DNA of 64,000 bases, taken from contig WLPJ01000001.1 of assembly GCA_009698815.1 (NCBI GenBank), positions 93,567 to 157,566 on the forward strand, written 5' to 3'. The DNA comes from Actinomycetota bacterium (GTDB lineage Bacteria > Actinomycetota > Actinomycetes > Nanopelagicales > Nanopelagicaceae). The position numbers were made by a program, and so were the translations under genes. The notes beneath the pieces are model-generated. The model saw only the letters and a list, made by a program, of their open reading frames with translations, had not been told where the DNA came from and did not search any database. This document shows positions 1-64,000 of the stretch, piece after piece (positions within the stretch are counted from its first letter, which is position 1; each line of letters opens with the position of its first letter).

Positions 1-64
1 CTAAGTTTTCTGTAGATAAGAAACCAAGAGAAATTTCAGAGATAAAAGGAGATGTGGAGTAGCA

Positions 65-745
65 ATGTCAAAGGCAAAGAATCCAGCAGGCGGAAAAGAT
101 AACTTCACTCGCAATTTAGTGATTGCAGTTGTCGTCGGTGTCGTCTTGATCATGCTTGTTCCAACTTTACTTTCCAAGCAGACAGATACCAGCGCGGCGA
201 TTCCTGCTAGCGTCTCGGCCGAAGATGGATATGGAATTGTCTTTAATAAAGAGTTAACTGGTGCGCCTTTTATCGAAATTTATGAGGATTTACAGTGCCC
301 AGCGTGTGCTCGTTTCGAAAGCATTGCTGGTGAATACATTGAAGAACTTATTACGACCAAGAAAGCAAAAATTGCTTTCCACACGCTCTCATTCCTGGGC
401 GGGGAATCACAGATCGCCGCTAATGCCGCCGCATGCTCAGCCGATGAAGGAAAGTTCTTGCAACTTCATAAAACTCTATTTGCTAACCAGCCAAGTGAAA
501 ACTCAGGTGCATGGACATCTTCTTATTTCTCAACTCTTGGTCTCGGTCTTGGCATCTCTAGTCCTGAATATGACAAATGTGTTTCTAGCAATAAATATAT
601 GGGTTGGGTAAAGAACGTGGCCGACGAAGGTGCAAAACGCAACATCAACTCAACTCCAACAATATTCATCAATGGAAAAGAAATTGATCGTGAAAGAGCC
701 TACGCAAGTTTGGCTGAATTCATGCTCGCCATCGAAAAAGCGTAG
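65..745 (+). CDS. DsbA-family thioredoxin-like protein, membrane anchored
   Basis: This is a 226-residue protein with a short basic N-terminus, one membrane segment at about residues 17-36, and an extracytoplasmic thioredoxin-fold domain of the DSBA/Thioredoxin_4 type. The active site is C78-P-A-C81 after the strand IEIYEDLQ, and a cis-proline motif STPTIF follows near residue 195. Two further cysteines lie between them. The family makes or isomerises disulfides in exported proteins; the actual redox direction cannot be read from the sequence. AGGAG lies about ten bases before the ATG. The stop codon is two bases before lgt, so the two genes are probably co-transcribed and both act on exported proteins. 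No VKOR partner is visible in the window. Confidence 0.88.
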   Translation: MSKAKNPAGGKDNFTRNLVIAVVVGVVLIMLVPTLLSKQTDTSAAIPASVSAEDGYGIVFNKELTGAPFIEIYEDLQCPACARFESIAGEYIEELITTKKAKIAFHTLSFLGGESQIAANAAACSADEGKFLQLHKTLFANQPSENSGAWTSSYFSTLGLGLGISSPEYDKCVSSNKYMGWVKNVADEGAKRNINSTPTIFINGKEIDRERAYASLAEFMLAIEKA

Positions 746-747
746 CC

Positions 748-1587
748 ATGATTAAGTCGATACCGACTCCGACTCTGTCGCAGGTTGCTATCGGCCCACT
801 TATATTTCATTTTTATGCACTCTGCATAATTGCGGGTATCGCCCTGGCCATTTGGCTGGGGGATAAGCGGCTAATTTCTGCAGGTGCCAAGCAAGGACTG
901 CAACTAAAGGGAGTGGTCTCGGAAGTTGCAGTAATTGCGGTGCCAGCTGGAATTATTGGTGGGCGTCTCTATCACGTAATAACCACGCCAGATCAATACT
1001 TTGGATCGAACGGTGATCTGCTCGCAATCTTGAAGATTTGGAATGGCGGTCTCGGTATTTGGGGCGCTATCGCACTTGGTGTACTTGGTGCGCTGATTTC
1101 ATATCGCAGATTGCGCAAAGAAATGGAGTTGCCAAGTTTTGCAGTTTTTCTAGATGCGCTAGCTCCGGGAATTCTATTTGCGCAAGCCATCGGTCGTTTC
1201 GGCAATTGGTTTAATGCAGAACTATTTGGCCGACCACTTGATACTTGGTGGGGGCTGGAAATTCCATATAAATATCGGCCGCGTGGGTATGGACTTGTCG
1301 AAACATTTCATCCGACATTTCTATATGAAGCGATCTGGAGCTCAGTCTTAGCGATTGTTCTGATCATCCTTGGAAAACGATGGGCAAGCGGTGCAACATT
1401 TGCAATTTATATCGCGGGATATTCGCTCGGCCGCTTCTTTATCGAAGGTTTACGAATAGATGCTGCTCAAGATATTGGTGGTCTGCGGCTTAACCAATGG
1501 ACCAGTATTGCCATCATATTCCTAGGTTTATTCCTTTTTTATCGGCTACAGCGCAAGCCACCAATACTTATTACCGAAGAAAAATAA
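748..1587 (+). CDS. lgt: Prolipoprotein diacylglyceryl transferase
   Basis: This 279-residue polytopic membrane protein moves diacylglycerol from phosphatidylglycerol to the lipobox cysteine of prolipoproteins, the first step of lipoprotein maturation. The Lgt signature GRFGNWFNAELFGRP is at about residues 149-163. The late GRFFIEGLR motif supplies the conserved Arg and Glu near the C-terminus. The segment corresponding to the HGGL motif of the E. coli enzyme reads GGLGIWG here, without the histidine; I recall this as usual for actinobacterial Lgt. It starts two bases after the DsbA-like gene. The only obvious substrate-binding lipoprotein candidate in this window, LivK, has no lipobox, so its substrates must be encoded elsewhere. 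Confidence 0.95.
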   Translation: MIKSIPTPTLSQVAIGPLIFHFYALCIIAGIALAIWLGDKRLISAGAKQGLQLKGVVSEVAVIAVPAGIIGGRLYHVITTPDQYFGSNGDLLAILKIWNGGLGIWGAIALGVLGALISYRRLRKEMELPSFAVFLDALAPGILFAQAIGRFGNWFNAELFGRPLDTWWGLEIPYKYRPRGYGLVETFHPTFLYEAIWSSVLAIVLIILGKRWASGATFAIYIAGYSLGRFFIEGLRIDAAQDIGGLRLNQWTSIAIIFLGLFLFYRLQRKPPILITEEK

Positions 1588-1598
1588 TCGATATCAGG

Positions 1599-1604
1599 TA
1601 GGCT
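1599..1604 (+). promoter_or_regulatory. -10 box TAGGCT before the VIT gene (leaderless candidate)
   Basis: TAGGCT matches TANNNT and ends six bases before the ATG. No Shine-Dalgarno is present. Transcription would begin at or next to the start codon. There is no clear -35 hexamer. Confidence 0.4.
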
Positions 1605-1610
1605 CAGCAC

Positions 1611-2333
1611 ATGGCACTAGAAGATGTATACCAACGCAATCTGCATCACCGCAGTCACAGAGCGGGATGGTTGCGTGCTGCCGTACTAGGTGCAAATGAT
1701 GGTTTAGTTTCGACCGCATCCTTAATGATTGGTATTACTGCAGCGAAAATTGGCGGCGCCGATTCGCAAGCGTTTCTTGTGACAGCAGGTGCTGCCGGAA
1801 TTGTTGCTGGAGCAATGTCTATGGCAGTTGGCGAATATGTTTCAGTGCGTTCTCAGAATGATATTGAAGAGTCAGATCGGCTTCTTGAGATTGAGCATCT
1901 AAAGGTTGATCCAGAAGCAGAGTTGCTCGAACTACAACAGATTTATATTAGTCGTGGGCTAAATTCTGACCTGGCGCTGCAAGTTGCAACTGCCATGCAT
2001 GAACGTGATCCGCTAGAAGCGCATTTACGCGATGAGCTTGGACAATTTGCACATACCAAAGCGCGTCCCGTGCAGGCCGCGGTTGCATCTGCTGCCGCAT
2101 TTACATCAGGTGGCTTAATTCCATTTGCTGGTGCATTTGCCCCAACGACTGGCCAGGTGGCACTTAGCATCGTTGGGTTTACGGTAATTGGTTTGTTCTT
2201 TACTGGAATTATTAGCGCTAAAACCGCTGGATCAAAGATTCTGGCCCCAACCCTGCGCGTAATCCTGGGCGGTTGCATCGGAATGGCAATCACCGCGGGC
2301 ATCGGCCAGATTCTGCATGTGAGCGGTATCTAA
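1611..2333 (+). CDS. VIT1/CCC1-family transporter (probably iron or manganese)
   Basis: The protein has 240 residues. An N-terminal pair of membrane helices includes LGANDGLVST and GAMSMAVGEYVSVRSQ, both hallmarks of the VIT1/CCC1 family of Fe2+/Mn2+ transporters. A cytosolic, Glu-rich helical segment lies at about residues 80-140, where family members bind metal. Three more hydrophobic segments complete the five-helix fold. The gene stands alone, 23 bases after lgt, with its own -10 box directly before the start. The likely role is export of excess ferrous iron or manganese from the cytosol. Substrate choice cannot be decided from sequence. An inverted repeat lies downstream, before gltB. 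Confidence 0.88.
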   Translation: MALEDVYQRNLHHRSHRAGWLRAAVLGANDGLVSTASLMIGITAAKIGGADSQAFLVTAGAAGIVAGAMSMAVGEYVSVRSQNDIEESDRLLEIEHLKVDPEAELLELQQIYISRGLNSDLALQVATAMHERDPLEAHLRDELGQFAHTKARPVQAAVASAAAFTSGGLIPFAGAFAPTTGQVALSIVGFTVIGLFFTGIISAKTAGSKILAPTLRVILGGCIGMAITAGIGQILHVSGI

Positions 2334-2402
2334 CTCACATCCGCTTAAAACCACGCTTTCGGTATGCCCAATTGGTCTATCTATTGCTACCCTTTTGCCT
2401 TA

Positions 2403-2422
2403 CGACGATCTGCGGATCGTTG
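2403..2422. repeat. Inverted repeat upstream of gltB
   Basis: CGACGATC and GATCGTTG can pair over eight positions (one G-U) around a TGCG loop. No T-run follows, so it is a poor terminator. It lies about 65 bases before gltB and could be an operator or a leader hairpin. Confidence 0.4.
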
Positions 2423-2485
2423 ATCTTTAGGGCCAAAGTTGTCCCTCACTAAATTTCAAGTGTGGACAACAGGAGTGTGAATCAG

Positions 2486-5400
2486 ATGGTCCTTGCATCT
2501 AATTATCCAGCACGTGTTGGTCTTTACGACCCAGCAAATGAGCATGATGCATGCGGTGTTGCAATGGTTGCCACGCTTAAGAAAATTGCAACCCACGACA
2601 TTGTTGCTAAAGCGCTAACTGCTTTACGCAACATGGAACACCGTGGCGCATCTGGTGCCGAACCAGACAGTGGTGACGGAGCGGGAATTTTAATTCGGGT
2701 CCCAGATACTTTTTATCGCGCGGTTGTCGGGTTTGATCTTCCCGCAGAAGGCTCGTATGCAACAGGTATTGCATTCATCGCCCAAGGCGCCGAAGTTCGT
2801 GATGAAATCTCCAAGATTGCAGCGCAAGAAGGTCTTGTCGTATTAGGTTGGCGCGAGCTTCCAATTGATTCAACTTCACTTGGTCAGACTGCGTTATCTG
2901 TAATGCCAAAGTTTGAACAACTCTTTCTGGCGGGTAAGAATAAAGAAAGTGGAATTGAGTTAGACCGTTTAACTTTTTGCTTGCGAAAGCGTGCCGAGCA
3001 CGCACTTGAGCTTTACTTCTCTTCCCTCTCATCTCAAACAATTGTCTACAAGGGAATGCTTACCACCGGTCAGCTTGAAGAATTCTTCCCTGACCTAAGT
3101 GACGAACGTGTCGTGTCGCCTTTAGCGCTTGTGCATTCACGTTTTTCTACCAATACATTTCCATCATGGCCGCTGGCCCACCCTTACCGATTTATTGCCC
3201 ACAATGGTGAAATTAACACTGTAAAAGGTAACCGCAACTGGATGCGCGCGCGCGAATCTTTGTTAGCCAGTGAACTAATTCCAGGTGACTTGAATCGGTT
3301 ATTTCCAATCGTGGAAATGTCGGGTAGTGATTCAGCATCCTTTGATGAAGTTCTAGAACTTCTCTATCTTGGTGGACGCTCACTTCCACATTCAGTTTTG
3401 ATGATGATTCCGGAAGCTTGGGAGAATCACACAACTATGTCGCAGAAGCGACGTGATTTTTATGCCTTCCACGCATCTCTAATGGAGCCTTGGGATGGAC
3501 CAGCCTGTGTCACATTTACCGATGGTCATCAAGTCGGCGCCGTACTTGATCGCAATGGACTTCGTCCGTCGCGTTTTTGGGTTACCGATGATGGGCTAGT
3601 TGTACTTGCATCTGAAGTTGGCGTATTAGATTTTCCTGCAGAAAAGATCGTTCGCAAGGGTCGCCTGCAACCAGGCAAGATGTTCTTAGTAGATATTGAA
3701 GCTGGTCGAATCATTGAAGATGATGAGATTAAAGATTCCTTAGCAGATAGCGCTCCTTATGGGCAGTGGCTTGAAGCGGGAATGATAATGCTAAGTGATC
3801 TTCCTTCCAGAGAACATATTGTCTATCCACACTCATCGGTTGTGCGTCGCCAACGTGCCTTCGGATACACCGAAGAAGAGTTACGTATTTTATTAACGCC
3901 GATGGCGAAAAACGGTATGGAAGCGTTGGGCTCTATGGGAACTGATTCTCCAATAGCAGCGCTATCTGAGAAACCACGTTTGTTATTTGATTACTTCTCA
4001 CAACTTTTCGCACAAGTTACTAATCCGCCTCTTGATGCTATTCGTGAAGAATTAGTGACAAGTCTGGGCGGCTCTATTGGACCAGAACACAATTTATTAG
4101 ACCCGGGTCCAGAATCCTGCCGTCAAATATCTTTAGCATTCCCAGTTATTGATAATGATGAGTTATCAAAGATCATTCACGTAAATGCTGATGATGAGTA
4201 CCCAGAGTTAGAAGCCTATGTTGTGCGCGGACTCTTTCCGGTTTCGGGTGATGGAAATACTTTGCAGACTCGTTTGGAGGAAATTAAACGCGAAGTATCT
4301 GGCGCAATCGCAGCGGGTGCTCACATAATCGTTCTCTCTGATCGCAATGGAGATGCTGAGGATGCTCCCATCCCATCACTCCTACTCACCGCCGCCGTTC
4401 ATCATCATTTGATCCGTGAAAAAACTCGCACCAAGGTTGGACTAGTCGTTGAGGCCGGAGATGTTCGAGAAGTTCACCATGTCGCTCTTCTAATTGGTTA
4501 TGGCGCAGCTGCGGTAAATCCATACCTAGCCATGGAATCGGCTGAAGATTTGGTACTTCAAGGAGTTATAACCGGAATAACACCGGAAAAGGCAGTTCAC
4601 AATTTGATCAAGAGCCTTGGTAAGGGTGTTCTCAAAGTCATGTCGAAGATGGGTATTTCAACAATCGCTTCTTACACCGGCGCGCAAGTTTTTGAAGCCA
4701 TCGGATTAGCGCAAGAAGTTGTTGACGAATATTTTGTGGGAACTACATCTCGCTTAGGTGGAATAAGTTTGGACTTAATCGCCGAGGAAACTATCGCCCG
4801 ACACCACATCGCTTATCCACCGGGCGGAGAAATTCCAGGAAGTAAGCGCCTACCAATTGGTGGCGAATATCAGTGGCGCCGCGATGGCGAACCACATTTA
4901 TTTAATCCTGAGACAGTTTTTGCTTTGCAGCATTCCACTCGTTCAAAGCGCTATGACATCTTTAAGCGCTACACCAGCAAAGTTGACCAACAAAGTAAAT
5001 CTTTAATGACCTTACGTGGGCTCTTTGCATTTAAAGATGCAGAACGTCCTGCGATATCAATCGATGAGGTAGAGCCAATCTCTGAGATCATGAAACGTTT
5101 TTCAACAGGTGCGATGTCATACGGTTCAATTTCGCAAGAAGCCCATGAAACTTTAGCTATCGCCATGAACCGGTTGGGCGCTAAGTCCAACACTGGTGAG
5201 GGTGGAGAAGATCCAGAGCGATATATAGCAATGGAGAATGGCGATTCCAAGCGAAGTGCAATTAAGCAGGTCGCGAGCGGTCGATTTGGTGTGACAAGTG
5301 ATTACTTGGTAAATGCCGATGATATTCAAATAAAGATTGCGCAAGGGGCGAAACCTGGCGAAGGTGGCCAATTACCTGGCAACAAGGTTTATCCCTGGAT

Positions 5401-7003
5401 TGCAAAAGTTCGCTACTCAACTCCAGGTGTGGGGCTAATTTCACCTCCTCCACATCATGATATTTATTCCATCGAAGATTTAGCACAGCTAATTCATGAT
5501 TTAAAAAATGCCAATAAGAATGCGCGCATCCATGTGAAGTTAGTTGCTGAAGTCGGCGTCGGAACAGTTGCGGCAGGCGTATCTAAAGCACACGCCGATG
5601 TTGTCCTCATATCTGGTCACGATGGTGGAACCGGCGCTTCACCACTTACTTCGCTCAAGCATGCTGGTGCGCCTTGGGAACTCGGCCTGGCCGAAACACA
5701 ACAGACGCTATTGCTAAACGGCTTGCGCGATCGCATCGTTGTTCAAGCAGATGGCCAATTAAAGACTGGCCGCGATGTTGTTATTGCAGCGCTCCTTGGC
5801 GCCGAGGAATATGGTTTTGCAACTGCGCCACTAGTTGTCTCAGGATGCGTAATGATGCGCGTCTGTCATTTAGATACTTGCCCAGTCGGTGTTGCCACGC
5901 AAAATCCAGAGTTGCGTAAGAAATTTACCGGTAAGCCAGAGTTTGTAGAAACTTTCTTTGAATATATCGCCGAGGAAGTCCGCGAGATTTTGGCGCAGCT
6001 CGGTATGCGCACATTGCAAGAGGCTATCGGTCGCGTTGAATTTCTTGATACTCGTGATGCGGTAAACCACTGGAAGGCAAGTGGGTTGGATCTGGCTCCG
6101 CTATTGGTCCGCCCAGATGTTGATTCACCTTTATATCGCACAACTTTTCAAGATCATGGGCTTGCCGCTGCCCTCGATAATCAATTGATCTCACTTGCTT
6201 CGGCCGCTTTAGAAAATGGTGAGCCAGTTCGTATTGATCTTCCGGTTCGTAACGTGAACCGAACAGTCGGAACAATGTTGGGAGCAGAAGTCACTCGTCG
6301 TTATGGGGCAGATGGCCTGCCGGCTGGAACTATTGATGTGACACTTCATGGCTCTGCTGGACAATCACTTGGCGCGTTCCTGCCACGTGGTGTCGCTATC
6401 CGTCTTTATGGAGATAGCAATGACTATGTTGGCAAGGGAATTTCTGGCGGGCGAGTAGTCCTGCGCCCTGATGAGCGCGCCGTTTTTGCATCCAATGAAA
6501 ACGTAATTGCTGGAAATGTAATTGGCTACGGAGCAACTTCCGGTGAAATATTTATTCGCGGGCTAGTGGGTGAGCGATTCTGCGTTCGAAACTCAGGAGC
6601 CACCGCTGTTGTTGAGGGAATCGGCGATCATGGTTGTGAATACATGACAGGTGGCGCAGTTGTTGTTCTTGGCCGCACTGGTCGCAACTTTGCAGCTGGC
6701 ATGTCCGGTGGTCGCGCATTCGTTCTCGATTTGATTCCAGCACTTGTGAACTCCGAGATGGTGGATATTTTGGCCATTCCAGAAGATCAGAAAGAGGCGC
6801 TTAAGAGTTATGTTTCTGCATTCCATGCCGAAACTGGTTCAGAAGTTGCATCACAATTATTAAAGGATTGGCCTGCATCGCTAAACCGGTTCTCGCTAGT
6901 GATGCCGCGTGATTATGCGCGAGTACTAAAGGCAATTGAGCGAGCAAATAAAGATGGCTTACCAGTTGATCAATATGTGATGGAGGTTGCAGCAAATGGC
7001 TGA
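2486..7003 (+). CDS. gltB: Glutamate synthase [NADPH], large subunit
   Basis: GltB converts glutamine plus 2-oxoglutarate to two glutamates, with GltD supplying electrons. From the ATG it has 1505 residues. The class-II glutamine amidotransferase domain begins at Cys23 (HDACGVAM) after a short propeptide. The FMN domain follows, with the 3Fe-4S cysteines in [12 protein letters not shown], and a C-terminal GXGXG beta-helix includes [20 protein letters not shown]. The ORF track opens at GTG 2462. I prefer ATG 2486 because AGGAG sits ten bases before it, while the upstream GTG has no ribosome-binding site. The stop overlaps the gltD start. Length and motifs are complete. Confidence 0.96.
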
Positions 7004-8450
7004 TCCAAAGGGATTTATGACAACTCCACGTGAATTGCCAAAGCGTCGACCAATCGATGTCCGCATTCAAGATTGGAAGGAAGTCTATGAACCGCAAGGC
7101 CTGGAGCATCTGCAGAAACAAGCAGGGCGTTGCATGGATTGCGGAATTCCTTTCTGTCACGAAGGTTGCCCGCTCGGAAATCTAATTCCGGAATGGAACG
7201 ATTTAATGTGGCGCGGCGATAAGGAAGAAGCGATGGATCGACTTCACGCCACAAATAACTTCCCAGAATTTACTGGTCGCCTCTGTCCAGCACCTTGCGA
7301 AACTGCCTGCGTGGTAGCCATTAACGCGGACGCAGTAACAATTAAGCAAATAGAACTACGCACCATTGAAGAAGCCTTTAGCGCCGGAAATGTAAAACCG
7401 TTGCCGCCAGATCGCCTGACTGGCAAGACCGTTGCAGTCATTGGTTCTGGTCCTGCAGGTTTAGCAGCCGCACAACAGCTGACTCGCGCCGGACATACAG
7501 TTGTCGTGTACGAGCGCGCAGATAAAATTGGTGGACTTCTGCGCTATGGAATTCCAGAGTTTAAAATGGAGAAGAGCGTTCTTGATCGCCGTCTAAACCA
7601 AATGGAGAAAGAAGGCACTCGTTTCCGCCCAGGAGTAAATGTGGGAGTTGAGTTAACTGGAGCTGATCTACGTAGAAAATACAATGCGATAGTCCTAGCA
7701 ATCGGTGCTACGCAATGGCGCGACTTGCAAATTAAGGGCCGCGAAAATAAAGGCGTTTATCAAGCGATGGAATTCTTGCCTTGGGGAAATAAGCAAGCTC
7801 TCGGAGAAGTTACCAATCCAGATATAAATGTTGCGGGCAAGCACGTGGTGATTCTTGGTGGGGGAGATACTGGTGCCGATTGTTTAGGTACTTCTATCCG
7901 ACAAGGTGCTGCAAGTGTTACACAACTTGAGATTATGCCGCGTCCCACAGAAGAGCGACCAAGCGGACAACCTTGGCCAACTTATCCAATGATTTACCGT
8001 GTCTCATCTGCACACGAAGAACTTGATAACCGCATCTTCGCGGTTAGCACTGAAGAGTTCATCGGCGATGGCAATGGCAACCTCAAAGCGCTGAAAATAG
8101 TTGAGACAGAGTTTACTAATGGAAAGTTTGCACCGGTTCCAGGAACCGAAAAAGAGCTGCCTGCAGATTTTGTTTTCTTAGCGATGGGATTCACTGGTCC
8201 TGAAAAATCTGTACTCCTTGAACAACTTGAAGTTGAGTTAGATGATCGCGGAAATATTAAACGAGATGCAAATTATCAAAGCACCAGTGAGGGAGTCTTT
8301 GTGGCAGGAGATGCTGGCCGCGGACAATCTCTAATTGTCTGGGCGATCGCCGAAGGTCGTAGCGCTGCAGCGGGAGTCGATATACATCTGGAAGGTCAAA
8401 CGCAACTTCCTGCGCCAATTGAGCCAACTGATCGCTCTTTGGTGGTTTAA
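6996..8450 (+). CDS. gltD: Glutamate synthase, small (beta) subunit
   Basis: GltD oxidises NADPH and passes electrons through FAD and 4Fe-4S clusters to GltB. From ATG 6996 it has 484 residues. N-terminal cysteine motifs [14 protein letters not shown] and CPAPCETAC ligate the clusters. The FAD dinucleotide-binding motif is [15 protein letters not shown], the NADPH site is [12 protein letters not shown], and the C-terminal FAD motif is [16 protein letters not shown]. The ORF track opens at TTG 6987, but GGAGG lies ideally before ATG 6996, which overlaps the end of gltB by eight bases. The overlap indicates translational coupling of the two subunits. Confidence 0.96.
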
Positions 8451-8481
8451 ACCGATTTATTTCATTTAAATTCACGAGAAA

Positions 8482-8494
8482 AGTTCGACGAACT
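8482..8494. promoter_or_regulatory. Perfect palindrome upstream of pyk
   Basis: AGTTCGACGAACT has six-base arms around a single A. It sits just upstream of the -35 position for the proposed pyk promoter, where an activator or repressor would bind. The spacing is not that of a LexA box. Confidence 0.4.
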
Positions 8495-8517
8495 ATCCGG
8501 TAATAATGACGATTAGA

Positions 8518-8523
8518 TAAGGT
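8518..8523 (+). promoter_or_regulatory. -10 box TAAGGT before pyk (leaderless candidate)
   Basis: TAAGGT ends six bases before the pyk ATG. It could alternatively be read as a weak AAGGT ribosome-binding site, so the call is tentative. Confidence 0.35.
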
Positions 8524-8529
8524 AGCCAC

Positions 8530-9969
8530 ATGCGTCGCGCGAAGATTGTTTGCACAATGGGTCCAGCAGTTGATTCTCCAGAAAAAGTTCGGGAGTTAAT
8601 CGCAGCCGGCATGAATATGGCGCGGCTAAATCTTTCTCACGGCGGACATCCAGAGCATCAAGCGCGAATGGATCGCGTACGCGAAGCTGCCAAAGAGGCC
8701 GGCGTACCGATCGCGATCTTGGTTGATTTACAAGGTCCCAAGATTCGCTTAGCGAGATTTAAAGCAGGTCCACATGATTTGGTTCGTGGGGATATTTTCA
8801 CAATCACAACCGATGAAGTAGAAGGCACAAAGGACCGTGTTGGTACTACCTACAAAGGCCTACCGGGGGATTGCAAACCAGGAGATCGCATCCTGATCGA
8901 TGATGGAAAAGTAACTGTCGAAGTTGTTGAAGTAAAAGGCAACGATGTTGTTACAAAGGTGATCGAACCTGGCGCAGTAAGCAATAACAAGGGAATCAAT
9001 CTGCCGGGCGTTGCCGTTTCAGTCCCTGCGCTATCTGAAAAAGATATGGATGATCTGCGCTGGGGGCTAAAGGCCGGCGCTGATTTCATCGCCTTATCAT
9101 TTGTACGTAGCGCTGATGACATTGTCGATGTACACCGCATCATGGACGAAGTTGGGATTCGCATTCCAGTCATCGCAAAAATCGAAAAGCCGCAAGCCGT
9201 GGAAAATTTGCAGGGAATCGTAAACGCCTTCGATGGCATCATGGTTGCAAGAGGTGATCTGGGTGTGGAACTTCCTATTGAAGAAGTGCCTTTGGTACAA
9301 AAGCATTGCATCGAGTTAGCGCGCGAGGCTGCCAAGCCGGTAATTGTGGCGACGCAAATGTTGGATTCCATGATTACAAATTCCCGTCCGACTCGCGCCG
9401 AAGCAACAGATTGCGCCAATGCGGTGCTCGATGGTGCTGATGCTTTGATGCTTTCAGGTGAAACATCTGTCGGTGAATTTGCAATTGAAGCGGTGCAAAC
9501 TATGGCGCGCATTATTTCGCATACCGAACAAGGCGGCATGGACATGATTCGCCCAATGAAATCAACGCCAAAGACAAAAGGTGGCGCGATCACTAAGGCG
9601 GCAGCTGAGGTTGGTGCAATTGTTGGCGCAAAGTACCTTGTGACTTTTACACAATCTGGTGACTCGGCGCGACGCACTGCACGTTTGCGCTCACCAATTC
9701 CTATTTTGGCATTTACCCCAGAGATTGGAACCTATAACCGAATGGCCCTTGACTGGGGAGTAGAGCCTGAGTTAACGCCGGTGGTTAAACACACCGATGA
9801 AATGGTTATGCAAGCCGATACATTGTTATTAAGTACTAAGCGGTGCACTGAAGGCGAACTCGTTGTGATCGTCGCCGGATCTCCTCCTGGAATTCCGGGA
9901 TCAACTAATGCGATGCGCGTTCACCGCGTAGGCGATGCCGTGGGTGGCGCAGCTCCTGCTTACCGTTAA
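8530..9969 (+). CDS. pyk: Pyruvate kinase
   Basis: The enzyme converts phosphoenolpyruvate and ADP to pyruvate and ATP, the last step of glycolysis. The 479-residue length is usual for bacterial pyruvate kinase. Visible motifs are the N-terminal TMGPA start of the TIM barrel, LNLSHG, the substrate and metal site IAKIEKPQAVENL...MVARGDLGVELP, and the small C-terminal domain ending VAGSPPGIPGSTNAMRVHRVG. The gene is separated from gltD by 79 bases that contain a 13-base palindrome and a TANNNT box, so it probably has its own promoter. A tRNA gene begins 30 bases after its stop. No terminator is visible between pyk and that tRNA, so read-through is possible. Confidence 0.97.
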   Translation: MRRAKIVCTMGPAVDSPEKVRELIAAGMNMARLNLSHGGHPEHQARMDRVREAAKEAGVPIAILVDLQGPKIRLARFKAGPHDLVRGDIFTITTDEVEGTKDRVGTTYKGLPGDCKPGDRILIDDGKVTVEVVEVKGNDVVTKVIEPGAVSNNKGINLPGVAVSVPALSEKDMDDLRWGLKAGADFIALSFVRSADDIVDVHRIMDEVGIRIPVIAKIEKPQAVENLQGIVNAFDGIMVARGDLGVELPIEEVPLVQKHCIELAREAAKPVIVATQMLDSMITNSRPTRAEATDCANAVLDGADALMLSGETSVGEFAIEAVQTMARIISHTEQGGMDMIRPMKSTPKTKGGAITKAAAEVGAIVGAKYLVTFTQSGDSARRTARLRSPIPILAFTPEIGTYNRMALDWGVEPELTPVVKHTDEMVMQADTLLLSTKRCTEGELVVIVAGSPPGIPGSTNAMRVHRVGDAVGGAAPAYR

Positions 9970-9999
9970 GATTTGCTCTGAAAGTTAATAAGTAACAAC

Positions 10000-10072
10000 G
10001 CCTCGGTACTCCAACGGTAGAGAGGGCAGTCTCAAACACTGCATAGTGTCGGTTCGAATCCGACTCGAGGCA
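10000..10072 (+). tRNA. Atypical tRNA with CAA anticodon and short variable loop
   Basis: A full 73-base cloverleaf can be drawn. The acceptor stem GCCTCGG pairs with TCGAGGC (last pair G-U). The D stem CTCC/AGAG has three pairs plus a C-A mismatch. The anticodon stem is GCAGT/ACTGC with loop CTCAAAC, so the anticodon is CAA (Leu, codon UUG). The variable region ATAGT is only five bases. The T arm is GTCGG-TTCGAAT-CCGAC and the discriminator is A73. CCA is not encoded. Bacterial tRNA-Leu normally has a long class-II variable arm, so a class-I body with a leucine anticodon is unusual. The pdtaR ATG begins after a single C. It could be a true UUG-decoding tRNA-Leu or a tRNA-like regulatory element. 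Confidence 0.82.
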
Positions 10073-10073
10073 C

Positions 10074-10676
10074 ATGAGTACCAATAGCGCCAATATAAAA
10101 CCTGCGATCCGAATTTTGGTTGCCGAGGATGAAGCGCTGATCCGTATGGATTTAGTTGAAATGTTAATTGAGGCAGGCTACGAAGTCGTCGCAGAAGCAT
10201 CAGATGGCGCACAGGCAATTGAACTCGCCCAATTACATAAACCAGATTTAGCAATTCTTGATGTAAAGATGCCGATCCTTGATGGAATTTCGGCTGCTGA
10301 AAAAATTATTGCCATTGCACCAGTACTTATGTTGACCGCTTTTTCACAGCGCGAACTTGTGGAACGAGCCCGTGATGCCGGTGTGATGGCCTATGTTGTA
10401 AAGCCATTTTCAATTGGTGATTTAGTTCCGGCTATCGAAATTGCAATCAGCAGGCATTTGCAGATGCGAACCCTGGCCGATGAAGTTGCTGACTTGCATG
10501 AACGACTTGAAACTCGCAAAATTATTGATCGCGCTAAAGGAATTTTAATGCAGGCGCTAAATCTGGCAGAACCTGAGGCTTTCTCGTGGATTCAAAGGGC
10601 TGCCATGGATCGCCGCCTAACCATGAAACAGGTCGCCCAAGCGGTTATCTCCCCAGATGCCGTTCCTGGCCGATAG
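10074..10676 (+). CDS. pdtaR: ANTAR-domain response regulator (PdtaR type)
   Basis: The protein has 200 residues. Residues 12-130 form a CheY-like receiver with acidic pocket E18/D19, phospho-acceptor D63 in LAILDVKMP, the switch Thr in MLTAF, and conserved Lys in VVKPF. Residues about 140-195 form an ANTAR RNA-binding domain (RKIIDRAKGILMQALNLAEPEAFSWIQRAAMDRR). ANTAR proteins bind paired hexaloop hairpins and prevent transcription termination. The mycobacterial orthologue PdtaR works with the histidine kinase PdtaS, which is not in this window. The ATG lies one base after the tRNA 3' end, with no room for an independent ribosome-binding site outside the tRNA. Expression may therefore depend on tRNA processing, or on translation from a transcript in which the tRNA is the leader. 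Confidence 0.9.
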   Translation: MSTNSANIKPAIRILVAEDEALIRMDLVEMLIEAGYEVVAEASDGAQAIELAQLHKPDLAILDVKMPILDGISAAEKIIAIAPVLMLTAFSQRELVERARDAGVMAYVVKPFSIGDLVPAIEIAISRHLQMRTLADEVADLHERLETRKIIDRAKGILMQALNLAEPEAFSWIQRAAMDRRLTMKQVAQAVISPDAVPGR

Positions 10677-10734
10677 GCCAAATCTGACCGCAATAACGTA
10701 ATCAAACCTTTATATTTGTAGGCTCAACTTCTAC

Positions 10735-10763
10735 TTGATAGATCGCGGGTCTGGCTTTAAACT
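10735..10763 (+). promoter_or_regulatory. Candidate sigma-70-type promoter of livK
   Basis: A TTGATA -35 box and TAAACT -10 box are separated by 17 bases, about 50 bases before the livK start. The 5' leader would contain the 12-base palindrome at 10775. Confidence 0.45.
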
Positions 10764-10774
10764 TTCAGCCTCCC

Positions 10775-10786
10775 TGTCCCGGGACA
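10775..10786. promoter_or_regulatory. Perfect 12-base palindrome in the livK leader
   Basis: TGTCCCGGGACA lies just after the expected transcription start and before the ribosome-binding site. That is a typical place for a repressor operator. I do not recognise the regulator. Confidence 0.4.
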
Positions 10787-10814
10787 CATGCAAGAAAAAA
10801 CAGGAAGGCAATAC

Positions 10815-11978
10815 ATGAACAAGAAGATCAAAGCTTCTGCTGCCATTGTCGCCGCACTTGCCCTATCACTAGGCGCATTCGCTGCAACATCTGCATCAGC
10901 TGCGACAAAGACTTATACACTCGCATACCAAGGTCCACTTTCCGGTGGAGAAGCATCAACAGGTACCGATGAGCAAAATGGCGTTAAGTATGCAATCAAA
11001 GTTTGGGAAGCTGCTAACCCAGGTATCAAGATCAACCTCGTCTCAGTAGATGATGAAGGAGATCCAGCTGTTGCATCAAAAGTTGCTCCAGGTGTTGGCG
11101 CAAACAAGAAGATCATCGGTCTTGTTGGCCCTGCATACTCAGGTGCAACAATTGCATCATTGCCTTACTACAAGGCAGGTAACCTCACAGTTATCTCACC
11201 ATCAGCAACTCGCGTATCTCTAACAGATCCAAAGAGTCCAACTGTTAAGTCAGATTACGGTCGCCCAATTTTCCACCGCGTCGTAGCAACTGATGACAAG
11301 CAGGGTCCAGCACTTGCGAAGTTTGCAACAAAGGGCATTGCATCAGCCAAGGTCTTCGTTTTCGATGATCAGTCTTCATACGCTGTTCCACTACGTGGAT
11401 ATGTAGAAGCTGCAATCAAGAAGATTTCAACAGCTTCCCTCGTTGGTACTGGAGATTCAGTAATTAACACAACAACTGATTACAGCCCAACAATTGCTAA
11501 GATCAAGACATCTGGTGCAAACGTTGTTATCTACACCGGTTACTACAGCGCAGCTGCAATTTTCATAAAGCAGCTTCGTGACTCAGGATCAACAGCAGTA
11601 TTTGCTGGTGGCGACGGAGTCTTCAACCAGGAGTTTGCAAAGCTTGCTGGTAAGTCAGGAGAAGGCGCCCTTCTAACAGGTGTTGCCGGTCTTGCTGACG
11701 TTGATGCAACGATTGAGGCTGATTTCAAGGCCAAGATTGGTGTTTCATCAGGCGTTTACGCAGTTGAATCAATCGATGCAGCGAACATCTTCCTTTCAGG
11801 TATCAAGAATGGAAAGACAACTCGCGCAGCGATGAATAAGTGGGTAAAGGCCTATAACTTCAAGGGTATTGCTGGAGCGACTATCAAGTTCAACCAACAT
11901 GGCGATATCTCAGAAGGTGGCTTTGCTGGCTTCCTAGTAACAGGCGGAAAGCTTGTTAATAAGGGTCCCGTAGCCTAA
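10815..11978 (+). CDS. livK: Branched-chain amino-acid ABC transporter, substrate-binding protein
   Basis: From ATG 10815 the protein has 387 residues. A Sec signal peptide (MNKKIK, hydrophobic core, ATSASA) is followed by a Peripla_BP_6-type domain beginning TYTLAYQGPLSGGEASTG. ATG 10815 is preferred over the track's ATG 10788 because AGGAAGG precedes it at good spacing and the signal peptide starts there. The whole protein lacks cysteine, so there is no lipobox; see findings. Codons are strongly biased (tca, gca, aag), as in highly expressed genes. A strong terminator follows, and permease and ATPase genes lie downstream. The family binds Leu/Ile/Val but also other amino acids or amides, so the substrate is not certain. 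Confidence 0.9.
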   Translation: MNKKIKASAAIVAALALSLGAFAATSASAATKTYTLAYQGPLSGGEASTGTDEQNGVKYAIKVWEAANPGIKINLVSVDDEGDPAVASKVAPGVGANKKIIGLVGPAYSGATIASLPYYKAGNLTVISPSATRVSLTDPKSPTVKSDYGRPIFHRVVATDDKQGPALAKFATKGIASAKVFVFDDQSSYAVPLRGYVEAAIKKISTASLVGTGDSVINTTTDYSPTIAKIKTSGANVVIYTGYYSAAAIFIKQLRDSGSTAVFAGGDGVFNQEFAKLAGKSGEGALLTGVAGLADVDATIEADFKAKIGVSSGVYAVESIDAANIFLSGIKNGKTTRAAMNKWVKAYNFKGIAGATIKFNQHGDISEGGFAGFLVTGGKLVNKGPVA

Positions 11979-11999
11979 CTCTGAAGTAATTGCATGACC

Positions 12000-12047
12000 C
12001 CAACGGGCGTCTTAATTCGCGAGAATTACGGCGCCCGTTGGCTTTTA
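12000..12047 (+). terminator. Intrinsic terminator after livK
   Basis: CCAACGGGCG pairs perfectly with CGCCCGTTGG, with an inner AATTC/GAATT pairing, and CTTTT follows. It separates the abundant binding protein from the permease genes, so partial read-through would set their ratio. Confidence 0.85.
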
Positions 12048-12068
12048 ATTCATCCAAAATTAAAGTAG

Positions 12069-12093
12069 ATTCCACCTTCTTGATTAGTGGAAT
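12069..12093. promoter_or_regulatory. Inverted repeat upstream of livH
   Basis: ATTCCAC and GTGGAAT are seven-base arms separated by 11 bases, between the livK terminator and livH. It could be an operator for a promoter serving livHMGF, but I see no convincing -35/-10 pair. Confidence 0.35.
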
Positions 12094-12143
12094 TGAGCAA
12101 CAAATAGGCCGCCTAGCAGCCACAATCTTTATAAAGGGGCAAG

Positions 12144-13094
12144 ATGTTTGATGTATTTATCGATCAGTTCTGGCAACTGACGTTTTCTGGTATCTCACTT
12201 GGATTTATCTATGTCTTGATCGCACTTGGCTACACCATGGTTTATGGAGTGCTTCGCATGATCAACTTTGCCAACTCTGAAATTTTTATGTGGGGCACAT
12301 TCGGCGCAATTGTTGCCAGCCGTGACCTCTTTAAATATACACAAACTTCTGATCCTGTAACTGGGCCGAAACTAGTCTTGGTTCTGGTTGTGCAACTCTT
12401 TGCTGCCATGGCCTTTGCTGGTTTAGTCGCTGTACTTGTCGAATTCGTCGCCTATCGTCGGTTGCGCGCTCGTGGCACAAACCGTTTGGCAACTCTGATT
12501 TCTGCAATCGGAATGTCAATAGTGCTCTCTGAAGTTATGCGCCTGCTAACCGCCTCCCGCCCCGTCGGTTCACCACGAATTCTTGAAAAAATTATTTTGA
12601 CTGAAATTTGGGGAGCGCAGATTCGTCTGGATACCTTAATTACTATTCTCGCCGCTGGCGCAATTTTTATTATTCTAGAACGTTTCGTAAAACTCTCTCG
12701 CATGGGTAAAGCAATCCGCGCGGTATCGATGAATGAAGACGCCGCCAAATTGATGGGAATTAATTTAAACCGGGTAATTACCGTGACATTCCTTGTTGGT
12801 GGTCTTGCAACTGGTGCAGCAGCGTTCTTCTACGTAACAGTTTATGAGTACACCAAATTTAATATTGGCTTCACAATGGGTCTGGCCGCCTTTACCGCCG
12901 CAGTACTTGGTGGAATCGGCAATATCCGTGGCGCTTTCTTCGGGGGAATAGCCCTTGGGTTAGCCGAGGTATACGCAGCATCAATTCTTGGAACCCAGTG
13001 GAAATCAGTAACAATATTCATAATTCTCGTTCTCGTACTTCTCTTTAAGCCATCGGGCTTATTCGGAGAAGCTGTCACTCAGACAAGGGCATAA
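12144..13094 (+). CDS. livH: Branched-chain amino-acid ABC transporter, permease LivH
   Basis: LivH is the first inner-membrane permease of the importer. The 316-residue protein has about eight hydrophobic helices. Family features are the N-terminal GISLGFIYVLIALGYTMVYGVLRMINFA and the cytoplasmic coupling loop RAVSMNEDAAKLMGIN, followed by GLAAFTAAVLGGIGNIRGAFFGG. An AAAGGGG ribosome-binding site precedes the ATG. It lies 165 bases after livK, beyond the terminator, and only ten bases before the chosen livM start, so livH-M-G-F form one tight unit. Confidence 0.93.
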   Translation: MFDVFIDQFWQLTFSGISLGFIYVLIALGYTMVYGVLRMINFANSEIFMWGTFGAIVASRDLFKYTQTSDPVTGPKLVLVLVVQLFAAMAFAGLVAVLVEFVAYRRLRARGTNRLATLISAIGMSIVLSEVMRLLTASRPVGSPRILEKIILTEIWGAQIRLDTLITILAAGAIFIILERFVKLSRMGKAIRAVSMNEDAAKLMGINLNRVITVTFLVGGLATGAAAFFYVTVYEYTKFNIGFTMGLAAFTAAVLGGIGNIRGAFFGGIALGLAEVYAASILGTQWKSVTIFIILVLVLLFKPSGLFGEAVTQTRA

Positions 13095-13104
13095 GGTGAA
13101 CTTT

Positions 13105-14133
13105 ATGAAAAACTTTAACCTTCGCGACTTCGGAGCAGGTATTTGGGAGCGCGCAAATCGCCCACAGCGCGTGGCAATTGCTATCTCTGCAATTGTTCTA
13201 GCATCACTAATGCCCTTCGCAGGCGGTTCTTTTCTAGCAACTCCTATCGCAGCCTATGACGCAGTACTTGTTTATCCAGTAGCAATTTTCGTACTGATGT
13301 CACTTGGTTTAAACATTGTTGTTGGAAAATCTGGAATGCTCGATCTTGGGTACGTTGCATTCTTTGCAATCGGTGCTTACACAATGGGTTTCCTTGGAAT
13401 GCACACCAGCCTAAATACTTGGGAGATCATGCCGATTGGTATTGGCCTGGCAATGTTGGCCGGGGTTCTACTAGGCATTCCAACGCTTCGTCTGCGCGGT
13501 GACTACTTAGCAATTGTTACCTTGGGCTTTGGTGAAATCATTCGAATTGTTGCGCTAAACGTATCTTGGACAAATGGCCCAAATGGAATTTCAGGAATTC
13601 CTATGCCTCCAGATTTAGGACCAATCAAATTTAGACTTGATGATCAAAAAGGTTTCTATTGGATCGTCCTAGTAATGATTCTGCTAACTATCTGGATGAT
13701 TCGCCGTTTATCTGTTCGCCGCCCGGGACGAGCATGGGAAGCGATTCGCCAGGATGAAGATGCAGCAGAACTCATGGGAGTTCCAACATTTAAATACAAG
13801 ATGTGGTCATTCACACTCGGCGCTGCGGTCGGTGGCGCTGCTGGTGTTCTCTACGGGTCAAAGAACCTTTTCATCGCGCCAGAAATGTTCACGCTAAACG
13901 TCTCAATTCTGATTTTGGCCTGCGTGGTCTTTGGTGGAATCGGAAACATCTGGGGCGTAATTGTGGGCGGTGTCGTCCTGGGCTACCTGCCGGATCGAAT
14001 TCGTTTTATTTCTGATGCGCGATTACTTGTCTTTGGTCTGGTTCTAATCGTGGTTATGAACTTCCGCCCAGATGGACTCTTACCACGTAAGAAGCGCGAA
14101 AAAGCAATCGTAAAGAAAGGGGCTGATGCGTAA
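13105..14133 (+). CDS. livM: Branched-chain amino-acid ABC transporter, permease LivM
   Basis: LivM is the second permease, pairing with LivH to form the channel. From ATG 13105 it has 342 residues with many hydrophobic helices. The family motifs are SLGLNIVVGKSGMLDLGYVAFFAIGAY, LGIPTLRLRGDYLAIVTLGFGEIIR and the coupling loop EAIRQDEDAAELMGVP. The track opens at GTG 13096, but AAGGTGA then works as the ribosome-binding site of ATG 13105, which I prefer. The stop overlaps the livG start in TAATG. Confidence 0.92.
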   Translation: MKNFNLRDFGAGIWERANRPQRVAIAISAIVLASLMPFAGGSFLATPIAAYDAVLVYPVAIFVLMSLGLNIVVGKSGMLDLGYVAFFAIGAYTMGFLGMHTSLNTWEIMPIGIGLAMLAGVLLGIPTLRLRGDYLAIVTLGFGEIIRIVALNVSWTNGPNGISGIPMPPDLGPIKFRLDDQKGFYWIVLVMILLTIWMIRRLSVRRPGRAWEAIRQDEDAAELMGVPTFKYKMWSFTLGAAVGGAAGVLYGSKNLFIAPEMFTLNVSILILACVVFGGIGNIWGVIVGGVVLGYLPDRIRFISDARLLVFGLVLIVVMNFRPDGLLPRKKREKAIVKKGADA

Positions 14134-14909
14134 TGTCTAAGACACTACTTAAGCTCGAAAATCTAACTATGAAATTTGGTGGCGTCACCGCACTGGACGA
14201 AGTTAACCTCGAAATTAAAGAGGGCGAAATCCTTGCACTCATTGGACCAAACGGTGCGGGCAAGACAACAGTCTTTAACGTAATCACTGGTGTTTATCAG
14301 GCAACATCGGGATCAATAACATTTGATGGCCGTAACTTGGCAGGTCGCAAACGCTACAAGATTACCGGCCTTGGTATTGCACGTACTTTCCAGAACATTC
14401 GCTTGTTTGGAGATATGACAACTTTAGAGAATGTCATCACCGCAACTGATGTTCATAAGAAGAGTGGACTTGTTGGTGCGCTATTTGGCACACCTCGTTC
14501 ACGTCGTGAGGAACGAGAAAATCGTGCCAAAGCTTTCGAGATTCTGCAATTCATTGGCATTGACGAATACTCAGATCGCCTAGCAAAGAACTTGCCATAC
14601 GGTGTGCAGCGCCGTTTAGAGATCGCCCGCGCAATGGGAACATCACCAAAGTTATTACTACTTGATGAGCCAGCCGCTGGTTTTAATCCACAAGAGAAAG
14701 TGGATTTAGCGGCAACGATCAAGAAGGTTCGCGATGCTGGATACACCATTCTGCTTATCGAGCATGACATGTCGCTCATTATGGGAATCTCAGATCGAGT
14801 TATTGTTCTTGACTTTGGCCAAAAGATCGCTGATGCCAAACCAGCTGAAGTACAAAACGACCCTCGAGTTATCGAGGCTTACTTAGGAGTACCTGCAGAT
14901 GCATCTTGA
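14133..14909 (+). CDS. livG: Branched-chain amino-acid ABC transporter, ATPase LivG
   Basis: LivG is one of the two cytoplasmic ATPases that power the LivHM channel. The 258-residue protein has Walker A GPNGAGKTT, a Q-loop in RTFQNIRLFGDMT, a signature region NLPYGVQRRLEIARAM (diverged from LSGGQ, as is common in LivG), Walker B KLLLLDEPAAGF and the H-loop LIEHDMS. The ATG overlaps the livM stop and the 3' end overlaps livF by 11 bases, so subunits are translationally coupled. Confidence 0.94.
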   Translation: MSKTLLKLENLTMKFGGVTALDEVNLEIKEGEILALIGPNGAGKTTVFNVITGVYQATSGSITFDGRNLAGRKRYKITGLGIARTFQNIRLFGDMTTLENVITATDVHKKSGLVGALFGTPRSRREERENRAKAFEILQFIGIDEYSDRLAKNLPYGVQRRLEIARAMGTSPKLLLLDEPAAGFNPQEKVDLAATIKKVRDAGYTILLIEHDMSLIMGISDRVIVLDFGQKIADAKPAEVQNDPRVIEAYLGVPADAS

Positions 14910-15618
14910 AGTTAAAGATCTACATGTTCACTACGGCAAGATTGAAGCGATTAAGGGCGTCTCAATTGTTGTAAATGAAGGTGAAATCGTCACGCTCATC
15001 GGTGCAAATGGTGCCGGTAAAACAACGATGCTTAAGACCATCTCTGGTCTGCGTCCGGCATCTAGCGGACAGATCATCTTTAACGGGCAAGATATCACTA
15101 GCGTGCCAGCACATAAGCGCGTCGATCTTGGGCTTTCACAAGCTCCTGAAGGTCGCGGAATTTTCCCGGGTATGACAGTTTTGGAAAACCTCGAAATGGG
15201 CAAGTTTCACCGGCATGATCGCAAGAGTGAGATGTCTGAAGATCTGGAAAAGATTTACACACTCTTCCCACGTTTGAAGGAGCGCACGTCTCAAGCAGGT
15301 GGAACTCTTTCAGGTGGAGAACAGCAGATGCTGGCAATTGGTCGCGCGCTTATGGCACGCCCTAAGGTTTTATTGCTGGATGAGCCATCAATGGGACTTG
15401 CTCCGCAGATGATCGCCAATATTTTCCGCATCATTACCGAGATCAACAAGACCGGTGTAACAATTCTTCTAGTTGAGCAGAATGCACAGCAAGCGCTGCA
15501 ACGCGCACACCGTGCATATATTCTTGAAACTGGAAATGTTGTTAAGGAAGCTAAGGCTTCAGATCTTCTTAACGATCCTGCAGTACGCGAGGCATACCTC
15601 GGTACTGGCGCTCACTAG
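14899..15618 (+). CDS. livF: Branched-chain amino-acid ABC transporter, ATPase LivF
   Basis: LivF is the second ATPase of the importer. The 239-residue protein has Walker A GANGAGKTT, signature LSGGEQQMLAIGRAL, Walker B KVLLLDEPSMGL and H-loop LLVEQNA. The LivF-type APEGRGIFPGMTVLENL is present. It is the last gene of the liv unit and ends seven bases before the convergent thioesterase gene. No intrinsic terminator is visible in that gap, so transcripts from the two strands probably overlap. Confidence 0.94.
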   Translation: MHLEVKDLHVHYGKIEAIKGVSIVVNEGEIVTLIGANGAGKTTMLKTISGLRPASSGQIIFNGQDITSVPAHKRVDLGLSQAPEGRGIFPGMTVLENLEMGKFHRHDRKSEMSEDLEKIYTLFPRLKERTSQAGGTLSGGEQQMLAIGRALMARPKVLLLDEPSMGLAPQMIANIFRIITEINKTGVTILLVEQNAQQALQRAHRAYILETGNVVKEAKASDLLNDPAVREAYLGTGAH

Positions 15619-15625
15619 CTAAATC

Positions 15626-16048
15626 TTATTTATCAGCGAGGATCATGCAGGTTATACGTGCAGTACAAGTACGTTGACCTTGCTCATTGCTGATCACGAT
15701 TTCATAGACGCATAGAGTTCTTCCAAGAGAAACGGCGGTCGCAATGCCAGTTACAAATCCGGATGTAGCCGATTTGTGGTGCGTAGCATTTATATCAACG
15801 CCAACAATGCGGCGATTAGGCCCAGCATGAAGTTGGGTTCCGACAGATCCAAGGGATTCAGCTAAGACAACATTTGCGCCACCGTGTAACAAACCAATCG
15901 GCTGGGTGTTTCCTTCAACTGGCATTCGCCCGACTAAGCGTTCAGGGGAGGCCTCTAAGATTTCGATACCCATCTTTTTATCAAGTGCACCACTGCCACG
16001 TTCGCGGATTAATTCAAGGAAGTTGGGAGTATTTTCTGGTTGCGTCAT
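15626..16048 (-). CDS. PaaI-family hotdog thioesterase
   Basis: The protein has 140 residues. The hotdog-fold thioesterase motif is LLHGGANVVLAESLGSVGT, where the H-G-G and the downstream acidic residue form the usual acyl-CoA site. The rest, VGVDINATHHKSATSGFVTGIA, matches the PaaI/YdiI group (PF03061). These enzymes hydrolyse aryl- or acyl-CoA esters, and the substrate is not predictable here. It is transcribed away from polA, with a 36-base shared upstream region and a TANNNT box eight bases before the ATG. Confidence 0.85.
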   Translation of the reverse strand: MTQPENTPNFLELIRERGSGALDKKMGIEILEASPERLVGRMPVEGNTQPIGLLHGGANVVLAESLGSVGTQLHAGPNRRIVGVDINATHHKSATSGFVTGIATAVSLGRTLCVYEIVISNEQGQRTCTARITCMILADK

Positions 16049-16056
16049 AGTTAGAA

Positions 16057-16078
16057 ATAGTAACTTGTTCCATAGGAT
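16057..16078. promoter_or_regulatory. Divergent leaderless -10 boxes for thioesterase and polA
   Basis: On the plus strand TAGGAT (16073-16078) ends six bases before the polA ATG. On the minus strand TACTAT (complement of 16057-16062) ends eight bases before the thioesterase ATG. Both promoters must fit around a 36-base intergenic region, so each -35 region lies in or near the opposite gene. Confidence 0.4.
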
Positions 16079-16084
16079 GCAGCC

Positions 16085-18682
16085 ATGAGCAAAGGCCGTT
16101 TACTTCTAATTGATGGCCATTCAATGGCATATCGCGCCTTCTTTGCACTCCCGGCCGAAAATTTCACCACCGCACAAGGTCAACACACCAATGCTATTTA
16201 TGGCTTTGCCACGATGCTGATCTCACTATTAAAAGAGGAAAAACCGACGCATGTTGCTGTGGCATTTGATGTCTCGCGAAAGACTTTTCGCACCGATATT
16301 TTCCCAGAGTACAAAGCTAATCGTGCCAAAACACCTGATGAATTCCGTTCGCAGATGTCATTTCTGAACGATTTAGTCACTGGATTTGGGATTAAACAAT
16401 TTGCAATTGATGGATATGAAGCCGATGACTTGATTGCAACCATTACCAAGCGAGCTGAGAAAGATGACATGGAAGTCTTAATCTGCACGGGCGATCGCGA
16501 TAGTTTTCAGTTGGTTACGGATAAAACCACAGTTCTGTATCCAAAGCGGGGCGTCTCAGAAATGGCACGCATGACACCGGCTGCCGTACAGGAAAAGTAC
16601 GGGATGAGTCCAGATCAGTATCCAGATTTTGCAGCGCTGCGTGGCGACCCCAGCGATAATTTGCCTTCTATCCCTGGTGTGGGCGAAAAGACTGCCGCAA
16701 AGTGGGTTGTTGATTATGGATCGTTAAAGGAATTACTCTCAAACGTTGATCAAGTTGGCGGCAAAGTAGGTCAGTCGCTTAGAGATAATATCGATAACGT
16801 AATACGTAATCGCGAGTTGACTCAGTTGGTTCACGATGCCCCCGTAGATCTTGACTTAGCTAATCTGGCATGGTCAGGTGTTATTGAATCTGATCTAACT
16901 AAACTCTTTGAGCAACTAGAGTTTCGAACTTTGAAGGATCGCTTAAAACCAATTTTGAGCGCAGCGTCAGTTACTTCTAAGAAAATTGAAGTTGAGGAGT
17001 TCACGCTCTTCTCACCAGAGATTGCCGGTGGGACTTTAACTTCTAGCGAAATCGAATCCAGGATCGCGACTCACACGGGTGAGATCGCAATAGCTTACGA
17101 GATGCAGGATGCAAAGCTGCATCGCTATGCAGTGGCATTCTCTCCCAGTGATGTCCATTTAATCCATTCATCCGCGATGGGTGCATGGGCACAAGATCTT
17201 TCCATTAAGAAAATCATGCATGATGCGAAAGAACTGGCTCGTCATAACTTATTAGATGGGATCGTATTCGACACCGCACTGGCTGCATACCTAGTTAATC
17301 CTGGAGTTCGAGCTCAAGAACTTAGTGATCTTTTTGAGCGCTGGGGGGATGGCGCAAAAATTGATCTAGCCAACCCTGATCAAGCTTTATTAACAAGCGC
17401 TGCCTCATTATTTAAACTCCGTAAATCTTTAGAGACTGAAATGTCCGACCGTGGTGTTCTAAAACTATTTACAGATCTGGAGCTTCCGATCGCTCAAATT
17501 TTGGCGGTAATGGAACACCGGGGGATAGCAGTTGACCGCAAAGGTCTGGAAAAGTTAGCTACCTATTTTGAAGGAGAAGTGGCGCGCGAGACAAAGGCGG
17601 CGCATCTAGCCGCGGGCCACGAGTTCAATGTCGCCTCACCTAAGCAACTTCAAGTGGTTCTCTTCGATGAGTTGAATCTGCCCAAAACCAAGAAGATTAA
17701 GACTGGTTTTACAACCGATGCCGAAGCCCTTAATTGGTTATTTGAAAAGACCAAACACCCATTACTCGAATCTCTTCTGCGTATTCGCGAGACAAAGAAA
17801 CTTGGTACAACGGTTGAGGGCTTAATCGCCGAAATCGCACTTGATGGCCGCATCCACACTCACTTTGCGCAGACAGTCGCTGCGACGGGACGCTTATCTT
17901 CAGTTGGACCTAACCTACAAAATATTCCAGTACGCACTGAAGAGGGACGCAGTATCCGAAATAACTTTATCGCTGGCAATGGTTATGTTGGATTGCTTAC
18001 TGCCGATTACAGCCAGATTGAAATGCGAATCATGGCGCACTTATCTAGCGATACTGGATTATTAGCAGCTTTCGAAACTGGCGAAGATTTGCATGCCACT
18101 GTTGCTGGTCTTGTTTTTGGCGTTAAATCAAATGAAGTCGATTCCGAAATGCGACGTCAAATCAAAGCGATGTCTTATGGGCTGGCATATGGGCTAAGTT
18201 CTTATGGTTTAGCGTTGCAACTGGATTTATCGCCGCCGGCGGCGCAAGATTTAATGGATAGATATTTTCAACGTTTTGGTGGAATTCGCGATTATTTAAA
18301 GGTCGTTGTTGAAGAAGCCCGAAAAGTTGGCTACACCGAAACCGTAATGGGCCGACGTCGCTACTTGCCTGACTTACTTCACGATAACCGCCAGCGGCGC
18401 GAGATTGCTGAGCGTATGGCGCTAAATGCACCCATCCAAGGATCGGCGGCTGACATCATTAAGCAAGCGATGCTAAATGTGCAGCGCGCGTTAATTGCTG
18501 AATCATTTGAATCTCGCCTGTTGTTACAAGTTCATGATGAACTTATCTTGGAAGTTGTTGCAGGCGAAGAAGATCAACTCACAGAACTTGTACGTCGCGA
18601 GATGGGTGCGGCTTACCCACTAAAAGCGCCGTTAGATGTCAGCGTTGGTATTGGTGTGAGTTGGAATGAAGCTGCGCATTAA
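16085..18682 (+). CDS. polA: DNA polymerase I
   Basis: PolA fills gaps and removes RNA primers in replication and repair. The 865-residue protein has three parts. Residues 1-290 are the 5'-3' exonuclease (LLIDGHSMAYRAFFALP, GDPSDNLPSIPGVGEKTA). Residues about 310-460 are the 3'-5' exonuclease-like fold. The rest is the polymerase domain (LLTADYSQIEMRIMAHLS, RRQIKAMSYGLAYGLSSYG, LLQVHDELILEV). The Exo I position reads IAYEMQDA, without the paired acidic residues, so proofreading is probably lost, as in many PolA proteins outside the enterobacteria. The stop is followed within 17 bases by the convergent MFS gene. Confidence 0.96.
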   Translation: MSKGRLLLIDGHSMAYRAFFALPAENFTTAQGQHTNAIYGFATMLISLLKEEKPTHVAVAFDVSRKTFRTDIFPEYKANRAKTPDEFRSQMSFLNDLVTGFGIKQFAIDGYEADDLIATITKRAEKDDMEVLICTGDRDSFQLVTDKTTVLYPKRGVSEMARMTPAAVQEKYGMSPDQYPDFAALRGDPSDNLPSIPGVGEKTAAKWVVDYGSLKELLSNVDQVGGKVGQSLRDNIDNVIRNRELTQLVHDAPVDLDLANLAWSGVIESDLTKLFEQLEFRTLKDRLKPILSAASVTSKKIEVEEFTLFSPEIAGGTLTSSEIESRIATHTGEIAIAYEMQDAKLHRYAVAFSPSDVHLIHSSAMGAWAQDLSIKKIMHDAKELARHNLLDGIVFDTALAAYLVNPGVRAQELSDLFERWGDGAKIDLANPDQALLTSAASLFKLRKSLETEMSDRGVLKLFTDLELPIAQILAVMEHRGIAVDRKGLEKLATYFEGEVARETKAAHLAAGHEFNVASPKQLQVVLFDELNLPKTKKIKTGFTTDAEALNWLFEKTKHPLLESLLRIRETKKLGTTVEGLIAEIALDGRIHTHFAQTVAATGRLSSVGPNLQNIPVRTEEGRSIRNNFIAGNGYVGLLTADYSQIEMRIMAHLSSDTGLLAAFETGEDLHATVAGLVFGVKSNEVDSEMRRQIKAMSYGLAYGLSSYGLALQLDLSPPAAQDLMDRYFQRFGGIRDYLKVVVEEARKVGYTETVMGRRRYLPDLLHDNRQRREIAERMALNAPIQGSAADIIKQAMLNVQRALIAESFESRLLLQVHDELILEVVAGEEDQLTELVRREMGAAYPLKAPLDVSVGIGVSWNEAAH

Positions 18683-18699
18683 CTTTATTTAGCAGGGGG

Positions 18700-19926
18700 C
18701 TACTTCGTGGTTGGGGAGTTGTTAGACATTGCCGCCAGATCTTCTTCGACTGTCGGTATGCGATCTGCCGCAGCCAAACGCTTTCGTCCCAAAGTCAGAA
18801 TGATAAAACCAGAAATAATCGTAAATGTTGTAATCGAGAGTGCAAATCTTGGTGAATAGGTTTCAGCAATCCAGCCACCGGCGGCGGCGCCAATCGACAT
18901 TAACGTTCCCTCAACCGTCCAAATCCAACCCATCATTGCCACGGCAGAACCTTTAGGTCGCACTGCTTCCATAACTTCCCAGTAAAAGACTTGGATGGTT
19001 CCGCCAACTAAACCTAAAACGGCGCCAGCAATTACCATCGACCAACCTGGATAAGTAAAGACAATTGGTATCGAAATAAAAGTCCAAGTTAGATAGGTGA
19101 TCCGCATGGCTTTTAATGCAGATACTCTTCCCGAAACTAAGCCACCGAGTAAACCACCGATAATATTTCCGATCCCCATGGCGGTCAGGATCCATGCCGT
19201 GCGATGCGGGACATCTTCCAAGGTTGCAAAGGCAGGAACTGCCACATCAAATACACCCCAACCAAAACCGATGAAACATCCTTCAATCATGAGTAATTGA
19301 ATTGCCTTATGCCGCCAGAGCGAAATGTGGTTTGGATCTTTCTTCTCAGGTACCCAATCTCGAGAGATGTGCGTCAAGGCAAGTGCGCCACCACCAATTG
19401 CCATTAAGGCTGCAGCAACGTTAAGGGCGCTTCCTGGATGCGATGAAAGGGCGAGTGAAGTAGCAACAATCGGACCAATAACACCTGCAGTGCTCATCAC
19501 TGATGTATCTACTGCGTACGCTGTTCGCAAGCAATCTTCTGGCACAACCATTTTCCAAAGTGGTCTAACAGATAAGTTAATTGGGGGAGCGGTTATTCCC
19601 ATGATAAAAGCTGCTACTAATATTGCGTTCTTATCCTGCATCGTATTTAAGATCAACATCATTGATGTATAGCCGGGGACAAATATGCGCAGAGGCCATT
19701 TCTGTCCGAACCGATCCATCAGAGAACCACGCAAACCTGCAGTGGCCGCACCTGCCAGAGAGTTGATTCCGATCGCTAATCCTGCGACCGCAACAGATCC
19801 AGTTGTTTGCTCAGTTTTAAAGAAGATCGCCAAGGCAACCATTCCGTATGAAACTCGGGCAGGGAAAGATGCCAAAACAAGGACCCACACATTTGGAATC
19901 GCAAATAGTTCTCTGTAACGCTTCAT
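18700..19926 (-). CDS. Major facilitator superfamily transporter, substrate unknown
   Basis: The 408-residue protein has about twelve hydrophobic helices. The loop between helices 2 and 3 contains GSLMDRFGQKWPLRI, which fits the MFS motif-A pattern. A second inner-membrane loop, GLVSGRVSALKAMRI, starts the other half. The overall layout resembles MFS_1 drug or metabolite exporters, but no substrate family can be named. It lies between polA and rpsA, genes I remember as close neighbours in many actinobacteria, so it may be a local insertion. A TAAACT box lies eight bases before its ATG. Its 5' end faces rpsA (divergent) and its 3' end meets polA (convergent). Confidence 0.82.
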   Translation of the reverse strand: MKRYRELFAIPNVWVLVLASFPARVSYGMVALAIFFKTEQTTGSVAVAGLAIGINSLAGAATAGLRGSLMDRFGQKWPLRIFVPGYTSMMLILNTMQDKNAILVAAFIMGITAPPINLSVRPLWKMVVPEDCLRTAYAVDTSVMSTAGVIGPIVATSLALSSHPGSALNVAAALMAIGGGALALTHISRDWVPEKKDPNHISLWRHKAIQLLMIEGCFIGFGWGVFDVAVPAFATLEDVPHRTAWILTAMGIGNIIGGLLGGLVSGRVSALKAMRITYLTWTFISIPIVFTYPGWSMVIAGAVLGLVGGTIQVFYWEVMEAVRPKGSAVAMMGWIWTVEGTLMSIGAAAGGWIAETYSPRFALSITTFTIISGFIILTLGRKRLAAADRIPTVEEDLAAMSNNSPTTK

Positions 19927-19934
19927 TTGCCGTT

Positions 19935-19940
19935 AGTTTA
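19935..19940 (-). promoter_or_regulatory. -10 box TAAACT before the MFS gene (leaderless candidate)
   Basis: The minus strand reads TAAACT, then eight bases, then ATG, with no Shine-Dalgarno. Confidence 0.4.
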
Positions 19941-19972
19941 CGCATGATCAGTTGGCCGATTTGCCCTATTTA

Positions 19973-20020
19973 GCGCCAGAACCGTACGCTTACGCCCGTT
20001 CACCAGAATGGTTCTGGTGC
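19973..20020 (+). promoter_or_regulatory. rpsA leader with two mutually exclusive hairpins
   Basis: Arm A (GCGCCAGAACC, 19973-19983) can pair over 11 positions (one G-U) with arm C (GGTTCTGGTGC, 20010-20020). Arm B (CACCAGAA, 20001-20008) pairs perfectly with TTCTGGTG (20012-20019), which lies inside arm C. Only one hairpin can form at a time. It lies 30 bases before the likely rpsA start. A switch for S1 autoregulation is a reasonable inference. Confidence 0.5.
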
Positions 20021-20049
20021 CCTATTACTTTCTATCCCTACGGAGCAAC

Positions 20050-21423
20050 TTGAGCACATCATCACCCGTCGTAGCAGTTAACGACATCGGATCGGCTGCA
20101 GATTTTCTTGCGGCAATCGAAGGAACAATCAGAAATTTCAATGACGGCGACTTAGTCGAAGGCACTGTCGTGCAAGTAGATCGCGAAGAAGTACTTCTTG
20201 ATATCGGGTACAAAACTGAAGGCGTAATCCCTTCCCGCGAACTCTCAATCCGACACGATGCAGATCCAAATGACATTGTTAAGGTAGGCGATCGCATTGA
20301 AGCGCTCGTACTGCAAAAGGAAGATAAAGAAGGTCGCACAATTCTCTCTAAGAAGCGCGCACAATACGAACGCGCCTGGGGAGATATCGAAGGCAAGAAA
20401 GAACGTGACGAGGTTGTCGTCGGAACAGTTATTGAAGTTGTTAAGGGTGGCCTTATCGTTGATATCGGTCTTCGTGGCTTCTTGCCAGCATCACTTGTTG
20501 AAATGCGTCGCGTCCGCGATCTAACTCCTTACATCGGCAAGGAAGTTGAAGCTCGCATTATCGAACTCGATAAGAACCGCAACAACGTTGTTCTTTCACG
20601 TCGTGCCTTCCTTGAGCAGACACAATCTGAATCACGCACAACATTCTTGAACCAGCTCCAAAAGGGTCAAGTACGCACTGGTGTGATTTCATCAATCGTT
20701 AACTTCGGTGCTTTCGTTGACCTAGGTGGCGTGGATGGTTTGGTACACGTCTCAGAGCTTTCTTGGAAGCATATTGATCACCCAGGTGAAGTTGTTGAAG
20801 TTGGCGATGAAGTAACCGTAGAAGTTCTCGAAGTTGATTTCGAGCGTGAGCGTGTTTCACTTTCACTTAAGGCAACCCAAGAAGATCCATGGCAAGCATT
20901 TGCTCGCACACACACCATCAACCAAGTAGTTCCAGGTGTTGTAACCAAGTTGGTCCCATTCGGTGCATTTATTCGTGTACACGAAGGCATCGAAGGCTTA
21001 GTTCACATTTCAGAGTTGGCCGAACGCCACGTTGAAATTCCTGAGCAAGTTGTAGCCGTTGATGATGAACTATTTGTAAAGATCATTGATATCGACCTAG
21101 AACGTCGTCGTATCTCACTTTCTCTAAAGCAAGCCAATGAAGGACATGAAGTAGAGATCGAAGCATTCGATCCCACTCAATACGGAATGGCTGCGCGTTA
21201 CGATGCTGCAGGCAACTTCATCTACCCAGAAGGTTTCGATCCTGATACTCAGGAATGGAAGCCAGGCTTTGATTCACAACGCGAAGAATGGGAACGTCAA
21301 TATCAGGAAGCGCAAACTCGCTTCCTTGCACATAAGAAGCAGAAGGCCGAGGCGAAAGCTGCCGATGCTGCTGCTCCAGATGTAGCCGAAACAGCAGAGG
21401 CTCTAGAAGTCGCTGCTGAATAA
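20050..21423 (+). CDS. rpsA: 30S ribosomal protein S1
   Basis: S1 binds mRNA on the small ribosomal subunit. From TTG 20050 it has 457 residues with four S1 RNA-binding repeats at about residues 33-103, 119-187, 205-273 and 290-360 (for example QVRTGVISSIVNFGAFVDLGG), then an acidic/alanine-rich tail. The track opens at ATG 20008. Similarity to actinobacterial S1 begins at SSPVVAVNDIG, and CGGAG lies four bases before TTG 20050, so I choose the TTG. The upstream ATG is inside the leader hairpin region. It is followed by a strong terminator. Four S1 repeats is the usual Gram-positive count, against six in E. coli. Confidence 0.94.
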   Translation: MSTSSPVVAVNDIGSAADFLAAIEGTIRNFNDGDLVEGTVVQVDREEVLLDIGYKTEGVIPSRELSIRHDADPNDIVKVGDRIEALVLQKEDKEGRTILSKKRAQYERAWGDIEGKKERDEVVVGTVIEVVKGGLIVDIGLRGFLPASLVEMRRVRDLTPYIGKEVEARIIELDKNRNNVVLSRRAFLEQTQSESRTTFLNQLQKGQVRTGVISSIVNFGAFVDLGGVDGLVHVSELSWKHIDHPGEVVEVGDEVTVEVLEVDFERERVSLSLKATQEDPWQAFARTHTINQVVPGVVTKLVPFGAFIRVHEGIEGLVHISELAERHVEIPEQVVAVDDELFVKIIDIDLERRRISLSLKQANEGHEVEIEAFDPTQYGMAARYDAAGNFIYPEGFDPDTQEWKPGFDSQREEWERQYQEAQTRFLAHKKQKAEAKAADAAAPDVAETAEALEVAAE

Positions 21424-21434
21424 TTAGTAAAAAA

Positions 21435-21470
21435 GAAAAGGGCTCATCTTCGGATGGGCCCTTTTCTTAT
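21435..21470 (+). terminator. Intrinsic terminator after rpsA
   Basis: GAAAAGGGCTCAT pairs with ATGGGCCCTTTTC (one G-U) around a CTTCGG loop, followed by TT. The A-rich 5' flank suggests it can also work in reverse. Confidence 0.9.
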
Positions 21471-21492
21471 GCTGGAAATATCTGGGCGGCGG

Positions 21493-21498
21493 TAGAGT
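21493..21498 (+). promoter_or_regulatory. -10 box TAGAGT before coaE (leaderless candidate)
   Basis: TAGAGT ends seven bases before the coaE ATG, downstream of the rpsA terminator. No Shine-Dalgarno is present. Confidence 0.45.
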
Positions 21499-21505
21499 TG
21501 GTGCT

Positions 21506-22096
21506 ATGCGAATCATTGCTCTGACCGGCGGCATTGGTGCTGGAAAATCTCTGGTTGCACAATATTTCTCTGAACTAGGAGCACGCGTCGTCGATGCTGA
21601 TCAATTATCCCGAGTAGCAATCGAGCGCGGTAGCGAAGGATTCGATGAAGTCTTACTTCGCTTTGGAGAATCAATATTGCGTGATGGAGATATTGACCGC
21701 AAAGCTCTGGCAGAGATTGTTTTTGCGGATCCATCAGCAAGGGCGGATCTGGAAGCAATAATCCATCCACGAGTACGTGAGCTATTTAACGATGTTGTCG
21801 CAGATCTTGCGCCAGATGAGACCCTTATTTATGAAATCCCACTCTTAGTCGAAAGTAAGGCAGCTGCTAACTTTGATCTCGTTATTACCGTAGAAGCTGA
21901 TCTAGAAATCCGTAAAGAACGTTTGCGCAAAAGGGGAATGTTCATCTCTGAAATTGAGCGCCGTATCGCAGCGCAAGCCAGCCGCGAAGAACGTGAAGCG
22001 CAAGCCGATCACGTGATCACCAATGATGGAGACGAGGATGCGCTGTTGCGTAGCGTAGAAAACCTTTGGGAGGACTTACTAGGCCAAGCAAAGTAG
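21506..22096 (+). CDS. coaE: Dephospho-CoA kinase
   Basis: CoaE phosphorylates the 3' hydroxyl of dephospho-CoA, the last step of coenzyme A synthesis. The 196-residue protein has P-loop GGIGAGKS at residues 8-15, the VVDADQLSR substrate motif, and the late segment LRKRGMFISEIERRIAAQ typical of the lid. Length is near the family norm of about 200; many actinobacterial CoaE proteins carry an extra C-terminal UPF0157/GrpB-type domain, which is absent here. It heads the unit coaE-uvrB-uvrA-uvrC. Nine bases separate it from uvrB. Confidence 0.95.
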   Translation: MRIIALTGGIGAGKSLVAQYFSELGARVVDADQLSRVAIERGSEGFDEVLLRFGESILRDGDIDRKALAEIVFADPSARADLEAIIHPRVRELFNDVVADLAPDETLIYEIPLLVESKAAANFDLVITVEADLEIRKERLRKRGMFISEIERRIAAQASREEREAQADHVITNDGDEDALLRSVENLWEDLLGQAK

Positions 22097-22105
22097 GCTA
22101 GGAAA

Positions 22106-24193
22106 ATGCGCCCGATCTCTGACCTGCAACGCAAAGTTGAACCCTTTCAGGTCATCAGTGACTACGTTCCTGCGGGAGATCAGCCGCAAGCGATCGAAGA
22201 AATTGTAAAAAGAATAAATGCGGGCGAACAAGATGTCGTTCTATTGGGAGCAACTGGTACCGGAAAGTCGGCAACGACGGCTTGGCTGGTGGAACGGTTG
22301 CAACGTCCAACTTTGGTCTTAGCTCCGAATAAGACGCTAGCTGCCCAATTAGCCAACGAATTTCGTGAATTGATGCCGAATAACGCGGTCGAGTATTTTG
22401 TTTCATATTATGACTATTACCAGCCAGAGGCATATGTTCCACAGACCGATACATTTATTGAGAAAGATTCCAGCGTCAACGATGAAGTGGAGCGGTTGCG
22501 CCACTCAGCAACAAACTCGCTTCTAACTCGTCGTGATGTAATTGTGGTTGCAACCGTTTCCTGTATTTATGGTCTCGGAACTCCTCAGGAATATATAGAT
22601 CGCATGATTCAGCTAAAAGTTGGCGATGAGATCGAGCGCAACAAATTACTGCGGCGATTCGTAGATGTTCAGTATCAAAGAAACGATATGGCCTTTGAGC
22701 GGGGCACATTCCGTGTCCGCGGTGACACCATTGAAATCATTCCAATGTATGAAGAGTTGGCTATTCGCATTGAGATGTTTGGCGATGAGATTGAGAAAAT
22801 CATGACCCTGCATCCGCTGACGGGTGAGATCTTGCGCGATGAGACTGAAATTTATATTTTCCCAGCCACTCACTACGCCGCAGGCCCTGAGACCATCAAG
22901 CGTGCGATGAGCGACATTCAAGATGAACTGCAGATTCAATTAAATCTCTTTGAAAAACAAGGCAAACTGTTAGAAGCGCAGCGCTTGAAGATGCGTACGA
23001 CTTTTGATCTAGAGATGATGGAGCAATTGGGATTCTGTTCTGGAATCGAGAACTACTCCAGACATCTTGATGGTCGTGGACCAGGGTCGCCACCAAACTG
23101 CCTGCTTGATTATTTCCCAGAAGATTTCTTACTAGTAATAGATGAAAGCCATGTAACCGTGCCGCAGATTGGTGCGATGTTTGAAGGCGATGCATCTCGA
23201 AAACGAACATTGGTCGAACATGGATTCCGTCTGCCAAGTGCGATGGATAATCGACCTTTGAAATGGCCAGAATTCCTAGAACGTGTTGGCCAGAAAGTAT
23301 TCCTCTCTGCAACTCCTGGAAAATATGAGATGGCTAAGGTCGATGGAGATGTGGTTGAACAGGTTATTCGACCAACAGGTTTAGTTGATCCCGGGATAGT
23401 AATTAAACCGATCAAGGGTCAGATTGATGATCTTCTAAATGAGATTAATATCCGTGCTGCGCGCAATGAGCGTGTTCTCGTCACGACTCTGACAAAGAAG
23501 ATGTCTGAAGATTTGACTGATTACTTACAAGAACGTGGTGTGCGCGTTCGCTATCTTCACTCAGAGGTGGACACGCTGCGTCGCGTTGAACTACTCAGAG
23601 AGCTACGCACCGGCGAATACGATGTCTTAATTGGCATCAACTTACTCCGCGAAGGGCTAGATCTTCCGGAAGTTTCGCTAGTTGCAATCTTGGACGCAGA
23701 TAAAGAAGGTTTCTTGCGTTCAGCCACATCGCTAATTCAAACAATTGGTCGCGCTGCCCGAAATGTGTCTGGTGAAGTTCATATGTATGCAGATAACATT
23801 ACAAAGTCGATGGCTCAAGCAATTGATGAAACTAACCGACGACGTGCCAAGCAAGTTGCCTACAACTTAGAACGTGGCGTAGATCCGCAGCCACTTCGCA
23901 AGAAAATTGCCGACATCACCGACACCATCGCTCGAGAAAGTGATGACACTGATGATTTGCTCGCCAGTGCAAAGTTGAAGAAGGGTGGTAAAGCCACTGT
24001 TCCTGACCTTGGTTTCCACAGTAAGTCACTTCTTTCGCTACCGCGCCAAGAGTTACTTGCCTTGATAGGCTCCCTGACTGAGCAGATGCGTTCTTCAGCG
24101 GCCAATCTACAATTTGAACTAGCGGCTCGCTTGCGTGATGAGATCAGAGAGTTAAAGAAAGAGTTACGCGGAATGGATGAGGCGGGAATTTAA
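22106..24193 (+). CDS. uvrB: Excinuclease ABC subunit B
   Basis: UvrB verifies DNA damage after UvrA loading and positions UvrC. The 695-residue protein has helicase-like Walker A GATGTGKS at residues 48-55, the damage-probing beta-hairpin region [12 protein letters not shown], the DEAD-like VIDESHVT, motif [11 protein letters not shown], and a C-terminal UVR coiled-coil ([21 protein letters not shown]) that contacts UvrC. It starts nine bases after coaE with AGGA. The stop codon is directly followed by the TTG of uvrA. No LexA box of the CGAAC-N4-GTTCG type is visible before coaE or uvrB. Confidence 0.97.
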
Positions 24194-27067
24194 TTGAGTA
24201 TCGATAAGTTAATCGTGCGTGGTGCGCGGGAGCATAACCTGCGCGATGTTTCAATCGAACTCCCTCGCGAAGCGCTGATTGTTTTTACTGGTCTCTCCGG
24301 ATCAGGAAAATCATCACTTGCCTTCGATACGATTTTTGCCGAAGGTCAACGTCGTTACGTTGAATCACTTTCTGCCTATGCTCGCCAATTCTTAGGCCAG
24401 ATGGATAAGCCAGATGTGGATTTCATCGAAGGTTTGTCGCCGGCAGTTTCTATCGATCAGAAATCTACAAACCGTAACCCGCGTTCCACCGTTGGAACAA
24501 TCACCGAGGTTTATGACTATCTGCGACTACTTTTTGCGCGTGCGGGACGTCCCCACTGTCCTAAATGTAGTAAAGCGGTCTCAAGACAGAGTCCACAGCA
24601 AATCGTTGACCAGATTCTCACTATGCCGGCTGCTACAAAATTCCAGGTATTGGCTCCAGTAATTCGAGAACGAAAAGGTGAGTTCGTAGATCTATTTGCT
24701 GAATTAGTAACTCAAGGATATTCACGAGCTCGTGTGGATGGCGAGACTATTTCACTTTCTGAACCACCAAAACTTAAGAAGCAAGAGAAGCACACCATCG
24801 AAGTTGTCGTCGATCGCTTGACCGCGAAGGCAGAATCAAAGTCGCGATTGACCGATTCAATTGAAACTGCGCTACGCCTAGCCAGCGGCATCGTACTTTT
24901 AGATTTTGTAGATGCAAAAGGGACAGAGAAAGAGCGAACCTACAGCGAACATTTAGCCTGCCATGACTGCAACTTATCTTTTGAAGAGTTAGAACCGCGT
25001 TCGTTCTCATTTAACTCACCCTTCGGTGCATGTCCTGAATGTTCAGGAATCGGCACGAAGTTAGAAGTTGATGAGGAATTGGTAATTCCAGATGACTCAA
25101 TCTCCATTAACGAGGGGGCAATCGCTCCGTGGTCGAGTGGGCACACCTCTGAATATTTCATGCGCTTGCTTGAGGCGTTAGCGGAAGAAGTAAAATTTTC
25201 ACTCGATAACCCTTGGAAGAAGCTCTCTGTAAAGGCGAAGGAAGCGATCCTCAATGGCTTTGAATACGAAGTTCATGTTAAGTACAAGAACCGCTATGGC
25301 CGCGTCCGAAACTACTCATCAGGATTTGAAGGAGTTATCCCTTTCATTCATCGCAAGCATGATGAGACTGAAAGTGATTACTCTCGTGAAAAGTACGAGT
25401 CTTACATGCGCCAAATCCCTTGCAATGTCTGCAGCGGTGCGCGCCTGAAGCCAGAAGTTTTGGCTGTCACAGTGGGGGATAAGAACATCTCTGAAATATG
25501 CGAGCTCTCAATTTCAGAATGTGCAGATTTTCTAAAATCGATCTCTCTGAACGCGCGCGAGGCGCAGATCGCTGAACGCGTGATGAAGGAAGTCAACGCT
25601 CGCTTGGGATTTTTGCTCGATGTCGGTTTGGATTACTTATCACTCGCCCGTCCTGCGGCAACGCTATCTGGTGGCGAAGCGCAACGAATTCGGCTAGCAA
25701 CACAGATCGGCTCAGGCTTAGTTGGAGTCCTCTATGTGTTGGATGAGCCGAGTATTGGCCTTCATCAACGTGATAACAGACGTTTGATCGAAACGCTGAC
25801 GCGTCTGCGCGATCTTGGAAATACTTTGATCGTTGTCGAACACGATGAAGAGACGATACGTACCGCTGATTGGATTGTAGATATTGGTCCTGGTGCGGGC
25901 GAACATGGTGGCAAGATTGTAGTTTCGGGTTCATATCAAGATTTGATTGATTCCAAAGAGTCAATTACTGGCGCTTACTTGTCGGGCAGGAAATCAATTG
26001 CGATTCCTGAAAGTCGTCGCCCAATTGATCCAAAACGTAAATTGGTTATAAAGGGTGCGAAAGAGAATAATCTAAAAGATGTTGAAGTTGATATCCCACT
26101 TGGTGTATTTGTATCGGTGACCGGGGTTAGCGGCTCTGGTAAATCAACCTTGATTAATGACATTCTTTACACAACTCTTGCAAATAAGTTAAACGGTGCA
26201 CGCCTTGTCCCCGGACGTCACCGCACCGTTACAGGCGTTGATCAATTGGATAAAGTCGTTCACGTAGATCAATCTCCAATCGGTCGTACGCCGCGCTCCA
26301 ACCCAGCTACCTATACAGGGGTATTCGATAAGGTTCGCGCGCTATTTGCCGAGACAACTGAAGCAAAGGTGCGGGGATACCAACAGGGTCGATTCTCATT
26401 TAACGTAAAGGGCGGGCGCTGCGAGAATTGTTCTGGCGACGGAACAATTACTATCGAGATGAACTTCTTGCCGGATGTTTATGTTCCTTGTGAAGTCTGC
26501 CATGGTGCACGTTACAACCGTGAAACTTTAGAGGTTCACTACAAAGGCAAGACAATTGCCGAAGTTTTGAATATGCCAATCGAGATTGCACACACCTTCT
26601 TCGAATCTGTACCGACTATTGCTCGATATTTAAAGACGCTATGCGATGTCGGCCTTGGATATGTCCGCTTAGGTCAATCTGCTCCAACTCTTTCAGGGGG
26701 AGAAGCCCAGCGTGTGAAATTAGCGACCGAACTGCAACGCCGCTCCACTGGTCGCACAATCTATGTATTGGATGAACCAACCACGGGTCTGCACTTTGAA
26801 GATGTCAGCAAGTTGCTCGGTGTCTTAAGTCGCTTGGTCGATTCGGGTAATACTGTGGTCGTGATCGAGCATAACCTTGATGTAATCAAATCATCTGACT
26901 GGGTTATTGATATGGGACCAGAAGGCGGTTTCCGCGGTGGTTACGTTGTTGCCGAAGGAACTCCCGAAGATGTCGCGAAGGTAAAGTCCAGTTACACTGG
27001 ACATTTCCTAGCCGAAATCCTGGCTAGCAATCGTGCCCCAGTTAAGAAAAAAGCTGCTGCAAAGTAA
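24194..27067 (+). CDS. uvrA: Excinuclease ABC subunit A
   Basis: UvrA dimers scan DNA for bulky lesions. The 957-residue protein has two ABC ATPase modules: Walker A GLSGSGKS at residues 33-40 and GVSGSGKST in the second half, with signatures [13 protein letters not shown] and [13 protein letters not shown]. Zinc-binding cysteine pairs occur in HCPKC, CHDC, CPEC, CENC and CEVC. The start is a TTG immediately after the uvrB stop; [16 protein letters not shown] is the expected N-terminus. The stop is directly followed by the uvrC ATG, so uvrB, uvrA and uvrC are contiguous without a single spacer base. Confidence 0.97.
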
Positions 27068-28984
27068 ATGGCCGATCCAGCGAGTTATCGCCCAAAGGAG
27101 ATACCTGAACTGCCGGGCGTTTATCGTTTCTATAACGAAAAAGATAAAGTTATTTACGTTGGTAAGGCAAAGAATTTAAAGAATCGACTGACTACTTACT
27201 TTGGATCAAATCTGGCTCGTAAAACCCAGCGCATGGTTAATGAGGCGGTGCGAGTCGATTGGACCATTGTTGGTACAGAGCTCGAAGCGCTGGCGCTGGA
27301 ATTCTCCTGGATCAAGCAATATCAACCAACCTATAACGTGCAGTTTAAAGACGATAAGTCCTACCCATATTTAGCTATTTCGATGCAAGATGAATTTCCA
27401 CGAATATTTATAACTCGCAAAGAGAAGCGGCCCGGTCTTAAATACTTTGGGCCATATACAAGCGCTTGGGCGCTGCGTAATACCTATGAAGTTTTGTTAA
27501 AAGTCTTTCCAGTTCGCTCATGTAGTGAAGGAAATTTTCAGCGAGCCAAACGCACTAAGCGGCAATGCTTGCTTGGGGATATCGGCAAGTGCGCAGCCCC
27601 TTGCGTTGGTTGGGTGACACCCGAAGCGCATCGCGAGATCGCAGTTAAGTTAGATGCCTTCATGGAAGCAGGCATGGAAGATATTTTGCCTAAGTTACGT
27701 GCTGAAATGGATGCAGCATCTGATCGCGAAGAATATGAAAGAGCAGCGCGAATCCGTGATCAAATCGAATCATTTGAAAAAGCACAGAGATCGACCCAGG
27801 GCAACCTCTCGGATGATTTAGATGGAGATTTCATATCAATCCACGAAGAAGGCTTGCATGCGGCTGGTTCTATTTTTATGGTTCGTCGCGGCTCGATCAA
27901 AGGTTCGCGTTCCTGGATAGTTGATCAAGAGCGCGCCTTAGAAGGCGATGACCGAGTTGCTTCACTCTTCTTTTCGATTTACAACGACGCAGCCCCTGGC
28001 GATATCCCTAATGAGGTCTTTTTAAATCGTGAACCCGCAGATCAGGGAGCACTTGAAGCGTGGCTTACTCAACTCAGAGGCGCCCGAGTTTCGATTAAGG
28101 TGCCACAACGCGGTGAGAAAGTAGAACTGCTGCAGACAGTAGACCGCAATGCGCATTACGCACTTATCCAATTCCTTAGTAAGCGGGCAACTGATGCCGC
28201 AGTAAGTGGCAAAGCGTTGCTTGAGATCGAAGAACAACTGGGGCTAAAGCGCACCCCACTTCGTATCGAATGCTTCGATATTTCAAATATTTCTGGTACC
28301 TCAGTTGTCGCATCTATGGTGGTCTTCGAAGATGGACTAGCCAAAAAGAGCGAATATCGTCGATTTATAATCGATACGACTGAGGCAAACGATGATACGC
28401 GCGCCATGCACCAAGTAATCACTCGCCGCATGAAACGACTACTCAATGATCGCGCCGTTGACGAGAGCGATGTTGCTGCTATAGGTGGCAAACTAAGTAA
28501 GTTTTCCTATCCACCACAACTTATCGTCGTTGATGGTGGTTCACCTCAAGTCGCAGCAGCACAACGCGCGTTAAATGAATTAGGTATCACTGATATCGCT
28601 TTGTGCGGTTTGGCTAAGCGCTTGGAGGAAGTCTGGCGACCAGGAGAAAGTGATCCGCTAATCCTGCCGCGCACCAGCGAAGGTATGTACTTGTTGCAAA
28701 GAATTCGTGATGAAGCGCACCGATTTGCAATTACTTTCCATCGATCCCGCCGTTCAAAAGTTATGCTCGAATCAGTTTTAGATGAGATACCGCAGATGGG
28801 CCAGGCGCGCAGAGCGGCGTTATTAGGAAGATTTGGTTCTGTTGCAGCTCTTCGCAAAGCGACTTTGGCTGATCTGGCCATGACTCCAGGCATCGGTGAG
28901 AAGATCGCCGAAATTATCTTCACCCATTTGCAGCGCGAACCAAGCGTGGGCGCAGTGGATATGCAAACAGGTGAAATTCTATGA
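27068..28984 (+). CDS. uvrC: Excinuclease ABC subunit C
   Basis: UvrC makes both incisions around a lesion marked by UvrB. The 638-residue protein has an N-terminal GIY-YIG nuclease domain (PGVYRFYNEKDKVIYVGKAK, about residues 15-34), a UVR motif EEYERAARIRDQIESF, an RNase H-like second nuclease domain (IECFDISNISGTSVVASMVVFEDG, LIVVDGGSPQ), and C-terminal helix-hairpin-helix repeats. The ATG abuts the uvrA stop. In M. tuberculosis uvrC is far from uvrB-uvrA, as I remember it, whereas here the three are one transcript unit. Forty bases separate it from rapZ. Confidence 0.97.
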   Translation: MADPASYRPKEIPELPGVYRFYNEKDKVIYVGKAKNLKNRLTTYFGSNLARKTQRMVNEAVRVDWTIVGTELEALALEFSWIKQYQPTYNVQFKDDKSYPYLAISMQDEFPRIFITRKEKRPGLKYFGPYTSAWALRNTYEVLLKVFPVRSCSEGNFQRAKRTKRQCLLGDIGKCAAPCVGWVTPEAHREIAVKLDAFMEAGMEDILPKLRAEMDAASDREEYERAARIRDQIESFEKAQRSTQGNLSDDLDGDFISIHEEGLHAAGSIFMVRRGSIKGSRSWIVDQERALEGDDRVASLFFSIYNDAAPGDIPNEVFLNREPADQGALEAWLTQLRGARVSIKVPQRGEKVELLQTVDRNAHYALIQFLSKRATDAAVSGKALLEIEEQLGLKRTPLRIECFDISNISGTSVVASMVVFEDGLAKKSEYRRFIIDTTEANDDTRAMHQVITRRMKRLLNDRAVDESDVAAIGGKLSKFSYPPQLIVVDGGSPQVAAAQRALNELGITDIALCGLAKRLEEVWRPGESDPLILPRTSEGMYLLQRIRDEAHRFAITFHRSRRSKVMLESVLDEIPQMGQARRAALLGRFGSVAALRKATLADLAMTPGIGEKIAEIIFTHLQREPSVGAVDMQTGEIL

Positions 28985-29024
28985 AGTGCTCGCAGATCCT
29001 TGACAGTGCAGGCAGAATATAGCC

Positions 29025-29894
29025 ATGGCCGCTAAAGAGTTATTAATTGTCACCGGTATGTCAGGTGCGGGGCGCTCAACTGTGGCACATGCCCTAGAAG
29101 ATTTAGGTTGGTATGTAGTCGATAACCTGCCACCAGCTTTACTGCCAGAACTCGCCGTCCAGACCAGTGGATCAGAAATTGCATCTTTGGCGGTAGTTGT
29201 CGACGTTCGAGGCGGCAAATTCTTTGATGCCTTAAATAATTCATTGCAGACTCTGAAGAGTAAAGATGTGGCATTTCGACTCTTTTTTCTTGATGCGACC
29301 GATCAATCGCTAGTCCAAAGATTTGAATCAACTCGAAGACCACACCCCTTACAAGGTAAGGATCGAATTGTCGATGGTATTGAGCGGGAACGTGCCAAAC
29401 TTGAAGAACTACGATCACAGGCAGATGTGGTTATCGACACCTCAAACTTAAATGTTCATCAGCTCGAGAAACGGGTCGGTGAGATTTTCTCTGCCGGAAT
29501 GTTGGATGCAATCCGAATCAATGTTCTCTCCTTCGGTTATAAATATGGCATCCCAGTAGATGCCGACCTCGTATTGGATTGTCGATTCATCCCAAACCCA
29601 CACTGGATACCCGAACTTCGTCCGCTAACTGGGTTGACTAAGGAAGTCTCGTCAAAAGTATTGGCTAGCGAAGGTGTCACTGAGTTTGTTGATAGTTACG
29701 TATCAGTTATTCGCCAGATGATGCCGGGTTATTTACGTGAGGGAAAGAAATATGTAACTATTGCGATTGGCTGCACCGGCGGTAAGCACCGTAGCGTTGC
29801 AATCGCACAAGAGATTGCTCGACAACTCTCCGAAAATAGATCAGTGATAGAGATTTCAGCACATGCCACACATCGTGATGTAGGTCGTGAATGA
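29025..29894 (+). CDS. rapZ: RNase adapter protein RapZ (nucleotide-binding)
   Basis: The 289-residue protein is a member of the RapZ/YvcJ family. It has P-loop GMSGAGRS at residues 11-18, the conserved DNLPPALLPEL, the mid segment LNVLSFGYKYGIPVDADLVLDCRFIPNP, and the C-terminal GCTGGKHRSVAIAQEIA. In E. coli RapZ directs RNase E to small RNAs controlling glucosamine-6-phosphate synthase; in Gram-positives the role is less clear. In actinobacteria it normally sits in uvrC-rapZ-yvcK-whiA. Its stop overlaps the start of a 40-codon ORF that lies exactly where yvcK should be. Confidence 0.94.
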   Translation: MAAKELLIVTGMSGAGRSTVAHALEDLGWYVVDNLPPALLPELAVQTSGSEIASLAVVVDVRGGKFFDALNNSLQTLKSKDVAFRLFFLDATDQSLVQRFESTRRPHPLQGKDRIVDGIERERAKLEELRSQADVVIDTSNLNVHQLEKRVGEIFSAGMLDAIRINVLSFGYKYGIPVDADLVLDCRFIPNPHWIPELRPLTGLTKEVSSKVLASEGVTEFVDSYVSVIRQMMPGYLREGKKYVTIAIGCTGGKHRSVAIAQEIARQLSENRSVIEISAHATHRDVGRE

Positions 29895-30013
29895 GTGGAC
29901 GCAATCCGCGAGTATTCACCGATTTACGCGATAATGGTGCGCTAATTCGCCACGATTGGCGAAAATTGACCTCACTTTTGACACACATGGCCAGAGAAAT
30001 GCTGGTTGGATAA
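29891..30013 (+). pseudogene. Probable deletion remnant of yvcK (cuvA), 40 codons
   Basis: The ORF starts in an ATGA overlap with rapZ and runs MSGRNPRVFTDLRDNGALIRHDW... to TAA just before whiA, 40 residues in all. Its first eight residues look like the start of a YvcK/CofD-like protein (usually followed by a GGGHG motif, absent here). The remainder (DLRDNGALIRHD...) looks like the C-terminal end of that family. An in-frame internal deletion of nearly the whole gene would produce this. The family match is from memory and not checked by alignment. It could also be a functional micro-protein or a spacer that keeps rapZ-whiA translation coupled. Confidence 0.5.
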
Positions 30014-30017
30014 CCCC

Positions 30018-30995
30018 ATGGCAATGACAGCGGCGGTAAAAGATGAGCTAAGCCGACTATCAGTAACCAAGCCCTGCTGCCGTAAAGCCGAGGTTTCATC
30101 CCTGCTTCGCTTTGCTGGCGGCCTGCATATTGCGGCTGGAAAAGTTGTAATCGAAGTTGAATTAGATACTTCACAGAGCGCGCGCCGATTGAAAAAAGAT
30201 ATTGCAGATATTTATGGCCACGATAGCGATCTTGCGGTTCTCTCATCAAGTGGATTGCGCAAAGGAAGTCGCTATGTTGTGCGAGTTATTGAAGCGGGCG
30301 ACGCCCTGGCGCGACAGACAGGTTTAATTGACAGCAATGGTCGACCAGTTCGTGGACTGCCTCCACAAGTAGTGGCCGCGAATATTTGCGATGCTGAAGC
30401 CGCTTGGCGGGGCGCCTTCGTTGCCCATGGATCTTTAACGGAGCCAGGTCGCTCTTCTTCACTTGAAATAACTTGTCCCGGACCCGAAGCAGCGCTTGCG
30501 CTAGTTGGTGCGGCGCGACGTTTAGGAATCACCGCTAAAGCGCGCGAAGTTCGTGGCGTCGATCGTGTGGTCATTCGCGACGGTGATGCAATCGGAGTTT
30601 TATTAACTCGCTTAGGCGCGCATGAATGCGTTTTGGCTTGGGAAGAAAGACGTATGCGACGCGAAGTCCGTGCGACAGCAAATCGTTTAGCAAATTTTGA
30701 TGATGCAAATTTACGTCGTTCAGCGCGCGCCGCAGTTGCTGCCGCCGCTCGCGTACAACGCGCGATGGAAATATTGGGACCACAGATTCCAGATCATTTA
30801 AAAGAAGCTGGCGAACTACGTATCAGCCATGGGCAAGCGAGCCTAGAAGAGTTAGGTTCCTTGGCATCGCCTCCAATGACTAAAGATGCAATTGCAGGGC
30901 GTATTCGTCGACTCCTTGCGATGGCTGATAAGCGCGCCGGCGAACTTGGAATCCCAGATACTGAAGCAGGCCTCTCGCCAGACTTACTGAATTGA
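30018..30995 (+). CDS. whiA: Sporulation/cell-division transcription regulator WhiA
   Basis: WhiA has a LAGLIDADG-homing-endonuclease-like N-terminal domain and a C-terminal helix-turn-helix. In Streptomyces it activates cell-division genes together with WhiB; in non-sporulating bacteria it affects division and chromosome segregation. From ATG 30018 it has 325 residues. Visible are the N-terminal [26 protein letters not shown] in the middle, and the C-terminal [30 protein letters not shown] helix-turn-helix. The track opens at TTG 30006, inside the upstream 40-codon ORF; ATG 30018, four bases after that stop, gives the usual N-terminus. No WhiB gene is in the window. Confidence 0.93.
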
Positions 30996-31091
30996 GCTGT
31001 TCACTTAGATTTACGCATAAGTAACCAGCGCCGGCTGGTAAGGTTAGCCACGACCCCAATGATGTGGCACTTTTAAAGCCCCATACCCTAA

Positions 31092-32159
<1,068 letters not shown>

Positions 32160-32164
32160 TCTAA

Positions 32165-33367
32165 ATGTCTAACTCTGCAACAAGTGCGCTGCAAAATTTT
32201 GATGTAGCCGGCAAGCGAGTATTTCTTCGCTGTGATTTAAATGTGCCATTGAAAGATGGTGCAATCACAGATGACGGACGCATCCGCGCCTCGCTGCCGA
32301 CTATCAAAACTCTCCTTGCAAATGGAGCCAGCATTGTTATTGCCGCACACCTGGGCCGACCAAAAGGTGAAGCTAAACCAGAGCTCTCACTCGCCCCAGT
32401 TGCACTGCGTTTGTCAGAACTTCTCGGAACAGAAGTAATTTTTGCAGGTGCAGTAACTGGCGCCGATGTGAGCGCGAAGGCAAAGGCGTTGCAACCTGGT
32501 CAAATATTGCTGCTCGAAAATATCCGATTCTCTGCCGCGGAAACTTCTAAGGAAGAATCTGAGCGATCATCTCTGGCCAAAGAGTTAGCCCAGTTAGCAG
32601 ATCTTTATGTGGGTGACGGTTTTGGCGCGGTGCACCGTAAGCACGCATCAGTATTTGACCTTCCCAAACTTCTTCCACATGTGGCCGGAACGTTGGTTGC
32701 TGCTGAAGTAGAAGTTCTAAAGAAATTAACGCAGAACCCAGAACGTCCATATGGAGTTGTTCTTGGTGGAGCTAAAGTTTCGGACAAGATAGGCGTCATC
32801 TCAAATCTATTGGGCAAAGTCGATGTTATGGCGATCGGCGGCGGAATGGTCTTTACCTTCCTCGCTGCCCAAGGCAAAGAAATTGGTACATCACTTGTTG
32901 AAAGAGATCTAATTGAAACCGTTAAAGGTTTGATCAAACAGGCAGCTGATTCTGGAGTAAAACTGGTATTGCCAACAGATATTGTCATTGCTCCCAAATT
33001 CGCCGCAGATGCCCCGGCAACGTTAGTTGCATCAGATGCGATGCCCGCAGATCAGATGGGCTTGGATATTGGCCCAGAGTCTGCAGCTGCATTTGCAGAA
33101 GCAATTAAGAGTTGCAAGACAGTTTTCTGGAACGGCCCAATGGGCGTTTTTGAATTCGCAGCATTTTCCAATGGCACAAAAGTTGTGGCGCAAGCACTTA
33201 CAGAAGTCACAGGTATTTCAGTAGTCGGTGGCGGAGATTCAGCGGCTGCTGTTCGGGCGCTAGGATTTAGCGATAGCCAATTCGGTTACATCTCAACTGG
33301 CGGTGGAGCATCACTGGAATATTTAGAAGGCAAAGAGCTTCCCGGCCTAACCGCCCTCGATCTTTAA
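32165..33367 (+). CDS. pgk: Phosphoglycerate kinase
   Basis: Pgk transfers the acyl-phosphate of 1,3-bisphosphoglycerate to ADP, making ATP. The 400-residue length is standard. Motifs are [11 protein letters not shown] near the N-terminus, AHLGRPKGE for substrate binding, [22 protein letters not shown], and the C-terminal [10 protein letters not shown] nucleotide loop. It begins five bases after the gap stop and is co-transcribed with it. Confidence 0.97.
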
Positions 33368-33399
33368 AATTAATCAGTAGCAATTAAAAGGAGCAGATC

Positions 33400-34179
33400 A
33401 TGCGTAAACCGCTAATGGCAGGTAACTGGAAGATGAACCTCAATCACCTTGAGGCAATTGCAGTGGCGCAAAAATTGGTCTATTCCCTCAGTGATAAGGA
33501 TTTTGACGCGGTAGACGTTGCGATCATTCCTCCGTTTACAGATATCCGTTCTATTCAAACGCTAGTCGATGGCGATCGGCAACGTCTGCAATACGGCGCA
33601 CAGGATCTTTCACCAGAGACAAGTGGTGCATTTACGGGAGATATCTCTGGCCACATGTTGGCAAAGTTGGGCTGTACCTTTGTAGTAATCGGCCACTCTG
33701 AACGCCGTGCGATACATAAAGAAGATGATGCTTTGGTAAACCGCAAAATTAAGGCAGCGCTAGCAAATGAGTTAATCCCAATTTTCTGTGTTGGAGAAGA
33801 GTTACCAATCCGCGAATCTGGTGCTCATGTTTCACATGTGATTCGCCAAGTACGTGCTGGTCTAGAAGGTTTGTCTAAGCCTGAACTCAAGAAAATTGTT
33901 ATTGCCTACGAACCCGTTTGGGCGATCGGAACTGGAAAAACTGCAACGCCTGAAGATGCGCAAGAAGTATGCGCGGCAATTCGCGAAGAAGTTCAATCAA
34001 TTGGTTCAGCCGAGATAGCCGCTGGTATGCGCATCTTGTACGGCGGCTCTGTAAAATCTTCTAATGTGGTTGAAATCATGAAGCAAACTGATGTTGATGG
34101 CGCCCTTATCGGGGGAGCGAGCCTAGATCCTGAAGAATTAGCCAAGATCGCCAAGTTCTACGCGGCAGAAAACGGCTAG
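33400..34179 (+). CDS. tpiA: Triosephosphate isomerase
   Basis: TpiA interconverts dihydroxyacetone phosphate and glyceraldehyde-3-phosphate. The 259-residue protein shows AGNWKMN at the N-terminus, the catalytic His in VVIGHSERR, the catalytic Glu in [21 protein letters not shown] (hinge of loop 6), and the phosphate loop [11 protein letters not shown] with [10 protein letters not shown] strong AAAGGAG site lies before the ATG. It lies 32 bases after pgk. Confidence 0.97.
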
Positions 34180-34243
34180 GCCGCAGTTCCGATCTAGTAT
34201 CCTTACCACCTATCTCCATCCACAACTTGAGGAGTTTTACATC

Positions 34244-34474
34244 GTGGCTTTAGCGCTCTCTATCTTGTTAATTATCACTAGCATTGTGATGGTCTTGCTC
34301 GTACTACTTCACAAAGGTAAAGGTTCAGGTTTATCTGATCTTTTCGGTGGCGGCATCTCATCTAATTACGGCGGTTCATCAGTTGTAGAGAAAAATCTTG
34401 ATCGCATCACCATTGTTGTTGGTGGAATCTGGTTCGGCGGCGTTGTCGCACTCAGTCTTGTTTTGAAGGGTTAA
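34244..34474 (+). CDS. secG: Preprotein translocase subunit SecG
   Basis: SecG assists SecYE in protein export. The 76-residue protein has two hydrophobic helices at about residues 2-22 and 52-73, joined by the typical Gly-rich loop HKGKGSGLSDLFGGGISSNYGGSSVVEKNLDR. The start is GTG, with GAGGAG ten bases before it. Its position after tpiA is conserved in actinobacteria. rbpA follows three bases after the stop. Confidence 0.93.
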   Translation: MALALSILLIITSIVMVLLVLLHKGKGSGLSDLFGGGISSNYGGSSVVEKNLDRITIVVGGIWFGGVVALSLVLKG

Positions 34475-34477
34475 TAA

Positions 34478-34816
34478 ATGGCAAGTGCAATTCGTGGAAG
34501 CCGTGTCGGGGCCGGCCCAATGGGCGAGGCCGAGCGTGGAGATCAGATCGAACGCGCCACAGTTTCCTATTGGTGCGGCAATGGCCACGAAGTTAGACCA
34601 TCTTTTGCAGTTGAAGAGACCGTGATCATTCCAGCTGAGTGGGATTGCCCTAAGTGCGGACTACCTGCCGGTCGCGATCGCAACAATCCACCTAAGGCTG
34701 TTGTAAATATTCCTTATAAGACTCATCTTGCTTACGTAAAAGAGCGTCGCACTGATACTGAAGGTGCAAAGATTCTAGAAGATGCGCTGCGTAAATTCCG
34801 TGGAGATGACGATTAA
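34478..34816 (+). CDS. rbpA: RNA polymerase-binding protein RbpA
   Basis: RbpA binds RNA polymerase and the principal sigma factor in Actinobacteria, stabilising the open complex. It is absent outside the phylum, so it is a strong taxonomic marker. The 112-residue protein has the N-terminal tail IRGSRVGAGPMGE, a core with cysteine/histidine ligands (WCGNGHEV...WDCPKCG), the basic linker GRDRNNPP and the sigma-interacting C-terminal helix. Its stop codon abuts the stop of the convergent pgi gene with no intervening base and no terminator, so the two mRNAs must overlap. Confidence 0.95.
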   Translation: MASAIRGSRVGAGPMGEAERGDQIERATVSYWCGNGHEVRPSFAVEETVIIPAEWDCPKCGLPAGRDRNNPPKAVVNIPYKTHLAYVKERRTDTEGAKILEDALRKFRGDDD

Positions 34817-36352
34817 TTAAAGCGCTTGCGCTGCGTTAAGTATTTGGTCAATACCCGCAATTCGATTAGATAGATGCAGTCGAAGCAGCGGGTATTTTCT
34901 TGTGGCAAGGGCTCGCGCATCACCTAGTGCTTGCGCCATGAGTAAAGTTTTAAAATCAAAGTCACGGCCAGGTATTGCGAAATTGTTTTTACATTCTCCG
35001 GTGAGCTGCAAGAAGGAACCGTTCTGTTGTCCACCTTTATGGAATTGTCCGGTGGAGTGCAGGAAACGTGGCCCCCATCCGAAGCTAACCGGACGCCCCG
35101 ATTTATCAGACAAGATTGCGCGAAGTTTTGCAATAGCCGCATCATCGCGGCGATCTAAGTAAGCCATGATCGCGATATAGCCCTGCGCATCAGTTGTGGC
35201 AATTAAATTCTTTAAGGTCGCTACCAGGGTATTTCCATCGCCGAATATTTCTACATAGTCATCAATCGATGGCGCTATTAATTCAGGAAGCTTATTCGAC
35301 CATTCGCGCAAGATCATTGAGGTTGCCTCTTTCGCTTCAGTGACATTTGGTTGATTGAATGGATCAATTTCTAGAACTGCGCCAATAAGCGCGGTAACCC
35401 ACTCCCAAAAGAGAAAATGTTCGCCAATTTCTGCTTCAACAACCAACTGCGCACCTGGTGCAAATGAGACAGAGAACGCTCCGCCGCTTTGCGCTTGGCT
35501 AAAACCTTCGGTTGCGATTGGCAAGCGGCCGCGTTCTTCTTTGCCAGTTGATTCGGCTATCAACTGCTCGATCCAATCAGATAAACCAGGGTACTTAGAT
35601 TGCGCATCAGTGAAACCGAGGAATTGATCTGCTTGGGTAAGTAGAAGAAATGCCACATCCAAAATAAATTGCGGATCAGAAACGATTTGCTTTCGCGCAT
35701 CGGCTGCTTGATCAAGTAATACAGATGCATCCACCCCCATCAAGGTTGCGGGGGTCAAACCAAAAGCGGTTAGTGCGCTAAAACGTCCGCCGACCTTTGG
35801 GTCAGCGTTAATCACCGTGAAACCAGCGGCGCGCGTTTGTAGATCTAGGGGAGAACCAGGATCGGTAACGAAGAGCATGTGATCAACTGGATTTAGACCG
35901 GCGCTGATTAGATGATCTTCAAAGAATGCGCGTTGTGATGCAGTTTCAATTGTTGATCCAGACTTTGAACTAACTAGTACTAAAAGATTGGCGGGTGAAC
36001 CAGTGATTGCATGTGCTAGATAATCAGGATCTGTCGAATCTAGTATGAAAATCTTCTTAGCAAATGTCTTGGCAATAACTTCCGGGGCAAGTGAAGACCC
36101 ACCCATTCCGCATAGAACCAACTCTGTGCGATCGTGAAATTTCGCTGCTACTGCATCGAGTATCGGCAATAGGTGTCGTGAAGTTTCATCCAAGTCAACC
36201 CAATTCAAACGAGCAGCGGCTTCTGCCGCAGCAGATGCCCCCCAAGTCGTTGCATCTTTAACTGCAATTCGCGCGTTTGTCTTCGCTAGTAATTCGTATC
36301 TAGCATCGTCGCGATCTACCTTAGATAGGGATGGGCCACTGACTTTGATCAT
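34817..36352 (-). CDS. pgi: Glucose-6-phosphate isomerase
   Basis: Pgi interconverts glucose-6-phosphate and fructose-6-phosphate. The 511-residue protein has the SIS-fold sugar-phosphate loops LCGMGGSSLAPEVI and VSSKSGSTIETASQ, then KVGGRFSALTAFGL. It resembles the isomerase half of the transaldolase-isomerase fusions known in some actinobacteria, but no transaldolase domain is attached. The start ATG overlaps the tkt stop. It is the last gene of ctaA-tkt-pgi on the minus strand. It sits where I would expect tal-zwf-opcA-pgl after tkt. Confidence 0.92.
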   Translation of the reverse strand: MIKVSGPSLSKVDRDDARYELLAKTNARIAVKDATTWGASAAAEAAARLNWVDLDETSRHLLPILDAVAAKFHDRTELVLCGMGGSSLAPEVIAKTFAKKIFILDSTDPDYLAHAITGSPANLLVLVSSKSGSTIETASQRAFFEDHLISAGLNPVDHMLFVTDPGSPLDLQTRAAGFTVINADPKVGGRFSALTAFGLTPATLMGVDASVLLDQAADARKQIVSDPQFILDVAFLLLTQADQFLGFTDAQSKYPGLSDWIEQLIAESTGKEERGRLPIATEGFSQAQSGGAFSVSFAPGAQLVVEAEIGEHFLFWEWVTALIGAVLEIDPFNQPNVTEAKEATSMILREWSNKLPELIAPSIDDYVEIFGDGNTLVATLKNLIATTDAQGYIAIMAYLDRRDDAAIAKLRAILSDKSGRPVSFGWGPRFLHSTGQFHKGGQQNGSFLQLTGECKNNFAIPGRDFDFKTLLMAQALGDARALATRKYPLLRLHLSNRIAGIDQILNAAQAL

Positions 36353-38403
36353 TAGTGCAGGGCTGCTTCGATTTTGGCAGCGATCACATCTGCACCAAAT
36401 CCAAATTCAGCAAAGAGTTTTGACGCTGATGCGGATGCGCCATAGTGTTCAAGTGAGATAGCAATTCCCGAATCACCGATGTATTCACGCCAGCCCTGGG
36501 CAATTCCAGCTTCGATACTGACTTTTAAGCGAACGCCTTTAGGAAGGACGCTTTCTCGGTAAGCAGGAGTTTGCTCAGCAAACCATTCCAGACAAGGTGC
36601 ACTCACGACGCGGGCACGAATTGATTTAGCAGCCAGTGCTTCTTGAACTGATAAGGCAATGCAAACTTCAGAACCAGTGGCGATTAATACAACATCGGCT
36701 AGGCCATCTGCCTCTTTTAGAATATAGGCACCCTTATCTACCAGGTCTGCAGAGCCATGAGTTGTTCGATCGACAACTGGCAAATTCTGACGAGAAAGTA
36801 AAAGCCCGGCAGGTTTTCTGCGGCGCAAGATTGATTTCCACGCCTCGCGAACTTCATTGGCATCGCCCGGACGCACAACAGCAAAGTTAGGGATAGCGCG
36901 CAGTGCCGCTAGATGTTCAACTGGTTGATGCGTCGGACCATCTTCACCTAAACCAATTGAATCGTGGCTCCAGATGAAAATGCTTGGAAGGTTCATAATC
37001 GCGGCCAAGCGAACTGAAGGACGCATGTAATCGCTAAAGACTGCGAAGGTTCCGCCAAATGATCGCGACAAACCATGCAGTGCTATGCCGTTAAGAATAG
37101 ATCCCATCGCATGTTCACGAATTCCAAAGTGAATCATTCGCCCGTAGGGATTTGCTCCAGCCATCTCACTTGATGCGGGCAAGAATGAACCAGCGCTATT
37201 GATGGTTGTGTTATTGCTGCCCGCTAGATCTGCTGAGCCGCCCCAGAACTCGGGAAGTGCTTTTGCAAGAGCGGTAATTACCTCACCGGAAGCTTTACGC
37301 GTTGCCACATCTTTGCCTGCTGCATATTCTGGAAGTTGCGTATCCCAATCAGTTGGCAACTCCGCTTTTATTAGACGCTGCAAGAGTTCTGCACGATCTG
37401 CGCTGCTTTTCTTCCAGGCTTGAAACTTTTCATCCCACGCCTTGTGTGCTGCCGCACCGCGATCTTTAACTGCTCGCACATGCTGCAAAATATCTGTTGG
37501 CATTGCAAAGTGCTCAGTTGGATCTAATCCAAGTAACTTCTTGGTTTCAGCTATTTCTTCCGCGCCCAGGGCTGAGCCATGAGATTCGGCGGTATTTCGT
37601 GCATTTGGTGCGGGCCAGGCAATTACTGAATTCATACGAATTAAGGTTGGCTTACTGTTCTCAGCCTTTGCCGAAACCATGGCCGCATCCAACGCTTTTA
37701 GATCTACGCTGCCATCCTTTGCTGCAGCGACATCGATTACATTCCAGCCATATGCGCGATATCGCGCGGATACATCTTCAGTGAAAGCCATGTGAGTATC
37801 GCCTTCAATGGAGATTCGATTGGCATCGTAAATCATCTTTAAATTGCCAAGTTGTTGTGTGCCGGCAAGTGATGATGCTTCCGCACTCACGCCTTCTTGC
37901 AAATCACCATCAGAACAGATGACCCAGATGGCATGATCAAATATTGAACTTTGTGGGGGAGCGCCCGGATCTAATAGACCACGCTCATAACGCGCAGCCA
38001 TAGCCATTCCAACTGCAGTTGCAATACCTGCACCGAGTGGACCAGTTGTCATTTCAACGCCTGCGGTATGTCCGTATTCGGGGTGACCTGGAGTTAAAGA
38101 GTTCCAGGTACGAAAGGCCTTTAAATCTTCGAGTTCGAGACCGTATCCACTAAAGAACAATTGCGTGTAAAGCGTTAGCGATGAATGTCCGCAAGATAAT
38201 ACGAAGCGGTCGCGACCGAGCCACTTTGGATCAGCTGGGTCGTGAACTAGATGGCGCTGAAAAAGGTTGTAGGCAACAGGTGCAAGTGACATGGCTGTTC
38301 CGGGATGGCCATGACCAGCGTTCTGCACTGCATCCATGGCGAGCGCTCTTGCATATGCAACTGCACGATCATCTATTTCAGACCAATTTTCTAGCGCGCT
38401 CAT
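36352..38403 (-). CDS. tkt: Transketolase
   Basis: Transketolase moves two-carbon units between sugar phosphates in the non-oxidative pentose phosphate pathway. The 683-residue protein has catalytic histidines in GHGHPGTAMSLAP and GPLGAG, the thiamine diphosphate motif CSDGDLQEGVSAEASSLAGTQ, and in the second half HDSIGLGEDGPTHQPVEHLAALRAIPN. Length is normal. Its start overlaps the ctaA stop, and its stop overlaps the pgi start, so all three minus-strand genes are coupled. No transaldolase, zwf, opcA or pgl follows. Confidence 0.97.
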   Translation of the reverse strand: MSALENWSEIDDRAVAYARALAMDAVQNAGHGHPGTAMSLAPVAYNLFQRHLVHDPADPKWLGRDRFVLSCGHSSLTLYTQLFFSGYGLELEDLKAFRTWNSLTPGHPEYGHTAGVEMTTGPLGAGIATAVGMAMAARYERGLLDPGAPPQSSIFDHAIWVICSDGDLQEGVSAEASSLAGTQQLGNLKMIYDANRISIEGDTHMAFTEDVSARYRAYGWNVIDVAAAKDGSVDLKALDAAMVSAKAENSKPTLIRMNSVIAWPAPNARNTAESHGSALGAEEIAETKKLLGLDPTEHFAMPTDILQHVRAVKDRGAAAHKAWDEKFQAWKKSSADRAELLQRLIKAELPTDWDTQLPEYAAGKDVATRKASGEVITALAKALPEFWGGSADLAGSNNTTINSAGSFLPASSEMAGANPYGRMIHFGIREHAMGSILNGIALHGLSRSFGGTFAVFSDYMRPSVRLAAIMNLPSIFIWSHDSIGLGEDGPTHQPVEHLAALRAIPNFAVVRPGDANEVREAWKSILRRRKPAGLLLSRQNLPVVDRTTHGSADLVDKGAYILKEADGLADVVLIATGSEVCIALSVQEALAAKSIRARVVSAPCLEWFAEQTPAYRESVLPKGVRLKVSIEAGIAQGWREYIGDSGIAISLEHYGASASASKLFAEFGFGADVIAAKIEAALH

Positions 38404-39290
38404 TATGGATGCCCTCCTGCTTTAAGTTTACGATGATTTGTAGATGAAGTGATGAACATCAATCGGATGCGCCACGCTGCGATCCATACTAGCGTTGCGC
38501 CCAACAAATGCGCAGCGACTAATATTTCTGGAATACCAGTGAAGTATTGAATATATCCAATCGCTCCTTGGGCTAGTGCTATTAAGGTGAAAATGTAAAT
38601 CTTGTTAAGTATAACTTTATTGGTGCGAAGGGCTACTGCTAGCGCAAGAGTTAAACCAAAGAGTGCGATCACAGCATCAGCGTGAAGAATGGCTACCGTG
38701 CGAATATCAAATCCAAAACGTCGCGCCTGCGCATCACCGGCATGTGGACCGCTTCCGGTTACAAGCGTTCCAATAACGATAACTATAAAAGATAGAGCTA
38801 TATGTGATTTCGAAAGTAAAGATATTAATTTGTCAGTTTGTCTAATTTTCTCAACAGGTGCTTCGCGACGATCATAAAGTGAGGTTGCTGCTGCTACTAA
38901 AATAATGGAAAGCAAGAGATGGCCAGCAACCGGCAATGGATGCAAATCGGTTAATACAGTTATTCCACCCAGAACTCCTTGACCTAAAATTCCAAGAAGT
39001 TGTCCAGCTGCTAGCAAGCGCAAGTCGCGGCGTTTAGTAATTAAGACGTGCGCTAAAACAATGAGTGAGACTGCGACAAGACCAAAGGTGAGCAAGCGAT
39101 TGCCAAATTCAATCCACGCATGAAGTGCGCCTTCGGCTTGATTGGGGACTGGGGTGTATGAACCCGGGGTGCATTCTGGCCAAGTCGGACAACCCAAGCC
39201 TGAACCAGTTAGTCGAACCGCACCGCCGGTTAATATCAGGCCAGCCTGCAGGAAGAGAAGTAGACCGTAGATACCCCGTCTAAATGCCAT
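38403..39290 (-). CDS. ctaA: Heme A synthase (CtaA/COX15 family)
   Basis: CtaA oxidises heme O to heme A for aa3-type cytochrome oxidase. The 295-residue protein has about eight membrane helices. Helix 1 is followed by GGAVRLTGSGLGCPTWPECTPG, the family signature with two cysteines, and then the heme-ligand histidine in GALHAWIEFGNRLLTFG. Further histidines occur in VAGHLLLS, AILHADAV and VAAHLLGA. It heads a minus-strand unit with tkt and pgi and is divergent from sufR. ctaB (heme O synthase), a usual neighbour, is not in the window. SURF1 at 47.5 kb also serves oxidase assembly. Confidence 0.93.
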   Translation of the reverse strand: MAFRRGIYGLLLFLQAGLILTGGAVRLTGSGLGCPTWPECTPGSYTPVPNQAEGALHAWIEFGNRLLTFGLVAVSLIVLAHVLITKRRDLRLLAAGQLLGILGQGVLGGITVLTDLHPLPVAGHLLLSIILVAAATSLYDRREAPVEKIRQTDKLISLLSKSHIALSFIVIVIGTLVTGSGPHAGDAQARRFGFDIRTVAILHADAVIALFGLTLALAVALRTNKVILNKIYIFTLIALAQGAIGYIQYFTGIPEILVAAHLLGATLVWIAAWRIRLMFITSSTNHRKLKAGGHP

Positions 39291-39296
39291 GACATA

Positions 39297-39302
39297 ACCC
39301 TA
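39297..39302 (-). promoter_or_regulatory. -10 box TAGGGT before ctaA (leaderless candidate)
   Basis: On the minus strand TAGGGT ends six bases before the ctaA ATG. The arm TGTCCTA of a long inverted repeat begins directly next to it. Confidence 0.4.
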
Positions 39303-39359
39303 TGTCCTAGCGCGCCGCGTCCAAGTGGCGAGCGCGGGGGAATTAGGACACAATAGTGT
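39303..39359. promoter_or_regulatory. Candidate SufR operator region between ctaA and sufR
   Basis: ACAC-AATA-GTGT (39348-39359) is a short palindrome just before the sufR GTG, resembling the ACACT...TGTGA-type site I recall for mycobacterial SufR. TGTCCTA (39303-39309) and TAGGACA (39344-39350) form a wider inverted repeat spaced by 34 bases. A bound SufR here would block the sufR-suf transcript. Confidence 0.4.
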
Positions 39360-39360
39360 T

Positions 39361-40074
39361 GTGAAAATAGGTTCAGGGGCAGTCCTTAAATCCAGCGATG
39401 ATCCGCGTACTCGCGACGCTGTCGCGCGATCAATTCTGGAAAATGGACCGTCAACTGCTGCCGCGCTGAGCGAGCGTCTTGGGCTTACTTCTGCTGGGAT
39501 TCGCCGACATTTAGATATCTTGGTTGCAGATTCAATTTTGGAAGCGCGCGAACCACGAATTTCTTCAACACGCGGGCGCGGTCGTCCTTCGAAAGTCTTT
39601 CTTATGACTGATTCGGGACGAGAAAAGTTTGAACATTCGTACGATGACTTAGCGGTGGCTGCGTTGAAATTTATTTCAGCCCAATCGGGGGAGCATCTCG
39701 TAACCGCCTTCGCACAATCTCGCGCTGATGATATCGAACGTAAAGCCGCTAGCGTGCTTGCAAAAAGTGCAAACAAATTAGAGTCATTGGCTACTTTTTT
39801 AAGCGAACAAGGTTATGCCGCCTCTGTTGGCCCGCGCGGTAACGGTGTAGAACTTTGTCAACATCATTGTCCTATTGCTCACGTTGCCGCAGAATTCCCG
39901 CAGCTATGCGAAACCGAAACTGAAGCATTCTCTAAATTATTAGGCACCCACGTACAACGTCTAGCAACGATTGCTCATGGCGATGGAGTCTGCACAACTT
40001 ATATCCCAAATTTAAATGCAAAATTAAGTAGTAAAGAAGTTAAGCAACCACTAACAGCCGGAAAGGCGCGATAA
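39361..40074 (+). CDS. sufR: Fe-S cluster-sensing repressor SufR
   Basis: SufR is a winged-helix repressor that holds an Fe-S cluster and represses the suf operon when clusters are plentiful. The helix-turn-helix is [27 protein letters not shown]-terminal cluster ligands are seen in [21 protein letters not shown], with a further Cys in GDGVCTTY. From GTG 39361 it has 237 residues. The track opens at GTG 39325, but the later GTG starts closer to conserved sequence and has AGGA twelve bases upstream, so the start is uncertain. Its stop overlaps sufB in TAATG. An ACAC/GTGT palindrome directly upstream suggests autoregulation. Confidence 0.9.
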
Positions 40075-41483
40075 TGACAACTGCACACCCAGAACTAGAC
40101 GGACTCGGAAACTACGAATACGGATGGTCTGACGGCAATGACGCAGGCGCTAATTCTAGACGAGGTATCAACGACGAAGTCGTACGCGATATTTCATCTA
40201 AGAAAGATGAACCGCAGTGGATGTTAGATATGCGCCTGAAAGGTCTCTCCTTATTTGAGAAGAAGCCGATGCCATCATGGGGTTCAGATTTATCCGGAAT
40301 CTTCTTCGACACCATCAAATACTTTGTGCGTTCCACCGAGAAGCAGGCTGCAACTTGGGATGATCTGCCAGAGGAAATTAAAAATACTTATGACCGCCTT
40401 GGTATCCCTGAGGCTGAAAAGCAACGCCTGGTATCTGGTGTTGCTGCGCAATACGAATCTGAAGTTGTCTATCACTCAATTCGTGAAGATCTAGCAAAGC
40501 AAGGCGTTATCTTCCTTGATACAGATAGTGGACTTAAGCAACATCCAGAGCTCTTTAAAGAGTATTTCGCATCGGTTATCCCGGTGGGAGATAACAAGTT
40601 CGCTGCGCTAAATACAGCGGCGTGGTCAGGCGGATCATTTATTTATGTGCCTAAGGGCGTACATGTAGATATTCCATTGCAGGCATATTTCCGCATCAAC
40701 ACCGAGAATATGGGCCAGTTCGAACGCACCTTAATCATTGCTGACGAAGATTCATATATTCACTATGTTGAAGGTTGTACTGCTCCTATTTACAAATCTG
40801 ATTCTCTGCACTCTGCAGTTGTTGAAATAATTGTGAAAAAGGGCGCACGCGTGCGTTACACAACAATTCAAAATTGGTCTAACAATGTTTATAACTTGGT
40901 TACCAAGCGCGCAACATGCGCCGAAGGTGCAACCATGGAATGGGTCGATGGCAACATTGGCTCCAAAGTAACCATGAAGTATCCAGCGGTCATGTTGATG
41001 GGCCCACATGCAAAGGGTGAGACTTTATCTCTGGCCTTTGCGGGTCCCGGACAACATCAAGATTCTGGTGCAAAGATGGTTCATGCTGCTCCCTATACAT
41101 CTTCAACTGTGATTTCAAAGTCAGTTGCCCGTGGTGGTGGACGTACTTCCTACCGTGGACTTGTACAAGTACAGGAAGGCGCACACCACTCTAAGAGCAC
41201 AGTTAAATGTGATGCACTTCTAGTTGACACAATTTCGCGTTCCGATACATATCCGTATGTGGATATTCGCGAAGATGATGTGTCAATGGGCCACGAGGCT
41301 ACTGTCTCGAAAATTAGCGATGACCAGCTCTTCTACTTAATGTCTCGCGGTCTAACTGAAGATGAAGCGATGGCTATGATCGTTCGCGGATTCATCGAAC
41401 CAATTGCTCGTGAACTTCCTATGGAGTACGCACTTGAATTGAACCGTTTGATCGAATTGCAAATGGAAGGCGCTGTTGGTTAA
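40074..41483 (+). CDS. sufB: Fe-S cluster scaffold protein SufB
   Basis: SufB with SufC and SufD forms the SufBC2D scaffold on which Fe-S clusters are built. The 469-residue protein matches the family in length and order: [48 protein letters not shown], the cysteine in [19 protein letters not shown], and the late [15 protein letters not shown]-type motif ([21 protein letters not shown]). No intein is inserted, unlike SufB of some mycobacteria. It starts in a TAATG overlap with sufR and ends in the same way with sufD. Confidence 0.96.
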
Positions 41484-42574
41484 TGACAACCCTTACCACC
41501 AATTATCTAACGCCTACCGGGCGCGAAGAAGCTTGGCGCTTCACACCGCTTAAACGTTTGGGTGGAATGCACGATGGCAGCGCAATAGTTGCCGATAGAC
41601 ATTCCCTTACCCTTGCTGGTGCTAAAGCGACCGGGGTTTCATTTGAATTGAAATCTTCTTCCGATGCACCAGCTTTATCTGAAAGCGATGACGCGATAGT
41701 CGGACGCATCCGTGAGGCAGCAAGGGATGTTGCCGTATTAACAATTAGCGCAAACACGGAAGTTGCAGAACCAATTATCTTCAAACGTGCCCCTGGAGAT
41801 GTGCAGAGCGCAGAATTTGCCAGAGTTCAGATCAACGTTGAAAGCCATGCTCGCGCGACGATCATTGTTGAAAATACAGGTGATACGCACTTGGCCGAAG
41901 ATGTAGAAATCTACGTCGGACCAGGTGCCAACCTCACCTTAGTTTCACTTCAGGAATGGGGCGCAAGTACGGTACACGCAGGGCGCCAACATGCAATTGT
42001 TGACCGCGATGCAAACTTCAAATCGATTGTCGTAACCATTGGTGGTTCGTTAGTTCGTTTGTTGCCTACCGTTGAATTTGCTGGACCGGGCGCATCATGT
42101 GAACTATTCGGCGTCTACTTTGCAACATCGGGTCAGTTCTTCGAACATCGTATGTTTGTGGATCACAAAGTACCTAACGCTAAATCACGCGTTAATTACA
42201 AAGGCGCATTGGCCGGAGACCAGGCACATACTGTCTGGATCGGTGATGTATTTATTCGCGCAGCAGCCGAAGGTACCGATACCTATGAGCTAAATCGCAA
42301 TCTTCTCTTATCTGATGGTGCGCGCGCCGATTCCGTTCCTAATCTTGAAATCGAAACTGGTGAGATTGTTGGAGCAGGACATGCCAGCACAACCGGACGA
42401 TTTGATGATGAACAACTCTTCTACTTAATGTCACGTGGAATTAATTTATCTGATGCTCGCCGTCTGGTTGTTCGCGGCTTCTTCAACGAAATTATCTCTG
42501 AAATTGGTCATGAAGAAATTCAAGTCAGATTAATGGATCGGATAGATAACGAACTAGCTAAGGCAGGTGCGTAA
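41483..42574 (+). CDS. sufD: Fe-S cluster assembly protein SufD
   Basis: SufD is the paralogue of SufB in the SufBC2D complex. The 363-residue protein has the beta-helix core with YVGPGANLTLVSLQEWG and MFVDHKVPNAKSRVNYKGALAG, and the C-terminal [27 protein letters not shown] motif shared with SufB, followed by the family histidine-rich end. It overlaps sufB by one base and is followed immediately by the Rieske ferredoxin gene. Confidence 0.95.
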   Translation: MTTLTTNYLTPTGREEAWRFTPLKRLGGMHDGSAIVADRHSLTLAGAKATGVSFELKSSSDAPALSESDDAIVGRIREAARDVAVLTISANTEVAEPIIFKRAPGDVQSAEFARVQINVESHARATIIVENTGDTHLAEDVEIYVGPGANLTLVSLQEWGASTVHAGRQHAIVDRDANFKSIVVTIGGSLVRLLPTVEFAGPGASCELFGVYFATSGQFFEHRMFVDHKVPNAKSRVNYKGALAGDQAHTVWIGDVFIRAAAEGTDTYELNRNLLLSDGARADSVPNLEIETGEIVGAGHASTTGRFDDEQLFYLMSRGINLSDARRLVVRGFFNEIISEIGHEEIQVRLMDRIDNELAKAGA

Positions 42575-42871
42575 ATGAGTGATGTTTCATTCGCTTCGCT
42601 CACACCTGGCAAGCCAATCAAGATAGAGAAGAATGGACTTTCTATCTGCGTCACCCGTGTGCAAGATCAAGTTTTTGCCATTGATGACACTTGCTCGCAC
42701 TCTGAAGCGTCATTAGCAGAAGGTGAAGTTACCGATTTTAAGATCGAATGTTGGCTGCACGGTGCCGAATTTGATTTACGTACGGGGGAGGCGCTCACGC
42801 CTCCTGCAGTTGCTCCACTAAAAGTTTATTCAGTAATCGTTGACGGAGACTCCGTCACGGTAGATGCGTAG
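42575..42871 (+). CDS. Rieske-type non-heme ferredoxin in the suf operon
   Basis: The 98-residue protein has a Rieske [2Fe-2S] motif, CSH in DDTCSHSEAS and CWLH in IECWLHGAEFDLRTG. It resembles the NirD/BphF type of small Rieske ferredoxin. In actinobacterial suf operons a gene of this type commonly lies between sufD and sufC and is thought to supply electrons for cluster assembly, though this is not proven. The ATG abuts the sufD stop. SufC follows after twelve bases with its own AGGT site. Confidence 0.9.
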   Translation: MSDVSFASLTPGKPIKIEKNGLSICVTRVQDQVFAIDDTCSHSEASLAEGEVTDFKIECWLHGAEFDLRTGEALTPPAVAPLKVYSVIVDGDSVTVDA

Positions 42872-42883
42872 CGAGGTAAGTTT

Positions 42884-43636
42884 ATGAGTACATTAGAAAT
42901 TCGTGGCCTGAAGGTTTCAGTTGATACCGAAAACGGTGCTGTAGAGATTTTGAAAGGTGTCGATCTAACAATTAAGTCAGGTGAAACCCACGCAATAATG
43001 GGGCCAAACGGTTCAGGTAAATCAACCCTGGCATACTCAATTGCTGGTCATCCCAAGTACAACATCACTGGCGGGACAGTAACTCTTGACGGCGTAGATG
43101 TTCTAGAGATGACAGTTGATGAACGCGCTAAGGCTGGGCTATTTCTTGCGATGCAATACCCAGTTGAAGTCCCTGGCGTATCTGTATCTAATTTTTTGCG
43201 GACAGCAGTAACTGCTCTGCGTGGAGAAGCGCCAAAGTTACGCACCTGGGTTGGCGAAGTTAAGGACGCTATGGAAGCGCTTAACATGGACCCATCATTT
43301 GCCCAACGCAATGTTAATGAAGGTTTCTCTGGCGGCGAGAAGAAGCGCCACGAAATCATGCAATTGGAATTGTTAAAGCCAAAAATCGCAATTCTTGATG
43401 AGACTGATTCAGGGTTAGATGTTGATGCGCTACGTATCGTCTCTGAAGGAGTTAATCGCGCTAAGGAAACAAATAATATCGGCGTTGTATTAATCACTCA
43501 CTACACACGCATCTTGCGTTATATCCAGCCTGATTTCGTCCACGTATTTGCCAACGGCAAAATCGTTGAAGAAGGCGGCCCTGAGTTAGCAGATAAGTTG
43601 GAAGCTAATGGATATGCGGAGTACGTAAGCGCGTAA
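42884..43636 (+). CDS. sufC: Fe-S assembly ATPase SufC
   Basis: SufC is the soluble ABC ATPase that drives conformational change of SufBD. The 250-residue protein has Walker A GPNGSGKST at residues 40-48, signature GFSGGEKKRHEIMQL, Walker B KIAILDETDSGLDVDAL (D-E-T-D-S-G being typical of SufC), and H-loop LITHYTRIL. It is part of the continuous suf unit and ends five bases before sufS. Confidence 0.96.
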   Translation: MSTLEIRGLKVSVDTENGAVEILKGVDLTIKSGETHAIMGPNGSGKSTLAYSIAGHPKYNITGGTVTLDGVDVLEMTVDERAKAGLFLAMQYPVEVPGVSVSNFLRTAVTALRGEAPKLRTWVGEVKDAMEALNMDPSFAQRNVNEGFSGGEKKRHEIMQLELLKPKIAILDETDSGLDVDALRIVSEGVNRAKETNNIGVVLITHYTRILRYIQPDFVHVFANGKIVEEGGPELADKLEANGYAEYVSA

Positions 43637-43641
43637 ACCTC

Positions 43642-44886
43642 ATGACTTTAGACCCGAGCGTCATCCGTAAAGATTTTCCGATCTTTGATCGGACAATTCG
43701 TGATGGCAAAAAATTGGTCTATTTAGATAGTGGTGCTACAAGTCAGAAACCGAACTCTGTAATCGATGCTGAATCTGATTTCTACCGAAACCACAACGCA
43801 GCTGCGCACCGCGGTGCTCATCAGTTAGCAGAAGAGGCAACAGGGGCGATCGAGAGTGCGCGAGAAGTTGTAGCCAACTTCTTAGGTGGAGAAACTGATG
43901 AAATAGTTTTCACTAAGAGCTCTACCGAAGCGCTAAATCTCTTGGCCTATTCGATCGGCAACGCTCCAATGGGAAATCTTTTTCACTTAAAGCCGGGCGA
44001 TGAAATTGTCGTTTCCGAGATGGAACATCACGCAAATCTGATTCCATGGCAGCAGTTGGCAAAGCGCACTGGTACGGTGATGAAGTGGTTTGAGGTTAAT
44101 GAAACGGGACGTTTAGATTTATCAAATATTGAAGGCGTGATCACTGAGCGCACGAAAATAGTTGCTCTAACTCATCAGTCAAATGTTTTGGGAACAATCA
44201 TCCCATTGTCTGAGATCGCAAAACGCACACACGCTGTCGGTGCGATTTTCATCCTAGATGCCTGCCAATCCGTGCCTCACATGCCGGTGAATGTAAAAGC
44301 GCTAGACGTTGATTTCTTAGTTTTCTCTGGCCATAAAACGGTCGGACCAACCGGCATCGGTGTCCTTTGGGGTCGCGCAAACTTGTTAAATCATCTTCCA
44401 CCATTTTTATTCGGTGGTTCAATGATTGAAACTGTAACGATGACAGATGCCACATGGGCACCTGCGCCCCGTAAATTTGAAGCTGGCGTACCAAACATGG
44501 CACAGATTGTTGGCCTAGAGGCTGCACTTAATTATTTGAGTGATATAGGTATGGAAAACATCCACCAGCATGAGATTGCTTTAACTAAATACACACTGGA
44601 TAAATTACAAGAGATAGATCAACTTCGAATTGTTGGTCCTACTGATACAAACTCTAGAGGTAGCGCAATTTCCTTCACTTTAGGTCAGATCCACCCACAC
44701 GACCTAGGACAGTTTTTAGATAGCGCCGGTATTGCAGTTCGTACTGGGCATCACTGCGCTTGGCCGCTAACCCGCAAAATGGGTGTACCAGCAACGACTC
44801 GCGCTTCACTTTATCTTTATAACGATGAGTCAGATATTGATGCTTTAGTGGCCGCGACTTTAGGTGCACAGAAATACTTTGCATAA
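43642..44886 (+). CDS. sufS: Cysteine desulfurase SufS
   Basis: SufS takes sulfur from cysteine using pyridoxal phosphate and carries it as a persulfide. The 414-residue protein has the cofactor lysine in FSGHKTVGPTGIG, the His of SEMEHHANLIPWQ, and the active-site cysteine in RTGHHCAWPL near the C-terminus. This is a group-II desulfurase, matched with SufU as sulfur acceptor. Its stop overlaps the sufU start. Confidence 0.96.
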   Translation: MTLDPSVIRKDFPIFDRTIRDGKKLVYLDSGATSQKPNSVIDAESDFYRNHNAAAHRGAHQLAEEATGAIESAREVVANFLGGETDEIVFTKSSTEALNLLAYSIGNAPMGNLFHLKPGDEIVVSEMEHHANLIPWQQLAKRTGTVMKWFEVNETGRLDLSNIEGVITERTKIVALTHQSNVLGTIIPLSEIAKRTHAVGAIFILDACQSVPHMPVNVKALDVDFLVFSGHKTVGPTGIGVLWGRANLLNHLPPFLFGGSMIETVTMTDATWAPAPRKFEAGVPNMAQIVGLEAALNYLSDIGMENIHQHEIALTKYTLDKLQEIDQLRIVGPTDTNSRGSAISFTLGQIHPHDLGQFLDSAGIAVRTGHHCAWPLTRKMGVPATTRASLYLYNDESDIDALVAATLGAQKYFA

Positions 44887-45335
44887 TGGAGCTAGATAAC
44901 CTTTATCAAGAAGTGATCCTGGATCATTACAAGAGACCTCAGAATAAGAAATTGGCAACGACTTTCGATGCCCAGGTTCATCATGTGAACCCATCATGTG
45001 GCGACGAGATAGATCTTAATTTAGTTATAAAAAATGAGATCGTAACCAGCATCACTTGGGATGGGGTTGGCTGTTCAATCTCTCAGGCCAGTGTTTCGAT
45101 TCTGACCGATCTATTAGTTGGGAAATCAATTACTGAGGCTTACGCGATCTACGACAACTTCGTAGCATTGATGCAGAGCAAAGGGGCAATCAAGGGAGAT
45201 GAGTCTGTACTCGAAGATGCCATTGCACTTGCTGGAGTATCCAAATATCCAGCACGCATAAAATGTGCACTACTGGGATGGATGGCATTTAAAGATGCCA
45301 GCGTCCAGGCGCAAGCAAAATCTGAACTAGGATAA
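44886..45335 (+). CDS. sufU: Zinc-dependent sulfurtransferase SufU
   Basis: SufU accepts sulfur from SufS through zinc-ligand exchange and passes it to SufB. The 149-residue protein has the expected zinc ligands Cys38 and Asp40 (NPSCGD), Cys63 (GVGCSISQAS) and Cys127 (ARIKCALLGW). The insertion between the second and third cysteines distinguishes SufU from IscU. The gene overlaps sufS by one base. Confidence 0.95.
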   Translation: MELDNLYQEVILDHYKRPQNKKLATTFDAQVHHVNPSCGDEIDLNLVIKNEIVTSITWDGVGCSISQASVSILTDLLVGKSITEAYAIYDNFVALMQSKGAIKGDESVLEDAIALAGVSKYPARIKCALLGWMAFKDASVQAQAKSELG

Positions 45336-45355
45336 GCGATGGAGAGAGGTGCGAA

Positions 45356-45667
45356 ATGGTTGCAGCAGTAGATGATGTAACAGAGGCGATGAAGGATGTA
45401 GTTGATCCAGAACTTGGGATCAATGTTGTCGACTTAGGCTTGATTTATGATGTCATGGTCGATGAGAACAATATTGCTGTACTGAATATGACCTTAACTT
45501 CAGCGGCTTGTCCGCTGCAAGATGTGATCGAAGATCAGACGCGCCAAGCGCTAGCTCCCTTGACTTCAGATGTGAAAATAAATTGGGTATGGATGCCGCC
45601 TTGGGGTCCAGATAAGATCTCTGATGACGGTCGCGAACAACTTCGCGCGTTGGGCTTTACAGTCTAA
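45356..45667 (+). CDS. sufT: SufT-like MIP18/DUF59 protein
   Basis: The 103-residue protein has the DUF59 (MIP18) fold: DPELGINVVDLGLIYDV, then SAACPLQDVIEDQ with the conserved cysteine, and WMPPWGPDKIS near the end. Relatives aid maturation of Fe-S proteins. It ends the suf operon, 20 bases after sufU with GAGAGG before the ATG. The symbol is given by position and domain; a single-domain DUF59 protein of this sort is sometimes left unnamed. Confidence 0.82.
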   Translation: MVAAVDDVTEAMKDVVDPELGINVVDLGLIYDVMVDENNIAVLNMTLTSAACPLQDVIEDQTRQALAPLTSDVKINWVWMPPWGPDKISDDGREQLRALGFTV

Positions 45668-45691
45668 ATTTCTTTTTGATCGGAGCTTAAA

Positions 45692-47560
45692 GTGTCCATG
45701 CATGCTGGCTGGATGGCGCTACGAACTTTAAGTTCAGATCAATCTGTAAAGAGTGCAAAGTTAAAGCCCGGCACTCTCAAGCGAATCTTCGCTTACGCAA
45801 TACCGTATAAATCTACCTTTGTATTATTTCTGTTTTGCTTGATAGCGGATGCATTTCTAACTATCGCAACACCGCTGTTGCTTCGCGAGTTAATCGATAA
45901 TGGCGTTATACCCAAAGATCGTGCGGTAGTTACGACTATGGCTATCGCCGTTGCCGTCTTAGCGCTTTTGACTGCGGCAGTAAACATCGTTGTGCGATGG
46001 ATATCAGCCAAGATCGGTGAAGGTCTTATCTATGATTTGCGCTCACAAGTTTTTCGACATGTTCAAGAGCAATCAATTGCCTTCTTCACTCGCACACAAA
46101 CAGGCGCACTAATCTCTCGAATCAATTCGGATGTAATCGGGGCACAGCGTGCTTTCACTTCTACTTTTTCGGGGATCATCAGCAACGTATTGACCTTGAT
46201 TCTTGTGGTTGGAACTATGTTGGCACTTAGTTGGCAGATAACTGTGGCATCGCTTCTACTTTTGCCAATCTTCCTCGCCCCAACGAAATGGATTGGTGGA
46301 CGGTTACAGGGTTACACGCGGGATTCATTTGAGACAAATGCCGAGATGTCCTCCACTATGACAGAGCGTTTTAATGTATCTGGGGCTTTATTGGTCAAGC
46401 TTTATGGAAATATTGAGAACGAATCTGTCCTCTTCAAGAAGAGGGCGCGCAAAGTCGCTGATATCGGTATTTCAATGGCGATGCTTAATACCTTCTTCTT
46501 CATTGCTCTAATCAGTATTGCGGCGCTAGCAACTGCCATCGCTTATGGAATTGGTGGGCAGCTGGCTATAGATGGATCAATTACTGTCGGTAGTTTGATT
46601 GCAATCACAACTCTTTTGGCCCGACTTTATGGCCCACTAGTTTCTTTAGCCACCGTTCGCGTTGATGTCATGGGCGCACTTGTATCTTTTGAACGTGTAT
46701 TTGAAGTCCTAGATTTAGAACCGATGGTTAAAGAGTCAGCGAGCGCGATAACAATGGCTTCTCGAACCCCAGTGATCTCCTTTGAAGAAGTCAGATTCAC
46801 GTATCCGAACGCGCAACAGATTTCCTTAGCTTCCCTAGAGTCCGCATCCCTTCCTGAGCTTAAAGAAAGTGAAGAGATATTAAAGGGAATAAGTTTTATT
46901 GCGGCTGCAGGAACTGTCACCGCACTGGTTGGACCATCGGGTGCTGGCAAGACAACAATTAGCGCTTTACTACCTCGCTTATATGATGTTTCATCAGGGG
47001 CGATAAAGATCGATGGAATCGATATACGTGAACTCAGCGTAGATTCGCTGCGCAGCAGCATCGGCGTTGTTATGCAAGATTCGCACTTATTCCATGACAC
47101 GATCACGGCAAATCTGCTTTATGCCAAGGGCGATGCAACTTTCGATGAAATGAAAAAGGCCTGTCAGTCAGCGCAGATTTGGGATTTGGTTACTTCCCTT
47201 CCAAATGGTTTGGAAACTATGGTGGGAGAACGCGGCCATCGGTTATCGGGAGGTGAGAAGCAACGGTTAGCAATTGCGCGACTACTTTTGAAATCTCCAA
47301 GTATCGTGATTTTAGATGAGGCAACTGCGCACTTAGATTCTGAGAATGAAGAGTTAGTGCAGACGGCGTTAGCGCAAGCACTTAGTGGTCGAACCAGCAT
47401 TGTTATCGCTCACCGTCTTAGTACGGTTATGAACGCAGATCAGATCCTCGTTCTAGAAAACGGTTTGATTCGTGAACGCGGCAAGCATGAAGAATTAGTA
47501 CAAGCAGGGGGGCTGTATTCAGAGCTCTTTGCTCGTCAGGATTTGACCGCGTCTAATTAG
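45692..47560 (+). CDS. ABC exporter, fused membrane and ATPase domains
   Basis: The 622-residue half-transporter has six membrane helices in residues 35-330 and an ATPase domain after about residue 355. Walker A is LVGPSGAGKTTI, signature LSGGEKQRLAIARLLL, Walker B SIVILDEATAHLD, H-loop VIAHRLS. Between the A-loop (RFTYPNAQ) and Walker A is an insertion of about 20 residues (SLASLESASLPELKESEE), longer than usual. The group is MsbA/LmrA-like; the substrate is unknown. GTG 45692 is chosen because GGAG lies six bases before it. It follows the suf operon by 24 bases and overlaps SURF1 tail-to-tail by 42 bases. Confidence 0.88.
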   Translation: MSMHAGWMALRTLSSDQSVKSAKLKPGTLKRIFAYAIPYKSTFVLFLFCLIADAFLTIATPLLLRELIDNGVIPKDRAVVTTMAIAVAVLALLTAAVNIVVRWISAKIGEGLIYDLRSQVFRHVQEQSIAFFTRTQTGALISRINSDVIGAQRAFTSTFSGIISNVLTLILVVGTMLALSWQITVASLLLLPIFLAPTKWIGGRLQGYTRDSFETNAEMSSTMTERFNVSGALLVKLYGNIENESVLFKKRARKVADIGISMAMLNTFFFIALISIAALATAIAYGIGGQLAIDGSITVGSLIAITTLLARLYGPLVSLATVRVDVMGALVSFERVFEVLDLEPMVKESASAITMASRTPVISFEEVRFTYPNAQQISLASLESASLPELKESEEILKGISFIAAAGTVTALVGPSGAGKTTISALLPRLYDVSSGAIKIDGIDIRELSVDSLRSSIGVVMQDSHLFHDTITANLLYAKGDATFDEMKKACQSAQIWDLVTSLPNGLETMVGERGHRLSGGEKQRLAIARLLLKSPSIVILDEATAHLDSENEELVQTALAQALSGRTSIVIAHRLSTVMNADQILVLENGLIRERGKHEELVQAGGLYSELFARQDLTASN

Positions 47561-48244
47561 TATCCTGCCATAACCAATAAGGCCAGCGAAGAAAATCCAT
47601 TGCAGCGCATACGCTAAATGTGGACCGTCACTTAACTCAGGTACTTGCGCGGCTACTTTTGGTTTGAGCAGAGGATCGGCTCCACCAATTAAATCAAGAT
47701 AGAAACCCTCACTCTTTAAACCTGACTGGGCATTTAACTTTGAAATCATGCCGCCGCCGGTTGCTGGTAAGGCAAAGAAGGCACCACGTGGAAGTGATCG
47801 GTCTAAACGCAATCGCGCCTTAATGGAGATCTCACCGCTGGGAATCGGAGATATAACGGGTGCGGTCTTGGCATCCTTACCCGCCTTTACCCATCCACGA
47901 TCTACCCATAAATTGCGACCATCAGTTAATTGAAAGCGCGTTAAAACTTCATAACCGTAAACACCTTCGAAGTATCGATTTTTTAGAAGTATTTGATTTC
48001 CGCCATCGAACTCTCCAGTCGTTTCAATGGTTCGCCATTCAAAAGCTGCAGCGTTATCTGTAATCTCTTCCAAGATCACTATTGGTTGCAAGAGCGCTGC
48101 TTCTATTGCGCTATTGCGCTGATGACGATCGATTCCTCTTTGATATTGCCACTGACTGGCCCACAGACAACCAGCGATTAAAAGTAGTGCGATGAGCGAC
48201 TTGAATAGCGCTAGCGGCTCTCTACTTTTTACTTGATCGGCCAC
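47519..48244 (-). CDS. SURF1-family cytochrome oxidase assembly protein
   Basis: SURF1 (Shy1) helps insert heme into cytochrome c oxidase subunit I. The 241-residue protein has a membrane helix at each end (LFKSLIALLLIAGCLWASQWQYQRG and ALQWIFFAGLIGYGRILI) flanking an extracytoplasmic domain with LKNRYFEGVYGYEVLTRF and LWVDRGWV. The start is GTG with no ribosome-binding site; a TAGACT box ends five bases before it. Its C-terminal codons lie within the 3' end of the convergent ABC exporter. DUF3099 lies just upstream on the same strand, an arrangement I recall from other actinobacteria. Confidence 0.88.
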   Translation of the reverse strand: MADQVKSREPLALFKSLIALLLIAGCLWASQWQYQRGIDRHQRNSAIEAALLQPIVILEEITDNAAAFEWRTIETTGEFDGGNQILLKNRYFEGVYGYEVLTRFQLTDGRNLWVDRGWVKAGKDAKTAPVISPIPSGEISIKARLRLDRSLPRGAFFALPATGGGMISKLNAQSGLKSEGFYLDLIGGADPLLKPKVAAQVPELSDGPHLAYALQWIFFAGLIGYGRILIRRGQILTSKEL

Positions 48245-48249
48245 GGTTA

Positions 48250-48255
48250 AGTCTA
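48250..48255 (-). promoter_or_regulatory. -10 box TAGACT before SURF1 (leaderless candidate)
   Basis: The minus strand reads TAGACT, five bases, then GTG, inside the 33-base gap after DUF3099. Confidence 0.4.
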
Positions 48256-48277
48256 GCGATAAGGAAATTTTGTTGAG

Positions 48278-48580
48278 TTATTCCAGAGACTTTGATTTAT
48301 CGCGCACCAGAGCATCACTCGGTGCGAAGCTCTCACGTCCAGCGTTGGCGACTACTACAGCGATATACGGCAAGGTCACCGCTCCAAGTAAAGCAAACCA
48401 GCGATAAGGGCTTGGCAAAATCACAGTTAACAAGAAGCAAGCAGTACGAATCATCATTGAAATGAAGTAACGACGTTGCCGACCGGCTTGATCACGAGTC
48501 AGCGATGCGGGAGCGGCGGTGATGTCATAAACGGGTGCCGCATCCTTTTTTCTCTGCTTCTTACTAAAGATGCTAGCCAT
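48278..48580 (-). CDS. DUF3099 membrane protein
   Basis: The 100-residue protein has a basic N-terminus (KKQRKK), the segment VYDITAAPASLTRDQAGRQRRYF characteristic of DUF3099, and two adjacent membrane helices (FISMMIRTACFLLTVIL and WFALLGAVTLPYIAVVVA). The family is confined mainly to Actinobacteria and has no known function. It is found beside SURF1 and the fabG-fabI pair, so a role at the membrane during respiration or lipid synthesis is conceivable, but this is only context. TAGTCT ends six bases before its ATG. Confidence 0.85.
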   Translation of the reverse strand: MASIFSKKQRKKDAAPVYDITAAPASLTRDQAGRQRRYFISMMIRTACFLLTVILPSPYRWFALLGAVTLPYIAVVVANAGRESFAPSDALVRDKSKSLE

Positions 48581-48586
48581 GAGATA

Positions 48587-48654
48587 AGACTAAGGGGCGC
48601 AAAGGCAGGGCGCGAGGTGGAAATGCTGGTTACGCATAAGTAGCAGGGTAAGTT
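48587..48654. promoter_or_regulatory. Divergent leaderless -10 boxes for DUF3099 and fabG
   Basis: The minus strand has TAGTCT (48587-48592) ending six bases before the DUF3099 ATG. The plus strand has TAAGTT (48649-48654) ending seven bases before the fabG ATG. The 81-base spacer holds both. Confidence 0.4.
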
Positions 48655-48661
48655 TGGCTAT

Positions 48662-49378
48662 ATGTCAGAAGAGAATTCTTCACTCGCCCTCGTTACTGGT
48701 GGAAATCGCGGAATTGGATTAGCGATTGCGCACTCTCTCGCAAAGGCCGGCCATCGCGTTGTAGTTACTTACCGATCTGGTGATGCACCATCGGATTTCC
48801 TTGCGGTGAAGATGGATGTAACTTCCACAGAAAGTGTAGAAGCGGCATTCGCTGAGATTGAAGAGAAATGGGGGACACCGGAAGTTGTCGTAGCTAATGC
48901 TGGAATTACCAAAGATGGATTGGTATTGCGGATGAGCGACGGTGATTTTGAGGATGTAATTAACTCTAATCTGACCGGCGCATTTCGTGTGGCACGTTGC
49001 GCGACTAAAGGGTTACTTAAGTTAAAACGCGGCCGACTAATTTTCATCGGTTCAGTTGTTGGGGGAGTAGGCGCTGCTGGTCAAGTAAATTATGCCGCCA
49101 GCAAATCAGGCCTACTCGGAATGGCGCGCTCCTTCGCGCGCGAGCTCGGTTCGCGAGGAATTACCGCCAATGTTATTGCTCCTGGCTTTGTCGAAACCGA
49201 TATGACTGCGACGTTAGATGAAAAGCGCCGTGAGGAAATTGCCAAGTCAGTTCCACTTGGAAGATTCTGTACTGCAGATGAGATCGCTGACGTGGTGAGA
49301 TTTGTCGCCTCCAAAGAGGCAAGTTATATAACTGGAGCACTAATTCCAGTTGATGGTGGATTAGGAATGGGGCATTAA
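48662..49378 (+). CDS. fabG: 3-oxoacyl-ACP reductase
   Basis: FabG reduces 3-oxoacyl-ACP with NADPH in fatty-acid elongation. The 238-residue short-chain dehydrogenase has the cofactor loop TGGNRGIG at residues 12-19, NAG in VANAGITKDG, the catalytic Ser, Tyr and Lys in GSVVGGVGAAGQVNYAASKSG, and the C-terminal VDGGLGMGH. The order fabG-fabI matches mabA-inhA of mycobacteria. fabI begins two bases after its stop, so the two are coupled. Confidence 0.94.
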   Translation: MSEENSSLALVTGGNRGIGLAIAHSLAKAGHRVVVTYRSGDAPSDFLAVKMDVTSTESVEAAFAEIEEKWGTPEVVVANAGITKDGLVLRMSDGDFEDVINSNLTGAFRVARCATKGLLKLKRGRLIFIGSVVGGVGAAGQVNYAASKSGLLGMARSFARELGSRGITANVIAPGFVETDMTATLDEKRREEIAKSVPLGRFCTADEIADVVRFVASKEASYITGALIPVDGGLGMGH

Positions 49379-49380
49379 TA

Positions 49381-50148
49381 ATGGGAATTTTACAAGGCAA
49401 AAATATTTTGGTAACTGGCGTTCTCACCGATAGTTCAATTGCATTCCACATCGCCAAGATCGCACAGGAGGAAGGTGCGACAGTGCTTCTTTCATCTTAT
49501 GGACGAGTAATGAGTTTGACCACGCGCATTTCAGGTCGCCTACCAAACCCCGCTCCGGTTATTGAACTCGATGTTACAAACCAAGAGCATCTGGACGCTC
49601 TTGCCGACCGCGTGAAAGAGCATGTTCCTCATCTTGATGGCGTCGTTCACTCGATCGGATTCGCACCAGAGGCAGCCCTTGGAGGTAACTTTTTAAATAC
49701 CGCTTGGGAAGATGTCGCCACCGCAGTGCATGTATCTGCTTATTCATTGAAGTCTTTAACTATGGCTACGCGTTCACTCTTTAACGGTGGTGGCTCGGTG
49801 GTCGGTTTAGATTTTGATGCAACGGTTGCTTGGCCAAAGTACGACTGGATGGGCGTTGCTAAGGCAGCGCTGGAATCAACTTCTAGATATCTAGCACGAG
49901 ATTTGGGCGCAGAAAATATTCGAGTAAATCTGGTTGCTGCAGGACCGATCCGCACCATGGCGGCGAAATCAATTCCCGGATTTGATGAATTCGAAAAGGT
50001 TTGGAATGAGAGATCCCCTCTGGAATGGGATGTAACTAATCCTGTACCCGCTGCCCAGGCGGTGGTCGCCCTACTTTCCGATTGGTTCCCGAAAACTACC
50101 GCTGAGATCATCCACGTAGACGGCGGTTTGCATGCCATGGGTGCGTAA
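49381..50148 (+). CDS. fabI: Enoyl-ACP reductase (InhA/FabI type)
   Basis: FabI reduces the trans-2-enoyl-ACP double bond with NADH. The 255-residue protein has the modified cofactor loop VTGVLTDSSIAFHIA, HSIGFAPE, and the catalytic Y-x6-K in YDWMGVAKAALES, close to the mycobacterial InhA pattern. RVNLVAAGPIRTMAAKSIPG follows, and the substrate-loop region is compact. It is the target class of isoniazid and triclosan; sensitivity cannot be judged here. A small ORF overlaps its 3' end. Confidence 0.93.
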   Translation: MGILQGKNILVTGVLTDSSIAFHIAKIAQEEGATVLLSSYGRVMSLTTRISGRLPNPAPVIELDVTNQEHLDALADRVKEHVPHLDGVVHSIGFAPEAALGGNFLNTAWEDVATAVHVSAYSLKSLTMATRSLFNGGGSVVGLDFDATVAWPKYDWMGVAKAALESTSRYLARDLGAENIRVNLVAAGPIRTMAAKSIPGFDEFEKVWNERSPLEWDVTNPVPAAQAVVALLSDWFPKTTAEIIHVDGGLHAMGA

Positions 50149-50326
50149 AGGTAAAGTAACCCCCAGACCAGTGGCAGATCTAGCGCTACTGCAAGAGGAG
50201 CTCACCGCTCCCACCTTCTCGGCCCTAGTAAATACGAAAGTAAATTGGGAGCTGGCTGGTTTGTCGAAAGTAAACGGCCCGCGGGCGCGTTTTTCTTTCC
50301 TTAGCGGTGCGCGATTATTGCGGTAA
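50132..50326 (+). CDS. Possible small ORF between fabI and infC
   Basis: A 64-residue ORF begins inside the last codons of fabI (MPWVRKGKVTPRPVADLALLQEE...) and ends 52 bases before infC. I do not recognise the product. It has no membrane segment and is rich in basic residues at both ends. The ATG has only GGCGG upstream; GTG 50141 is an alternative. The reading frame looks coding-like but lacks family support, and the same DNA could instead be the infC promoter and leader. Confidence 0.28.
   Translation: MPWVRKGKVTPRPVADLALLQEELTAPTFSALVNTKVNWELAGLSKVNGPRARFSFLSGARLLR
50277..50300 (+). terminator. GC palindrome followed by T-rich run before infC
   Basis: GCCCGCGGGC is a perfect ten-base palindrome, followed after three bases by TTTTTCTTT. 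The loop would be very tight, so it is a weak terminator or an attenuator ahead of infC. Confidence 0.3.
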
Positions 50327-50378
50327 AAGCCGGAACTACCTAAGTCAAAAACGGTAGCAAACCAACTAAGGAGAACAA

Positions 50379-50984
50379 ATCACAACTGAACCTCGCATTA
50401 ATGACCGTATCCGCACACCTCAAATTCGTCTTATCGGACACACCGGAGACCAAGTTGGAGTCGTAGATATAGACACGGCGCTACAGATGGCAGATGAAGT
50501 CGGTTTAGATCTCGTAGAGATCGCACCGGATGCAAATCCACCAGTATGCAAAATTATGGACTTCGGTAAATACAAGTACGAAGTTGCTCAAAAAGCCCGT
50601 GAAGCGCGTCAGAACCAGACCCACATTGTGGTGAAGGAAGTGCGATTGACACCAAAGATCGAAAATCACGATTACGAAACAAAACGTAACGCAATCGTGA
50701 AATTCTTAAAGGGTGGCGACAAGGTAAAGATCACGATGAAGTTCCGCGGACGCGAACAAACTCGCCCCGAACTTGGTTTTAAACTTTTACAGCGTCTAGC
50801 AGATGATGTTCAAGAGGTTGCCTTCGTTGAGTTCGCCCCTAAGCAAGAGGGACGAAACATGACAATGGTGCTCGGTCCGACGAAGAAGAAAACTGAGGCG
50901 GTAGCAGAGCAGAAAGCAGCACGAGCTGCTAAAGAGAAAGCTGCACAAGAGGCAGCTGCACTACAGGCAGTTGTAGAAAAGTAA
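50379..50984 (+). CDS. infC: Translation initiation factor IF-3, AUC start codon
   Basis: IF-3 keeps ribosomal subunits apart and checks start codons. The ORF track begins at an internal ATG (50487), which would remove the conserved N-terminal domain. Reading upstream in frame gives [18 protein letters not shown]..., the true N-terminus, beginning at ATC 50379 with AAGGAG five bases before it. No ATG, GTG or TTG is available. The full protein is 201 residues, including [15 protein letters not shown] and the C-terminal domain [18 protein letters not shown] rare start codon lets IF-3 repress its own synthesis, as known in E. coli (AUU). rpmI and rplT follow. Confidence 0.93.
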
Positions 50985-51018
50985 TTTTTACCAAACGAGG
51001 AAGTACAGGAGAAGATAA

Positions 51019-51216
51019 ATGCCAAAGATGAAGACCCACAGTGGCGCGAAGAAGACTTTTCGCGTTACGGGAACAGGAAAGATCATGCATGAGCGTGCCG
51101 GCAAGCGCCACCTTTTGGAGCGCAAGTCATCTCGCGTTACTCGTCGTTTGAGTACAGAACAGTCAGCAAAGCCAACCGTAACCATGACAGCCAAGCGCAT
51201 GCTTGGTCTTAAGTAA
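51019..51216 (+). CDS. rpmI: 50S ribosomal protein L35
   Basis: The 65-residue basic protein matches L35: [21 protein letters not shown], then [17 protein letters not shown] and the C-terminal MLGLK. It lies 34 bases after infC with AGGAGA before the ATG, and 14 bases before rplT, the universal infC-rpmI-rplT order. Confidence 0.96.
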
Positions 51217-51230
51217 GGAGTGTGAATTAA

Positions 51231-51590
51231 ATGAGAGTAAAACGTGGAGTTCATGCTGCTAAGAAACGTCGCACAACCCTAGAACGCGCCAGCGGATATC
51301 GCGGACAACGTTCCCGTCTTTTCACAAAGGCGAAGGAGCAAGTTACGCACTCTATGGTCTATGCCTTCAATGACCGTAAAGATAAGAAAGGTGACTTCCG
51401 TCAACTTTGGATTCAACGTATCAACGCCGCAGCGCGTGAAAACGATATGACATACAACCGCTTCATTCAGGGCCTTAAGGCTGCTGGTGTTGAGGTCGAT
51501 CGTCGTGTTCTATCAGATATCGCAACCAATGATCCAGCAACATTTAAGACACTTGTCGATGTTGCTCGCAAGAACCTCGTTAGCGCTTAA
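51231..51590 (+). CDS. rplT: 50S ribosomal protein L20
   Basis: L20 binds 23S rRNA early in large-subunit assembly and in several bacteria represses its own operon. The 119-residue protein has the expected N-terminal [37 protein letters not shown] and C-terminal globular domain [45 protein letters not shown] precedes the ATG. A strong hairpin lies 40-80 bases after the stop, inside the next gene. Confidence 0.96.
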
Positions 51591-51620
51591 TTAATATCTA
51601 GCTAACTGCTGAACACTTAG

Positions 51621-52400
51621 ATGATCGAGAGCCTTCACTCGCCGCATATCGCGCGGGTGAAGGCTCTTATCTCATCCCGTGGCAATAAAGAACGTGGCGA
51701 GCACGGTGAATTTATCGCCGAGGGGTTGCAATGTGCTCGTGAAGCCTTGGCCGTAACATCGGGGCCTAAGGTAAAAAATATCTACTTAACCGAAAGCGGT
51801 CTATCACGCATTGAAAGCGCCGGATTAGATACTTCGGGCATCGAAACGATATTGGTCAGCGAGCCGGTAATGGCAGCGATGTCGTCAACAATTACACCCC
51901 AAGGAATTCTCAGCGTATGCGAAATTGGAAGCAGCGATTTCTCAGATCTAAAGCTCAATGGGAAAACCAAGTTAATTTATCTTCATGAAATCCAAGATCC
52001 CGGCAATGCTGGAACAATTCTGCGCAGCGCTGATGCGATGGGTATAGATGCGGTAATAACTTCGCCGGGTAGCGTTGATATGTATTCTCCTAAAGTAGTA
52101 CGCGCCACAGCAGGATCACTCTGGCATGTACCGCTCTATTCGGGCATCACACTTGCAACTATTTCTGCGCAATTTCCGCAGCTGAACAAAATAGCGCTAT
52201 CTGCAAAGGGCAGTACATCACTAACTGATCTCAAAGAATTGGGTGATTGCATTGCGATTTTCGGCAATGAAGCCCGCGGAATAGATACTCTTTTAGATGG
52301 AGAAGTTGTTCAGGTATATATCCCGATGAAAGGTAGCGCTGAAAGTCTCAATCTTTCTGCGGCGGCATCCATTGTTATGTTTTATCTAGCCGCCCTATAA
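51621..52400 (+). CDS. SpoU/TrmH-family RNA 2'-O-methyltransferase
   Basis: The 259-residue protein has an N-terminal substrate-binding part (SPHIARVKALISSRGNKERGEHGEFIAEG) and a SPOUT knotted domain with motif 1 EIQDPGNAGTILRSADAMG, motif 2 IAIFGNEARGI and motif 3 IPMKGSAESLNLSAAASIVMFYL. These enzymes methylate ribose in rRNA or tRNA; genes at this position after rplT are annotated tsnR-like in other actinobacteria. A perfect 11-pair inverted repeat covers codons 3-16. No ribosome-binding site or TANNNT box precedes the ATG. Confidence 0.88.
   Translation: MIESLHSPHIARVKALISSRGNKERGEHGEFIAEGLQCAREALAVTSGPKVKNIYLTESGLSRIESAGLDTSGIETILVSEPVMAAMSSTITPQGILSVCEIGSSDFSDLKLNGKTKLIYLHEIQDPGNAGTILRSADAMGIDAVITSPGSVDMYSPKVVRATAGSLWHVPLYSGITLATISAQFPQLNKIALSAKGSTSLTDLKELGDCIAIFGNEARGIDTLLDGEVVQVYIPMKGSAESLNLSAAASIVMFYLAAL
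51628..51667 (+). repeat. Strong hairpin spanning the first codons of the methyltransferase gene
   Basis: AGAGCCTTCAC (51628-51638) pairs perfectly with GTGAAGGCTCT (51657-51667) around an 18-base loop. TATCTC follows. It may act as the end of the infC-rpmI-rplT transcript or restrain translation of the methyltransferase. Confidence 0.55.
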
Positions 52401-52433
52401 CCAAATATCCCGCATCTCGGAAAGATCACAGGT

Positions 52434-52439
52434 TAGAAT
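52434..52439 (+). promoter_or_regulatory. -10 box TAGAAT before pheS (leaderless candidate)
   Basis: TAGAAT ends six bases before the pheS ATG, with no Shine-Dalgarno and no attenuator or T-box in the 45-base spacer. Confidence 0.45.
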
Positions 52440-52445
52440 TCCCAC

Positions 52446-53453
52446 ATGAATTCGGCAGATGTTCAAACGTGGATAAAAGACGCCGAAAAAGCTTTTTCAC
52501 AGGCTACCGATCTTGAATCGCTAAAAACTGCCCGGCTTGCCCACTTGGGCGATAAGGCCCCGATCTCTTTGGCCAGCCGCTCTTTAGGCTCGCTGGCAGC
52601 AGATGAAAAAGCATCTTCTGGAAAAGTTATTGGTGAGGGTAAAGCGGCTATCGCAGCAGCGTTGCAAAAGGCTACAGATAAATTAGAAGGCGAAAGAGAT
52701 GCCAAGGTTTTGCTGGAAGAAGTTGTAGATATCACCTTGCCCGTAAAACGTTCTCATCGTGGTGGCCTGCATCCAATTACAATAATTAAAAATGAGATTA
52801 GCGATTTCTTCATCGAACAGGGTTACGCGGTTGAAGAAGGTCCAGAACTTGAATCTGGATGGCTTAATTTTGATGCCTTAAATATTCCTCCAGATCACCC
52901 GGCTCGGACGATGCAAGATACTTTCTACATAGAACCAGTTGAATCCGGAATGGTCCTGCGAACCCAAACTTCGCCGGTTCAGATTCGCTCGATGTTAGAA
53001 CATGAACCTCCCATCTACATGATCTGTCCGGGGCGCACATTTAGGGCAGATGAATTAGATGCAACCCATAGCCCAGTTTTCCATCAAGTTGAAGGGTTAG
53101 TCGTTGATAAAGGCATAACCATGGCCCACTTAAAGGGAACACTGGATAATTTTGCACAAGCGATGTTCGGGCCAGATGTAACGACTCGACTTCGACCATC
53201 TTTTTTTCCATTCACTGAGCCAAGTGCCGAAGTTGATATCTTCTTCAATGGTCGTTGGATCGAATGGGGCGGCTGTGGCATGGTCAATCCAAAAGTTCTC
53301 ACCACTTGCGGAATAGATACAGATGTTTACAGTGGATTCGCATTTGGCATGGGTCTAGAGCGCACGTTGATGGTGCGCCATAACATCACAGATATGCATG
53401 ACATTGTGGAAGGCGATCTGCGTTTTACTCGTCAATTTGGGGTTGGTTTATAA
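52446..53453 (+). CDS. pheS: Phenylalanyl-tRNA synthetase, alpha subunit
   Basis: PheS forms the catalytic half of the alpha2-beta2 enzyme that charges tRNA-Phe. The 335-residue protein has an N-terminal coiled-coil (residues 1-90) that contacts tRNA, and the class-II core: HPITIIKNEISDFF, the FDALNIPPDHPARTMQDTFY motif, CPGRTFRADELDATHSPVFHQ, and motif 3 FGMGLERTLMVRHNI. The stop codon is followed at once by the pheT ATG. Confidence 0.96.
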   Translation: MNSADVQTWIKDAEKAFSQATDLESLKTARLAHLGDKAPISLASRSLGSLAADEKASSGKVIGEGKAAIAAALQKATDKLEGERDAKVLLEEVVDITLPVKRSHRGGLHPITIIKNEISDFFIEQGYAVEEGPELESGWLNFDALNIPPDHPARTMQDTFYIEPVESGMVLRTQTSPVQIRSMLEHEPPIYMICPGRTFRADELDATHSPVFHQVEGLVVDKGITMAHLKGTLDNFAQAMFGPDVTTRLRPSFFPFTEPSAEVDIFFNGRWIEWGGCGMVNPKVLTTCGIDTDVYSGFAFGMGLERTLMVRHNITDMHDIVEGDLRFTRQFGVGL

Positions 53454-55910
53454 ATGCGCGCTCCATTGTCATGGCTCAAAGAATTTGTGGAAATTCCTAA
53501 TTCAATCTCTGCAGATCAGATTAGCGATGCGTTAATTCGCGTTGGTTTCGAAGTTGAGGAAATCATCCAAGAAGGCGCTGGATTAACTGGCCCACTGAAA
53601 TTCGGCAAAGTTTTAACAATCGAAGAGATTACAGAGTTTAAAAAGCCTATTCGTTACGTTGGGCTCGACTGCGGAGAGATAGAAACCCGCTACGTTATTT
53701 GTGGAGCCACTAACTTTGAAGTCGGCGACATCATTGTTGCAGCGCTTCCGGGCGCTGTTTTGCCTGGGGATTTTCATATTGCTGCCCGAGATACCTACGG
53801 TAAAACGTCAAACGGAATGATTTGTTCTTCCCGCGAACTTGGTATCGGCGAGGATCATTCAGGCATCATGGTTTTCGCCGAAGGCGATGTAGAAATTGGC
53901 AGTGATGCGATCGCAGCGCTAGAAATCAACGATGTAATTTTCGATATCGCAGTAAACCCAGATCGAGGATATGCCTTAAGTATAAGAGGAATCGCGCGTG
54001 AGATAGCTGGTTCCCTATCTTTGAAATTTACGGATCCAGTTGATGCACTTCGTGGATTGCAGTTCACCGAGACCGGTAAAGGGGTAGTAGCAAAGATTGC
54101 AGATAAAGAGACCGCCTCTGTCTTTTACTTACGAACTATCTCGAATTTTGATCCTGCTGCGAAAGTTCCGATTTGGATGCGCCGGCGAATAGAGAAGATG
54201 GGAATGCGCTCTATTTCCCTAGTCGTTGATATAACGAACTACGTGATGCTCGAACTCGGTCAGCCACTTCATGCCTTTGATAAATCAAAAATTTCAGGTG
54301 GACTAACCATTAAGCGTGCCGGGAAAGCACAGAAATTCATCACCTTAGATGGACAAGAACGAAATTTGGATCCTGATGATTTGATGGTTTGTGATGATAA
54401 GCAACCGCTGGCGCTAGCCGGAACTATGGGTGGCTTATCTTCAGAGATAACCGATACAACAACTGATATTGCACTAGAGGCGGTGCGCTTTGATCCCGTT
54501 TGTGTGGCAAGGAATTCACGCCGCCATAAACTTTCGTCGGAAGCATCACGCAGACTTGAGCGAAGCGTTGACCCATCACTGGCCGAATTTGCCTCGGCAC
54601 GTTTCGTTCAACTGATAACCGCGCATAGCAGCGCCAAGCATGTGGCAACGGTGGTTGATGGTGAACCAAGGTTTTCACCCGTTATAGATCTAGATCCGAC
54701 CTATATTCCAAGACTGCTCGGATTTGATATTGCATGGCCGGAAATCGCGCGAAATCTTCGAATAATTGGCTGCGATGTAGACGATAAAACATTCCAGGTA
54801 GATCCGCCAACGTGGCGCGCTGACCTATTAACTCAATCTGACTTAGCAGAAGAAGTAGCTCGCATGATCGGTTACGAGAAGATTCCATCAATTCTTCCGC
54901 CAAGACCTAAGCACGCCAGCCTTACGCCAACTCAGAAACGGCGTCGCGCGATTGCGAATATGTTGGCTAGCCGTGGATTAGCAGAAGTTCAAAGTTTCCC
55001 ATTCACAAATCAAGAGACCATTGATCAAATGGGTTTTGTTGGCGAACGTGCGGCAACGTATCGAATTGCTAACCCAATGTCGGAAGAAAACCCACTTATG
55101 CGAGTTCATCTCGTTCCCGGATTAATTGAGGTTGCGGCTCGAAATATAAGTCGTGGGGCGAAGGATTTTGCAATCTTTGAGATGGGTTCAATCTTTAGAA
55201 GCGCACAGAAATTAATTCCAGCAGTTTCACCGGGGCTACTCAAGCGGCCCGATGCCAAAATAATCAAGGAGATTTACCAAAGTGTTCCTCCACAAGCTTT
55301 CCATGTTGCAGGTCTCTTAGTTGGAAAGGCAGAAAATGAGGATTGGCAAGGCAAGGCACGTTCTTACACTTGGCAGGATGCAATCGCCTTTGCCGAAGAA
55401 ATCCTTGATCTGTGCAATCTTAAATATTCGGTCAAGCGGTCAGATTTCGCGCCGTGGCATCCGGGGCGGTGTGCTGAGTTAATCGTTGATGGTCGGGCAG
55501 TGGCCCATGCCGGAGAAGTCCACCCCCGCATTTTGGCTAAGTATGGATTGCCAGAACGCAGCGCTGCCTTTGCAGTGGGACTGAGCGCTTTGCCTGATTC
55601 GGATCTAGTAAAGCCAATTCGGGTTGGCACAATGCCGGCTGCGGTTCAAGATGTTGCCTTGATTATTGACAGCAGCGTTAGCGCACAAGATGTGGAAACG
55701 GCGCTGCGTGCCGGTGCGGGCGAACTTTTGGAATCAATCTCGCTCTTTGATCGCTATGACAAGTTAGGCGATGGCAAAATTTCCTTGGCCTTCACGTTGA
55801 CCTTCCGAGCCGAAGATCGCACCTTAACTGGCGCCGAAGTCTCAGAGATGCGCAGCGCAGCGGTCATATCTGCCGAAAAGGCCACTGGAGCAGTCCTGCG
55901 CACAGCCTGA
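53454..55910 (+). CDS. pheT: Phenylalanyl-tRNA synthetase, beta subunit
   Basis: The 818-residue protein has the usual PheT domain order: an N-terminal MRAPLSWLKEFVEIP, an OB-fold tRNA-binding domain (about 40-150), the B3/B4 editing domain that clears Tyr-tRNA-Phe (about 210-390), the B5 domain, a catalytic-like core (EMGSIFRSA...GMAGKA-type region), and a C-terminal anticodon-binding ferredoxin-like domain (TMPAAVQDVALIIDSSVSAQDVETAL...LTFRAEDRTLT). Length is normal. It abuts pheS and is followed by 56 bases holding the arg operator and promoter. Confidence 0.96.
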   Translation: MRAPLSWLKEFVEIPNSISADQISDALIRVGFEVEEIIQEGAGLTGPLKFGKVLTIEEITEFKKPIRYVGLDCGEIETRYVICGATNFEVGDIIVAALPGAVLPGDFHIAARDTYGKTSNGMICSSRELGIGEDHSGIMVFAEGDVEIGSDAIAALEINDVIFDIAVNPDRGYALSIRGIAREIAGSLSLKFTDPVDALRGLQFTETGKGVVAKIADKETASVFYLRTISNFDPAAKVPIWMRRRIEKMGMRSISLVVDITNYVMLELGQPLHAFDKSKISGGLTIKRAGKAQKFITLDGQERNLDPDDLMVCDDKQPLALAGTMGGLSSEITDTTTDIALEAVRFDPVCVARNSRRHKLSSEASRRLERSVDPSLAEFASARFVQLITAHSSAKHVATVVDGEPRFSPVIDLDPTYIPRLLGFDIAWPEIARNLRIIGCDVDDKTFQVDPPTWRADLLTQSDLAEEVARMIGYEKIPSILPPRPKHASLTPTQKRRRAIANMLASRGLAEVQSFPFTNQETIDQMGFVGERAATYRIANPMSEENPLMRVHLVPGLIEVAARNISRGAKDFAIFEMGSIFRSAQKLIPAVSPGLLKRPDAKIIKEIYQSVPPQAFHVAGLLVGKAENEDWQGKARSYTWQDAIAFAEEILDLCNLKYSVKRSDFAPWHPGRCAELIVDGRAVAHAGEVHPRILAKYGLPERSAAFAVGLSALPDSDLVKPIRVGTMPAAVQDVALIIDSSVSAQDVETALRAGAGELLESISLFDRYDKLGDGKISLAFTLTFRAEDRTLTGAEVSEMRSAAVISAEKATGAVLRTA

Positions 55911-55921
55911 AAGATCTCGAC

Positions 55922-55960
55922 TGTATAATTATGCATATATCTGCATAATTATGCTATTAT
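55922..55960 (+). promoter_or_regulatory. Tandem ARG boxes overlapping the argC promoter
   Basis: TGTATAATTATGCA (55922-55935) and TGCATAATTATGCT (55942-55955) are two ARG-box-like palindromes repeated at a 20-base interval, so they face the same side of DNA as an ArgR hexamer requires. GCATAATTATGC in the second is perfectly symmetric. The -10 box TATTAT (55955-55960) touches the second box and ends six bases before the argC ATG, so bound ArgR would block polymerase. Confidence 0.75.
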
Positions 55961-55966
55961 CACGCT

Positions 55967-56986
55967 ATGAAAATCGGAGTCATTGGTGGCAGCGGCTACG
56001 CTGGTGGAGAGTTACTGCGTTTGCTCGCGGGGCACCCGAAGTTCGAAGTCTGCTGTGTCAGTGCACATACGAACGCTGGTGAACTGATCACTTCGGTGCA
56101 TCCGCACCTATCAAATTATGCGACGAGAAAGTTTAGTGAGTTTAAAGCTAGCGATTTTGATTGTTGCGAACTTGTCTTTTTGGCTCTGCCCCACGGTGAA
56201 AGTGCGAAAGTTGTTGCGCAATTAAGGGCAGCGGTAAAGATCGTTGATTTGGGTGCTGATTTCCGTTTGGAAAGCGCCGCTAAGTGGGCACAGTATTACG
56301 GCGGGGACCACGCTGGAACTTGGACATACGGTGCACCTGAATTACCTGGTGCGCGCGAGCAAATTAAGACGTCATCACGGGTAGCAAATCCTGGTTGTTA
56401 CGCGACTGCAATCGCGCTAGGAACCGCACCTGCGGCTGCAATCGCTGATCTATCAGATGTGGTTGTTGTTGCAGCTTCCGGAACAACTGGTGCTGGTCGT
56501 TCTGCAAAAATTAACTTAATCGCAAGTGAAGTTATGGGTTCACTCACCGCCTATAAATTTGGCGGAGTCCACCAACATACTCCCGAAATTGAGGAGTCCT
56601 TGCAGCGTGCCACTGGCTCTAAAGCGCTCATCTCATTTACACCCGTTCTAGCGCCAATGCCCCGAGGTATTTTGGCAACTATCACCATGAAATTAAAAGC
56701 TGGTGTTAAAGAGGAAGAAGTTCGCAAAGTTTATGAAGAGGCCTATTTAAGTGAACCCTTTGTTACGTTGTTCCCGAAGGGGAATATGCCGAAAACTTCT
56801 GCGGTGACTGGCAGCAACATGGTTGCCATGCAGATCGCAGTCGATGGCCACACAAACAGGCTAATCATTAGCGTGGCTATTGATAATTTAGTAAAGGGCG
56901 CGGCCGGCCAAGCTATTCAGAACGCTAATTTAATTTGTGGTTTTGATGAAACTCTTGGTCTAATGCAATTGGGGTTAGGCGTATGA
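55967..56986 (+). CDS. argC: N-acetyl-gamma-glutamyl-phosphate reductase
   Basis: ArgC reduces N-acetylglutamyl phosphate to the semialdehyde with NADPH. The 339-residue protein has the cofactor motif IGVIGGSGYAGGELLRLL, the catalytic cysteine in VANPGCYATAIALG, and the conserved HQHTPEIEE. It heads the arginine operon and its ATG lies six bases after a TATTAT box, with no ribosome-binding site, so the mRNA is probably leaderless. The stop overlaps argJ in ATGA. Confidence 0.96.
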   Translation: MKIGVIGGSGYAGGELLRLLAGHPKFEVCCVSAHTNAGELITSVHPHLSNYATRKFSEFKASDFDCCELVFLALPHGESAKVVAQLRAAVKIVDLGADFRLESAAKWAQYYGGDHAGTWTYGAPELPGAREQIKTSSRVANPGCYATAIALGTAPAAAIADLSDVVVVAASGTTGAGRSAKINLIASEVMGSLTAYKFGGVHQHTPEIEESLQRATGSKALISFTPVLAPMPRGILATITMKLKAGVKEEEVRKVYEEAYLSEPFVTLFPKGNMPKTSAVTGSNMVAMQIAVDGHTNRLIISVAIDNLVKGAAGQAIQNANLICGFDETLGLMQLGLGV

Positions 56987-58125
56987 AACTACCAGCGGGC
57001 TTTAGCGCTGCGGCTATCTCCGCTGGACTCAAGAGTTCAGGTGGGTTGGATCTAACTTTGATTGTCAATAATGGTCCACTCTTTGACGCAGCAGCTGTTT
57101 ACACAACAAATCAAGTAGTTGCCGCACCAGTGATCTGGAGCAGGCAAGTTACTAAAGAGAAAATTGTACGCGCAGCTGTTCTAAATTCTGGAGGCGCAAA
57201 TGCATGCACAGGTCCGCAGGGGTTTGCGGATACGCATCGAACCGCGGAATTTGTCGGATCAACTTTAAATATCTCATCAGGCGAAGTTGTTGTTTGTTCA
57301 ACTGGGTTAATTGGTGAACTACTTCCCATACAGAAGATCTTTGATGGCATTTCTGCTCTTTCATCGCAGCTGCAGACAGATTCCTTGGAAGATGTGGCGC
57401 GAGCGATTATGACAACAGACTCTGTTCCTAAGATCGCCAATTTCGCAATCAATGGCGTAAGTTTTGCCGGAATTGCGAAAGGCGCTGGCATGCTAGCCCC
57501 GGCGCTGGCAACGATGTTATCCGTCGTTATGACAGATGCGATTTTGCCCGATAACGCCCAAGATATTTTCCAACGGGTCACAGATCGTACATACAATCGA
57601 ATCGACTCTGATGGCTGCACTTCAACAAATGACACGGTACTACTGATGGGTTCTGGTGCCAGTCGAGTAGCCTTAAGCGCCTTAGATTTCGAAGAATCAC
57701 TCATGAAAATTTGCAGTTCATTAACTCAACAATTAATCGCCGATGCTGAAGGATCAACCAAGACAGTTGCAATCAACGTTACTGGGGCGATGACTGAAGC
57801 AGATGCCGTCGAAGTCGCACGAGCATGTGCCAGAAATAATCTTTTGAAGTGTGCAATATTCGGGGCAGACCCTAATTGGGGACGCGTCCTTGCTGCCGTT
57901 GGCACCGCACGGGCAACTATGGATCCTGTAAATATTGATGTGGCGCTAAATGGGGTTCAAGTTGCCAAAGCCAGCGCGCCATTTGCAGATAGATTCAGTG
58001 TTCGCTTTGATGATCGCTTAGTTACCATCGATATCAACTTAAATTTGGGAACATCTCACGCAACGGTTATGACAAATGATCTATCCCATGACTACGTTCA
58101 TGAGAATTCTGCGTACGCAACATGA
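56983..58125 (+). CDS. argJ: Glutamate N-acetyltransferase (ArgJ)
   Basis: ArgJ recycles the acetyl group from N-acetylornithine to glutamate; many forms also use acetyl-CoA to make N-acetylglutamate. The 380-residue precursor has the self-cleavage site in KGAGMLAPALATMLSVVMTDA, splitting between Ala and the nucleophile Thr. The C-terminal chain contains DGCTSTNDTVLLMGSGAS and GADPNWGRVLAA. No argA or separate N-acetylglutamate synthase lies nearby, so the bifunctional role is likely. It overlaps argC and argB by four bases each. Confidence 0.95.
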   Translation: MKLPAGFSAAAISAGLKSSGGLDLTLIVNNGPLFDAAAVYTTNQVVAAPVIWSRQVTKEKIVRAAVLNSGGANACTGPQGFADTHRTAEFVGSTLNISSGEVVVCSTGLIGELLPIQKIFDGISALSSQLQTDSLEDVARAIMTTDSVPKIANFAINGVSFAGIAKGAGMLAPALATMLSVVMTDAILPDNAQDIFQRVTDRTYNRIDSDGCTSTNDTVLLMGSGASRVALSALDFEESLMKICSSLTQQLIADAEGSTKTVAINVTGAMTEADAVEVARACARNNLLKCAIFGADPNWGRVLAAVGTARATMDPVNIDVALNGVQVAKASAPFADRFSVRFDDRLVTIDINLNLGTSHATVMTNDLSHDYVHENSAYAT

Positions 58126-58907
58126 TCGTCGTTAAGTTTGGCGGGCACGCTATGACTGATACACACGGTGGTTTCGCTGCTGCGATTTCTGAGGCCGTTC
58201 ATAATGGAATTAAACTAGTGATTGTTCATGGGGGAGGTCCGCAAATCAACGCCGCACTTGATGCAGCCGCTATTGAATCTGAATTTATTGGGGGCTTTAG
58301 AGTTACAACGCCCGAAATTTTCGAGATAGTCGAGCAAGTGCTAGCGCACGAAGTTGGCCCAGCGATTGCTAATTCGCTCTTAAAAATCGGAGTAAATGCT
58401 GTTGCGATATCTGGCCGTACTAGCGAATCTTTAATTGCAGAGCCGTTACGTAAGTTAGTTGATGGCACTCCCGCAGATTTAGGTCTGGTGGGCGTTATTA
58501 CAGCGGTAAACCCACAAGCGATCCGTAACGCACTCAAAGGTGGCCAAGTTCCAGTCATTTCACCAATAGCAATTGATGAGGATTTCCGCGGAGGGCTCAA
58601 TGTAAATGCAGATATCGCCGCTGCGGCAATTGCAGGAGCGCTAGATGCATCAGTTCTAATAATCATGACTGATGTCGCAGGAATTTATCGCAACTGGCCA
58701 GATAAAAGCTCACTGATTGAAGAAATTAGCGCCATTGAACTCTCCGAAATAAAAAATGGCTTTGCAGAAGGTATGGCGCCGAAAGTACAGGCTTGCCTAG
58801 ATGCCATCGCCGCCGGTGCGCAAGCTGTTCGTATCATCGATGGAACTGACCCAAAGAGCTTTGCACTTGCTCTAAATAACGCTGGTGGGACTCTGGTGAC
58901 GAAATGA
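58122..58907 (+). CDS. argB: Acetylglutamate kinase
   Basis: ArgB phosphorylates N-acetylglutamate and is usually the arginine-inhibited step. The 261-residue amino-acid-kinase-fold protein has VVKFGGHAM at the N-terminus, VHGGGPQINAAL, VNADIAAAAIAGAL and ASVLIIMTDVAGIY. The protein lacks the N-terminal kinked helix that arginine-inhibited hexameric forms carry and is short, like E. coli ArgB (about 258 residues), so feedback inhibition by arginine may be weak. This is inference from length only. Confidence 0.95.
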   Translation: MIVVKFGGHAMTDTHGGFAAAISEAVHNGIKLVIVHGGGPQINAALDAAAIESEFIGGFRVTTPEIFEIVEQVLAHEVGPAIANSLLKIGVNAVAISGRTSESLIAEPLRKLVDGTPADLGLVGVITAVNPQAIRNALKGGQVPVISPIAIDEDFRGGLNVNADIAAAAIAGALDASVLIIMTDVAGIYRNWPDKSSLIEEISAIELSEIKNGFAEGMAPKVQACLDAIAAGAQAVRIIDGTDPKSFALALNNAGGTLVTK

Positions 58908-60082
58908 CTATCAAGAGAAATCAATCAATTACCTGGTCAGATGTTATGCAAAATAATTATGGCGCACCCTCAATCACCTTGACTTCGGGCAAAGGTCTGG
59001 TTGTAACTGATATCAACGGTAAGAGATATTTAGATTTTCTAGGTGGCATCGCAACTAATGTGCTTGGCCACGCGCATCCTGCAATCGTGAAAGCAGTCTC
59101 AAAACAGATAGCCACCCTGGGGCACGTCAGTAACTTGTACAGCCATCCGGCTGGGTTAGAACTTGCCCAGAAGTTGATTTCTCTGACGCAAGATCCAACA
59201 GCACGGGTCTTCTTCTGCAATTCTGGCGCCGAAGCCAATGAAGCAGCGCTTAAGCTCTCGCGCAAGACTGGCAAGTCGCGAATAGTCGCCACAAATAACT
59301 CATTCCACGGCAGAACTATGGGCGCACTTTCACTTACTGGTCAGCCAGAGAAGCGAAATCCATTTAAGCCTCTCATTAAGAATATAAAGCATGTGACCTT
59401 TGGTGACATCACCCAGATGCGCAAGGCGGTTAACTCAAAAACAGCGATGGTTATTGTCGAACCAATCATGGGCGAAGCTGGCGTGATAGTTCCGCCGCTT
59501 GGATATCTCAAGCAACTGCGCGACATGTGCAATGAGCACGGAGTTTTGTTGGTCTTTGATTGCGTGCAAACAGGCATGGGACGAACGGGTACTTGGTTCG
59601 GATATGAAGATGAAAAGATTCGCCCGGATGTAATAACTCTTGCCAAGGGTCTCGGGGGAGGTCTGCCGCTAGGTGCGATGATTTCTTTAGGAAGTAATAC
59701 ACCACAATTCGCACCAGGAGAACATGGAACTACCTTCGGTGGAAATCCAGTAGCAGTGGCAGCAGGTTTGGCTGCAATCAGCGTAATCGAAAAGAATCGA
59801 TTAATGATTTCGGCTAAAAGTTTTGAGAAACGTTTGAAAATAAAATTGGAAGTGATTCGTGGCGTTACAGAAGTACGTGGTCGTGGTTTATTAATCGGTA
59901 TCGGACTCAATGGCAACTATGCAAAAGAGTTAGCGGGGCTCTTGGCTGATCGCGGAATATTGGTTAACGCACCGAATGCAAACACAATACGAATTGCACC
60001 AGCACTGATCGTCACAAAAGTTCAGATTGATAAGTTCATAAATATCTTTACACAATGTATGCAGGAGGTAATACGTGGCTAA
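58904..60082 (+). CDS. argD: Acetylornithine aminotransferase
   Basis: ArgD makes N-acetylornithine from the semialdehyde with glutamate as amino donor. The 392-residue class-III aminotransferase has FCNSGAEANEAALKLSRK for phosphate binding, the stacking motif NNSFHGRTMGALSLTGQ, VFDCVQTGMGRTG and the pyridoxal lysine in ITLAKGLGGGLPLGA. It overlaps argB in ATGA and argR by eight bases. The gene usually found next, argF, is missing. Confidence 0.95.
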   Translation: MTIKRNQSITWSDVMQNNYGAPSITLTSGKGLVVTDINGKRYLDFLGGIATNVLGHAHPAIVKAVSKQIATLGHVSNLYSHPAGLELAQKLISLTQDPTARVFFCNSGAEANEAALKLSRKTGKSRIVATNNSFHGRTMGALSLTGQPEKRNPFKPLIKNIKHVTFGDITQMRKAVNSKTAMVIVEPIMGEAGVIVPPLGYLKQLRDMCNEHGVLLVFDCVQTGMGRTGTWFGYEDEKIRPDVITLAKGLGGGLPLGAMISLGSNTPQFAPGEHGTTFGGNPVAVAAGLAAISVIEKNRLMISAKSFEKRLKIKLEVIRGVTEVRGRGLLIGIGLNGNYAKELAGLLADRGILVNAPNANTIRIAPALIVTKVQIDKFINIFTQCMQEVIRG

Positions 60083-60596
60083 AGTTCTTAACTCAACTTC
60101 AGTTTCGGCACGTCGCGCTAAGGCTATAGCGCTGATAAAGGCTGGCGTTGTACATTCGCAATCAGATCTTGTGAAATTGTTGAAGAAGGCTGGCTTTGCA
60201 GTTACTCAGGCAACCGCGAGTCGCGACCTCGAAGAAGTCGGCGCAGTTCGTTCGCGAAATTCTGCAGGTGAATTGATCTATCAAATTGGGACAACTTCTG
60301 ACGGTGCAATCTCGAAATCAATGCCACTTCCATCGGACCTAATTCTCTCAGTAGAACCATCTGGGAATTTGGCTGTCGTTCGCACGCCTCCCGGCGGGGC
60401 ACAATTTCTGGCAAGTGCTCTAGATAATTCGGGGATCGCAAGCATCATCGGCACCATCGCAGGGGACGACACGGTTCTGGTTGTATCGAAGAAGTCCAAC
60501 GGGGGAGCCGAATTAGCGAAAGAATTGCTCTCGTTCGGCAGAACTTCGAACAAGTCAGCAAGCAAATCATCAAGTGGTGGAAAGGCGGGAAAATAA
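60075..60596 (+). CDS. argR: Arginine repressor ArgR
   Basis: ArgR is the hexameric arginine-dependent repressor. The 173-residue protein has an N-terminal winged helix (RRAKAIALIKAGVVHSQSDLVKLLKKAG, QATASRDLEEVGAV) and a C-terminal oligomer/arginine domain with GTIAGDDTVLVV. A Ser/Lys-rich tail (SNKSASKSSSGGKAGK) extends beyond the usual end. The start is GTG with a perfect AGGAGG, overlapping argD. Being inside the operon whose operator has two ARG boxes, it is autoregulated. Confidence 0.95.
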   Translation: MAKVLNSTSVSARRAKAIALIKAGVVHSQSDLVKLLKKAGFAVTQATASRDLEEVGAVRSRNSAGELIYQIGTTSDGAISKSMPLPSDLILSVEPSGNLAVVRTPPGGAQFLASALDNSGIASIIGTIAGDDTVLVVSKKSNGGAELAKELLSFGRTSNKSASKSSSGGKAGK

Positions 60597-62023
60597 TGGC
60601 GCTCTGGGGTGGAAGATTTTCTGATGCGCCAACAGATGCCGTTTTTGCGCTCTCGCGCAGCGTACATTTTGATTGGCGTTTAGCGCCCTACGATCTGCGT
60701 TCTTCGTTATCCCATTTGAAAGTTATCCGCGCCAACGGTTTACTGCAAGAAGGCGTTGCGAAAGAGATCGAGCAGGCGCTGCGAGAACTAATCATGGAAG
60801 TTGAATCAGGAAAGTTTTCAGCGATTGATAGCGATGAAGATGTACATAGTGCGCTCGAAAGAGGTTTAACAGAAAAAATCGGTGCCACTGGTGGTTCACT
60901 CCGTGCGGGACGTTCCCGAAATGACCAAGTAGCCACAGATCTAAAACTTTTCGCGATTGATCACATGCTGGAAGTTGCTAGTTCGATCACGCAATTACAG
61001 GCTGCGCTATTGGCAAAAGCGAGCGAATACGGTGATGCATCAGCTCCCGGATTTACGCACATGCAGCATGCGCAACCGATTCTCTTTGGCCATGAAATTG
61101 CTAAACATGTTCAATCTTTTTCACGCGATTTAGAACGTATCCAAGATTGGTTAATACGCACCAGCGTCAGCCCGCTTGGATCTGGCGCCTTAGCAGGATC
61201 AGGATTGGCTTTAGATCCCTCGGCAACTGCGCGTGATCTCGGATTCGCTTCATCATCTGCTAACAGCATTGACGCAGTATCAGACCGAGATTTTGTTGCC
61301 GAGGCACTTTTTATCTTGTCAATGATCGGAGTGCATCTATCTCGCATTGGAGAAGAGTGGTGTATCTGGGCGACGACCGAATTCGGTTGGGCGCAAGTTG
61401 CAGATGCTTACTCCACTGGTTCTTCCATAATGCCGCAGAAAAAGAATCCAGATATGGCAGAACTGGCTCGCGGTAAAGCCGGACGACTAATCGGAAACTT
61501 AACTGCAGTATTAGCAATGTTGAAAGGTTTACCCTTTGCATACAACCGTGATCTGCAAGAAGATAAGGAACCGCTCTTTGATTCACTAGATACCGTACTT
61601 TTGGTTCTGCCAGCTGTCACCGGAATGGTAGCGACGACAAATTTTGATCGTGCCAAAATGTTAGCGGCGGCTCCTCTAGGTTTTTCATTGGCAACTGAAA
61701 TTGCAGATTTTCTGGTAGGCGCTCATGTTCCATTTGCAGAAGCTCACGAGGCAGCGGGAAAGTGCGTCGCCCTCTGTGAAAAAGATGGAATCCAACTTGA
61801 TCAGCTAAGTGATCAACAATTTAAATCTATTCACTCGGCACTCACTCCGGAGATTCGTAAAGTCCTAACGGTTCAAGGAGCCATTGCCTCTCGCACCACT
61901 GTCGGGGCAACAGGACCGACGGCCTTTGCTGATCAAATCAAGTCAGCAACGACAAATTTGTCGAGACTTGCAAAGGTAATTGCTGCCCAACGCAAAGCTT
62001 TTTCCGAGATGATGGGTGCATGA
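60596..62023 (+). CDS. argH: Argininosuccinate lyase
   Basis: ArgH splits argininosuccinate to arginine and fumarate. The 475-residue protein has WGGRFSDAPTD at the N-terminus, the catalytic His in PGFTHMQHAQPILFGHE, and the fumarase/aspartase superfamily signature GSSIMPQKKNPD. It begins in a TAATG overlap with argR and ends in an ATGA overlap with tyrS. argG, whose product supplies its substrate and which is usually adjacent, is not here. Confidence 0.96.
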   Translation: MALWGGRFSDAPTDAVFALSRSVHFDWRLAPYDLRSSLSHLKVIRANGLLQEGVAKEIEQALRELIMEVESGKFSAIDSDEDVHSALERGLTEKIGATGGSLRAGRSRNDQVATDLKLFAIDHMLEVASSITQLQAALLAKASEYGDASAPGFTHMQHAQPILFGHEIAKHVQSFSRDLERIQDWLIRTSVSPLGSGALAGSGLALDPSATARDLGFASSSANSIDAVSDRDFVAEALFILSMIGVHLSRIGEEWCIWATTEFGWAQVADAYSTGSSIMPQKKNPDMAELARGKAGRLIGNLTAVLAMLKGLPFAYNRDLQEDKEPLFDSLDTVLLVLPAVTGMVATTNFDRAKMLAAAPLGFSLATEIADFLVGAHVPFAEAHEAAGKCVALCEKDGIQLDQLSDQQFKSIHSALTPEIRKVLTVQGAIASRTTVGATGPTAFADQIKSATTNLSRLAKVIAAQRKAFSEMMGA

Positions 62024-63312
62024 ATACCGCCATGACTATTTTATCTAACGAGTTAATTGCCGATCTCAAATGGCGCGGCCTCTTCTCGCAATCAACCGAT
62101 GAAAAAGCGCTAATTGAAGCGCTCAAGAATCCAACTACGCTTTACATCGGCTTTGATCCAACCGCCCCAAGTCTGCATGTTGGCAATTTAGTTGTGCTCT
62201 TAGCGCTTCGTCGTTTTCAGTTGGCTGGCCACATCCCAATCGCACTAGTCGGGGGAGCCACGGGGTTGATCGGAGATCCCAGTGGCAAGAACGAAGAGCG
62301 CTCTCTTAATACCACCGATGTAGTTGCGGCCTGGGTGGAACGCATTCGTGTACAAGTTTCTAAATACCTGGATTTTCAGGCGAAACCTAATGCAGCAATT
62401 GTGGCAAATAATTTAGATTGGACTTCACCACTTTCAGCAATTGAATTCTTACGCGATATCGGAAAGCATTTCAGCGTTAATCAAATGCTTGCTAAAGATT
62501 CAGTTGCATCACGCCTTGAAGCTGGTGGTATTTCTTATACCGAATTCTCATATCAAGTATTGCAGTCTTATGATTTTCTAGAACTTTACCGCCGCCACAA
62601 CTGCACTTTGCAATTAGGTGGATCAGATCAGTGGGGAAATATCGTTGCAGGTTTAGATTTAATTCGCCGCGTTGAAAGTGGTAGCGGACATGCGCTAACT
62701 ATTCCGCTACTTGCCAAAGCCGACGGCAGTAAATTCGGTAAGACCGCTGGTGGCGCGATTTGGCTCGATCCAGAGATGACATCGCCGTACGCTTTCTTTC
62801 AATATTGGTTGAACACCGATGATCAGGATGTTATTAACTTCCTCAAGGTGTTTTCATTCAAATCGCGCGGAGAAATCGAAGCGCTCGAAAAAACGCATAA
62901 TGAAAACCCTGGTGCACGCGAAGCCCATCGCGCACTTGCACGTGAGTTGACTTCAATCGTTCATTCTGAAGAAATTTGCAATCGTGTTGAACTGGCGGCA
63001 CGCGCACTGTTCGGTCAAGGCGAACTTTCTGATCTAGATGAGGCAACTTTGGCATCAGCGTTAGCTGAACTGCCACGTACAACTGTAAAAAGTGGGGAAC
63101 CAATCCCAACCTGGGTAGATCTTTTGGCGGCTACCGGAGTTGTTGACTCAAAATCTGCCGCGCGACGAATCGTTAAAGAGGGCGGAGCTTATTTAAACAA
63201 CTCCAAAATCTCTGGCGAAGATTTTGCACCTCAAAAAAGTGACTTTTTATGCGGTAAATATGCAGTTTTGCGCAAAGGCAAACGCGATTTAGCTGCCGTC
63301 GAACTTATCTAA
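62020..63312 (+). CDS. tyrS: Tyrosyl-tRNA synthetase
   Basis: TyrS charges tRNA-Tyr. The 430-residue class-I enzyme has YIGFDPTAPSLHVGNLV, where HVGN is the HIGH motif, GGATGLIGDPSGK, the tyrosine-site QVLQSYDFLELYR and LGGSDQWGNIVAG, and KFGKT as the KMSKS equivalent. A C-terminal S4 RNA-binding domain (about 360-425, ARRIVKEGGAYLNNSKI) completes it. ATG 62020 overlaps argH, and a second ATG lies four codons later. It is the last protein gene before the rRNA operon. No T-box precedes it. Confidence 0.96.
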   Translation: MNTAMTILSNELIADLKWRGLFSQSTDEKALIEALKNPTTLYIGFDPTAPSLHVGNLVVLLALRRFQLAGHIPIALVGGATGLIGDPSGKNEERSLNTTDVVAAWVERIRVQVSKYLDFQAKPNAAIVANNLDWTSPLSAIEFLRDIGKHFSVNQMLAKDSVASRLEAGGISYTEFSYQVLQSYDFLELYRRHNCTLQLGGSDQWGNIVAGLDLIRRVESGSGHALTIPLLAKADGSKFGKTAGGAIWLDPEMTSPYAFFQYWLNTDDQDVINFLKVFSFKSRGEIEALEKTHNENPGAREAHRALARELTSIVHSEEICNRVELAARALFGQGELSDLDEATLASALAELPRTTVKSGEPIPTWVDLLAATGVVDSKSAARRIVKEGGAYLNNSKISGEDFAPQKSDFLCGKYAVLRKGKRDLAAVELI

Positions 63313-63340
63313 AAGCCATCCCTGCCAGCGTTTACCCCCA

Positions 63341-63356
63341 TATTTACGTATAAATA
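63341..63356. repeat. AT-rich inverted repeat upstream of the rRNA promoter
   Basis: TATTTA-CGTA-TAAATA lies about 60 bases before the -35 box of P1, in AT-rich DNA of the sort that acts as an UP element or factor-binding site. Confidence 0.35.
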
Positions 63357-63415
63357 CGCGATTTTTGCGATATTAAGGATATGACCAATCCCACTAGCGA
63401 TGGGGTTAGCGCGAT

Positions 63416-63444
63416 TTGACCCCTGCCCCGCATGCGCCTATAGT
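63416..63444 (+). promoter_or_regulatory. Main rRNA promoter P1
   Basis: TTGACC and TATAGT are separated by exactly 17 bases. It is the best sigma-70-type match in the window, about 380 bases before mature 16S rRNA, which is usual for actinobacterial rRNA promoters. Confidence 0.8.
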
Positions 63445-63519
63445 TACGCTCCTTGCTGTGTGAACGGACGAATTAGGCCGTACAGCATCTTGCCCGATCT
63501 AGTACTTACAAAGGCCGGT

Positions 63520-63549
63520 TTGACCGTGCGCGCGTGAATGGACTAGGTT
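63520..63549 (+). promoter_or_regulatory. Possible second rRNA promoter P2
   Basis: TTGACC is repeated, followed after 18 bases by TAGGTT. The -10 is weak, but the same -35 box as P1 and the tandem layout favour a second promoter. Confidence 0.4.
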
Positions 63550-63604
63550 TGGCGGTCTGCCCTGAAAACCGGCCAAAAGCCGCGAAGCAGTGCGCATCCG
63601 TACC

Positions 63605-63624
63605 TTGAGAACTCAACAGCGTGC
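63605..63624 (+). promoter_or_regulatory. Conserved actinobacterial 16S leader element
   Basis: TTGAGAACTCAACAGCGTGC, with a TTGAG/CTCAA symmetric core, is a sequence I recall from leaders and spacers of other actinobacterial rRNA operons, probably tied to antitermination or processing. Confidence 0.5.
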
Positions 63625-63638
63625 CATAAGTTAATGCC

Positions 63639-63801
63639 AGAAGATGGCTAACTTTGCTATGCAAACTTGTTTGCAATTAACAAGGCCCATCTTCTAAATA
63701 AATACTTCAATGAAGTATGCGTAAAACACTGTTTATTCAGGGTTTTGCAATACTCGTTGATTTCCTTTGGTAAAGACAAAATAAACGACAGTTTGTTTGT
63801 C
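63639..63801 (+). repeat. Series of hairpins in the 16S rRNA leader
   Basis: Four hairpins follow one another: AGAAGATGG/CCATCTTCT (63639-63695) enclosing GCAAA/TTTGC; ATACTTCA/TGAAGTAT (63702-63718); GTAAAAC/GTTTTGC (from 63721); and an imperfect GACAAA.../...TTTGTC stem (63775-63801) just before the mature end. They probably serve RNase processing and ribosome assembly. Confidence 0.5.
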
Positions 63802-63823
63802 TCGTAAGCCATGAACAAAACTT

Positions 63824-64000
63824 TCTATGGAGAGTTTGATCCTGGCTCAGGACGAACGCTGGCGGCGTGCTTAACACATGCAAGTCGAGCGATGAGATCA
63901 CTTCGGTGATGGATTAGCGGCGAACGGGTGAGGAACACGTGAAGAATCTGCCTTCAACTCTGGGATAACTCCGGGAAACCGGGGCTAATACCGGATATGA
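63824..64000 (+). rRNA. rrs: 16S ribosomal RNA, 5' part (cut by window end)
   Basis: The universal 5' region GAGTTTGATCCTGGCTCAG and GAACGCTGGCGGCGTGC is present, then a short V1 loop (GATCACTTCGGTGAT), GGCGAACGGGTGAGGAACACGTG and CCGGGAAACCGGGGCTAATACCGG. The last two are common in Actinobacteria. The start is set by counting back from GAGTTTGATC and could be off by a few bases. About 177 bases are in the window. Confidence 0.95.

Follow-up and report, generated by a model that had tools for sequence, protein, structure and literature searches.

The single tRNA gene that ARAGORN found in the window (the whole 64,000-nucleotide stretch of DNA analysed here), tRNA-Leu(caa) at 10000-10073, very probably encodes a working elongator tRNALeu for UUG codons with a class-I body. 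It is one member of a widely distributed group of class-I tRNALeu(UUR) genes. The predicted cloverleaf comprises a 7-bp acceptor stem, a 3-bp D stem, a 5-bp anticodon stem, a 5-nt variable loop and a 5-bp T stem, followed by A73. The Rfam tRNA model RF00005 matches the gene across its full length without the long variable arm (at least 10 nt) of a canonical bacterial class-II tRNALeu, which rules out a missed arm, a possibility that an earlier note on this DNA had raised. The same note described a class-I body with a leucine CAA anticodon and a five-base variable loop, and ARAGORN, RF00005 and the sequence itself bear this out. The gene does not encode CCA, as had also been stated, and CCA is absent from many other tRNA genes of the genome. 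The features of the locus are listed in the table.

Features of the tRNALeu(CAA) locus in the window, with the evidence for each
Feature	Coordinates	Strand	Evidence
tRNA-Leu(CAA), class I, 73 nt	10000..10072	+	ARAGORN; Rfam RF00005, 54.2 bits; own model R1, 91.8 bits (the window's own sequence is part of R1)
Leucine-type D arm: 3-bp stem CUC/GAG, C13.A22, A14A15, GGUAGA loop	10009..10024	+	sequence; homologues
Anticodon loop CUCAAAC, anticodon CAA at 10033-10035	10031..10037	+	ARAGORN; sequence
Variable loop AUAGU, 5 nt (A46 G47 U48)	10043..10047	+	sequence; homologues
Discriminator A73	10072..10072	+	sequence; A in 97/98 class-I homologues
GAGG, possible Shine-Dalgarno-like site for pdtaR, inside the acceptor stem	10067..10070	+	sequence only; putative function
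Pyruvate kinase (pyk)	8530..9969	+	Pfam PF00224, PF02887; 30 bases upstream of the tRNA
pdtaR-like response regulator with ANTAR domain	10074..10676	+	Pfam PF00072 (Response_reg), PF03861 (ANTAR)
liv-type ABC importer	10788-15618		best NCBIfam matches, all below curated cut-offs

The D arm of the window tRNA has a paired CUC/GAG stem of three base pairs and a ten-base loop, CAACGGUAGA, and follows the same grammar as the D arms of the class-II tRNALeu in the same genome. The C-A mismatch that had been placed in the D stem arises only when a 4-bp stem is forced, as the 3-bp stem is fully paired. A broken D stem is thus ruled out, the stem being of leucine type, paired and covarying. Compensatory changes among homologues occur in all four stems, including the D stem, and together with the homologues themselves they rule out a chance match or a pseudogene. 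C13.A22 follows the 3-bp D stem in 92 of 98 class-I UUR sequences, a set that was not picked by pattern, whereas the class-II leucine tRNAs have the same 3-bp D stem with G13.A22.

Further analysis of these 98 distinct class-I UUR sequences, which were not selected by the pattern scan, revealed a highly conserved set of positions: A73 (97), the 3-bp D stem (97), U8A9 (97), A14A15 (95), U48 (95), G47 (91) and A46 (88). The window tRNA shares the features of the set, namely a YAA anticodon, a 5-nt loop ending in AGU, C13.A22, U8A9, the 3-bp D stem and A73. It combines the leucine anticodon CAA and A73 with A14, a U48 in the variable loop that is able to pair with A15, G18G19, an A20a-type D loop and the elbow partners U54, U55, C56 and A58 (AA-C-GGUAGA and UUCGAAU in the sequence). 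U8A9 and C13.A22 mark the class-I UUR set and are not among the determinants of E. coli LeuRS, which relies on A73, A15-U48, G18G19, A20a and the elbow and for which the long arm is dispensable (PMC9976931). Human mt-tRNALeu(UUR) is likewise charged though it has no long arm (PMC9976931). Because the parts on which LeuRS depends are kept and the long arm is not needed by the E. coli enzyme, the window tRNA is likely charged with leucine by LeuRS. Class-I tRNALeu(UUR) genes thus retain what LeuRS recognises, namely A73, A14, A15-U48, the elbow pairs between D and T loop and the GG-YAGA D loop. What they have given up is the long arm, which the E. coli enzyme can do without. A single LeuRS would charge class-I UUR and class-II CUN tRNAs alike.

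The gene complement of the host and its family is consistent with such a division. The host genome (1.35 Mb, 22 contigs, 92% complete) gave 37 tRNA matches, and the list of its leucine tRNAs, which the earlier note had called for, shows that both UUR readers (CAA and TAA) are class I and both CUN readers (TAG and GAG) class II. Each of 11 family genomes has exactly one CAA gene, always of class I, in pattern searches that also covered class-II spacing, and their TAA genes, one or two per genome (two in G433), are class I only. No class-II YAA gene was found by these searches in the 11 genomes, and the few matches with longer gaps do not resemble tRNA. One LeuRS above the family cut-off is present in each of 15 genomes tested, the host included. 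UUG makes up 18% of the leucine codons in 47 window ORFs, and the simplest reading is that the window tRNA is the dedicated UUG reader. It is the sole CAA tRNA found in the 11 family genomes; wobble might let the TAA tRNA read UUG as well. Another UUG reader could be missing from the 92% complete host assembly, although ten family genomes rated at least 99% complete agree with it.

To survey the distribution of this tRNA type, we used a covariance model, R1, built from nine class-I tRNALeu(UUR) genes with the window's gene among them. Counted among the matches listed, 79 of 297 Actinomycetota genomes have an R1 match above ~72 bits, a number that includes 22 of the 26 genomes of the window's own class. 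The carriers among the matches listed include Streptomyces, Mycobacterium, Gordonia, Nocardia, Nocardioides, Bifidobacterium, Corynebacterium and Candidatus Planktophila versatilis. The tRNA of the last is identical to that of the window, and it shares an identical flank with a genome listed in the window's genus, which makes Planktophila the most likely source of the window. Class-I tRNALeu(UUR) occurs in 8 of 121 Chloroflexota genomes (seed included), in the seed alone among 249 Pseudomonadota genomes, and as single cases in other phyla among the matches listed; a pattern scan of contigs served to sample this distribution, not to count it. Altogether, the short-armed leucine tRNA is common in actinobacteria and their phages, with a patchy occurrence in Chloroflexota and a small number of other phyla. 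Within the open literature, to which the search was confined, no account was found that treats class-I tRNALeu(UUR) as a regular bacterial feature, and "undescribed" has only this meaning here; phage records list such genes as tRNA-Leu. In a 2020 review of non-canonical tRNAs, tRNALeu is given as class II (PMC7609411), and a short-loop tRNALeu(TAG) has been noted in an extra tRNA cluster of mycobacteria (PMC6582537).

The gene occupies a conserved place on the chromosome. In 110 loci of the window's class, which were searched from pdtaR and not from the tRNA, tRNALeu(CAA) adjoins pdtaR in 109, with a class-I gene in 73 and a class-II gene in 36. The tRNA is divergent from pdtaR in 93 of the 108 loci with known strand (one further locus is unreadable) and runs in the same direction in 15, of which 11 come from the window's family. 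Outside the class, several genomes of the same phylum also have a class-I CAA tRNA near pdtaR. The earlier note had proposed a search for the pyk-tRNA(CAA)-pdtaR order in other actinobacteria, and conservation of its tRNA(CAA)-pdtaR part is confirmed. The linkage is very stable across the sampled loci (L102-L211). In Actinomycetes the gene has a fixed chromosomal place adjoining pdtaR.

At this fixed place the class of the tRNA changes repeatedly. On a PdtaR tree, which is based on a short protein and has many weak branches, the tRNA class changes at least 20 times, and at least nine changes are forced by the starred branches alone; shuffled labels give about 30 changes. Four genera hold both class-I and class-II tRNALeu(CAA) at pdtaR. 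Within one genus the class-I and class-II bodies differ at 20-32 of 67 positions, and because of this wide divergence most of the class switching is better explained by whole-gene exchange than by an arm lost in place. Moreover, of the 73 class-I CAA genes, 64 resemble a class-I TAA gene more closely than they do any class-II CAA gene, the exceptions being eight genes of family f87 and one tie. Deletion of the variable arm in place is not favoured as a general route to class I and is possible for family f87. The eight class-I CAA genes of this family (L113-L118, L120, L128) have the loop UGNNU, a D loop ending in GGCAAA and a body nearer to class II; given these differences, class I may have more than one origin. 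The CAA tRNA of Mycobacterium phage Bonray (L486) resembles the f87 kind.

Phages carry similar genes. Class-I queries matched 116 phage records for CAA and 194 for TAA, of which a subset was inspected and some may be other tRNAs. The inspected leucine tRNAs have short loops and the anticodons CAA, TAA, TAG or GAG. In some phages the class-I leucine tRNAs serve CUN codons, with GAG or TAG (L486, L490, L048). In addition, there are clusters of several class-I leucine tRNAs (CAA, TAA, CAG, GAG, AAG) that are perhaps derived from phages (L285, L282, L305, L310). Circumstantially, these records point to phages as a vehicle of tRNA gene exchange. The class-I and class-II versions have been swapped repeatedly beside pdtaR, probably as complete genes that phages may plausibly have supplied.

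In the window, the ATG of pdtaR at 10074 lies one base (C10073) past A73, which agrees with the earlier note, and this arrangement invites a reading that is compatible with a UUG-reading elongator and adds a function to it. In Nanopelagicales, the tRNA would be the 5' part of the pdtaR transcript, and cutting at its 3' end would leave a one-base leader, so that tRNA processing or the promoter of the tRNA would set the PdtaR level. We consider this unlikely, though it is the most serious of the alternatives. Among 25 distinct family loci, 21 have this one-base spacing between A73 and the ATG, though the codons that follow vary, and the two genes share a strand and stand too close for a terminator or separate promoter to fit; no terminator-like site was found. 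A TACGAT-like box stands shortly before the tRNA in some relatives, and one actinobacterium has many leaderless mRNAs (PMC3848588). On the other hand, the arrangement is confined to the window's family, 93 of 108 loci of the class being divergent, and the start of pdtaR has moved away in four of the family loci. No RNase Z homologue above the family cut-off was found in 11 genomes, and RNase Z was dropped as the cutter. Energy folding of the tRNA with the pdtaR leader was no better than that of shuffled sequences (z -0.32) and adds nothing.

The genes around the tRNA in the window are also compatible with joint expression. No sigma-70-like promoter was found just upstream of the window tRNA, and since the 30-base gap at 9970-9999 has no clear promoter, pyk, the tRNA and pdtaR may form one transcript. 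Among the relatives L105, L108, L109, L110 and L087, some have the TACGAT box ~10 bases before the tRNA together with a longer gap to pyk. Judged from the sequence, pdtaR would be translated either from a processed, near-leaderless mRNA or from one that starts at a promoter within the tRNA; the GAGG could be a ribosome-binding site locked in the acceptor stem, and co-expression of the tRNA and pdtaR is possible in the window's family. If maturation of the tRNA 3' end did produce such a near-leaderless mRNA, a conserved regulatory gene would have a tRNA gene for its 5' processing signal. At its far end, the window holds the start of a 16S rRNA gene (63824-64000, Rfam RF00177), cut off at the window end.

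The earlier note had gone further and proposed a tRNA-like sensor, whose charging with leucine may signal amino-acid supply to PdtaR and the liv genes. The genes of an ANTAR regulator and of a liv-type importer are indeed adjacent, and the linkage of tRNALeu to pdtaR is kept throughout the class. The assignment of the next genes to a branched-chain importer holds only as far as their best NCBIfam matches are of liv type, but all of these fall below the curated cut-offs. Against the sensor, both the class and the strand of the tRNA change freely while the linkage stays, all translational identity features are retained, and the gene is the sole CAA tRNA found in 11 family genomes. A liv-type gene lies beside pdtaR in family loci only among 30 loci with long flanks, with a few further cases in another sample. 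PdtaR is unlikely to read the tRNA as a specially shaped RNA, because inversion or a swap of class leaves pdtaR next door. ANTAR-target RNAs consist of two stem-loops with hexanucleotide loops in which A1 and G4 are conserved (PMC8164766). The loops of the window tRNA have 7-10 nt, and no ANTAR-target-like hairpins were found; a search of 9700-10900 against Rfam gave no ANTAR-target RNA and, besides the tRNA, one sub-threshold match on the opposite strand of the tRNA gene. An identity as ANTAR-target RNA was dropped, as the fold is that of a tRNA with no paired hexanucleotide-loop hairpins. With a linkage that is independent of tRNA class and strand, the reporter function is unsupported, and we regard it as very improbable. 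A decayed or misread gene, whether a pseudogene or a tRNA of another type whose anticodon has mutated, is less credible still: compensatory changes occur in all four stems, A73, A15-U48 and the leucine type of D arm persist in different classes and phyla, and no replacement CAA gene was found in the family genomes.

The elongator reading has several consequences. If class-I tRNALeu(UUR) is normal in Streptomyces, Mycobacterium, Bifidobacterium and freshwater actinobacteria, bacterial LeuRS would accept both architectures, which would then provide a natural test of the requirements of LeuRS and EF-Tu. The pdtaR locus, with its repeated replacement of tRNA class beside an unchanged pdtaR, is a clean natural experiment in how tRNA genes are exchanged, perhaps with phages. 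It is also a warning for annotation methods that require a long arm for a leucine tRNA.

The window tRNA shares with ANTAR-target RNAs its location next to the gene of an ANTAR protein, but it lacks their pair of hexanucleotide-loop hairpins. The short-loop tRNALeu of phages and phage-like clusters (TAG in mycobacteria, PMC6582537; phages Alone3, Bonray and Trina) have the class-I body, a leucine anticodon and mostly an NNAGU-type loop; they differ in sitting on phages or mobile clusters beside a normal copy and in including TAG and GAG, whereas the chromosomal genes are mainly CAA and TAA. Animal mitochondrial tRNALeu(UUR) is likewise a UUR leucine tRNA without a long arm and is charged through A73 and A14 (PMC9976931), but it is organellar and has its own LeuRS, and we note the likeness with no claim of kinship. 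Compared to the bacterial class-II tRNALeu of the E. coli type, the window tRNA lacks the long arm (5 nt instead) and has U8-A9 and C13.A22 in place of U8-G9 and G13.A22. The two nevertheless share the leucine anticodon, A73, A14, A15-U48, the GG-YAGA D loop, the 3-bp D stem and the elbow pairs, and in other Actinomycetes the class-II gene occupies the same place by pdtaR.
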